Source of the DNA: Candidatus Woesearchaeota archaeon
GTDB lineage: Archaea; Nanobdellota; Nanobdellia; Woesearchaeales; UBA11576
Direction of reading: 5' to 3'
NCBI GenBank assembly: GCA_003695435.1
Contig: RFJL01000051.1
Location: 1 to 35,326 of the forward strand
Length of the DNA stretch: 35,326 bases
Shown here: one piece after another, positions 1 through 35,326 of the stretch
Layout of the letters: each line of letters starts with the position of its first letter
Position numbering within the stretch: the first letter of the stretch is position 1
Position numbers and translations under genes: made by a program
Notes under the pieces: generated by a model
What the model was told of the DNA's origin: nothing
Database searches by the model: none
The model's input: only the letters and a program-made list of their open reading frames with translations

Positions 1-1
1 T

Positions 2-1015
2 CCTCCCTCTACGACAATCGTTCGTGAATGGGAGTTAAAGGCAATTCGCGAAGAGGAAACCACCCTTAGCGAAAAGCTTCGCAAGGCGCTCAAAGAAGCA
101 GGACTTTCTGACGATATCATTGATGCTGGTCTTGATTTCTGGGTGTTGCTCAAGAACATTGAAGCAAGGAAACGCGTGAGTGCAAATATTACCTATTGTG
201 GAGAAGGAAAAGACAATGGTTTTTACCACATTAAGCTTTCACGCAATTCTCAAAAGGCATTTCGTGAACAATGGGCGACGTATGTTCTTTCGCGTCATTT
301 TGACTTTGTACCAAGAACGCAAATGAGTTGTCCTCTTCGCGTAGGTTATCACTTTCTTACTTCTCAGCACGACGTTGGACAGAACGAAGTGAAGGATGTT
401 CATTACTGGATGCGCACCCTGGCAACGTTCCACCGTAGAGCAGAGGACATTTTGTATGAAGAAGATCCTGGTTTTATTCTTCCAAACCTCTTCGAAAACT
501 TAAATCTTCTTGTTGACAAATACGCAGAAAAATGTGGTCGGCTTGGTTTGGAGTGGTTTGATAAAGAACTTTTTTCGTATGCGCTTAACTATCTTGCTCA
601 TAGTCCTCTTCAGAAATGCATCCATCATGACGTAAAAAAAGACAACAGAGTAGGTAAGTATCTTGTTGATCTAGAAAATATCTGTATTGGGCATGTTGGC
701 ATTGACCTCTCACTGGTTTTACTACAGGAAAACATTTCCCGAGATGAGTGGGATTGTTTTCTTAAAGATTATGCACACACGTATCTTGGTGCAGATAACG
801 TAAGCGATCATTATCCCTCTCTTTCAACGATGGAAGATTACCTCGCCGAGTTGCATGCTAGCACGAGATGGGGGGCTGTGTACAGTGCCACCCGCGAAGT
901 TGCAGGTATTGCACAGCGTATGCAAGAAATGCCACAGAGTTCTGAGAGAAACAAAATGGAAGAAGAATTAGATACTCTTCTAGGTTTTCTGAAGAGTGGT
1001 GCTTATCACGCGTGA
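2..1015 (+). CDS. APH-like phosphotransferase, 5' truncated
   Basis: The reading frame is open from base 2, so the gene starts upstream of the window; 337 residues are visible. The core carries an IHHDVKKDN segment (near base 620) that fits the catalytic HxDxxxxN loop of the aminoglycoside phosphotransferase/choline kinase superfamily, followed by LVDLENI, where the Asp would bind metal. Such enzymes transfer phosphate from ATP to small molecules or proteins; the substrate cannot be read here. A GTG at 143 could be called as a start, but the upstream frame continues with ordinary coding sequence, so that start is unlikely. Its 3' end overlaps the convergent AbrB-PhoU gene by 36 bases. Family fairly sure, function open. 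Confidence 0.75.
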   Translation, partial: PPSTTIVREWELKAIREEETTLSEKLRKALKEAGLSDDIIDAGLDFWVLLKNIEARKRVSANITYCGEGKDNGFYHIKLSRNSQKAFREQWATYVLSRHFDFVPRTQMSCPLRVGYHFLTSQHDVGQNEVKDVHYWMRTLATFHRRAEDILYEEDPGFILPNLFENLNLLVDKYAEKCGRLGLEWFDKELFSYALNYLAHSPLQKCIHHDVKKDNRVGKYLVDLENICIGHVGIDLSLVLLQENISRDEWDCFLKDYAHTYLGADNVSDHYPSLSTMEDYLAELHASTRWGAVYSATREVAGIAQRMQEMPQSSERNKMEEELDTLLGFLKSGAYHA

Positions 1016-1852
1016 GGCGAGCTGAAGGAGTCTTTCCTCAAGGATATAGTAAAATCCCACTTCTACAGGATATTTTTTTGCGTATGTTTTTCGTTGCATT
1101 CTTTTATTATCTTTCTCGCGAATACGCTGGAGAGTATCATAGACTTCCATGCTTTTCTCACTATCTTTTTTGAGGTAGGCTGTATACAGGTTATCGAAAT
1201 GGGGGAAAAGTGTTGAAACAAGTGAACAAGTCTTGTGTTGGATGACTCTTGCAAGTTCTGTTGTGATTTTTTCTAAGGTGGTAACAATGTCATAGTAATC
1301 ATACGTAACATCCCCTCCGTGCTTTGTTGTATGGATCAGGCGCAGGCAGTGGTCGCGTACTTTTCGTGTGTTGATTTTATAGGCATTTCCTTCTTCTGTG
1401 TCAATTGTCGAAAGATGGGAAAAGAGATAGTGGACCGTGTGAAATAGTTTTGTGATGAGTTGTTCTGTTTCTTGAGGGTCTTGTGTAAGAAATGAGTGTA
1501 TGACAACTTGGCGCGGTGTTTGAGAGATGATCTCAAGGCCGGTAAATGTCGAGATAAGAGTAGCAAGATCGGCATGAGGAGCTTCTTCAGGAAACGTGAG
1601 TGTTATTTGCGTGTATCCCGCTTTGTAAAGCGAGGCAACAATTGTTCTTATCTTCTGAAGAGAGGGGGTGTGTGTGAAGAGTATCTCTTTGCTTTTTTCT
1701 TTCTTTCTAAACGTGGAGGTTATGAAAAGGGCATCTCGCTCTTCCTCGAGGTAAACACTATCCCCTGCCTTGAGATTATGTTTTCTCACCCAGTCAATGG
1801 GCAGAGAAATAGTTGCCCCTCCTTTTCCTTGGGGTATGATTTTTCGTTGCAC
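980..1852 (-). CDS. AbrB-PhoU family regulator
   Basis: The 290 aa protein opens with an AbrB/SpoVT DNA-binding swapped-hairpin domain (residues about 1-45, RKIIPQGKGGATISLPIDWV), followed by a long helical part resembling PhoU (about 105-290). This is the archaeal AbrB-PhoU architecture, usually linked to phosphate-uptake control or general transcription regulation. No pst genes are in the window, so the target is unknown. The start is GTG at 1852: an in-frame stop lies directly upstream, and the protein begins exactly where the AbrB domain does. A TATA-like element about 25 nt upstream suggests a leaderless mRNA. The 3' end overlaps the kinase gene on the other strand by 36 bases. Confidence 0.82.
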   Translation of the reverse strand: MQRKIIPQGKGGATISLPIDWVRKHNLKAGDSVYLEEERDALFITSTFRKKEKSKEILFTHTPSLQKIRTIVASLYKAGYTQITLTFPEEAPHADLATLISTFTGLEIISQTPRQVVIHSFLTQDPQETEQLITKLFHTVHYLFSHLSTIDTEEGNAYKINTRKVRDHCLRLIHTTKHGGDVTYDYYDIVTTLEKITTELARVIQHKTCSLVSTLFPHFDNLYTAYLKKDSEKSMEVYDTLQRIREKDNKRMQRKTYAKKYPVEVGFYYILEERLLQLASRVISTTLQKT

Positions 1853-1871
1853 TCAGTACGCTGAAAGATTC

Positions 1872-1883
1872 AAAAATATAAAT
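1872..1883 (-). promoter_or_regulatory. TATA box of the AbrB-PhoU gene, within an inverted repeat
   Basis: On the minus strand this reads ATTTATATTTTT and is centred about 25 nt before the GTG start, which fits a leaderless transcript. It overlaps the left arm of an inverted repeat, AATATAAA (1875-1882) and TTTATATT (1893-1900), 10 nt apart. The symmetry could be an autoregulatory operator, or simply AT-rich coincidence. Confidence 0.5.
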
Positions 1884-1925
1884 CTTTGTTTTTTTATATT
1901 AATTCATCTTTCTTGTATACGGAAC

Positions 1926-2186
1926 TTATTCACCTATTTTTTTTCGTAGACTTGTAGGGTCATATCCAAGCGCAGCGCACGCATCTGAGAAGGTGAGAAC
2001 GTACTCCAGTCCCTCGGGTGGGTTGTTGTTGACCCATCTGCGTGCATTATCAGAAAGAAGAGGATCATAACTCTTCAGATCATTTAGTGCGCCTGCGATG
2101 AGGGCGGCATATAATTTCTTGATGCCTCTTATGTCCGTATAGTTGGTCTCATCGTTTTGTTCTATTTTATATGCGGGCAAATTCAT
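1926..2186 (-). CDS. Small helix-turn-helix-like protein, unknown function
   Basis: 86 aa. The C-terminal part (LTFSDACAALGYDPTSLRKKI) resembles a family of small bacterial and archaeal proteins in which an aromatic Arg-Trp segment (here ARRWVNN) is followed by a predicted helix-turn-helix ending in LGxDPxxLR. I recognise the pattern but know no established function; DNA binding is inferred. It lies 6 nt after the stop of the 621 aa gene. A GGAGG Shine-Dalgarno overlaps that stop codon, about 10 nt before this ATG, so the two genes are probably co-transcribed and translationally linked. Confidence 0.65.
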   Translation of the reverse strand: MNLPAYKIEQNDETNYTDIRGIKKLYAALIAGALNDLKSYDPLLSDNARRWVNNNPPEGLEYVLTFSDACAALGYDPTSLRKKIGE

Positions 2187-2192
2187 TTTTTA

Positions 2193-4058
2193 TCATCCTC
2201 CAGTACATTCCTTTTGAGAACATATCAGTTCTCTTAGTTTGTCTTTTTGAGCTCCTGTTTTTTGTGAAATATAGTCTAGCACTTCTTCTTTTCCTTGTTC
2301 ATCACAACCCTCTTCGAAAAGGGTGTATGCAAAGGGGAAGTCATAGGTGTGCATGATTTTTTGGCGTATGCTTCTCTTCTCTTCAGGGGTTCCTTTTTGG
2401 TAAAAAACAGGGTATGCTTTGTCAACTCGCGTAAGGAGATCGCGTTGGAGTAAAAAGCGCAGTGCGAGATAGTCCTCATGGGCAATCGCGACAGACTCAA
2501 ATACCTTTAATTCTTCTGAAGGGGAATTCATTGCGTTTTCGCAGAATGTTCGTTCAATTTCCCCATACATGATTTCGCGTGAAATGTTAACCCCCTCTTC
2601 ATCACCGAGGAGGTGACAGTATTTGTATGCGTGAAGAGGGTTTTTCTGTACGTAGTGTTGACGTGTCGAAGACATTCCCTCTTCGTCGTGTGAAAGTGCA
2701 AAGGCGCAATAGGCTGTGCAAGGATCTCTTTTGCTTATTGATCTCCCAAACCTTTTGAGAGGTTCTGGATCGTGTGTGATATTGAAAAGGGAGCTAAGAG
2801 CAACAAATGCATCAGGATAGCGTTCTCTTTTTTCTGCTAGATGGACCAGTTGTTCAAGACCTTCGCAGTCATTAAACTTGGAAAGGATGTCTGCGATCAA
2901 AGGAGTGTTAATGGGAGCTTCTTCGTATTGTTCATTTGTTGCAATACTCTCAATATATTTTCTTACAACATCAAGAAGATGTTTACCATCATCAATATCT
3001 TCAAGGAGCATTCTTGTTCTTGTAACTTCGCCTTGAGAGAGATACTGTAGAGCTTGGTGTGTGAGTGCCTCAATATCTTTTGCTTCTTTTAGGATGTGTT
3101 CTGCGTGGAATGTGTCCTGTTCAAGGAGTTCTCTTCCCAGAGGGCAGGGTCCTCCTTCAACACCTATTTTTTCAAGTATTCTCTCGTAAAGATCTGTATG
3201 TGTGTGTTGAATGTGGTGAGCAAGTGTTCGCAAGCCCTTAACATCCCCACTTTTTTCAAGACCGGCTATAGCTAGTTCATAATGTTCGTCGAGATCTCCA
3301 TGTGTTCTGATGTTGAATGCTGAAGGTGCAAAACATCTTCCAACCATATAATTTAGGTCTCTTCTTAGTGCCTTATTTTCAACGAGGTTTAGCTTAGTTG
3401 GCATGGGTGCTTTACTTGTGATATAGCACATAACCTCATACAGTCCTTGGTTGTTTTCTGTCTCAACGAAGGCGCGAATGGCATTGCTAAGGAGGGTTGC
3501 TTCAAGACGGAAGAGGGTATGTATATGTTCGGTTTGTTGTAGTTCGATCAGCCTTGCCAGATTTTCCTCTCCGAAAATGTTCTTATACTCGCAAGGCACG
3601 CGCGCATCAAAAATGAACTGGCCTCCAAAGGCTGTGCCTATGGGATCTTTAACAATACCGCGCATAAGTCTTCGAATGGTATTCTCATTTTGTTGATCTT
3701 CCTGCAGAAGCGGTTGGAGAAGTGAGAGAGGGTCACTTTGTTCAAAAACAAGTTCTTCTACGTCTTCATCTCGCTCGGAGGGGTTTTTAAGTGTGTGGCG
3801 TAGGAACGAAGCGCCAAACGAACTGTTTTGTTCAAGGGCTTTGCTGATAATTGTCTTCCTTTCTTCTTTGTCTTGAGCATGCTGATATGCGAACAAAGGG
3901 GATCGTTCTTGCAATATTGTTTTGTAGGATGTGGCTATTTCAGGAAAAACGCTCTCAACACGGTGGGGTGGGATGTGCAATTGGGAGAGTATGCATTCTA
4001 GATCTCGTCCCCTCCACTTCTGTTCGGAGTTTTCATTGCTTTTTACTTTGCGTTCCAT
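2193..4058 (-). CDS. 621 aa helical-repeat protein of unknown function
   Basis: A soluble, acidic, almost wholly helical protein with no signal peptide or membrane segment. Weakly repeated units of roughly 30-40 residues recur, for example AYCAFALSHDEEGMS, HAYKYCHLLGDEEGVN and FAYTLFEEGCDEQGKEEV: a small/aromatic helix followed by an acidic turn (D/E-E-E/Q-G). This pattern suggests a TPR- or HEAT-like alpha-solenoid, typically a protein-protein interaction scaffold. I recognise no catalytic motif. It is first in an operon with the 86 aa gene and is divergent from the secreted protein gene; a long palindrome lies in the shared promoter region. Confidence 0.7.
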   Translation of the reverse strand: MERKVKSNENSEQKWRGRDLECILSQLHIPPHRVESVFPEIATSYKTILQERSPLFAYQHAQDKEERKTIISKALEQNSSFGASFLRHTLKNPSERDEDVEELVFEQSDPLSLLQPLLQEDQQNENTIRRLMRGIVKDPIGTAFGGQFIFDARVPCEYKNIFGEENLARLIELQQTEHIHTLFRLEATLLSNAIRAFVETENNQGLYEVMCYITSKAPMPTKLNLVENKALRRDLNYMVGRCFAPSAFNIRTHGDLDEHYELAIAGLEKSGDVKGLRTLAHHIQHTHTDLYERILEKIGVEGGPCPLGRELLEQDTFHAEHILKEAKDIEALTHQALQYLSQGEVTRTRMLLEDIDDGKHLLDVVRKYIESIATNEQYEEAPINTPLIADILSKFNDCEGLEQLVHLAEKRERYPDAFVALSSLFNITHDPEPLKRFGRSISKRDPCTAYCAFALSHDEEGMSSTRQHYVQKNPLHAYKYCHLLGDEEGVNISREIMYGEIERTFCENAMNSPSEELKVFESVAIAHEDYLALRFLLQRDLLTRVDKAYPVFYQKGTPEEKRSIRQKIMHTYDFPFAYTLFEEGCDEQGKEEVLDYISQKTGAQKDKLRELICSQKECTGG

Positions 4059-4094
4059 GGAGTTCTATCAGCCGAACTGACTGTTATATTTTCA

Positions 4095-4120
4095 TCATAT
4101 TATTAATATTAATAATATGA
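4095..4120. promoter_or_regulatory. 26-bp perfect palindrome between divergent genes
   Basis: The 13-base half-site TCATATTATTAAT is followed immediately by its exact reverse complement, so all 26 bases are self-complementary. It lies 36 bases from the minus-strand start at 4058 and 37 from the plus-strand start at 4158, almost the exact centre of the 99-nt spacer. It also contains the only TATA-like sequence for both genes. It may be a shared bidirectional promoter, a dimeric regulator site, or both. Confidence 0.55.
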
Positions 4121-4157
4121 AAAAAGAAGTTATGGTGATGTAACATTCAGATGAGGT

Positions 4158-5039
4158 ATGAAGAGAAAAATAATTACTGGACTTGCAACGCTCCTTATGG
4201 GGGCGACACCACTCTACGCACAGGAGATGGCCGAGAAAGAATGCGCCCTCTCATATACGTCGCAAAAAGCGCTTGCGCATGTTGAACTGGATTACTCCGT
4301 AGAAGAATACATAAAAAATCTCTTTTGCCTTATTGACAAAGCAGAAACGGCTGTCGCAAACACCTTTACGCAGAACAGACAGCAAGACGCACCGCAAAAT
4401 CTTGTTTCAAAACTCACTCCGCTCATTGAAGAGCTGTACTCCCACCTCGAAAGAGCGGCCCCCAATAAAGAAAGTGAGGAGATTTCTAAAGTTCCCGCAA
4501 TAACTAAGGCATTAAGAGAAAGAGAGTGTGTAAGCAGAAGATACTGTACAACCGAATCTTTTGAGGATGATAGAATCAGGTTGTTCACTTACCACCCCTT
4601 CAGACTTTATTTTGAGCATTCAAAGGGCAGAATGTCCTTGTTTAAGGATGGCGAAGAGTCCTATTGGCTCATGGTGTGGAAAGGTGACCCTGTTCAAAAG
4701 AAGATAGCCGAAACCATGTTTGTTTCATCCACAGCAGAAGATGGACGTCTTATAACAAGAATTGAAGGGGATGAAAACAATGATGCAATGTGGGATTACT
4801 CAGGAGCAATGCGCGCATGGACGCAAGGAGGACATTCCTACTTTGAAGCGGATCTTGACGCAAACAATGACGGAATACCTGATTCTCGCACTGTGACCGT
4901 TGATTTTCCAGGGGGAACGACGCGTGAACTCTATTTTGGAAATAAACTCCAAGAGCGTACAACAACACACTATTCAGTTGAGAACAACACAGTCGAGAAC
5001 AACCTGCCACAAAAAGGAAAGGACGTAAGGACAAAGTAG
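4158..5039 (+). CDS. Secreted protein with Asp-rich, calcium-loop-like motifs
   Basis: 293 aa. The N-terminus is a typical signal peptide: MKRK, a hydrophobic stretch to about residue 19, then a likely signal peptidase cut after LYA. The mature part is charged with no further membrane helix, so it is probably exported and soluble. Two Asp-rich loops, EGDENNDAMWD and DLDANNDGIPDS, resemble the DxDxDGxxD calcium loops of EF-hand/thrombospondin-type-3 repeats; calcium binding is inferred. Five cysteines follow the signal peptide. The ATG at 4158 is supported by a GAGGT Shine-Dalgarno just upstream. Function not recognised. Confidence 0.65.
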   Translation: MKRKIITGLATLLMGATPLYAQEMAEKECALSYTSQKALAHVELDYSVEEYIKNLFCLIDKAETAVANTFTQNRQQDAPQNLVSKLTPLIEELYSHLERAAPNKESEEISKVPAITKALRERECVSRRYCTTESFEDDRIRLFTYHPFRLYFEHSKGRMSLFKDGEESYWLMVWKGDPVQKKIAETMFVSSTAEDGRLITRIEGDENNDAMWDYSGAMRAWTQGGHSYFEADLDANNDGIPDSRTVTVDFPGGTTRELYFGNKLQERTTTHYSVENNTVENNLPQKGKDVRTK

Positions 5040-5174
5040 CTTAGCGATGCTGTGAAATGAAAGGTGATTAGAGATTTGGTTCTCAGTACCGAAAAGGTGT
5101 GATGACAATCACAAGAGTTATAATCGCCATCAGCAGCTTCTTTCCAGAACCAAGCACCTCAACACGCAGTTTAA

Positions 5175-5182
5175 TTTTTTTT
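5175..5182 (+). terminator. T-tract terminator candidate in a 253-nt gap
   Basis: A run of eight T lies in the gap between the secreted protein (ends 5039) and the YccA-like gene (5293). Archaeal transcription commonly ends at oligo-T tracts without a hairpin. A small inverted repeat GTGAT-GACA-ATCAC (about 5098-5111) lies upstream. I see no further gene in this gap. Confidence 0.45.
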
Positions 5183-5261
5183 GTAGGGTGCCTGCAAGTC
5201 CGCCCCAACTCCTCTTGGCTCTTCTTAGCATCTTCCCAAAACGAAGGATGAAAACATACCA

Positions 5262-5271
5262 TTTTTTAAAT
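5262..5271 (+). promoter_or_regulatory. TATA box of the YccA-like gene
   Basis: TTTTTTAAAT is centred about 27 nt before the ATG at 5293. This supports the internal start over the longer reading frame from 5188, which would put the TATA box inside the coding region. Confidence 0.5.
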
Positions 5272-5292
5272 CCCTTTACCTATGATTATCTT

Positions 5293-6015
5293 ATGAGAAC
5301 GTCAAATCCCGCACTTAACGAGAAAGCATTTGCAGTGCCCTTATCAGGTCATAAGGCAATGACTGTTGATGGTGCAATCAATAAATCTTTCATCTTGATT
5401 GCGCTTACCGTCTTCACGTTTTTGCTGTCATGGGATTTTGCTCTTGCAAACCCGAACGCATTGGGTTTTGTTCTCATCGGTGGCTTGGCTGCGTTTATCG
5501 TGGCACTTATTACTATTTTCAAACAGGAGTGGTCGCCAGTTACTGCGCCTATCTACGCACTTCTTGAAGGCGCGTTGCTCGGATCCATTTCTGCTGTGTT
5601 CGAAGCTATTTACCCGGGTATTGTGTTTCAAGCAGTGGGACTTACGCTTGCTGTGTTTTTGAGCATGCTTTTTGTGTATAAGCAGAAGATCATCAAAGTA
5701 ACAGATAATTTTAGGAGAGGTTTGCTTATTGCAACCTTTGGTATTGTGGTTTTTTACCTTGTCGCGTTGGTACTAAGTTTCTTCTCTATTAGCCTTCCTG
5801 TGTTTGAATCTGGAGCGGTGGGTATTGCGTTTAGCCTTATTGTCGTAGCTATCGCAGCACTCAACTTGCTTCTTGATTTTGATTTTATTGAGAAAGCAGC
5901 ACATAGAGCTCCGCAGTACATGGAGTGGTATGCAGGTTTCGGTCTTCTTGTAACTCTGATTTGGTTGTACCTTGAAATTTTAAGACTTCTTGCAAAGCTT
6001 CGCGATAACAGGTAG
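5293..6015 (+). CDS. Bax inhibitor-1/YccA-like membrane protein
   Basis: 240 aa from the chosen start. The N-terminus MRTSNPALNEKAF is the hallmark opening of the YccA/BaxI_1 family of the BI-1 (TMBIM) superfamily. About seven hydrophobic helices follow, and a polar region with Asp residues (LLLDFDFIE, residues about 193-201) matches the position where related proteins form the calcium/proton-sensing site. TMBIM proteins leak calcium or influence membrane protease activity; the role in archaea is not established. The frame is open back to 5188, but the family N-terminus and TATA spacing both favour 5293. A T-rich tract follows. Confidence 0.85.
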   Translation: MRTSNPALNEKAFAVPLSGHKAMTVDGAINKSFILIALTVFTFLLSWDFALANPNALGFVLIGGLAAFIVALITIFKQEWSPVTAPIYALLEGALLGSISAVFEAIYPGIVFQAVGLTLAVFLSMLFVYKQKIIKVTDNFRRGLLIATFGIVVFYLVALVLSFFSISLPVFESGAVGIAFSLIVVAIAALNLLLDFDFIEKAAHRAPQYMEWYAGFGLLVTLIWLYLEILRLLAKLRDNR

Positions 6016-6029
6016 GGCGGCGTTGCAGG

Positions 6030-6058
6030 TTTTTTTTTTTTTTTTTCCCCCTTTTTTT
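6030..6058 (+). terminator. T17-C5-T7 homopolymer tract, likely terminator
   Basis: Seventeen T, five C and seven T in succession, 15 bases after the YccA-like stop and before the next promoter. Position and composition fit an archaeal oligo-T terminator. Homopolymer lengths like this are also where read or assembly errors concentrate, so the exact count is uncertain. Confidence 0.6.
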
Positions 6059-6116
6059 GGTTGAGTGTGAATTAAGCAAGTATCTTGTATACATAAACCC
6101 GCAAGTAATCAATAAG

Positions 6117-6124
6117 AATATAAG
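6117..6124 (+). promoter_or_regulatory. TATA box of the MgtC/DUF4010 gene
   Basis: AATATAAG is centred about 28 nt before the ATG at 6148. The spacing favours that ATG and a leaderless mRNA. Confidence 0.45.
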
Positions 6125-6147
6125 TTCAAGCATGCTGTTCTTTGTTT

Positions 6148-7467
6148 ATGTTTGAAGAGCATTTATTTGAAATGTTGATCGCGCTTGCAATTGGGGCGAT
6201 GATTGGCCTTGAGAGGGAGATTGAAATTCAGCAAAAGCGAATTAAGGATACGGTCGGCGTTCGCACGTTTATGCTGATTGCTCTACTAGGATCTCTTACC
6301 GCTCTTCTTGTAGACTTTCATCAGTGGATGTTCGCAGCTGCTTTCATAGTGCTCTCTTTGTTTATTCTGGTACATTACCTACTCGCAGGACTCTCAGAGA
6401 GAAAAAGAGAGATGACAACGGAGTTCACGGCAATCCTCACCTTTATCTTAGCTGCTGTTGCAATTGAGGGGTACGCGCAATTCGCAGTTCTTTTCGCCAT
6501 TCTCATTCTCGTCATACTTACGCTTAAACGACCCTTGCATACGTTTGCAAGAAATGTGTTAGCATCAGAATTACAAGCAGCAATAAAATTTGCAGTAATC
6601 ACGCTTGTCGTTCTCCCTTTTCTTCCAAACGTGGATTTTGCCCCTACTGATAGCAGTGCAATCGCTTCAGTTTCAAAAGCTATTTCTCCTCAATTCTTCA
6701 CTGTGCTAAGCCAGCTTGACGTATTTAACCCGTATAAGATATGGCTCATGGTGGTGTTCATCTCAGGTCTTTCCTTTATTGGTTATATTCTTGTTAAGAC
6801 GGTAGGAGCAGGAAAGGGTATTGGTATCACCGCTCTTCTTGGGGGTATGGTGTCAAGCACTGCGGTAACATCAAGCATGGCGCTTGAATCAAAACGAGTA
6901 AAGGGCATCTCTCTTGCAGCTGCAGTTGGAGTGCTCATTGCATGTTCTGTGATGTTTGTGCGAGTACTTGTTGAATTGCTTGTGGTTAATCCTTCTCTTC
7001 TTTCTCTTGCCGCACTTCCTTTATTTGCGATGACGCTAAGTGGTTTTTTAGGAGCATATTATTTCTATCATAAACAGAGATCAAAACATAAACATAAGCA
7101 TGAAGTCTCTTTTTCAACACCGTTTGCACTTGGACCTGCGCTTAAATTCGCGCTTTTCTTCGGATTCGTGCTTATCCTCTCTAAATTAGGTCAGTTGTTT
7201 TTCGGATCAAAAGGGGTCCTTGCAGCAAGTCTTGTAGCGGGTTTTGCAGATGTCGATGCAATCACACTTTCTCTTGCAAATCTCGCAGCAACAGGGGATA
7301 TTTCATCAACCGTTGCGGTAACGGGTATTGTTCTTGCAACAATGACAAATACCGCAGTCAAAGCGGGAATTGCCTACCTCTTTGGAGAATCATTGTTTTC
7401 AAGAAGAGTTGTAGTAGCACTTAGCACTACCGTGGTTATAGGCATACTTGCACTTCTCGTTTTTTAA
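6148..7467 (+). CDS. MgtC/SapB-DUF4010 family membrane protein
   Basis: 439 aa, strongly hydrophobic with around a dozen membrane segments. The N-terminal portion (LIALAIGAMIGLEREIE...VGVRTFMLIALLGSL) is the MgtC/SapB signature: two glycine-rich helices around a GLERE-type motif, then a GxRT turn. The remainder matches the DUF4010 half seen in two-domain versions, including SSTAVTSSMALESKR and AGFADVDAITLSLA. Family members are associated with magnesium homeostasis and acid or low-Mg survival, but transport is unproven. A TTG at 6142 is also in frame; the ATG two codons later fits the TATA spacing better. Confidence 0.85.
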   Translation: MFEEHLFEMLIALAIGAMIGLEREIEIQQKRIKDTVGVRTFMLIALLGSLTALLVDFHQWMFAAAFIVLSLFILVHYLLAGLSERKREMTTEFTAILTFILAAVAIEGYAQFAVLFAILILVILTLKRPLHTFARNVLASELQAAIKFAVITLVVLPFLPNVDFAPTDSSAIASVSKAISPQFFTVLSQLDVFNPYKIWLMVVFISGLSFIGYILVKTVGAGKGIGITALLGGMVSSTAVTSSMALESKRVKGISLAAAVGVLIACSVMFVRVLVELLVVNPSLLSLAALPLFAMTLSGFLGAYYFYHKQRSKHKHKHEVSFSTPFALGPALKFALFFGFVLILSKLGQLFFGSKGVLAASLVAGFADVDAITLSLANLAATGDISSTVAVTGIVLATMTNTAVKAGIAYLFGESLFSRRVVVALSTTVVIGILALLVF

Positions 7468-7481
7468 AACCCTGCGTTACG

Positions 7482-7489
7482 CTTATAAG
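7482..7489 (+). promoter_or_regulatory. TATA box of the U32-peroxiredoxin operon
   Basis: CTTATAAG, itself a perfect 8-bp palindrome, is centred about 26 nt before the ATG at 7512 in a 44-nt intergenic gap. Confidence 0.5.
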
Positions 7490-7511
7490 AAGGGTCTTTG
7501 AGAGTGGTATT

Positions 7512-8876
7512 ATGGTTGAATTACTTTCACCTGTTGGGGACTGGGAAACACTTGCAGCAGCACTACAAGCAGGAGCTGACGCAATTTATTTTGGCATAAA
7601 AGGACTTAACATGCGTTCAGGCTCAGCAAGAAACTTTGACATCACAGATCTCAAAGAAGTTGCAAAACGCTGCCATGAAAAGAACGTAAAATGCTATCTT
7701 ACACTTAACACGCTTGTGTATAATCATGAACTTGAAAGGGTGGATAAAATTCTTGATGCCATTAAACAGGCAGGTGTTAATGCCATTATTGTAACGGATT
7801 TCGGAGTTATTCAAAAAGCAAGGGAAAAAGGAATCGAATGTCACATATCCACACAAGCATCTATTGCAAATATTGATGCTGCAAAATTCTATGCTCAATT
7901 TTCACCTCGTCTTGTTCTCGCACGAGAAGTAACGCTTGCCCAGACAAAAAAAATGAAAGAAGAACTCAAGGAGCAAGGAATTAACGTTGAGTTTGAGGTT
8001 TTTGTTCACGGAGCATTATGTGTTGCGGAGTCGGGCCGTTGTTTCATGTCACAATTTCACAATCGCATATCTGCAAATAGAGGGCAGTGCTTACAAGAGT
8101 GCAGAAAAGAATATCGCATAACAGATGTGGAGGATCCTCGAAGAGAATTCATTCTAGACAACCAATTCGTCATGAGTCCAAAGGATCTTTGCGCACTACC
8201 TATCCTCGATAAACTTGTTCTTGCAGGAATTGACGTGTTCAAAATAGAAGGACGCGCAAAAGGACCTGAATACGTGTTTAAAGTAACCAAAGTATACAAA
8301 GAAGCGTTGCAGGCAATAGAGCAAGGATCATTTACCAAAGAAAAAGTTGCGCAGTGGCTTGAAGAATTAACAACAGTATATAATCGGGGTTTTACAACGA
8401 ACTTTTTATTAGGAACTCCCACAAATGATAGTTGGGCGGGAATTTATGGATCCAAAGCTACAACATCAAAGCAGCGTTTAGGGAAAATTTTGAACTACTA
8501 TGCTAAAAAGGGAATTGCAGAGGCAGTACTTGAAGATGTCACTCTTAGCGTTGGAGACACTATTGCAGTTACTGGTCCCACAACGGGATACGTTGAAACA
8601 ACGGTGAAGAGTTTGCACGATGAGAATGGCGAAACAACAACTGCAAAGAAAACAATTGTTTCCTTTCCTATCGCGTGTAAGGTGCGAAAAAATGATAGTC
8701 TTTATAAGATAGTGAAGAGGGATCGTTCAAAAGCAGAAGAAATTATTGATTCGTATGAGGTTCACGAACCTTTTAAAACAACTCCGAGAGGAAAACCTCT
8801 TCGGGGCGTTTCACCAGGAACAATAATGGAGGATGAAGAAAATGGAAGAAAAAATTTGCCAACCAGAAATAAATAA
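7512..8876 (+). CDS. U32 family protein (TrhP/RlhA-like)
   Basis: 454 aa. It starts VELLSPVGDWETLAAALQAGADAIYFG, the usual TIM-barrel opening of the U32 family. The family signature appears as EVFVHGALCVAESGRC, and four cysteines (C170, C177, C193, C197) occur where U32 members carry conserved Cys residues, likely Fe-S ligands. Bacterial relatives TrhP and RlhA hydroxylate tRNA uridine-34 and 23S rRNA C2501, so RNA hydroxylation is the more likely role than the historical 'collagenase' label; the exact target here is inferred. The last 35 bases overlap the peroxiredoxin start. Confidence 0.85.
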   Translation: MVELLSPVGDWETLAAALQAGADAIYFGIKGLNMRSGSARNFDITDLKEVAKRCHEKNVKCYLTLNTLVYNHELERVDKILDAIKQAGVNAIIVTDFGVIQKAREKGIECHISTQASIANIDAAKFYAQFSPRLVLAREVTLAQTKKMKEELKEQGINVEFEVFVHGALCVAESGRCFMSQFHNRISANRGQCLQECRKEYRITDVEDPRREFILDNQFVMSPKDLCALPILDKLVLAGIDVFKIEGRAKGPEYVFKVTKVYKEALQAIEQGSFTKEKVAQWLEELTTVYNRGFTTNFLLGTPTNDSWAGIYGSKATTSKQRLGKILNYYAKKGIAEAVLEDVTLSVGDTIAVTGPTTGYVETTVKSLHDENGETTTAKKTIVSFPIACKVRKNDSLYKIVKRDRSKAEEIIDSYEVHEPFKTTPRGKPLRGVSPGTIMEDEENGRKNLPTRNK

Positions 8877-9423
8877 ACCTGCACCCACGTTTACAGCTCA
8901 AGCATATCATGAGGACACTGTTAAAGAAATATCTCTTGAAGATTACAGGGGTAAGTGGGTTGTTCTCCTCTTCTACCCTGCAGATTTTACGTTTGTCTGC
9001 CCAACAGAACTTGGAGCATTTGCTGATGCTTATGATCAATTCCAAAAGGAGGGGGCTGAAATTCTCTCTGTTTCAACAGATACTGTTTTTGTGCATAAAG
9101 CATGGCACGATAACTCTCCTACCATTAAGAAGATAAGATTCCCCATGCTTGCTGATCCAACAGGTAAAATTTGCAAAGCGTATGGAACATACATTAACGA
9201 AGAAGGCCTCTCCTTGCGAGGGACATTCTTAATTGATCCCGATGGCATTCTCAAAGCATATGAGATCCATGATAACAGCATTGGAAGATCAAGTGAAGAG
9301 TTTTTGAGAAAGATTCAAGCAGCTAAATTCACCCGTGAACACGGAGGTGAGGTGTGTCCTGTAAATTGGAAGCCTGGTGAAAAAACGCTTAAACCGGGGC
9401 TCGATCTTGTGGGAAAGATTTAA
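8842..9423 (+). CDS. Typical 2-Cys peroxiredoxin (AhpC/Prx1 class)
   Basis: 193 aa. Peroxidatic cysteine C53 sits in FTFVCPTELGAF, with conserved Arg126 in RGTFLIDP and resolving cysteine C172 in GGEVCPVNW, so this is the full-length two-cysteine type that reduces H2O2 and organic peroxides in the cytoplasm. ATG 8842 is preferred over ATG 8833 because GGAGG (8828-8832) lies 9 nt upstream and actually abuts the earlier ATG. The start lies inside the U32 gene, so the two are probably co-transcribed and coupled. No dedicated reductase is next to it; the nearby ferredoxin is a separate transcription unit. Confidence 0.95.
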   Translation: MEEKICQPEINKPAPTFTAQAYHEDTVKEISLEDYRGKWVVLLFYPADFTFVCPTELGAFADAYDQFQKEGAEILSVSTDTVFVHKAWHDNSPTIKKIRFPMLADPTGKICKAYGTYINEEGLSLRGTFLIDPDGILKAYEIHDNSIGRSSEEFLRKIQAAKFTREHGGEVCPVNWKPGEKTLKPGLDLVGKI

Positions 9424-9490
9424 TTCAGAGCTATTTAATTCAGGGCTTATTAGACCAACACAAATTCCCGCAAGGTACAAGAAGCAAAGT

Positions 9491-9505
9491 CTTCACTTTG
9501 TGAAG
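9491..9505. promoter_or_regulatory. Palindromic operator candidate upstream of the DUF1858-IscA gene
   Basis: CTTCAC-TTT-GTGAAG is a perfect 6-bp inverted repeat, 8 nt before the TATA element. It overlaps a second one, CAAAGT-CTTC-ACTTTG (9485-9500), and CTTCAC recurs at 9525-9530 near the expected transcription start. The position, just upstream of BRE/TATA, suits a dimeric activator or repressor site. It could instead be an RNA hairpin ending the peroxiredoxin transcript, though no T-tract follows. Confidence 0.45.
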
Positions 9506-9512
9506 GGGGTAT

Positions 9513-9520
9513 GTTTAAAT
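9513..9520 (+). promoter_or_regulatory. TATA box of the DUF1858-IscA/ferredoxin operon
   Basis: GTTTAAAT, within GGTAT-GTTTAA-ATACC (an inverted repeat), is centred about 29 nt before the ATG at 9546, giving a leaderless mRNA. Confidence 0.5.
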
Positions 9521-9545
9521 ACCTCTTCACGTCTTTTACACTACG

Positions 9546-10100
9546 ATGGAACAGATTATAACGCCTGACATGACCATAGGAGATGTTGTTGGAAAGTATC
9601 CTCAAGTAGTAGACACTTTTCTCAAATATGGTCTTCACTGTGTTGGATGTCACGTAAACGCGTTTGAAACACTTGAACAAGGGGCGCAAACACATGGCAT
9701 GCCTCAAGAAGTGTTTGAACGCATGCTTAAAGAAGTTAATGAAGTTGCAGCAAAACCGATTGAAGAAATTCGCGGCGTAGTGGAACTTACTCCCGCAGCA
9801 CAAGAAAAAATCAAGCAGATGAGAGAAAAACAAGGAAACGCATCTTACCATTTTCGCATTGAGGTTGTCCCATCTGGTTGCTCGGGCCTTTCTTACAATT
9901 TCTTTTTTGATGATACTATTTCTTCAGACGATGAGGTTATTGAGTATGATGGTCTCAAAGTTCTTGTGGACAAAGAATCTGTACCCTTCCTTAAGGGCTC
10001 GCGCATTGATTACATAGATTCTTTGCAAGGTGCAGGGCTCAAGGTAGATAATCCAAATGCAAGAGGGGGCTGCGGTTGCGGTTCAAGTTTTAGCGTATGA
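9546..10100 (+). CDS. DUF1858-IscA fusion, Fe-S cluster carrier
   Basis: 184 aa with two domains. Residues 1-65 are a DUF1858 domain (ITPDMTIGDVVGKYPQVVDTFLKYGLHCVGC) with the C32/C35 pair this family places in the hybrid-cluster/ScdA-like context. Residues 79-184 are an A-type carrier (IscA/ErpA/HesB) with the complete cysteine triad C112, C176 and C178 (CxnCxC, 64-residue spacing). A-type proteins receive and hand on [4Fe-4S] or [2Fe-2S] clusters. The fusion suggests the DUF1858 part senses or donates redox equivalents or clusters, which is inference. The ferredoxin gene overlaps by ATGA, a natural client. Confidence 0.9.
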   Translation: MEQIITPDMTIGDVVGKYPQVVDTFLKYGLHCVGCHVNAFETLEQGAQTHGMPQEVFERMLKEVNEVAAKPIEEIRGVVELTPAAQEKIKQMREKQGNASYHFRIEVVPSGCSGLSYNFFFDDTISSDDEVIEYDGLKVLVDKESVPFLKGSRIDYIDSLQGAGLKVDNPNARGGCGCGSSFSV

Positions 10101-10351
10101 CCAAGACTAAACTTGTTGTGGAGCATAATCGTCCTGATTGTATTGGTTGCGGTGCTTGCGCTGCAATTTTCCCTCAATTTTGGCGAATGGCTCGTGACGG
10201 AAAAGCCGATGTTATTGATTCAACGCTTAGAGAGGATGGTTGGGAGATCAAAGAGTTTAGCGAAGAAGAGTTCGAGTTAAACATGGAATGCGCTCAGAGC
10301 TGCCCAGTCAATGTTATCCACATCAAAAAAGATGGAAAACAGCTTATCTGA
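10097..10351 (+). CDS. Single-cluster [4Fe-4S] ferredoxin
   Basis: 84 aa. The cluster motif is C15-x2-C18-x2-C21 with the fourth ligand in the distal CP (C69 in CAQSCPVNVI). The usual fourth cysteine of the first motif is replaced by Phe (CIGCGACAAIFP), as expected of mono-cluster ferredoxins. C65, four residues before C69, may form a disulfide or be structural. It acts as a small cytosolic electron carrier. The start overlaps the stop of the DUF1858-IscA gene by ATGA, so both are made from one message; the carrier may load this ferredoxin. Confidence 0.93.
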   Translation: MTKTKLVVEHNRPDCIGCGACAAIFPQFWRMARDGKADVIDSTLREDGWEIKEFSEEEFELNMECAQSCPVNVIHIKKDGKQLI

Positions 10352-10436
10352 TTATCCACAAGACGATTTAAAATTCTCGCGCGGGGTGAAACGTTCTAAA
10401 GAACAAGAGGCAGGAGATAAACAGACCATTAAGAAT

Positions 10437-10446
10437 ATTTATAAAT
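10437..10446 (+). promoter_or_regulatory. TATA box of the zinc-ribbon operon
   Basis: ATTTATAAAT, a perfect 10-bp palindrome, is centred about 27 nt before the ATG at 10469: a strong archaeal TATA box with leaderless spacing. GTTCT-AA-AGAAC lies about 35 nt upstream. Confidence 0.65.
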
Positions 10447-10468
10447 AAAAATTCCTACCCGTCCTACC

Positions 10469-10840
10469 ATGAACATTTTCAAAACATATGTTTGTGCACA
10501 GTGCAGGACAAAAGTGCCCAAAGAGCGAATCAAGTTTGATCTCTCCGGCATTGATCTTGTGTGCGATGTGTGTTTTGCAAAGAAATTCGGTCTTGAGAAG
10601 CAAAGACGCAAGGGAATTTCTCAAACCCCTAGCATTATCGAAGAGAGGCGACTTCTCAAAAGAATCCAAGAAGATAGTATCAATTACCAATGCGCTCAAT
10701 GCAAATATAAATTTTCTAGGAAGAAGAGTTTTCGCGTGTCTTGTTGTCCTTATTGTTCAGGAAGTCGCGTAGTTGAAGTGTTTTCAGGAAAAGCTCAAGA
10801 ACTCTTGGAGTCAATTGACGATGAAACCTCTCTTTATTAG
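10469..10840 (+). CDS. Protein with two zinc ribbons
   Basis: 123 aa, soluble. Two CxxC...CxxC sets are visible: C9/C12 with C32/C35, and C75/C78 with C93/C96. A basic linker separates them (residues about 38-62, rich in Lys and Arg). Paired ribbons with a basic linker suggest nucleic-acid or ribosome contact, but no specific family is recognised. The 3' end overlaps the lipoprotein start by 20 bases, indicating co-transcription. Confidence 0.7.
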   Translation: MNIFKTYVCAQCRTKVPKERIKFDLSGIDLVCDVCFAKKFGLEKQRRKGISQTPSIIEERRLLKRIQEDSINYQCAQCKYKFSRKKSFRVSCCPYCSGSRVVEVFSGKAQELLESIDDETSLY

Positions 10841-11354
10841 CATTCTTTTTCTTCTTGTTGCTTGTACGCCACATTCGTCTCATAACATCTATGATATTAC
10901 TACAACTGATTTCGTAGAACAAAACCTCACTTCTAAACAACTAAGTGTTGAGAACATCACGTTGGGAATGTCCTTTGAAGAAGTCATCGCTGCACGAGGA
11001 TACCCTCAAAAAATAGATGATTTAGGAAACGTAACGAACTATTACTATAAAGAAAATGAAACTCCTCTTTTTGTTGTTAATTTTGATAGGGGGGTTGTTC
11101 GTAGAATAACACTCTCTTCGCAGTATCCAAGACTGGTTGGAGAGTCTAAGTATGGGCGCTCAAAAGAAGAAGTGTACCAAGACTTCGGGATTGCAAATGA
11201 ATTCATTGATCAAGGTCGCATCAGAAGGTTTATTTACAATCAAAAAGGGTATGAACTCTTCCTTAAAGGCTCTGAGCATATAGGATATAGCTTCTTTCCT
11301 CCCACAGATGAGCTGGGCGATCACAAAATAATCAATACGAGCAACACCATATGA
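10821..11354 (+). CDS. Lipoprotein with SmpA/BamE-like domain
   Basis: 177 aa from the chosen ATG. The start gives a classic lipoprotein signal, MKPLFISILFLLVAC, with the LVAC lipobox cysteine at residue 15; the longer frame from 10773 would bury it. After a linker, residues about 38-130 contain ITLGMSFEEVIAARGYPQKI and a following two-stranded segment, which resembles the SmpA/OmlA (BamE) fold, where a 'GMs..eV...G.P' motif is typical. BamE acts in outer-membrane assembly in bacteria; an archaeon has no such machinery, so another envelope role is likely. The fold assignment is tentative. Confidence 0.7.
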   Translation: MKPLFISILFLLVACTPHSSHNIYDITTTDFVEQNLTSKQLSVENITLGMSFEEVIAARGYPQKIDDLGNVTNYYYKENETPLFVVNFDRGVVRRITLSSQYPRLVGESKYGRSKEEVYQDFGIANEFIDQGRIRRFIYNQKGYELFLKGSEHIGYSFFPPTDELGDHKIINTSNTI

Positions 11355-11391
11355 ACTTACCAGCAATTCCTATGAACGTGGGTGAAGTCCT

Positions 11392-11856
11392 ATGACTCCA
11401 CGCGAATACCTTCTTGAATGGCTTGAGGAATTCTTAAAACATAAAGATGTAATGCTACGCAGAATTGTTGAAATACAAAGAAAAGATGATCGGTTACTCG
11501 TTAAAGAAAAGGAGCGAACCATAACTTATGTGGTATGTTCTCAAGATGACCTTCTGGAAAAAGTACGCTCTTTTACTCCTTGCGATGCGTTTGGAATTGC
11601 ACTGTACAACACAGCAGAAAATATTGAGACATTCATCAAGGTATTTGATGAGCTTGCAAAGTATAAACAGTTAATTGTGCACTTTATTAATCCATTTTCA
11701 GAAATGCAAAAGCGTTGGACAATTATCCCCCACACTCATGCTAAGATTGCAGACCCCCAAAGTTTTGAAATGGGTATTAAGAGCTTAGCAGAGGGTGTTG
11801 AGCAAATAACTAAAGAAGAACTGTTACAAATAATAGAGCAGAGTAACAATGAATAG
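11392..11856 (+). CDS. Conserved-looking 154 aa protein of unknown function
   Basis: A soluble alpha/beta protein without a signal peptide or cysteine clusters, not recognised. Alternating strands and helices are suggested by RTITYVVCSQDD, DAFGIALYNTAENIETFIKVFDEL and KQLIVHFINPF, a pattern like a small Rossmann-type fold. It starts 37 bases after the lipoprotein and may be the third gene of that operon. The 3' end overlaps the convergent PAP2-type gene by 33 bases. Normal codon use supports it as a real gene. Confidence 0.6.
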   Translation: MTPREYLLEWLEEFLKHKDVMLRRIVEIQRKDDRLLVKEKERTITYVVCSQDDLLEKVRSFTPCDAFGIALYNTAENIETFIKVFDELAKYKQLIVHFINPFSEMQKRWTIIPHTHAKIADPQSFEMGIKSLAEGVEQITKEELLQIIEQSNNE

Positions 11857-12225
11857 TCCTAGGAGAACTCCTGCAAGTACTTGTCTTTTGGTATGTCCTG
11901 AAATAACGTGAATGCGTTCTTGCTTCTTTACATGTTTGTTTAGTACTCCTGCAAGGGTGTCAACGTTGTGTCGAACTCCTATTGCGTCACGTAGGACGAG
12001 GAGGGAGAAGACAAGTGAGATGAAGAACGGTGTTGAGTTGAATCCTTCAACAAGGCCTACGCTATAGGTCAGCGCAGTAACAATGCTTGCGTGACGAGAA
12101 GGCATGCCCCCGTCCATAAACACATTTTGAAGAGTGAATCTTCCTTGTTTTTTTGTGCGCAAGGCAATGTTAATGAATTGTGCTACGAGAAAGGTGAGTG
12201 TGATGCTTGTAAGAATGAAGTTCAT
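11824..12225 (-). CDS. Divergent PAP2 family (DUF212/YuiD-like) membrane protein
   Basis: 133 aa with three or four membrane helices. The motifs DGGMPSRHAS, RDAIGVRHNVDTLAGVLN and GHTKRQVLAGVLLG are diagnostic of the DUF212 ('divergent PAP2') family, related to type-2 phosphatidic acid phosphatases; the His residues of PSRH and GHT match the phosphatase triad. A phospholipid or polyprenyl-phosphate phosphatase role is inferred. A start at 12240 is possible, but the ATG at 12225 overlaps the TrmB stop by exactly ATGA, the coupling used throughout this window, so I chose it. Confidence 0.88.
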   Translation of the reverse strand: MNFILTSITLTFLVAQFINIALRTKKQGRFTLQNVFMDGGMPSRHASIVTALTYSVGLVEGFNSTPFFISLVFSLLVLRDAIGVRHNVDTLAGVLNKHVKKQERIHVISGHTKRQVLAGVLLGLFIVTLLYYL

Positions 12226-12935
12226 TTGGCGTTTCTCCACAGGATTTCAAAATAATCCCTTAATGATTGTGCAATTGCAGATTCCCTTATAAGAATTGCT
12301 TTTGGTTCATCTTCCCAGACAACAATGGAGCACGTATTCTTGTAGATATAGAAGCTTGTTTTTCCCGCGGGTTTGTCCACGAAGCGAATCTGTGCAAGGG
12401 GGATTTTTTTAAGGTTGGGGTCACTACGGGCTGATTCAGAGATCAGCATGCGAATAGAAATCTTTTTCTGTTTTCTTGCTCTGTCAAAATGAGGAAAGTA
12501 GAATTTGAGAATATTGTTCACATCAATATCGTCTCCGAGGATAAGAATTTCTTGAGCTTCTTTGATTTGGTCATCAAAGACTGTTTTAAGTGCGGGTCTT
12601 CCTCGAAAGAAAAGTGTTTCTTTTTTTTCTTGTTCTCTTTGTTTGAGTTCGTTGAGTTTTGGGAGGAGTTCTTGTATGTGTTGTTCTTTTTCCTTGATGA
12701 TTTCAAGCAGGCGTGAAGGGTCTGCTGCTTCAAAGTACTTGCGATTATTGGTTTTGATGTATGAGACAAGGCCTTTTTCAATGAGCCTTTCAATTGCGTC
12801 ATAGACTGATCGTCGGTGTATTCCTGTGTTGCGTGAAATAGTTCCTGCAAGACTTGATCCTTGTTCAAGGAGAATAAAGTAGATCTTTGCTTCTGTTGTG
12901 GTAAGTCCTGCTTCCTCGAGAGCTTTAAGATCCAT
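12222..12935 (-). CDS. TrmB family transcriptional regulator
   Basis: 237 aa. Residues 1-70 form a winged helix-turn-helix of TrmB type (LEEAGLTTTEAKIYFILLEQG, then HRRSVYDAIERLIEKGLVSYI). A coiled coil follows (about 75-108), then an alpha/beta C-terminal effector domain (ILILGDDIDVNN, FYIYKNTCSIVVW). TrmB proteins repress or activate sugar and metabolic genes by binding maltodextrins or other ligands; the ligand here is unknown. It is transcribed with the PAP2-type gene and is divergent from the 315 aa gene. A TATA box about 27 nt upstream and clustered inverted repeats suggest autoregulation. Confidence 0.9.
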   Translation of the reverse strand: MDLKALEEAGLTTTEAKIYFILLEQGSSLAGTISRNTGIHRRSVYDAIERLIEKGLVSYIKTNNRKYFEAADPSRLLEIIKEKEQHIQELLPKLNELKQREQEKKETLFFRGRPALKTVFDDQIKEAQEILILGDDIDVNNILKFYFPHFDRARKQKKISIRMLISESARSDPNLKKIPLAQIRFVDKPAGKTSFYIYKNTCSIVVWEDEPKAILIRESAIAQSLRDYFEILWRNAK

Positions 12936-12957
12936 TGAAGGTGAGACGAAGAACTAC

Positions 12958-12967
12958 TATTTAAAAG
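12958..12967 (-). promoter_or_regulatory. TATA box of the trmB-like operon
   Basis: On the minus strand this reads CTCTTTTAAATA-like sequence centred about 27 nt before the ATG at 12935, giving a leaderless mRNA. Confidence 0.5.
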
Positions 12968-12968
12968 A

Positions 12969-13019
12969 GGTGTACGAAAACACCACACAATAAGTGGTGA
13001 TTATGGTCACCACCATAAT
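12969..13019. promoter_or_regulatory. Cluster of inverted repeats in the TrmB divergent promoter
   Basis: Within 51 bases are GGTGT-n6-ACACC (12969-12984), then the hexamer CACCAC alternating in orientation: CACCAC 12981-12986, GTGGTG 12994-12999, CACCAC 13008-13013, with 13-14 base steps. ATTATGGT-CACC-ACCATAAT (13000-13019) is a further 8-bp inverted repeat. The array sits directly upstream of the TrmB TATA box and before the 315 aa gene, as expected for TrmB operators acting on both. Confidence 0.55.
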
Positions 13020-13048
13020 TCATTTAGGGGTGAAGTATTCGTAGGAAC

Positions 13049-13996
13049 ATGCAACAAAAAACATTTTTCGCACACAGACCCCAATCAAGTATCAGCAAAT
13101 TACCTCTTGGTGTTGCTACGTCCAGTTTAGAACAGCTTGTTAATGAATTAGCCGAATTCCCAAAGGATTACAAAGCAATTTTTGAAGGATCCATCATCCC
13201 CCCACAGTTCTCTTGCGCAAATAAGTTCAAAAAGCATGCACGAACAGTACGCTTAAGACGCTACCGCTCAGACCAAGAAGCAAGACAAGATCAAAAAACT
13301 CCTGTGCTCCTACGTGAAGAAGCATTTAACGCAATTAAAGATCCCTTCTTTTGTGGATATAGCTATAAAGCAAGAGGTCTTGATCAAAGAACGGTTATTG
13401 TCTCTCTTGACCAATGCGTGGCAGGAGCACTACTCTACATTTACGATGCGCGACTAGGCAATCAAGACATCACCTTTTACGCGCAGAGCAAAAGGGTTGA
13501 AAGGGAGGGCTGTGACGTTGTGGTAAGCATACCTAGTAGGAGAAAAAAACACCCTCGTTACACCATATCATTTCACCAAGTACCTTTTTCAGATACGGAA
13601 CAAAAGTATGCATTGTGGCAAAAGATGCGTTGGGATCACACCAATGAACATCAACGGTACCGTGAATTACGAAAAAAGTTTTCCTGGCAAAAGGAGTGCT
13701 CCACCTATATTCCCGCAACAGCACAGCCCATAGCAGCATACTTGAAAATCATCAATGCTGCGGTAAATGAACAGAAGAACATAGTTCCCTTGCAGATGAA
13801 TCCCTTTGCCATTCCAACTCAGAGAACTGTTGATGTATACTTGAAAATGTACAACAATCTTCTCATTCGAGATGAGGGGGGATTAAGAAAACCCAATCAG
13901 GCAGAGTCTGAAATTATTCTTTGGGAACTTGTGCGTCAGCAGGGTCATGACAAAACATTCTATGCTAAAAAGAAACTTGTTGAGTACGAAGTGTAA
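13049..13996 (+). CDS. Basic 315 aa protein of unknown function
   Basis: Soluble, Arg/Lys-rich, with no signal peptide and no family I recognise. The middle (about 85-175) is probably alpha/beta: DPFFCGYSYKARGLDQRTVIVSLD and VAGALLYIYDAR. The C-terminal third seems to contain two similar helical units, IPATAQPIAAYLKIINAAV and IPTQRTVDVYLKMYNNLL, about 45 residues apart. It is divergent from the TrmB gene and shares the repeat-rich spacer, so TrmB may control it. The promoter is weak: only a TTCATTTAG-like element lies at the usual distance. Confidence 0.6.
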   Translation: MQQKTFFAHRPQSSISKLPLGVATSSLEQLVNELAEFPKDYKAIFEGSIIPPQFSCANKFKKHARTVRLRRYRSDQEARQDQKTPVLLREEAFNAIKDPFFCGYSYKARGLDQRTVIVSLDQCVAGALLYIYDARLGNQDITFYAQSKRVEREGCDVVVSIPSRRKKHPRYTISFHQVPFSDTEQKYALWQKMRWDHTNEHQRYRELRKKFSWQKECSTYIPATAQPIAAYLKIINAAVNEQKNIVPLQMNPFAIPTQRTVDVYLKMYNNLLIRDEGGLRKPNQAESEIILWELVRQQGHDKTFYAKKKLVEYEV

Positions 13997-14069
13997 ACAA
14001 GAGTATCGTAAGATGGTATTGTAAAATGCGTAGAAGAAGTCGTAGTAAGTAAAAATAATTTAAGAAGCG

Positions 14070-14342
14070 TTATTCCATTTCTGGAGCGGGTGGCTGACTT
14101 GGCATGGCAGTTCGTGAGATAAGCATGATATCTCCAATTGCCTTGACAAGTTGGTGAGGAACAATTACTCCTTTTGCGGATCCAAGAACTTCTGAGAGGT
14201 AACTGTTTTTTGTTGCTTTGACTCTCCAACCGTACACTTTTGATCGAGTAAGTACTGCTTCTTCAATGTCTCCAAAGTATTCTCCATCTTCGGTGAAGAC
14301 TTTCATGTTGTAAGAATCTGAAATGCGATGTAATTTTAGCAT
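14070..14342 (-). CDS. PRC-barrel domain protein
   Basis: 90 aa. The sequence MLKLHRISDSYNMKVFTEDGEYFGDIEEAVL, then GVIVPHQLVKAIGDIMLI, fits a PRC-barrel: a small beta-barrel found alone in archaea and in RimM and photosynthetic reaction centre H subunits. In archaea, stand-alone copies are linked to RNA metabolism or to cell division (CdpB). The C-terminus is Pro-rich. The frame remains open to 14561, but a strong GGAGGT (14350-14355) 7 nt before the ATG at 14342 fixes the start; the longer form would run into the TraB gene. Confidence 0.85.
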   Translation of the reverse strand: MLKLHRISDSYNMKVFTEDGEYFGDIEEAVLTRSKVYGWRVKATKNSYLSEVLGSAKGVIVPHQLVKAIGDIMLISRTAMPSQPPAPEME

Positions 14343-14349
14343 GGTGAAG

Positions 14350-14393
14350 ACCTCCGTTTCTTTATGCAACAAGTGTGCAAGACGTTTATAAAC
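14350..14393 (-). promoter_or_regulatory. Promoter and Shine-Dalgarno of the PRC-barrel gene
   Basis: The palindrome GTTTATAAAC (14384-14393) is a TATA box about 46 nt before the ATG, leaving a short leader of around 20 nt. That leader holds GGAGGT (14350-14355), so this is a leadered, Shine-Dalgarno-dependent gene unlike most first genes here. Confidence 0.55.
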
Positions 14394-14405
14394 CTTACCC
14401 TCAAG

Positions 14406-14415
14406 TGTTATAAAC
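14406..14415 (+). promoter_or_regulatory. TATA box of the TraB-family gene
   Basis: TGTTATAAAC is centred about 28 nt before the ATG at 14438, in a divergent promoter shared with the PRC-barrel gene. Confidence 0.5.
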
Positions 14416-14437
14416 CCACGAGAGTCGTCACTGACCC

Positions 14438-15151
14438 ATGAGACTAGTAGTGATTGGAACCTCGCATATTTCTCCTGAGTCTGTAAAACGTATTGAACAA
14501 ACAATACGTGAGCAAGACGTCCAAGCAGTGGCAATTGAGCTTGATGCACAACGCCTTGCATCCTTGTTCAATCAAGAGACCAAAAGCGATTGGAGAATGA
14601 TTCGCAAAGTAGGACTGCAGGGGTATATTTTCGCACTCATAGGCTCCTACGTGCAAAAAAAACTTGCAAAACATATAGGGATGCAGCCAGGAGATGATAT
14701 GCGTGCAGCAGTAAGAGCAGCTCGTAAACAGCACATTCCTCTTGAGCTCATTGACCAACCAATATACATCACACTAAGAAGAATTTCTCAAGTGTTCACC
14801 TGGAGAGAAAAACTAAGAGTGTTCGCAGATGTAGTACGAGCAGCTCTTTTTCCTAAACGGGAGCTCAAAAAAAGAGGTCTTGAACAATTTGATCTTAAAA
14901 AAGTACCTTCAAAGGACGTTATCGCAAAACTCATCAAAGATCTACGAGAAAGATACCCTTCTCTTTACAAAGTACTTATTGAAGAGCGCAATCAATACAT
15001 GGTACGCAAACTAAGGGAGATCGCACCCAAGTATGATGGCTTGGTAGTTGTAGTTGTAGGTGCAGGACATGAGGAAGGAATGCTTGAATTACTCAAACAA
15101 CACACGAAAAAACAATCAAGCTCTCAACACTCGAAAATGCCTGAAAGATAA
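14438..15151 (+). CDS. TraB/PrgY family protein
   Basis: 237 aa. Family motifs are in place: GTSHIS (7-12), AIELDAQRL (32-40), a central basic/helical region, and near the end VVGAGHEEGM, matching the 'GxGHxxGi' motif. TraB/PrgY proteins relate to the Tiki/EreA-like fold with probable metal-dependent hydrolase activity; bacterial PrgY limits pheromone activity. The archaeal role is unknown. Many family members have a C-terminal membrane domain, whereas this copy stops soon after the GAGH motif with a polar tail, so it is a short, soluble form. Confidence 0.82.
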   Translation: MRLVVIGTSHISPESVKRIEQTIREQDVQAVAIELDAQRLASLFNQETKSDWRMIRKVGLQGYIFALIGSYVQKKLAKHIGMQPGDDMRAAVRAARKQHIPLELIDQPIYITLRRISQVFTWREKLRVFADVVRAALFPKRELKKRGLEQFDLKKVPSKDVIAKLIKDLRERYPSLYKVLIEERNQYMVRKLREIAPKYDGLVVVVVGAGHEEGMLELLKQHTKKQSSSQHSKMPER

Positions 15152-15227
15152 AAAAATACCTCACAATCCGTTGAAACTCACTCACAAAATCCCAAAACAT
15201 AAAAACTCACATCGCTCTTCATAACTC

Positions 15228-15953
15228 ATGCGCAGCGCAATGTATCTTTGGAAGAAGTATGGTAGATTCTCTCGCCAAGAAGTCATTGATCTTGCAGTGT
15301 CTACTGCGGTTATTACGTTTGTCTTCTGGTTCTCAGCTCTTGACGTTTCAACAGTCACTCTTAGCTCAGCAATAGAAGGAATCCTAAAATTCTTCGTTCT
15401 TGTTGGTGTTGCTTTTTTGGCGCACGAACTTGCACACAGAGCAGTTGCACTTTTTCTTGGTGTTCAAGCAACCTACAAGAAATGGACTGGTGGACTTATT
15501 GCAAGTATGTTAATTGCGTTTTTTACGGGAGTGGTGTTTATCGCACCAGGAGCGGTGCATTTCAAAGTCGTGGAACGCCTTCGCATAGGGCATTTTTTTC
15601 CAGGACTTAATCAAAGAGCAATTGCAGTAATAGCACTTGCAGGGCCTGCTGCGAATATGGCACTAGCAATTATTTTCAAAGCACTTTCAGGAATTGGCGC
15701 TCAAGACTTTTTCATGCAAGCAGTGTTCATTAACGTTCTCTTCGCTGTTTTTAACTTGTTGCCCATACCTCCGCTTGATGGGTCCAAGGTGTTTTTCGGC
15801 GCAAAATACCTCTACGTGTTCTCACTCGTATTTGCAATAGGTATGGGAATACTCCTCTTCTTCTCATCTGCGATTGTTTCACTCATTGCAGGCATTCTAC
15901 TCGGAGCATATGCAACGTGGTACGTCTTTGCATCCATTGATAAGCAGTGGTAA
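15228..15953 (+). CDS. M50 site-2-protease-like membrane metalloprotease
   Basis: 241 aa with about six membrane helices. The zinc motif HELAH (residues 66-70, HExxH) lies in a membrane helix, and NLLPIPPLDG supplies the third ligand Asp184, as in the M50 family. LAGPAANMALA is the usual conserved glycine-rich helix between them. These proteases cut membrane-embedded substrates, often to release regulators. No PDZ or CBS domain is present, so this is the minimal form. ATG 15240 is an alternative start; a TATA-like ACATAAAAAC about 26 nt before 15228 supports the first. Confidence 0.88.
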   Translation: MRSAMYLWKKYGRFSRQEVIDLAVSTAVITFVFWFSALDVSTVTLSSAIEGILKFFVLVGVAFLAHELAHRAVALFLGVQATYKKWTGGLIASMLIAFFTGVVFIAPGAVHFKVVERLRIGHFFPGLNQRAIAVIALAGPAANMALAIIFKALSGIGAQDFFMQAVFINVLFAVFNLLPIPPLDGSKVFFGAKYLYVFSLVFAIGMGILLFFSSAIVSLIAGILLGAYATWYVFASIDKQW

Positions 15954-15961
15954 CTGGCGAA

Positions 15962-16165
15962 ATGGTGACGGGTACGTTATACTCCAGTTTCATCATTCTT
16001 ATTATCGTTACCCTTATATACGTGCAAATGTTTGAAGATTTCATGACTTCAAAGTACGTCCTACTCGCTATGTTTCTTCTGGTTGTACTCTTCGGCACAT
16101 GGACGCAAATTTTCAATTTGTTTGAGTTTCTCAAAGAGCACTGGACACTGGACAGCGCTGCGTGA
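15962..16165 (+). CDS. Small two-helix membrane protein
   Basis: 67 aa from the ATG. There are two hydrophobic helices (LYSSFIILIIVTLIYV and YVLLAMFLLVVLFG) joined by a short acidic loop, then an amphipathic, acidic C-terminus. I recognise no family. An in-frame GTG at 15947 overlaps the stop of the M50 gene and would add five residues; neither start has a clear ribosome binding site. The close spacing suggests co-transcription with the protease, so it could be a partner or substrate, which is speculation. Confidence 0.5.
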   Translation: MVTGTLYSSFIILIIVTLIYVQMFEDFMTSKYVLLAMFLLVVLFGTWTQIFNLFEFLKEHWTLDSAA

Positions 16166-16166
16166 A

Positions 16167-16176
16167 GTTTTTAAAC
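16167..16176 (+). promoter_or_regulatory. TATA box of hef
   Basis: GTTTTTAAAC, just after the stop of the small membrane protein gene, is centred about 26 nt before the GTG start of hef. Confidence 0.5.
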
Positions 16177-16197
16177 AATCCAAGCATCATTCACTAG

Positions 16198-18426
16198 GTG
16201 ATAGTCTCCGACTCAAATAATAGTGACACGAAGGCAGTACTTAGAGGAATTGTTCCTCGTCTATATCAGCAAACAATTCTAAATACCACAACACTCAAAA
16301 ACACGTTAGTTGTGTTACCAACAGGGTTGGGAAAAACGGTTATTGCGCTTCTCACACTCCTTAACAGACTTAAAAACTATCCGAACTCTAAAATACTCGT
16401 TCTCGCCCCCACAAGACCTCTTATTGATCAACACTTCAAATCATTTTCAGAACATTTATTCATTGATGCCGATCGGTTCGCATTACTTACCGGTGCGGTG
16501 AAGGCGCAAAAAAGAGAACAGAAATTTAAAGATGCGCAAATCATTTTTTCAACTCCTCAAGGAATTGAAAATGATTTGATTATGAATCGTATTTCTTTAA
16601 AGGATGTTTCTCTTGTTGTTTTTGATGAAGCTCATAGAGCAACAGGAAACTACGCGTACTCTTTTATCGCAGAGCATTACATGAACCAGGCATCAAACCC
16701 TAGAATTCTCGCACTTACAGCATCTCCAGGATCAAAAACCCAAGCGATACGAGAGGTTTGTGAAAATCTCTTCATAGAAGATATTGAGATGCGAAGCGAT
16801 GATGATCCTGATGTCAAACCCTACATCCAAGAAGTCAAGGTAAACTACGTCTATGTAGACCTCCCTCCAGGGTTTAAGAAAGTACACAGTTTATTACAGG
16901 CAAGTTTTAAATCAAAAATCGCAGCGATTAGAGATGCGGGTTTCATAAAATCTGCGCAGTTGCTTTCGCGCACAGATCTTCTCAAAATACAAGCTCAACT
17001 CCGTGCCGAGATGAGTTCAGGAGTTACAAGTCCTGAATTGTTTAAAGCACTATCTCTTACCGCAGAAGCAATGAAAGTGCAACACGCATTGGAGCTTATA
17101 GAAACACAGGGAATAAGCGCAATTTACCTCTATCTTGAGAGCATTTACCAACAAGCGTCATCTACATCAACAAAAGCGGTGAAAAACCTTGCATGTGATG
17201 TCAATATAAAATCAGCACGCATACTCACACAACAACTCAAGGACAAAGGAGAAGAACATCCCAAACTTTTTGAAGTAACAAAACACATCTCCCATATTTT
17301 GCAAGGTGACCCTTGTGCAAAAATCATTCTGTTCAATCAGTTTCGCGACACTGCATCAACACTAACAAACTATCTAACGAGTAAGGGTATCAAGGCAGAA
17401 CTTTTCGTAGGTCAAGCAAACAAGAGAGAAAAAGGACTTACGCAAAAAGAACAGCGACAAATGCTGCAATCATTCAGAGAAGGCGCATTTAACGTTCTTG
17501 TCGCAACAAGTGTCGCAGAAGAGGGTCTTGACATCCCTCGTGTGGATCATGTCTTGTTTTATGAGCCAATACCTTCCTCAATTCGCACCATACAAAGAAG
17601 GGGAAGAACGGGAAGAAATGAAAGAGGGGGGGTTACTGTTTTTGTAACAAAAGGAACGCGTGACGAAATCTACCGCTGGAGTGCACATCACAAAGAAAGA
17701 CGTATGTACGCTGATCTTAAAGAAATAAAAAAAGAATTTGTGGGAAAAACCCGCTTACAAAAAACGCTCACTCTTCCTGAAGAAGAAATAAATATTTTTG
17801 CTGATCACCGAGAAAAAGGATCAACAGTCATCAAAGAGCTTATTCGCGAAGGAGTGAGTTGTAAAGTAGAACATCTTCACGTTGGAGATTTCGTTCTTTC
17901 AAAAAGAGTTTGTGTAGAGTATAAAACAGTAAAAGATTTTGTTGATTCTTTGATTGATGGCAGAATTTTTTCCCAGCTTAAAGCAATGAAAGAGCATTAT
18001 GAGAGGCCAATACTCGTAGTTGAAGGCTCGCAGAACATCTACGCTCAACGTAACATTCATCCTAATGCGATTAGGGGTTTGATCGCTACAATCCTTGTTG
18101 ATTTTGCAATTCCTCTTCTGCAAACAAAGGATCATAACGAGACTGCAGCAGTGCTCAAACAAATTGCAAAACGTGAGATGGATAGTGGTTTTAAATCGCA
18201 ACAAGTTCACACAAATAAGTCAAAAGGATCCCTCAAGCAAGCACAAGAATACATAGTCTCAGCCCTTCCAAATGTGGGCCCTACCCTTGCACCAACCCTT
18301 CTCAAGAAATTTGGTTCGGTAAAAGCGGTGTTCAATGCAAGCGAAGATGAACTTAAGAACATCTCTCGCATAGGAGAGAAAAAAGCAAAGGAGATTCAAC
18401 GACTTCTTAGCGAGAAGTATGAGTAG
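16198..18426 (+). CDS. hef: Hef helicase/XPF-type nuclease
   Basis: 742 aa, full three-domain Hef. The SF2 helicase core is complete: motif I PTGLGKT (41-47), motif II DEAH (143-146), motif III TASPG (174-178) and motif VI QRRGRTGR (466-473). The XPF-type nuclease covers about 534-670, and a helix-hairpin-helix pair ends the protein (NVGPTLAPTLLKKFGS, ISRIGEKKAKEI). Hef unwinds and cuts stalled forks and branched DNA. In the nuclease motif GDxnERKx3D, the Arg is Tyr (VEYKTVKD, 573-580), while Asp536, Asp564, Glu574, Lys576 and Asp580 remain. The GTG start lies at leaderless distance from a TATA box. Confidence 0.95.
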   Translation: MIVSDSNNSDTKAVLRGIVPRLYQQTILNTTTLKNTLVVLPTGLGKTVIALLTLLNRLKNYPNSKILVLAPTRPLIDQHFKSFSEHLFIDADRFALLTGAVKAQKREQKFKDAQIIFSTPQGIENDLIMNRISLKDVSLVVFDEAHRATGNYAYSFIAEHYMNQASNPRILALTASPGSKTQAIREVCENLFIEDIEMRSDDDPDVKPYIQEVKVNYVYVDLPPGFKKVHSLLQASFKSKIAAIRDAGFIKSAQLLSRTDLLKIQAQLRAEMSSGVTSPELFKALSLTAEAMKVQHALELIETQGISAIYLYLESIYQQASSTSTKAVKNLACDVNIKSARILTQQLKDKGEEHPKLFEVTKHISHILQGDPCAKIILFNQFRDTASTLTNYLTSKGIKAELFVGQANKREKGLTQKEQRQMLQSFREGAFNVLVATSVAEEGLDIPRVDHVLFYEPIPSSIRTIQRRGRTGRNERGGVTVFVTKGTRDEIYRWSAHHKERRMYADLKEIKKEFVGKTRLQKTLTLPEEEINIFADHREKGSTVIKELIREGVSCKVEHLHVGDFVLSKRVCVEYKTVKDFVDSLIDGRIFSQLKAMKEHYERPILVVEGSQNIYAQRNIHPNAIRGLIATILVDFAIPLLQTKDHNETAAVLKQIAKREMDSGFKSQQVHTNKSKGSLKQAQEYIVSALPNVGPTLAPTLLKKFGSVKAVFNASEDELKNISRIGEKKAKEIQRLLSEKYE

Positions 18427-18779
18427 CGTTGTTTTTCAACATACCCTGCTAGTGTTTCTACCTGTCTCACATCGGTATTTTTGAAGAGCCATTCACGAAA
18501 ATAGTTATCCACTTTTGCACCATTGCGAATGAGTGCATTGCGTAGTTTTGCATAGATCTTCTTCCCTTCTTTGTCAAGATCTACCAGGAGAATAACTTCT
18601 TCATGAGCAAATCGTTCCGCAAAAAGTTCAAGAGCGGTGTCAAGTTCATAGATAAGATGTGCAGAGACACCAAGCTGTTCAAGAGACTTCGCGTCGTTAT
18701 GTCCTTCTACGATGATTTTTTTCCGGGTAGTTCGTAGCTTTTCAAGAAATAAGGCTAACTCATTTCGTGTTGTCTTCAT
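18396..18779 (-). CDS. Small Toprim-domain protein
   Basis: 127 aa, essentially a bare Toprim fold. The catalytic residues are present: Glu25 in IIVEGHNDAKSL, and Asp67/Asp69 in LLVDLDKEGKKI. Related archaeal stand-alone Toprim proteins (UPF0292 group) resemble the nuclease part of RNase M5, OLD or primase/topoisomerase; activity is unproven. The gene is convergent with hef, overlapping its last 31 bases, and divergent from the primase gene, so it lies within a replication/repair neighbourhood. A TTATTAAAAG element (18805-18814), TATA-like on the minus strand, gives leaderless spacing. Confidence 0.85.
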   Translation of the reverse strand: MKTTRNELALFLEKLRTTRKKIIVEGHNDAKSLEQLGVSAHLIYELDTALELFAERFAHEEVILLVDLDKEGKKIYAKLRNALIRNGAKVDNYFREWLFKNTDVRQVETLAGYVEKQRYSYFSLRSR

Positions 18780-18804
18780 GACGCAACGTAAAGAAGAGGT
18801 GCCG

Positions 18805-18814
18805 TTATTAAAAG
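18805..18814 (-). promoter_or_regulatory. TATA box of the Toprim gene
   Basis: CTTTTAATAA on the minus strand is centred about 30 nt before the ATG at 18779. Confidence 0.4.
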
Positions 18815-18959
18815 AATGCGCTCTTCTTGAATTATGGGCGTTATGTTTATCATTTTTTGGGACGTTTTCAAGAGATTTCTTCCTATCTTGTGCTGCTTAT
18901 GCGGAGGTATAGACAAGGACGTTCAAGAAGGATCTTACAATCGCTCTATTTAAACGATT

Positions 18960-19024
18960 TTCTAAACACTTCTTCTAAACACTTCTTCTAAACACTTCTT
19001 CTAAATACATCTTCTAAACACATA
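18960..19024. repeat. Five tandem 13-bp repeats upstream of primase
   Basis: Copies start at 18960, 18973, 18986, 18999 and 19012. The first three are identical (TTCTAAACACTTC); the fourth has two changes (TTCTAAATACATC); the last ends in ATA and merges into the TATA box of the primase gene. A degenerate further unit (TTTAAACGATT) precedes them. The rest of the 271-nt gap 18780-19050 holds the Toprim promoter and no gene I can support. Confidence 0.9.
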
Positions 19025-19030
19025 TATACC
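19020..19030 (+). promoter_or_regulatory. TATA box of the primase gene
   Basis: ACATATATACC is centred about 26 nt before the ATG at 19051 and directly abuts the tandem repeats, so anything bound to the repeats would contact the TBP/TFB site. Confidence 0.5.
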
Positions 19031-19050
19031 TTAACATCTTCTGCTCTGCC

Positions 19051-20526
19051 ATGGGATCAAAGTATAAGGATATGGACAAAAGCACGGTTATTCTGTACTA
19101 CAAACGTCCCGAGATTCAAGAAGCAATAGCATCATTTGCCCAAAACAAGGAAGTTGTGGGAAGTTTTGGGGGAAAAGGCTATGCAAAACGCCCCGATATC
19201 TTACAATTTCCTAGTGATGTGTTCTCACAAGTACAAAGAGGGATCACCTCCTTTCACATGTCTGAAGAAACCTGGCTTAACCCCTTGCTTCTTGAGCCAG
19301 GAATGAAACGAGCAGACCAAGACGATCTACGAATAGGGTGGGATCTTATTTTAGATATTGATTCAAAACTCTTTGACTGTTCTCAATTCGCTGCAGATCT
19401 CATTGTTCAAGCACTTAGATACCACGCTATTACTTCAGTGACAGTTAAGTTCTCAGGAAATCATGGCTTTCACATAGCTGTTCCTTTTGAAGCTTTTCCT
19501 CAAATTGTTGATGGAACACCCACAAAAAACTTGTTCCCAGAAGGACCCAAAAAAATTGCAGAATATCTCAATGACATGATTAAAGAACACCTAAAAAAGA
19601 AAATTCTTGAAAAGTACTCCGTTGCTCAGCTTTGCAATCTTCTACAGCTAAAAAAAGAAGATGTTGAACTTCGCGGAGAGTTCAACCCGTTCTCAATAGT
19701 TGATATTGACACTATTCTCATCTCTTCGCGCCATCTGTTCAGAATGCCATACTCTCTTAATGAGAAATCAGGGCTGGTATCCATTCCAGTTGATCCCTCA
19801 AAGATATTATCATTTAACCGCGAAGATGCGCGCCCTGAAAACGTGCGTGTTGAAGTGCCGTTTCTTAATAGATCTCAAGCAAAATTTGATGAGGCTAAAA
19901 AACTCTTCATCGCAGCGTTTGACTTTGTAGCACCACAACAAACAATCCTCGTAGAATCGTCGGAGAAAACATCTTCTGTGGATTTTGAACAATTACAAAA
20001 CAAAGTGCCCGAAGAATTATTCCCTCCTTGCATCAAAACAATTTTAAGAGGAATTCCTGACGGGAAAAAAAGAGCGTTGTTCATCCTTGTCAATTTTTTG
20101 CGCTCATGCGGTTGGACATATGAAGACATTGAGGAGCGCTTACTCGAGTGGAATACTCTCAATCCCGAACCCTTGCGAGAAGTCCAACTAAAAGGACACA
20201 TACGGTATCATCGCCAGTCAAAAAAAGCGGTTCTTCCTCCCAATTGCGATAACAAGGCATACTACAAAGACCTTGGCTTTTGTACTCCTGATAATTTCTG
20301 CTCGAGGATAAAAAACCCCGCAACGTATGCGAGAAAGAAAAGCTTCTTAATAGAACAACACGCTTCAAAACAAAAGAAAAATCAAAAAAAGGATTTGAAA
20401 AAAGAGCAGAAACAACAAGGATCATCAGATCAACAAGATCATTCAAGCCTTTCAACAAAAATTCAAGAGTCCCAGGAAGTAACTCATGAGTCAAAAACGA
20501 AGACAAAAACAAATGAATCGCAGTGA
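19051..20526 (+). CDS. Fused DNA primase (PriS catalytic domain + PriL Fe-S domain)
   Basis: 491 aa. Residues about 1-290 are the archaeo-eukaryotic primase catalytic domain: metal-binding Asp102/Asp104 in LILDIDSK, the nucleotide-binding SGNHGFHI (135-142), and SSRHLFRMPYSL (225-236). There is no zinc-stem cysteine cluster. Residues about 315-425 match the PriL C-terminal Fe-S domain, with C327 (PPCIKTIL), C399, C411 and C417 as candidate [4Fe-4S] ligands and the usual GKKRALFILVNFLRSCGW helix. The PriL N-terminal scaffold is missing. N. equitans and other DPANN archaea have similar single-chain primases. A Lys/Gln-rich disordered tail (430-491) ends it, overlapping the next gene. Confidence 0.92.
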   Translation: MGSKYKDMDKSTVILYYKRPEIQEAIASFAQNKEVVGSFGGKGYAKRPDILQFPSDVFSQVQRGITSFHMSEETWLNPLLLEPGMKRADQDDLRIGWDLILDIDSKLFDCSQFAADLIVQALRYHAITSVTVKFSGNHGFHIAVPFEAFPQIVDGTPTKNLFPEGPKKIAEYLNDMIKEHLKKKILEKYSVAQLCNLLQLKKEDVELRGEFNPFSIVDIDTILISSRHLFRMPYSLNEKSGLVSIPVDPSKILSFNREDARPENVRVEVPFLNRSQAKFDEAKKLFIAAFDFVAPQQTILVESSEKTSSVDFEQLQNKVPEELFPPCIKTILRGIPDGKKRALFILVNFLRSCGWTYEDIEERLLEWNTLNPEPLREVQLKGHIRYHRQSKKAVLPPNCDNKAYYKDLGFCTPDNFCSRIKNPATYARKKSFLIEQHASKQKKNQKKDLKKEQKQQGSSDQQDHSSLSTKIQESQEVTHESKTKTKTNESQ

Positions 20527-21457
20527 TCTCCATTCACGCGATCTTCTCAAGGAATTTCGCATCGCATATGGCTTCTTGCTTTTCCTTGTGTTTTTTGCAC
20601 CAATAATCCTTCAAATCTTCGCATTACTCTTCCATCACGTTCTTTGGTACACGGTAATCTTTGAGAGACTCCACATTCTAGCGTTTATTCTGTTTGGTTT
20701 ATTTTTTCTCATGGACGAGGAGAGGTTGTTGCCAAATTATGTGCGATGCAAGGACAGAAAAAAAGAAGCACTGATGTTTGGGTTTCTAAGCATAACGTTC
20801 CTTGTACAGTACTATGTGTGGCGTTATGGTTACGCAACGAGTCAGGAAAATTGGTTCTACTCGTTTACCGGCTCGTCCATAACCTACTCTTTTTTCATTT
20901 TCTTTATTTCCATTGCGATGTTAGGAATTTCTTTTTGGCAAAAGACGGTAAAAAACGAGTGGAAGAAACTCGTAGCGCTTGCAGGATTTGTGATCGTCTA
21001 TCGTTTCATCAAAGTGTTCTTCACAAAGAACTGGCAATATTTCTCAAATATGGTTAATCAAATCGCAGTCAAATTTCTCTCCCTTTTTTATGATGCCGCG
21101 GCGAGTTCGGGGCATGAAACACCTTTACTGCGCGTAAATGATTTCTCTGTTATTATTGCAAGGGATTGTTCAGGAATAGAATCTGCAACACTCTTCCTCT
21201 TTCTTTTTGCAATTGTTCTTTTTTTTGATGACTCTTTACGAAAGGATGCAAAGACCTTCACACTACTCGCAGTAGGGGTTGCAGGCGCGTTCATTCTTAC
21301 AGCGATACGAGTTATTATCCTAAGCATTATCGGCGTTGAGTTTAGCGCCGATTTCGCAGTGACGAGTTTTCATGCAAACATTGGTTGGGTGCTCTTTGTT
21401 TTCTACGTATTTGCTTATTACGCACTGCTTAAGAAGTACTGTGCGCGCGGAGAATAA
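20486..21457 (+). CDS. Archaeosortase/exosortase-family membrane protein
   Basis: 323 aa with about eight membrane helices. The exosortase/archaeosortase triad is clear: Cys228 in IIARDCSGIES, Arg275 in ILTAIRVIIL and His296 in SFHANIGW. These membrane transpeptidases recognise a C-terminal tripartite tail (short motif, helix, basic end) on exported proteins, cut it, and attach the protein to lipid or cell-wall material. No protein with such a tail is in this window. The gene overlaps the primase 3' end by 41 bases, so they share a transcript. ATG 20513 is an alternative; an AGGAAGT before 20486 favours the longer form. Confidence 0.88.
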   Translation: MSQKRRQKQMNRSDLHSRDLLKEFRIAYGFLLFLVFFAPIILQIFALLFHHVLWYTVIFERLHILAFILFGLFFLMDEERLLPNYVRCKDRKKEALMFGFLSITFLVQYYVWRYGYATSQENWFYSFTGSSITYSFFIFFISIAMLGISFWQKTVKNEWKKLVALAGFVIVYRFIKVFFTKNWQYFSNMVNQIAVKFLSLFYDAAASSGHETPLLRVNDFSVIIARDCSGIESATLFLFLFAIVLFFDDSLRKDAKTFTLLAVGVAGAFILTAIRVIILSIIGVEFSADFAVTSFHANIGWVLFVFYVFAYYALLKKYCARGE

Positions 21458-21497
21458 GCGGATATTGGTGAGAGATATTCGTAGAACTCGTGTTTTT

Positions 21498-21529
21498 GGG
21501 TGTTTTGGGAAAATAGGGTGTGGGTTGGG
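21498..21529 (+). other. G-quadruplex motif in the exosortase-uL3 gap
   Basis: Five GGG runs (21498, 21507, 21516, 21522, 21527) have loops of 6, 6, 3 and 2 bases, satisfying the standard G3 N1-7 rule twice over. It starts 41 bases after the archaeosortase stop on the coding strand, in otherwise AT-rich DNA. The gap 21458-21829 (372 nt) holds this motif, the ribosomal operon promoter and its leader, and no gene I can support. Confidence 0.7.
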
Positions 21530-21620
21530 TGTGTTGCGAGCGTGGTTTTTTCATCAGTTTTCGTAACGGGTGTGCAAAAAGAGGCAGTAACTACAAGCAA
21601 ACAGTGCGCCAAATAGGAAT

Positions 21621-21631
21621 CTTTATAAATA
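21621..21631 (+). promoter_or_regulatory. TATA box of the ribosomal protein operon
   Basis: CTTTATAAATA is the best TATA match upstream of uL3, about 204 nt before its ATG. Initiation around 25 nt downstream would give a leader of about 175-180 nt. Confidence 0.6.
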
Positions 21632-21650
21632 CTTCAATTGATTTCGAAGT

Positions 21651-21829
21651 CAAACTCAATAAGCCACTAAAACCAGAAAAAAAGAGTTTTAGTGAAGAAA
21701 ACCACAAAAAAAGCCTGAAAAGAGCGTTTTCAGAGTAAATCTTGGAAAAGATTCTGAAAAATCCCCAAAAACGCTCAGGAATAGGCGGGGGAGACGTATC
21801 CAACTCTTTCTCAGGCGTTTAACAATACT
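21651..21829 (+). promoter_or_regulatory. Structured leader of the ribosomal protein operon
   Basis: Several hairpins can be drawn. H1: CACTAAAAC/GTTTTAGTG (21665-21673 with 21686-21694, 9 bp). H2: CTGAAAA/TTTTCAG (21715-21721 with 21727-21733). H3: AATCTT-GGAA-AAGATT (21738-21753). The right arm of H2 extended by one base (TTTTCAGA, 21727-21734) can instead pair with TCTGAAAA (21753-21760), enclosing a shortened H3, so H2 and the enclosing helix exclude one another. Nearer uL3, TCCCC/GGGGA (21762-21766 with 21788-21792) and AAACGC/GCGTTT (21769-21774 with 21815-21820) are also possible but conflict in part. No known riboswitch or r-protein leader is recognised. Confidence 0.5.
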
Positions 21830-22813
21830 ATGCCAAAAGCACATAAACCACGTTCAGGAAGTATGCAATTCTGGCCAAGAGTCAGAGCTAAAAGACCCTA
21901 TGCTCGTGTACGCACGTTTGTAAAAGCATCAGAGGCGAAACTTCTTGGTTTTCCTGGATACAAGGCGGGAATGACCCATTGCATAATCACGGAAAATCGA
22001 AAACACTCACCTAACAAAGGATCTGATGTTGCAGTTCCAGCAACCATTATTGAATGCCCTCCTGTCCGTATTGCAGGCGTGAGAACCTACAAACGAGCAT
22101 ATCTAGGACTTCGCGCAAAAGATACTGTAATGGCAAAACAAAGCAAAGAAATCACAAGAAAACTTCCCGTTCAGAAAAAAGAACACGCCCTTGATAAGAT
22201 CAACCTCGAAGAAATCGAGGAAATTCGCGCAATCGTTGAGACTCAGCCAAAACTCACAGGAATTGGAAAGAAAAAACCTGAAGTCTTTGAAATGGCTGTT
22301 GGTGGCTCCAAAGAAGATCAATTTAACTTTCTCAAAGAACACTTCGGAAAAGAAGTGTCTGTAGCAGATGTTCTTGGAGAAGGCCAACAAGTTGATGTGT
22401 TCGCAATCACCAAAGGAAAGGGATACCAAGGCCCTGTCAAGCGATTCGGAATCGGATTACGCGCAAAAAAATCAGAGAAAACTAAACGTGGTCCAGGATC
22501 TCTTGGAGGATGGAAAGGTCACGCTCACTTTATGTATAGAATCGCTCACGCAGGTCAGATGGGATACCACCAACGTGTTGATTACAATAAACAAATCCTC
22601 AAAATCTCTTCGGATCCTCAAGAAGTAAATCCCAAAGGAGGTCTTGTTAATTTCGGTCTTGTCAAGAACACCTATGTTCTTGTAAGAGGTTCCGTTCCCG
22701 GACCAAAAAAAAGGCTCTTACGACTTGAGCCTGCTCGAAGACCTAATCCTAAAATAGAGGATCAAACCCCCACAATCCAAAGCATTAGTACACGCTCACA
22801 ACAAAGAAGATAA
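21830..22813 (+). CDS. rpl3: Ribosomal protein uL3
   Basis: 327 aa, normal archaeal length. The N-terminal MPKAHKPRSGSMQFWPRVRAK opening and LGFPGYKAGMTH belong to archaeal/eukaryotic L3; the central loop that reaches the peptidyl transferase centre is seen in VKRFGIGLRAKKSEKTKRGPG and GQMGYHQRVDYNKQIL. uL3 nucleates early 50S assembly. It is the first gene of a 24-gene cluster ending with uL15 and follows a long structured leader, so it is the natural place for operon feedback control. uL4 starts 8 nt later. Confidence 0.97.
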   Translation: MPKAHKPRSGSMQFWPRVRAKRPYARVRTFVKASEAKLLGFPGYKAGMTHCIITENRKHSPNKGSDVAVPATIIECPPVRIAGVRTYKRAYLGLRAKDTVMAKQSKEITRKLPVQKKEHALDKINLEEIEEIRAIVETQPKLTGIGKKKPEVFEMAVGGSKEDQFNFLKEHFGKEVSVADVLGEGQQVDVFAITKGKGYQGPVKRFGIGLRAKKSEKTKRGPGSLGGWKGHAHFMYRIAHAGQMGYHQRVDYNKQILKISSDPQEVNPKGGLVNFGLVKNTYVLVRGSVPGPKKRLLRLEPARRPNPKIEDQTPTIQSISTRSQQRR

Positions 22814-22821
22814 TCACGACA

Positions 22822-23634
22822 ATGAAAGTAAAAATACTCGGACTTGATGGAAAAGAGAAAGGCGAAAAACAGCTTCCAAACCATTTTAGTGAAGCTGTTC
22901 GTCAAGATCTCATCAAACGAGCAGTAGAAGCAATTCAAGCAAACAGAAGACAGCCCTACGGCGCGCATCCCGAAGCAGGAAAACGCCAAAAAGGAAAACT
23001 CTCTCGCAGACGTCACAATTACAAAACATCCTACGGTATCGGAATTTCAAGAGTTCCGCGTAAGATCATGTCTCATAGAGGCTCAAGATTCAACTGGGTC
23101 GGAGCAGTAGCTCCAGGAACCGTTGGAGGTAGAAGAGCACACCCACCAAAAGCACAAAAAATCTGGAGCAAGAAAATAAACCTTAAAGAAAAACGCAAAG
23201 CAATAAGATCCGCTCTTGCTGCATCATTAAACAAAAAACTTGTTGAACAAAGAGGTCATAAAGTTCCAGAAAACTTCCCCTTCATTGTCGATTCCGCTCT
23301 TGAAGAAGTTCAAAAAACAAAAGAGCTACAAGAAGTATTCAAAGCGCTTGGTCTCGACAAAGATCTACAAAGAACAAAGAAGACCAAAAACAGAGCAGGT
23401 GTAGCAGCGCTTCGAGGAAGAAAAACCCGAAGAGCAAAAGGACCTCTTGTTGTGGTTTCAAAAGAGTGTGCAGCTCTAAAAACAGCAAGAAACATCCCGG
23501 GTGTTGACGTGGTTACTATTGATAAGGTAAATTGCGAACTCCTTGCACCTGGAGCAGATGTTGGTCGCCTTACCCTGTACACTGAGGGCGCAGTAGATGC
23601 TCTTGAAAACCTCTTCGTGGAGGTCAAAAAATGA
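22822..23634 (+). CDS. rpl4: Ribosomal protein uL4
   Basis: 270 aa. The extended loop that lines the polypeptide exit tunnel is evident in GAHPEAGKRQKGKLSRRRHNYKT through FNWVGAVAPGTVGGRRAHPPKA, the standard archaeal signature. In bacteria L4 represses its own operon by binding the leader; whether archaeal uL4 does so is not established, but the structured leader two genes upstream makes it a candidate. The stop overlaps the uL23 start by ATGA. Confidence 0.97.
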   Translation: MKVKILGLDGKEKGEKQLPNHFSEAVRQDLIKRAVEAIQANRRQPYGAHPEAGKRQKGKLSRRRHNYKTSYGIGISRVPRKIMSHRGSRFNWVGAVAPGTVGGRRAHPPKAQKIWSKKINLKEKRKAIRSALAASLNKKLVEQRGHKVPENFPFIVDSALEEVQKTKELQEVFKALGLDKDLQRTKKTKNRAGVAALRGRKTRRAKGPLVVVSKECAALKTARNIPGVDVVTIDKVNCELLAPGADVGRLTLYTEGAVDALENLFVEVKK

Positions 23635-23900
23635 GTGACATAAACCCTTACGAAATCCTCAACTTTCCCAAAACCACAGAAAAAGCAATTCGCATCATGG
23701 ACTCTGAGAACAAACTCGTTTTCAGTGTTAAAAGGACGGCAAAGAAACCAGAAATTAAAAAAGCCGTTGAAACTGCGTTCAAAGTGAAAGTTGAACGCGT
23801 ACGAACGCTTATCACCCCTCAAGGAGAGAAAAAAGCGTACATCACACTAACAAAAGACACACCAGCAATGGACCTCGCGTCAGATCTGGGAATAATGTAA
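23631..23900 (+). CDS. rpl23: Ribosomal protein uL23
   Basis: 89 aa, the short archaeal form. TTEKAIRIMDSENKLVFSV, VETAFKVKVERVRTLITPQGEKKAYITL and the final DLASDLGIM match the family. It sits at the exit tunnel rim and is the docking site for SRP and other nascent-chain factors. Coupled to uL4 by a 4-base overlap; uL2 begins one base after its stop. Confidence 0.96.
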   Translation: MSDINPYEILNFPKTTEKAIRIMDSENKLVFSVKRTAKKPEIKKAVETAFKVKVERVRTLITPQGEKKAYITLTKDTPAMDLASDLGIM

Positions 23901-23901
23901 A

Positions 23902-24705
23902 ATGGGTAAAAATCTCATCCAACAAGCAAGAGGAAAAGGCTCACCACGTTACAGAGCGCCAAGTTTCAAGTACCGTGGAGAGGCAAAACATCCCTTAAGA
24001 AGTAAGGAGCTTGTTGAAGGAACCATCATTGACCTTGTTCACTGTAGAGGACACTCAGCAGTGCTTGCAGCATGCGAGTACGATAACGGAGAGTATAGAT
24101 ATGCAATTGCACCAGAGGGTGTGCGCGTTGGTGATACTGTTCAAGTTGGAAGCGGAGCCGAACTCAAAGAAGGTAACGTCCTTCCTCTAGGAGAGCTTCC
24201 AGAAGGATCTCTTGTTTGCAACATTGAAGGTGTGCCTGGAGATGGAGGAAAATTTGTACGTGCCTCAGGAACTTTTGCAAGAGTAGGATCTCAGCTCAAA
24301 GACAAAGTAGTCGTGATCCTTCCTTCAAAGAAACGTAAAATCTTCCACAAAAACTGCCGAGCAATGCTAGGAATTGTTTCAGGTGGTGGACGAACAGAAA
24401 AGCCACTACTCAAAGCAGGAAAGGCACATTTCAAAGCAAAAGCAAAGAACCAACTCTACCCTGTTGTTTCAGGTAATGCTCAAAACGCAGTTGATCACCC
24501 ATTTGGAAACAAACGCTCATCACGTAAATCAAAAGCAACACCAACATCAAGAAACGCACCTCCGGGTCGTAAGGTTGGTATGATCGCAGCACGCATCACA
24601 GGTCAAAAAACAGGACGATCCTCAGGACGAAGACCGCCCAAAGGAAGTCGCGGAAAGAAAAAGCCTGAAAATAAGAAAGGAAAATCAGCGTTAGGTAAGA
24701 AGTAA
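23902..24705 (+). CDS. rpl2: Ribosomal protein uL2
   Basis: 267 aa; archaeal uL2 is usually about 240, so the Gly/Lys-rich C-terminal end is slightly long. The N-terminal RGKGSPRYRAPSF and the functionally key VDHPFGNKRSSRKSKATPTSR (conserved His near the peptidyl transferase centre) are present. In most uL2 proteins the latter reads HPFGGG; here it is HPFGNK. uL2 is essential for subunit joining and peptidyl transfer. uS19 follows after two bases. Confidence 0.96.
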   Translation: MGKNLIQQARGKGSPRYRAPSFKYRGEAKHPLRSKELVEGTIIDLVHCRGHSAVLAACEYDNGEYRYAIAPEGVRVGDTVQVGSGAELKEGNVLPLGELPEGSLVCNIEGVPGDGGKFVRASGTFARVGSQLKDKVVVILPSKKRKIFHKNCRAMLGIVSGGGRTEKPLLKAGKAHFKAKAKNQLYPVVSGNAQNAVDHPFGNKRSSRKSKATPTSRNAPPGRKVGMIAARITGQKTGRSSGRRPPKGSRGKKKPENKKGKSALGKK

Positions 24706-24707
24706 AG

Positions 24708-25073
24708 ATGGCAAAAAAAGAATTCACCTACAGAGGAATGACACTTGAACAACTCAAAGAACTTCCATTAACAGAGCTTGCAAAGCACCTCGACGCTGCT
24801 GCAAGAAGAAAAATTAAAAGAGGATTCACAGAGCAAGAAGTTACTCTGCTAAAAAACCTTGAATCAAGCTCCAAAAAAGTCAAAACTCACCAAAGACAGA
24901 TGATCATCCTGCCTTCAATGGTAGGAAAAGTAATCGGTGTGTACACAGGAAAAGAGTTCAAAGATGTTGAAATCCAACCCGAAATGATTGGAAAAAGACT
25001 CGGGGAATTCGCACTTACTAGAAAAAAACCAACCCATGTGAAAACAGGGGTACAAACAAAACCTAAGAAATAA
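24708..25073 (+). CDS. rps19: Ribosomal protein uS19
   Basis: 121 aa. It has the archaeal N-terminal extension (FTYRGMTLEQLKELPLTELAKHL) and the core HQRQMIILPSMVGKVIGVYTGKEFKDVEIQPEMIG, contacting the 30S head and the A-site finger. It ends LGEFALTRKKPTHVKTGV, as expected. The stop shares one base with the uL22 start (TAATG). Confidence 0.96.
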   Translation: MAKKEFTYRGMTLEQLKELPLTELAKHLDAAARRKIKRGFTEQEVTLLKNLESSSKKVKTHQRQMIILPSMVGKVIGVYTGKEFKDVEIQPEMIGKRLGEFALTRKKPTHVKTGVQTKPKK

Positions 25074-25510
25074 TGGCAGGATACAGCTTTAGCGGATACG
25101 AGAAAGAAAAGCACGCACGTGCAAGTGCAAGAGACGTTTCAATCTCAACAAAAGATGCGATTGAAATCGCAGCTTTCCTAAGAAAGAAACCTCTTGCAAA
25201 GGCAAAAACAACACTTGAACGTGTACTCGCATTCGAACAAGCAATTCCTTACAAGAGATTCACTAATGGAATCGGCCACAGAAAGGGCCAAATCGGAGCT
25301 GGAAGATACCCTCAAAAAGCGGCAAAAGCATTCCTCGAAGTGCTCAAATCAGTAGAGTCCAACGCACAAGACAAAGGACTCGACACGCAAAAACTCAACA
25401 TCATACACATTAACGCACATCAAGCATCAAGACCAGTACACTACGGAAGACATAGTGGACGCGAGATGAAAAGAACCCATATTGAAGTGGTGGTAGGAGA
25501 AGCACAATGA
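25073..25510 (+). CDS. rpl22: Ribosomal protein uL22
   Basis: 145 aa, typical of archaea. YSFSGYEKEKHARASARDVSIS and IGHRKGQIGAGRYPQKAAKAFLEVLKSVESNA identify it; the beta-hairpin entering the exit tunnel corresponds to ASRPVHYGRHSGREMKRTHIEVVV. The start shares a base with the uS19 stop and the end overlaps uS3 by ATGA. Confidence 0.96.
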   Translation: MAGYSFSGYEKEKHARASARDVSISTKDAIEIAAFLRKKPLAKAKTTLERVLAFEQAIPYKRFTNGIGHRKGQIGAGRYPQKAAKAFLEVLKSVESNAQDKGLDTQKLNIIHINAHQASRPVHYGRHSGREMKRTHIEVVVGEAQ

Positions 25511-26484
25511 TTGAACGACAAATAGTAGGAGCAAATGTCAAAGAATTTCGTATAAGAGAATTTATCGAATCCTCTCTACGAAATCTAGGACTATCAGATG
25601 CAAAGCTCCAAAAAACACCACTTGGCGAGAAAATCATCATTTACGCATCACGCCCCGGACTCATCGTAGGAAGAGGTGGGGAAAACATCAAAAGGTTAAC
25701 CAAAGAACTCAAAGAAAACTTCGACCTTGAAAATCCACAGATTGAAATCGCAGAGGTTGAAAATCCCGATCTCGACGCGGCAGTAGTTGCGGAAAAAATC
25801 GCAAACTCCCTTGAAAAATTCGGCTCTCAAAGGTTTAAAGGGATTGGTTATAGAGTAATGACAGATTCCATGAACGCAGGAGCTATGGGAATTGAAATCC
25901 TTATCTCAGGAAAGATTCCCTCAAGCAGGGCAAAAACCTGGAGGTTCTACATGGGATACCTCAAAAAATCAGGGGATATTGCACTTACCGGCGTTGACAC
26001 ACATTACTCCGAAGCACATCTCAAAACAGGAACAGTAGGCATTCAAGTAAGAATAATGCCTCCATCAGTAGTCCTTCCGGACAAAATTGAAATCTTTGAT
26101 GAACCACAAATAATCATTGAAGATGTTTCCGAAAAAGAATCAACAAAAAAAGCCTCTAAGAAAACAGTAAAAAAAGCTAAGAAAAAAACCGCAGAGAAAA
26201 AAGCAAAAACCAAAGAGGAATCCAAGAAAAAGGAAACCGCTAAGAACAAAAAGAGCGATGAAATCGAGGCGAAAAACACTCAGGACTCCGTAGAGTCCAA
26301 AGAAACCGTTGAAAAAGAACCATCCTCTTCAGAAGAATCACAAAAAGAATCACAAGAAACAAAAAAATCAGAAGAATCTTCCGAACAACCAGAAGGTTCC
26401 AAATCATCCGAATCATCTGAATCATCCGATTCAAAAGAGAGCAATGACTCTCAAGAGCAACAAGAGGCAAATGCTGAACAATGA
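25507..26484 (+). CDS. rps3: Ribosomal protein uS3 with long charged tail
   Basis: 325 aa. The normal uS3 fold ends near residue 207: a KH domain with IVGRGGENI (53-61), then the C-terminal domain with TDSMNAGAMGIEILISGKIPSSRAK, which lines the mRNA entry channel. A tail of about 118 residues follows, first Lys/Glu/Ala-rich and then Ser/Glu-rich, ending in SSESSESSDS-like repeats encoded by a 9-bp imperfect repeat (about 26403-26431). The tail is probably disordered. Overlaps of four bases join it to uL22 and uL29. Confidence 0.96.
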   Translation: MIERQIVGANVKEFRIREFIESSLRNLGLSDAKLQKTPLGEKIIIYASRPGLIVGRGGENIKRLTKELKENFDLENPQIEIAEVENPDLDAAVVAEKIANSLEKFGSQRFKGIGYRVMTDSMNAGAMGIEILISGKIPSSRAKTWRFYMGYLKKSGDIALTGVDTHYSEAHLKTGTVGIQVRIMPPSVVLPDKIEIFDEPQIIIEDVSEKESTKKASKKTVKKAKKKTAEKKAKTKEESKKKETAKNKKSDEIEAKNTQDSVESKETVEKEPSSSEESQKESQETKKSEESSEQPEGSKSSESSESSDSKESNDSQEQQEANAEQ

Positions 26485-26672
26485 ACGCAAAAGAACTTGC
26501 ACAACTCAAAAACGAAGAGCTTGAAAGCAAACTCAAAGAACTTCGAGCAGAGCTTATGAAAACGCAGACTCAAATAGCGACAGGTTCAGCACCAAAAAGC
26601 CCTGGGCAAGTAAAACACATAAAGAAAACCATTGCCCGAATCCTCACACAACTCAAAAAGAATAATCAATGA
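26481..26672 (+). CDS. rpl29: Ribosomal protein uL29
   Basis: 63 aa, two-helix protein: LAQLKNEELESKLKELRAELMKTQ then GQVKHIKKTIARILTQLKK, matching uL29. It borders the tunnel exit next to uL23. ATGA overlaps join it to uS3 and to the aIF1 gene. Confidence 0.95.
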   Translation: MNAKELAQLKNEELESKLKELRAELMKTQTQIATGSAPKSPGQVKHIKKTIARILTQLKKNNQ

Positions 26673-26977
26673 CTGAAATCGATCCTTTAACAGGCCTTCC
26701 AAAAGAGCTTGGTGCATGGGAAGACATCACCAAGGAGAGCCAAACGATCGAGGTGTACATTGAGCGCCGAAAATTCGGCAAGAAATACACCATCATCAGC
26801 GGGATTGATGCAAAAGACATCAATCTCGATGACATCGCAAAAAAGCTCAAAAACAAGCTTGCATGCGGTGGCTCAGCAAAAAACGGTATGATCGAACTCC
26901 AAGGAGATCACAAGGCGAAGATGCGTAAAGCCCTCGAATCTTTGGGTTTCGCACCTGAATCGATAGTGATCAAATGA
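26669..26977 (+). CDS. Translation initiation factor aIF1 (SUI1)
   Basis: 102 aa. TIEVYIERRKFGKKYTIISGID, then LKNKLACGGSAKNGMIELQGDH and the closing LESLGFAPESIVIK, are the classic eIF1/SUI1 features. aIF1 binds the 30S P site and enforces start-codon selection, which matters here because many messages seem leaderless. Its place between uL29 and Rpp29 is the usual archaeal one. ATGA overlaps on both sides. Confidence 0.96.
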   Translation: MTEIDPLTGLPKELGAWEDITKESQTIEVYIERRKFGKKYTIISGIDAKDINLDDIAKKLKNKLACGGSAKNGMIELQGDHKAKMRKALESLGFAPESIVIK

Positions 26978-27219
26978 TCTTGCGCGAGGAACTCATTGGG
27001 AGATCCGTGCAAGCAGTCGACAAGTACACCAACCAAACAATAACAGGTGTCATCGTCGATGAGACATACCACACGTTTATCATAAATGATAAGCGTGTCG
27101 TCAAAAAAGACGTCATACTCAAACTGAACCAACACGTGATTGACGGGTCGTTACTTGAAAAACGACCTCATGATCGTATAAAAGCAAAGTTCAGAATAAA
27201 AAAGGAAACAAAACTATGA
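26974..27219 (+). CDS. rnp1: RNase P protein subunit Rpp29 (Pop4)
   Basis: 81 aa. LIGRSVQAVDKYTNQTITGVIVDETYHTFII, then DKRVVKKDVILKL and GSLLEKRPHDRIK, match archaeal Rpp29/Pop4, an Sm-like barrel that pairs with Rpp21 on the RNase P RNA specificity domain. It is short relative to many archaeal homologues but the barrel is complete. Its position between aIF1 and uS17 is canonical, and its presence implies that this organism keeps RNase P, unlike N. equitans, which has none. Confidence 0.95.
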   Translation: MILREELIGRSVQAVDKYTNQTITGVIVDETYHTFIINDKRVVKKDVILKLNQHVIDGSLLEKRPHDRIKAKFRIKKETKL

Positions 27220-27569
27220 ACACAGCAACACGAGGAAAAACCTTCGAAGGAACAGTTGTATCTGCAAAGATGCAAAAAACAGTCATCGTAGAATGGGAAG
27301 GACGACGCTACATTCCCAAGTACGAGAGATATGAGAAAACAAGAACCCGTGTTAGTGCTCACAACCCTGAAAACATAAACGCACAAGAAGGGGATCGTGT
27401 TCAAATAAAAGAAACTCGCCCCCTCTCAAAAACAAAACATTTCATCATCACAAAAGTGCTTGGAAAAGAGGATGACTACATCCTTGAAAAAGAACTCGGT
27501 GAAGAAGGAAAGCACAAAAAGACAAAAAAACAACAAAAAAATCTAGAAAAAACTGAGGAAGAACAATGA
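27216..27569 (+). CDS. rps17: Ribosomal protein uS17
   Basis: 117 aa. GTVVSAKMQKTVIVEWEGRRYIPKYERYEK, AHNPENINAQEGDRVQIKETRPLSKTKHFIIT form the whole OB-fold of uS17, a primary 16S rRNA binder. The last 25 residues or so (KELGEEGKHKKTKKQQKN) are an extra Lys/Glu-rich tail. Overlaps Rpp29 and uL14 by ATGA. Confidence 0.96.
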   Translation: MNTATRGKTFEGTVVSAKMQKTVIVEWEGRRYIPKYERYEKTRTRVSAHNPENINAQEGDRVQIKETRPLSKTKHFIITKVLGKEDDYILEKELGEEGKHKKTKKQQKNLEKTEEEQ

Positions 27570-27967
27570 AAGCGCACAAAGGAAAAGTCACAAAGGCAAT
27601 CCTCTTAGGAGCAAAACTCCCTTGCTGTGACAACTCAGGTGCTAAAATTATCAAAGTAGTTTCAGTAAAAGGAGCAAAAACAAGTAAAGGAAGACCTGCA
27701 TCCGCAGGAGTCGGAAGCCTCATACTCGCATCAGTTAAAAAAGGAAAACCAGACATTCGAAAACAAGTTGTTCCAGCAGTCATTGTCAGGCAAAGAAAAG
27801 AGTTTCGAAGACCTGATGGAACACGTATAAAATTTGAAGACAACGCAGCAGTTGTGCTCAAAGATGACAAAGGAAATCCAAAAGGAACGATCTTTAAAGG
27901 TCCTGTGGCAAAAGAAGCAGCAGAACGCTTCCCAGGAATAGCAAAGGTCGCAAGTATTATCGTATAA
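27566..27967 (+). CDS. rpl14: Ribosomal protein uL14
   Basis: 133 aa, normal archaeal length. [49 protein letters not shown] and [18 protein letters not shown] are the family signature. It lies at the subunit interface and is the docking site of aIF6. Coupled to uS17 by a 4-base overlap; uL24 starts one base after its stop. Confidence 0.97.
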
Positions 27968-27968
27968 A

Positions 27969-28337
27969 ATGAAAAAACTCTTTTCAACTAAATGGAAGTC
28001 AAGTAAGCAACCTCGAAAACAGCGCAAGTTTAGAGCTAGAGCTCCCTTGCACATAAAACAAAAATTCATGGGTGCTCATCTAAGTAAAGAACTTCGCGAA
28101 AAACACAATACAAGATCTCTTCCCGTACGATCAGGAGATAAGGTAAAAGTCATGATTGGTCAGTTCAAAGGAAAAGAAGGGAAAGTTGATAGAGTGTCAC
28201 GCATTAAAGGGAAGATTTACGTTACAGGATGTGAGTTAGTCAAGCGCGATGGTTCCACAGTACCCTATCCTATTCACCCATCCAACGTCATGATCACAGA
28301 ACTTGCAGAAGATAAGAAGAGGATTAAAGGAGAATAA
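27969..28337 (+). CDS. rpl24: Ribosomal protein uL24
   Basis: 122 aa. The archaeal N-terminal segment ([20 protein letters not shown]) precedes a KOW motif, [21 protein letters not shown] (residues about 52-72), then [23 protein letters not shown]. uL24 starts 50S assembly at the 5' end of 23S rRNA. eS4 begins two bases after its stop, preceded by GGAG. Confidence 0.96.
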
Positions 28338-28339
28338 CC

Positions 28340-29029
28340 ATGGTCAAAAATCATCTTAAACGAATAGCAACGCCAAGGACGTGGCACGTCGCTCGTAAGC
28401 AGTCTAAGTTCATCACGAGACCAAATCCAGGAGCACATCCATTTGAGCAATCAATGGCACTCTCAACGTTCTTGCGCGAAGTACTCAAAGTTGCAAAGAC
28501 CGCAAGAGAAGTACGATTCATCCTTCATAATTCACAAGTACTCGTTGATGGAAAGAGAAGACGAGATGAAAAATTCAACATAGGACTTATGGATACTATT
28601 TCCTTTCCAGAATCAAAACAACAATTCAGAGTAACTCTTGATGCTAAGGGAAGACTCAGCGCAGTTGAAATTGATGAAAAAGAAGCAAATAAGAAAATCT
28701 CCCAGGTAAAAAGTATCAAGACTGTAAAAGGCAAAAAAACTCAATTGGGCCTTGCAGATGGAAGATGCATCTTTATTGATAAGAACGATTACGCTCGAGG
28801 AGATGTAGTTTTGATTGAACTTCCATCACAAAAAATACTCAAACATTTCAAATGCGAAAAGAAAAAACCAATCCTCCTTGTAGGTGGGAAGCATGCAGGA
28901 AAAAAGGCAGTAATTGACCATCTTGAAGATGATATGATCGTCTTCGAAACGGAAAACAAGGAAAAATTCGAAACAAAAAAAGAATACGCATTTATCACAG
29001 GAGATAAGGAGCCAGAAGTAACACTATGA
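28340..29029 (+). CDS. rps4e: Ribosomal protein eS4
   Basis: 229 aa, normal for archaea. It opens with HLKRIATPRTWHVARK, contains an S4 RNA-binding segment (LREVLKVAKTAREVRFIL through VLVDGK), and has a KOW-type C-terminal barrel with GGKHAGKKAVIDHLEDD. Absent from bacteria, it confirms an archaeal operon. The stop overlaps the uL5 start by four bases. Confidence 0.96.
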   Translation: MVKNHLKRIATPRTWHVARKQSKFITRPNPGAHPFEQSMALSTFLREVLKVAKTAREVRFILHNSQVLVDGKRRRDEKFNIGLMDTISFPESKQQFRVTLDAKGRLSAVEIDEKEANKKISQVKSIKTVKGKKTQLGLADGRCIFIDKNDYARGDVVLIELPSQKILKHFKCEKKKPILLVGGKHAGKKAVIDHLEDDMIVFETENKEKFETKKEYAFITGDKEPEVTL

Positions 29030-29544
29030 ATCCCATGCAGAACATTCGGATAGAGAAAGTAACGCTCAATGTGGGTGCGGGAAAATCAACAGACGTACTT
29101 GACAAAGGTGTAAAACTCCTCACAAATATTACTGGACGAACGCCTGTTCGCACAATTACTCAAAAAAGAATTGCGCAGTGGGGAATAAGACCTGGTCTTT
29201 CAGTTGGTGCGAAGGTAACGCTTAGAGGGGATCAAGCAACTCAGATCCTCAAAAGGCTCTTACAGGCAAAAGATAACCAACTCTCACCAAAACAATGTGA
29301 TGATCACGGAAATGTTTCCTTTGGAATTCCAGAGTACATAGACATTCCAGATACAAAATACGACCCAGAAATAGGTATTATGGGTTTTGAAGTTGCAGTA
29401 ACGCTTTCAAGACCTGGCTTTCGGGTGAAAAAAAGAAGGTTAAAACGCTCAAAAATCGGGAAAAATCATCAAATACGACAAGAAGAAACCATTGCTTTTT
29501 TAAAAGAGCAGTTTCAGGTCAGCTTCGACGAGGACGAATCATGA
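29026..29544 (+). CDS. rpl5: Ribosomal protein uL5
   Basis: 172 aa. MQNIRIEKVTLNVGAGKSTDVLDKGVKLL, then TGRTPVRTITQKRIAQWGIRPGLSVGAKVTLRG are archaeal uL5 signatures; the fold binds 5S rRNA in the central protuberance and contacts the P-site tRNA. The start could be ATG 29026 (overlap with eS4) or the ATG three codons later; the overlap is preferred. Confidence 0.96.
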   Translation: MNPMQNIRIEKVTLNVGAGKSTDVLDKGVKLLTNITGRTPVRTITQKRIAQWGIRPGLSVGAKVTLRGDQATQILKRLLQAKDNQLSPKQCDDHGNVSFGIPEYIDIPDTKYDPEIGIMGFEVAVTLSRPGFRVKKRRLKRSKIGKNHQIRQEETIAFLKEQFQVSFDEDES

Positions 29545-29771
29545 CAACATCCGATTATAGAAAAATGCTCAAACAGCTCGAATCCAAGCCGGGCAAGTAT
29601 ATAAAATTCAAAAAACTCAACGCTCCCAAGGAGCGCAGCTGCGGAAAAGCAACGATTAGTTGCAAGCGCTGTGGATCACACAGAGGAATGATCTCAAAAT
29701 ATCACCTGTACTTGTGCAGGAGATGTTTTAGAGAAATCGCAACCCGAATAGGGTTTAAAAAATTCAACTGA
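29541..29771 (+). CDS. rps14: Ribosomal protein uS14, zinc-binding, N-terminally extended
   Basis: 76 aa, around 20 longer at the N-terminus than the usual archaeal protein of about 50-55. The zinc ribbon is intact: C41-x2-C44 in CKRCGSHRG and C59-x2-C62 in LCRRCFREIA, and the C-terminus GFKKFN is standard. uS14 lies in the 30S head. The extension (DYRKMLKQLESKPGKYIKF) is basic. The start overlaps uL5 by ATGA, which supports the long form. Confidence 0.94.
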   Translation: MTTSDYRKMLKQLESKPGKYIKFKKLNAPKERSCGKATISCKRCGSHRGMISKYHLYLCRRCFREIATRIGFKKFN

Positions 29772-29773
29772 AA

Positions 29774-30166
29774 ATGGCTCTTAACGATACTCTTGCAGCA
29801 GCACTTTCAAAAATTAACAACGCAGCAAAGTCGCAAAAAACACAAGTAGAAATTAGACCTTGTTCAAAGATCATCAAACAAGTTCTTGCAATCATGCAAG
29901 ACAATCACTACGTAGGTGCGCATACTATTCGCGAAGACGCGAAAGGAGATACGCTCGTACTCAACCTTATCGACCAGCTAAACAAATGCGGAGCAATAAA
30001 ACCGCGCCACGCAGTCGCAATTGATGAGTACGAAAAATGGGAAAAAAGATTCCTTCCTGCAAAAGGATTTGGAATCTTACTTGTCTCAACTAATAAAGGT
30101 ATTATGACCCACACCCAGGCAAAAGAACAAAGACTCGGAGGAAGACTCCTCGCATACTGCTACTAA
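29774..30166 (+). CDS. rps8: Ribosomal protein uS8
   Basis: 130 aa, exactly the usual archaeal length. NDTLAAALSKINNAAKSQKTQVEIRPCSKIIKQVLAIMQ and the C-terminal GFGILLVSTNKGIMTHTQAKEQRLGGRLLAYCY identify it. It binds helix 21 of 16S rRNA. In bacteria S8 represses its operon; no equivalent site is evident here. Start is two bases after uS14. Confidence 0.97.
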   Translation: MALNDTLAAALSKINNAAKSQKTQVEIRPCSKIIKQVLAIMQDNHYVGAHTIREDAKGDTLVLNLIDQLNKCGAIKPRHAVAIDEYEKWEKRFLPAKGFGILLVSTNKGIMTHTQAKEQRLGGRLLAYCY

Positions 30167-30176
30167 TCACAAAACC

Positions 30177-30725
30177 ATGGCAAACATCAAAGAACAAAAA
30201 ATAACACTTCCCGAAGGAGTCAGTGCTAGTTTCGAAAATGATATCCTCACTGTTAAAGGACCCGAAGGGGAAGTAAGTCGTTTGTTCAAAGTACCTCTCC
30301 TTGTTTTAAACATAGAAGGAAACACCATTTCACTTACAACCAAAAGAGATGGAAAACGTTCAAAAACACTCCTTAACACCTGGAATGCTCATATTAAGAA
30401 TATGGTTCGAGGAGTAACACAAGGTCACGAGTATGAATTAAAAATCTGCTCAGGCCATTTCCCCATGTCAGTTTCCCTTAAGGGAAATCAACTCGAGGTA
30501 AAAAATTTCCTTGGGGAAAAAGTTCCCCGCGTCCTAACATTAAAAGAAGGAGCTCAAGTTAAGGTCGATGGAGATAAAATTTACGTGAAAAGTGTGGATA
30601 TTGAAAGAGCAGGTCAAGTCGCAGCGGACATTGAAAAACTCACACGCATCACTAACAGAGATATTCGTATTTTCCAAGATGGAATATACATCATCAAAAA
30701 ATCAGGAAGAGAACCATTCGTATGA
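30177..30725 (+). CDS. rpl6: Ribosomal protein uL6
   Basis: 182 aa. Duplicate L6 fold: ITLPEGVSASFENDILTVKGPEGEVSR, LLNTWNAHIKNMVRGVTQGHEYELKI, then FPMSVSLKGNQLEVKNFLGEKVPR. The last segment (TRITNRDIRIFQDGIYIIKKSGR) is typical of archaea. Located near the factor-binding site. The end overlaps eL32 by ATGA. Confidence 0.96.
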   Translation: MANIKEQKITLPEGVSASFENDILTVKGPEGEVSRLFKVPLLVLNIEGNTISLTTKRDGKRSKTLLNTWNAHIKNMVRGVTQGHEYELKICSGHFPMSVSLKGNQLEVKNFLGEKVPRVLTLKEGAQVKVDGDKIYVKSVDIERAGQVAADIEKLTRITNRDIRIFQDGIYIIKKSGREPFV

Positions 30726-31285
30726 AAGAACTCCTAACTGTACGTGCGCAGATCAAGAAGAGAAAACCCCACTTCAAACGCTATGATGCGGGAAAGAAGA
30801 AACGGTTAAGCCTAGCTTGGAGAAGCGTACGCGCAAAAACAAACAAGATTGGAAGAAAAGGATACCCTCGAGCTCCTGCTCTTGGTTTTTCAAGTCCTCG
30901 CGCAATTAGAGGTTTCTCTAAAGAAGGCCTCGAACAAGTTATGGTATACACCTCTTCAGATCTTGAATCAATTGACGCAAAAACCCAAGGAGCTATTATA
31001 AGCGCAGGTCTTGGGGCAAAAAAACGTATTGAATTACTCAAAAAAGCAATAGAGAAGAAAATTAACGTACTTAACATTAAAGATCCAAAAAAGTACATTG
31101 AAGAAATTGAGAACAAACGTGCTGAAAAGAAAAAACTGCGCGAGGAAAAAGTAACAAAAAAATCAGCAGCGCAGAAAAAATCTGAGAAGAAAGAAAGCAA
31201 ACTTGAAGAATCCACTAAGGATGAAGCTGATAAAAAAGCTCAAGGTATTAAACAACAAGAAAAAATAATCACACAAAAACAATGA
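30722..31285 (+). CDS. rpl32e: Ribosomal protein eL32 with charged C-terminal tail
   Basis: 187 aa, about 55-60 longer than the usual archaeal protein. The eL32 core lies in residues 1-125: KKRKPHFKRYDAGKKKRLSLAWR, KIGRKGYPRAPALGFSSPR and ISAGLGAKKRIELLKKAIE. Residues about 128-187 are Lys/Glu-rich and low in complexity, probably disordered. There is no bacterial counterpart. ATGA overlaps on both sides. Confidence 0.95.
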   Translation: MKELLTVRAQIKKRKPHFKRYDAGKKKRLSLAWRSVRAKTNKIGRKGYPRAPALGFSSPRAIRGFSKEGLEQVMVYTSSDLESIDAKTQGAIISAGLGAKKRIELLKKAIEKKINVLNIKDPKKYIEEIENKRAEKKKLREEKVTKKSAAQKKSEKKESKLEESTKDEADKKAQGIKQQEKIITQKQ

Positions 31286-31731
31286 ATCTTAAACTACAAA
31301 AGCGGATAGCAGCAGATGTGTTTAAATCATCACCAAAACGTGTCTGGTTTGACCAGGCTCACGTTGAGGATATTAAAGAAGCGATTACCAAAGAAGATAT
31401 CCGAGCACTCATCTCACAAGGAATCATACGAGAAAAACCACCTGCAAATACATCACGTGCACGTGCAAGAAAAAACCTTGTGCAGAAGAGAAAGGGTTTA
31501 AGAAGAGGTCATGGTTCACGCAAGGGACGCGCAACTGCTCGTCTACCATCAAAACTTGCATGGATGGCAAAAGTTCGTGCACAAAGAGCATTTATTAAAG
31601 AACTCCTCACCAAAGGAATCATTGAGAAAACAACCTACAACGACTTTTACAGAAAAGTAAAGGGTGGTTTTTTCAGAAGCCGAAGACACATTAAACTATA
31701 TATGAACGATAATAATCTTGCTAAAAAATGA
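31282..31731 (+). CDS. rpl19e: Ribosomal protein eL19
   Basis: 149 aa. LQKRIAADVFKSSPKRVWFDQAHVEDIKEAITKEDIRALISQG, then the basic stretch KRKGLRRGHGSRKGRATARLPSKLAWMAKVRAQR are signature eL19 features. The long helix bridges the two subunits. Archaeal/eukaryotic only. ATGA overlaps with eL32 and uL18. Confidence 0.96.
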   Translation: MNLKLQKRIAADVFKSSPKRVWFDQAHVEDIKEAITKEDIRALISQGIIREKPPANTSRARARKNLVQKRKGLRRGHGSRKGRATARLPSKLAWMAKVRAQRAFIKELLTKGIIEKTTYNDFYRKVKGGFFRSRRHIKLYMNDNNLAKK

Positions 31732-32240
31732 AAAACGTCTACTCAAAACGAAGAACGGTACCTCTAAGGAGGAAAAGAGAGGGAAAGACAGACTACAAGC
31801 TAAGACTTGGCCTTCTCAAATCAGGCGTTCCACGATTGGTCATTCGAAAAAGTAACGCTCACACAAGCGCTCAGATTATCGCATACGAACCACAAGGAGA
31901 TAAAGTGCTTGTAAGCGCTCATTCACGAGAGCTTAAAAAATTAGGATACACACAATCAACTTCAAACACGCCTGCTGCATATCTGGTAGGCGCACTCATT
32001 GCAAAAAGAGCACAAGAAAAAGGAGTTACTGAAGCGGTGGCAGATTTTGGACTGCAAGTGCTTCCAAAAGGAGGAAAACTCTACGCAGTTCTCAAAGGAG
32101 CTATCGATGCAGGACTACAAGTTCCTGTTGATGAAGAAGTGCTCCCAGCACAGGAGAGAATTAGCGGTGAGCACATCGCACATGAAAAAGCACAAGACAC
32201 ACGTTCAGAATTCGAAAAAGTGAAAGGAACATTACTATGA
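31728..32240 (+). CDS. rpl18: Ribosomal protein uL18
   Basis: 170 aa. VPLRRKREGKTDYKLRLGLLKSGVPRLVIRKSNAH is the archaeal L18 opening, and the end of the domain shows KGAIDAGLQVPVDEEVLPAQERISGEHIA. It binds 5S rRNA together with uL5, encoded in the same operon. Slightly shorter than typical archaeal homologues. Overlaps of four bases on both sides. Confidence 0.96.
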   Translation: MKNVYSKRRTVPLRRKREGKTDYKLRLGLLKSGVPRLVIRKSNAHTSAQIIAYEPQGDKVLVSAHSRELKKLGYTQSTSNTPAAYLVGALIAKRAQEKGVTEAVADFGLQVLPKGGKLYAVLKGAIDAGLQVPVDEEVLPAQERISGEHIAHEKAQDTRSEFEKVKGTLL

Positions 32241-33034
32241 AACAAGAAGAAGAACAGAAACAACAGGTTGAAGAATCTGAAGCTCTCGACGAATCTCTTA
32301 AGGAAGTCGAGGATGTTGAAGAATCGGCAGAAGCAGCGAAAAAAGCACCTGTTGTCACTAAACACGAAGAATGGGTTCCAAAAACAGAACTCGGAAGAAA
32401 AGTTCTTAGTGGGGAAATCACATCTGTTGATCAGATTCTTGATAAGGGTCTTCGAATAATGGAGCCTGAAATTGTAGACATACTCCTTCCCAATCTTGAA
32501 ACAGATCTTCTCCTTATTGGTCAATCTAAAGGTAAGTTTGGAGGTGGATCCAGACGGGTCTTCAGACAAACGCAGAAGAAAACAAAGGAAGGAAATAAGC
32601 CTAGCTTTGCAACAATTGCAATTGTAGGTGATCGCAACGGTCATATTGGAATGGGTTATGGAAAATCCCGTGAAACAGTTCCTGCAAGGGAAAAAGCAAT
32701 TCGTAATGCAAAACTTAATCTCATTAAGATTCGCAGGGGTTCTGGTTCTTGGGAAGATCTCTCAACAGAGCCAAACTCCATTCCTTTCGCAGTACAAGGA
32801 AAATGTGGTTCAGTAAAAGTCACGTTAATGCCCGCGCCAAAAGGTAAGGGTCTTATTGCGCAGAGTGAAACCAGTAAAATCCTTGCGCTTGCAGGAATTA
32901 AAGATATTTGGACGAAAACGCAAGGAAAAACTGCAACGCGAATCAACTGTGCAAAAGCAGTTTTCGAAGCGCTTAAAAACCTCTCAAAGGTTAAAATTCA
33001 CGATAAACACGTAGAGGAGCTCAAAATAGAATGA
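32237..33034 (+). CDS. rps5: Ribosomal protein uS5 with acidic N-terminal extension
   Basis: 265 aa, longer than the usual archaeal protein of about 210-220. Residues 1-45 are an added Glu/Gln-rich stretch (KQEEEQKQQVEESEALDES...). The conserved part follows: EEWVPKTELGRKVLSGEITSVDQIL, the dsRBD-like RRVFRQTQKKTKEG with FATIAIVGDRNGHIGMGYGKSRE, and the C-terminal beta-alpha-beta domain. uS5 helps keep decoding accurate at the mRNA entry site. The ATGA overlap with uL18 supports the long N-terminus as real. Confidence 0.96.
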   Translation: MKQEEEQKQQVEESEALDESLKEVEDVEESAEAAKKAPVVTKHEEWVPKTELGRKVLSGEITSVDQILDKGLRIMEPEIVDILLPNLETDLLLIGQSKGKFGGGSRRVFRQTQKKTKEGNKPSFATIAIVGDRNGHIGMGYGKSRETVPAREKAIRNAKLNLIKIRRGSGSWEDLSTEPNSIPFAVQGKCGSVKVTLMPAPKGKGLIAQSETSKILALAGIKDIWTKTQGKTATRINCAKAVFEALKNLSKVKIHDKHVEELKIE

Positions 33035-33384
33035 AAATCGCAGCAATACGGATAAGAGGCCTTGTTAAAGTAAATAAAGAAATCAAGGACACTCTTACAA
33101 TGCTTAAATTACACAAAAAACACACCTGTGTAGTGCTTGAAGCAAATGATAGTGTTCTTGGAATGCTCAAAAAAGCAAAAGACTACATAACCTTCGGCCC
33201 TGTTAACGAAGAAACTCTCAAACTCCTCGAATCAAAAAAATCAAACCGTGAAAACGTGTACCACCTTCATCCTCCAAGAGGGGGCTTTGAAAGAGGGGGT
33301 ATTAAGAAAGCATACTCTGCAGGGGGCGCTCTTGGCGATAGAGGAGAAGATATTAACAAGCTTATTCAAAGGATGATCTCATGA
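33031..33384 (+). CDS. rpl30: Ribosomal protein uL30, short form
   Basis: 117 aa; archaeal uL30 is usually about 150. The ferredoxin-like core (IAAIRIRGLVKVNKEIKDTLTMLKLHKKHTCVVLEAND) and the conserved end (HLHPPRGGFERGGIKKAYSAGGALGDRGEDINKLIQRM) are both intact, so the shortfall is internal, in the middle segment after FGPVNEETL. Some DPANN archaea lack this protein altogether. ATGA overlaps with uS5 and uL15. Confidence 0.94.
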   Translation: MKIAAIRIRGLVKVNKEIKDTLTMLKLHKKHTCVVLEANDSVLGMLKKAKDYITFGPVNEETLKLLESKKSNRENVYHLHPPRGGFERGGIKKAYSAGGALGDRGEDINKLIQRMIS

Positions 33385-33872
33385 CTACGCATAAACGAAA
33401 AAAGGTTGTACGCTACCGCGCATCAAAAACTCATGGAGGCGGATCTATGAAGAAACGCCGAGGAGCAGGTCACAGAGGCGGCAGGGGAAATGCAGGTTCA
33501 GGAAAAAGAGCAGACACGAAAAAACCCAGTTTTGTGGGGAGAAGATTTGGTAAATACGGTTTCAATCCTCGAAAAAACGAGATTTCTGCGATGAATCTAA
33601 GACACCTTGAAGACAGCGTGGAAACTCTTGTTGCTAAGGGAGTGTTCACAAAGTCGGGAGACACGTATGAGTGCGATCTTTCAAAAATCGGCGTGAATAA
33701 ACTGCTTGGCACGGGAAAAGTAACCAAGAAGTTGAACATCGTTGTTGAACGTGCATCTTCTTCAGCTACTGAAAAAATTGAGGCTGCAGGTGGTAAAGTA
33801 ATAAGCACTACAACTGCACATTCTCAGGAAGCTGTTCAAGATCAAGCAGAGCAAGCAGTTTCAGCTGAATAA
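33381..33872 (+). CDS. rpl15: Ribosomal protein uL15
   Basis: 163 aa. The Gly/Arg-rich N-terminus (SKTHGGGSMKKRRGAGHRGGRGNAGSGKRAD) and the C-terminal VVERASSSATEKIEAAGGKVIS are diagnostic. It is the last gene of the coupled ribosomal series, ending in a Gln/Glu-rich tail of about 20 residues. A T8 tract follows 30 bases after its stop, which separates it from secY. Confidence 0.96.
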   Translation: MTTHKRKKVVRYRASKTHGGGSMKKRRGAGHRGGRGNAGSGKRADTKKPSFVGRRFGKYGFNPRKNEISAMNLRHLEDSVETLVAKGVFTKSGDTYECDLSKIGVNKLLGTGKVTKKLNIVVERASSSATEKIEAAGGKVISTTTAHSQEAVQDQAEQAVSAE

Positions 33873-33902
33873 ACATTTCTTTACTTGTTTTGTTTCTTAG
33901 CG

Positions 33903-33910
33903 TTTTTTTT
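33903..33910 (+). terminator. T8 tract ending the ribosomal operon
   Basis: Eight T in a T-rich stretch (CTTGTTTTGTTTC before it), 30 bases after the uL15 stop. This fits an archaeal oligo-T terminator. The rest of the 200-nt gap holds an inverted repeat TAAGTT-TGTAT-AACTTA (33980-33996) and the secY promoter, but no gene I can support. Confidence 0.55.
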
Positions 33911-34040
33911 GTATTCGAGATGAGCGTTGTTTGGTTGTTTAATGGTCTATACGTGTGTTGTTCTAAAAATGCATGGAAGTAAGTTTGTATAACTTAACAC
34001 AGGGGTGTGTGGTAGTATAAACACTAAAATCTAAAAGCAA

Positions 34041-34050
34041 CGTTTATAAA
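34041..34050 (+). promoter_or_regulatory. TATA box of secY
   Basis: CGTTTATAAA is centred about 27 nt before the ATG at 34073, so secY has its own promoter and probably a leaderless mRNA. Confidence 0.6.
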
Positions 34051-34072
34051 GAGAACTTGTGGTTATCCCCCT

Positions 34073-35326
34073 ATGAGTCTTGTAGAACAACTCGTACGTT
34101 TCATCCCTGAGGTTGTCTCACCAACGCAGAAAAAAGTGTCCTTTAAGGTCAAGTTAAAATGGACGCTTACAACACTCATACTCTTCTTCGTTCTTGGTTT
34201 TATTCCTCTTTTAGGTCTGGGTCAAAACGCACTTTCACAATTTGAATACCTTTCTATCATTCTTGGGGCAAAATTCGGGTCCATCCTTTCATTAGGGATT
34301 GGGCCTCTTGTCACATCCTCAATTGTCTTACAATTACTCAACGGATCAGGTCTGGTTAAATTCGATACACATACGCCTGAAGGAAAGAGAAAATTTCAAT
34401 CAACTCAAAAATTGCTAAGTATATTCTTCATTGTTTTTGAAGCCTTTGTGTATGTGTTGATGGGAGGCCTTGCACCTGCAACGCCAGGTATTGCAATTAA
34501 ATTACTCCTCGTAGCTCAACTCATCATAGGGGGGCTTCTCATCATGCTCATGGACGAAGTCATCACCAAGTGGGGCTTTGGATCCGGAATCAGCCTGTTC
34601 ATTGCAGCGGGTGTTTCAGAGTCCTTATTTATCAGGATGTTCTCCCCTCTTCGCGCTGATGGAGGATTAGGAGGGTTTGTCGGAGCAATTCCTGAATTTT
34701 TCAGATTACTTACTATCCAGGATGCTTCAGGAGCAGCTCTTGCTCTGTGGGGCGTAATCGCAACAGTGCTGATCTTCCTCGTAGCGGTTTACGCACAAGC
34801 GATGAAAGTGGAGATTCCTCTTAGTTTTGGACGCGTTAGAGGACATGGTATCAGGTGGCCACTTTCCTTCCTCTACACTTCTAACATTCCTGTTATTTTG
34901 ATTGCAGCTCTTCTTGCAAACATTCAACTCTGGGCAAGACTCCTTCAAAACTGGGGTTACCCCATTCTAGGAACATTTGTAGGTAATCAACCTGCATCAG
35001 GTCTGGTTGCATGGTTGACACCTACACACATCGTTCAAGCAATCGTAACTGGGACGTTTAGCTTTACCACTTTACTACACTCCCTCGTCTATATCAGCAT
35101 CTTCGTTGTAGGATCAGTTATCTTCTCTATCTTCTGGGTCCAAACATCAGGGATGGATGCACGCTCACAAGCAAAGAACATCTTAGCTTCAGGGCTTCAA
35201 ATGCCAGGATTTAGAAAAGACGCACGTGTTCTTGAACAGATTCTTGATAGGTATATCGGCCCTCTTACGGTCATGGGGGGAACCTCAATAGGGCTTCTTG
35301 CAAGTTTAGCTGATCTTCTCGGCGCA
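34073..35326 (+). CDS. secY: Protein translocase subunit SecY, 3' truncated
   Basis: 418 codons are visible and the frame runs off the window edge. MSLVEQLVRFIPEVVSPTQKKVSFKVKLKWT is the archaeal SecY start, then the plug-region sequence FGSILSLGIGPLVTSSIVLQLL, and later FGRVRGHGIRWPLSFLYTSNIPVIL. About nine of ten membrane helices are present. SecY is the pore of the Sec channel, exporting and inserting proteins such as the signal-peptide, lipoprotein and membrane proteins found here. It keeps the conserved place after uL15 but is separated by 200 nt with a terminator and a new promoter. Confidence 0.97.
   Translation, partial: MSLVEQLVRFIPEVVSPTQKKVSFKVKLKWTLTTLILFFVLGFIPLLGLGQNALSQFEYLSIILGAKFGSILSLGIGPLVTSSIVLQLLNGSGLVKFDTHTPEGKRKFQSTQKLLSIFFIVFEAFVYVLMGGLAPATPGIAIKLLLVAQLIIGGLLIMLMDEVITKWGFGSGISLFIAAGVSESLFIRMFSPLRADGGLGGFVGAIPEFFRLLTIQDASGAALALWGVIATVLIFLVAVYAQAMKVEIPLSFGRVRGHGIRWPLSFLYTSNIPVILIAALLANIQLWARLLQNWGYPILGTFVGNQPASGLVAWLTPTHIVQAIVTGTFSFTTLLHSLVYISIFVVGSVIFSIFWVQTSGMDARSQAKNILASGLQMPGFRKDARVLEQILDRYIGPLTVMGGTSIGLLASLADLLGA

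Follow-up and report, generated by a model that had tools for sequence, protein, structure and literature searches.

A predicted structured leader RNA with two mutually exclusive folds upstream of the uL3 ribosomal protein operon of Woesearchaeales

The uL3 operon leader in the window

The first gene of a ribosomal protein operon, rpl3 (uL3), is preceded by a long leader in the window, which is the whole 35,326-nt stretch of Woesearchaeales DNA that was analysed. The question raised by this locus is whether the leader is a regulatory RNA and, if it is, how it would act on the operon. DPANN archaea are for the most part uncultured and their genomes are very small; the host genome of the window comprises 899,557 bases. 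To our knowledge, few archaeal cis-regulatory RNAs are known and an attenuator-like layout is rare in archaea.

All features described here are on the forward strand. The predicted promoter of the uL3 operon contains a TATA box (TCTTTATAAATA, 21620–21631) identified from the sequence, and archaeal spacing from this box would place the transcription start at approximately 21648–21652. The leader of about 180 nt (21651–21829) is located between the TATA box and the AUG of uL3 at 21830. A start just before uL3, named in the initial annotation as evidence against such a leader, does not agree with the predicted TATA box, which puts the start near 21650. Among 65 representative relatives, a [CT]TTATA[AT] box is found 50–115 nt upstream of the conserved leader core in 86% and within or just downstream of the core in 6%. 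The rpl3 gene (21830–22813) is the first gene of the operon and its product matches Pfam Ribosomal_L3 (E 1e-68). The gene that follows encodes uL4 (Pfam Ribosomal_L4, E 6e-37), and the operon continues in the order uL3-uL4-uL23-uL2 and onwards. Just upstream of the leader, 20486–21457 encodes an exosortase/archaeosortase-like membrane protein (Pfam Exosortase_EpsH, E 5e-13). The single ORF at 19051–20523 contains both DNA_primase_S (residues 126–248) and DNA_primase_lrg (residues 296–421) Pfam domains and is predicted to be a fused primase with both subunits matched.

The minimum free energy of the RNA from 21640 to 21850 is -46.6 kcal/mol vs -33 +/- 3.75 kcal/mol in dinucleotide shuffles, none of which was as stable (0/200, z -3.63). 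The initial annotation had described a leader of about 180 nt with three hairpins and alternative pairings, all of which are present in the sequence. The 5' hairpin, P0, is a 9-bp pairing of CACTAAAAC with GTTTTAGTG (21665–21673/21686–21694) identified by sequence complementarity. Hairpin A is a 7-bp stem of CUGAAAA and UUUUCAG around a GAGCG loop (21715–21721/21727–21733) and represents the alternative, 5'-proximal fold. The GGAA-loop hairpin, P3, has the form AAUCUU-GGAA-AAGAUU (21738–21753). The rival pairing for the UUUUCAG arm belongs to helix P2, whose 5' strand (21722–21734) is made up of an outer GAGCG and an inner UUUUCAGA. The inner pairing of TTTTCAGA with TCTGAAAA has 8 bp (21727–21734/21753–21760), and its 3' strand UCUGAAAA (21753–21760), which has the homologue UUGAAAAA in leaders L004 and L007 of the same family, is the rival of hairpin A for pairing with UUUUCAGA.

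Several elements go beyond the initial annotation. These are P1, the outer arm of P2, the UUCU element and a distal GCCTGA partner, TCAGGC, at 21811–21816. P1 pairs GCCU with AGGC (GCCT/AGGC in the DNA) at 21713–21716/21783–21786 and is part of the conserved core, its 3' strand lying within a conserved AAUAGGC (21780–21786). The outer arm of P2 is GAGCG[TTTT]/[AAAA]CGCTC (21722–21730/21768–21776), with the 3' strand AAAACGCUC (21768–21776) recognised by complementarity and placed by covariance model alignment. The conserved UUCU is located at 21752–21755. The distal competitor UUCUCAGGCGUUU (21808–21820) can pair with GCCUGAAAAGAG of the core, with 85% complementarity over 13 nt; the UCAGGC that it contains is a third partner for GCCUGA and can displace P1. 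This distal helix is present in the predicted minimum free energy fold of the window leader and lies approximately 10–15 nt upstream of the AUG. In one related genus, four leaders (L003, L004, L006, L007) likewise carry a UCAGGC, as UCAGGCUAG.

Conservation and covariation in relatives

Upstream DNA of uL3 from 58 related genomes was compared on the coding strand, and a shared pattern is observed that consists of a 5' hairpin, GCCUGAAAAG, a variable segment, UUUUCAGUAC, a hairpin, UUCU, a second variable segment and AnAAWAGGC, after which UUUUU is often seen. Training on 25 relatives, with the window excluded, gave a covariance model that matches the window blind at 21712–21787 (36.9 bits, E 3e-8). 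The model matches 190 of 353 Woesearchaeales genomes, nearly always with one copy per genome, and about half of the 353 are without a match under the faster filters used at a threshold of E 0.01. The next gene on the same strand is uL3 for 155 of the 156 distinct copies, and the remaining copy is at a contig end. A class-wide sample of 378 genomes gave 50 matches, all but one from the same order. The sole match outside the order (G590) is marginal (E 9e-4) and is probably due to chance, as it is located on a different contig from the uL3 gene of that genome. The DNA upstream of uL3 at locus L053 (G038) is unlike the other leaders; it resembles bacterial DNA and carries a GC-rich inverted repeat, so that this metagenome-assembled genome is possibly an assembly chimera.

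The structured leader proposed in the initial annotation is borne out by the relatives, in which the pairing segments are both conserved and covarying. Over 84 diverse copies, P1, P2 and P3 together show 267 double-change cells vs 92 +/- 9 in shuffles and 38–53 in slid controls, and this is accompanied by the link to uL3 at 155 of 156 loci. P1 is paired in 94.7% over the 84 sequences, and P2 has 180 double-change cells vs 65 in shuffles. An alignment-free partner-swap test, in which helix partners were exchanged among 65 representatives, gave z values of -17.1 for P2, -10.6 for P3, -5.5 for a further helix, X, and -2.9 for hairpin A; the controls were close to zero. With 32 stricter representatives, P2, P3 and X were matched in 0 of 2000 permutations and hairpin A in 76 of 2000. 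The strongest support is for P2; the covariation signal is overwhelming in P1, P2 and P3, clear in helix X and weaker in hairpin A. Comparative data show the RNA, these helices and the association with uL3, and the element is a structured RNA conserved across Woesearchaeales, an order of tiny archaea.

Helix X joins the approximately 15 nt that precede the core to the strand following CAGU, and it re-pairs the 5' strand of P3. It is clear in part of the leader set, with examples such as CUAAAC/GUUUAG, CAUAAC/GUUAUG, GGAUAA/UUAUCC and AGGAA/UUCCU. Hairpin A of at least 6 bp is possible in 127 of 131 relatives with the CAG(U)AC element, and its compensatory changes are few but real. The P0 site in relatives is occupied by hairpins of unrelated sequence with a mean folding z of -2.27, compared with -0.20 in a control region 5' of the TATA box. 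A conserved leader peptide was considered and rejected, as core lengths fall in all three residues modulo 3 and each frame has stops in 38–64 of 65 cores.

The residues of the P1-P2-P3 fold that are both unpaired and invariant are GAAAA, UUCU and AAWA. The letters of UUCU (columns 104–107) are each present in 79–82 of 82 aligned sequences, and AAUAGGC (columns 137–143) is nearly invariant. Approximately 25 of 156 copies lack CAGUAC and with it hairpin A, and these copies retain CUGAAAAG and UUCU, for which reason the P1/P2 internal loop together with UUCU is interpreted as the probable recognition site.

Other orders of the class have uL3 leaders that are built differently, and ATTCT is present in 22 of 27 of these vs 5.6 expected, for example in the form CGCUGAUUCUAGA...GGCGA. 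The common ATTCT/UUCU suggests an older shared recognition element, and its presence in differently built leaders offers a route to the ligand. Two conserved leader types are seen approximately 40–110 nt upstream of uL3 in these other orders (L203–L231), the first being GCGTTGCT...CGCTTATTCT...GATTGCACACCCTGAAAAGGATGCAATC and the second CGCTGATTCTAGA..GGCGA with GATGTCTTAAG. Conserved-looking uL3 leaders are also observed up to about 150 nt upstream in Altiarchaeota (L038, L042) and Nanohalarchaeota (L040, L043), with the elements AAGAGCAGTTTTT..GCTGCTATGCTTTTC..GAAGGCCTATGGC and the paired hairpins CCCAGGTTCTGGGC / GCCTCnTnnGAGGC.

Exclusive folds, proposed mechanism and alternative readings

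P2 also takes in residues of the 3' arm of hairpin A, with columns 23–26 paired in 84–90% of sequences. The overlap with the hairpin A stem has a median of 6 nt and reaches 3 nt or more in 57 of 62 leaders; the two folds are therefore mutually exclusive, and the claim of the initial annotation that the UUUUCAG arm can enter only one of its two pairings holds for most relatives. As P2 overlaps hairpin A and helix X uses the strand that forms the 5' side of P3, P1-P2-P3 and X-plus-hairpin-A are alternative states. The median equilibrium advantage of P1-P2-P3 over hairpin A is 6.9 kcal/mol, so hairpin A/X would be a transient state that is either kinetic or held by protein, and a leader with a single state could give a similar picture.

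The family has the layout of an attenuator or terminator, namely a stem with an immediate oligo-U, and also an alternative fold that is predicted to be exclusive with the terminator-like fold, with helix X covarying. The U fraction is 0.55–0.83 over the five positions after P1 and then falls to about 0.2, and at least four consecutive U directly follow P1 in 55% of copies, vs about 3% further downstream. Both the exclusivity and the U-run are shown by comparison. Pairing of the U-run with an upstream A-rich stretch as an extension of P1 was also considered and was set aside as the explanation, its signal being marginal (z -2.0, controls near -1). Archaeal termination signals are U-tracts of at least four residues and do not strictly need a hairpin (PMC8716108), and expression in Methanococcus is set by terminators inside ribosomal protein operons (PMC10450193).

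In the window copy P0, P1, hairpin A, P2, P3 and UUCU are all present, CAGUAC is replaced by CAGAGUA, the 3' strand of P2 has an insertion at about 21761–21768, and helix X is absent. After P1 it shows GGGGGAG where relatives have oligo-U. Given the absence of the U-run and helix X and the presence of the distal UCAGGC, regulation in the window organism may differ in detail; the U-run is lost there, and control may be exerted through the distal pairing or at translation.

On balance, the reading that we favour is a cis-acting ribosomal protein leader RNA with two exclusive folds, which probably serves feedback attenuation by uL4 or uL3. It is placed between the promoter and the uL3-uL4-uL23-uL2 operon, and through it the cell would throttle its own ribosomal protein output. 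We infer the following folding order, ligand, sign of regulation and termination. During transcription P0 would form first and hairpin A next, in many species with helix X beneath it. When the downstream strand emerges, P2 would invade hairpin A through its loop, and closure of P1-P2-P3 would coincide with the arrival of the polymerase at the U-run. Free uL4 (or uL3) would bind the P1-P2-P3 fold, which carries the invariant GAAAA, UUCU and AAWA, and expression would be low in this state; the hairpin A/X fold would permit continued transcription.

By precedent, uL4 would be the first candidate ligand and uL3 the second. At every locus examined uL4 follows uL3, and gene order does not tell the two apart as ligand. 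No convincing 23S rRNA mimic of the leader was seen in nine 23S sequences. GCCTGAAAAG is present in two of the nine (L193, L199), apparently in a variable hairpin, and not in the other seven, and a domain I stretch, CTGGAAAG...CCCGTA, faintly resembles CUGAAAAG...CAGUAC of the leader.

The loop of hairpin A (median 5 nt) is the outer portion of the 5' strand of P2 and both pairings are kept, which would suit an H-type pseudoknot in which hairpin A and P2 coexist. This arrangement is unlikely, since P2 reaches into the 3' arm of that hairpin in most members by the overlap given above, and since in L022 hairpin A has 9 bp and a 3-nt loop and P2 has 11 bp, so that the two are impossible together. 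It is also unlikely, to a lesser degree, that the leader is a structured 5' UTR that serves mRNA stability, processing or fixed early termination, with no ligand switch and with hairpin A as a folding intermediate. Such a UTR would agree with the stability advantage of P1-P2-P3 and with the weak covariation of hairpin A; however, the invariant unpaired residues point to a binding site, covariation of helix X involves the strand that P3 also uses, which is needless for a one-fold element, and the tie to a single ribosomal protein operon is strict.

A leader that acts on translation only, with the bound fold or the distal helix masking the uL3 start region and the U-run being incidental, deserves somewhat more weight and is still judged fairly improbable. 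The distance from the leader end to the AUG is 10–178 nt with a median of 56, the window has the distal helix near its AUG and no U-run, and archaeal L7Ae leaders are proposed to act on translation (PMC5539422). This is countered by the sharp positioning of the U-run directly after P1 in most members and by the very variable gap to the AUG, with no conserved pairing with the start region observed. Chance complementarity in an A/T-rich spacer could be suggested by the A/U-rich arms, but it is refuted by the comparative data, namely the folding z of -3.6, the blind model match, the uL3 association at 155 of 156 copies and the covariation, and its probability is negligible.

The favoured leader RNA can be extended to a bolder and more tentative reading, in which a bistable attenuator RNA is flipped by a ribosomal protein to end transcription and the leaders of other orders were rebuilt, retaining the UUCU recognition element on a replaced scaffold. 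If true, the bistable attenuator would be an early archaeal example of transcription attenuation under protein control. At least 190 genomes of a single order have the element, which is strictly tied to one operon, and the U-run and the two exclusive folds make protein-driven transcription attenuation in archaea testable with short RNAs and purified uL3 and uL4.

Comparison with known ribosomal protein leaders

The leader shows two of the features by which r-leaders are generally recognised, namely a covarying secondary structure and a consistent 5' UTR position before ribosomal protein genes. No Rfam family matches the window leader above the gathering threshold, relaxed thresholds gave no match either, and a search of open-access papers found none on Woesearchaeota or DPANN leaders. 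The archaeal L7Ae k-turn leaders (PMC5539422) resemble it as a case of ribosomal protein autoregulation through leader RNA, and differ in belonging to a different operon and in their proposed action on translation. No k-turn (tandem G.A pairs adjoining a 3-nt bulge) was seen by eye in the conserved core, and the k-turn or C/D box idea was dropped on this inspection only. The S15 leaders of Methanomicrobia and Halobacteria are likewise archaeal r-leaders and differ in gene, structure and lineage; those of Methanomicrobia are followed by poly-U, which their authors suggest as possible termination signals (PMC7247131).

The S10 leader of E. coli allows L4 to repress the operon at both transcription and translation (PMC7186457). 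The two systems have in common an orthologous downstream cluster, a terminator-like U-run after a stem and a protein of the operon as the proposed feedback ligand. In contrast, the E. coli leader works with bacterial machinery, homology in sequence or structure would not be expected, and feedback is proven there and inferred for Woesearchaeales.

The L4-Archaeoglobi leader (Rfam RF03135; Eckert and Weinberg 2020) is predicted for the same operon with L4 as the proposed ligand and is rated borderline by its authors (PMC7247131). The initial annotation had known of no described leader of this kind for the archaeal uL3 operon, which is wrong in part in view of this prediction, although the structure and the lineage are different. 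RF03135 is unmatched in the window at the gathering threshold, in the leader at E up to 5 and in 11 relatives at E up to 1; the model does detect an Archaeoglobaceae locus with uL3 (L037). Both RNAs are structured leaders of an archaeal rplC-rplD-rplW-rplB operon, whereas the closing stem of L4-Archaeoglobi, CUGAcggac...UAAccgUCAG, encloses two inner hairpins and belongs to another lineage. R-leaders are known and one is already predicted for this operon; the kind is therefore known, and the Woesearchaeales leader appears to be new.
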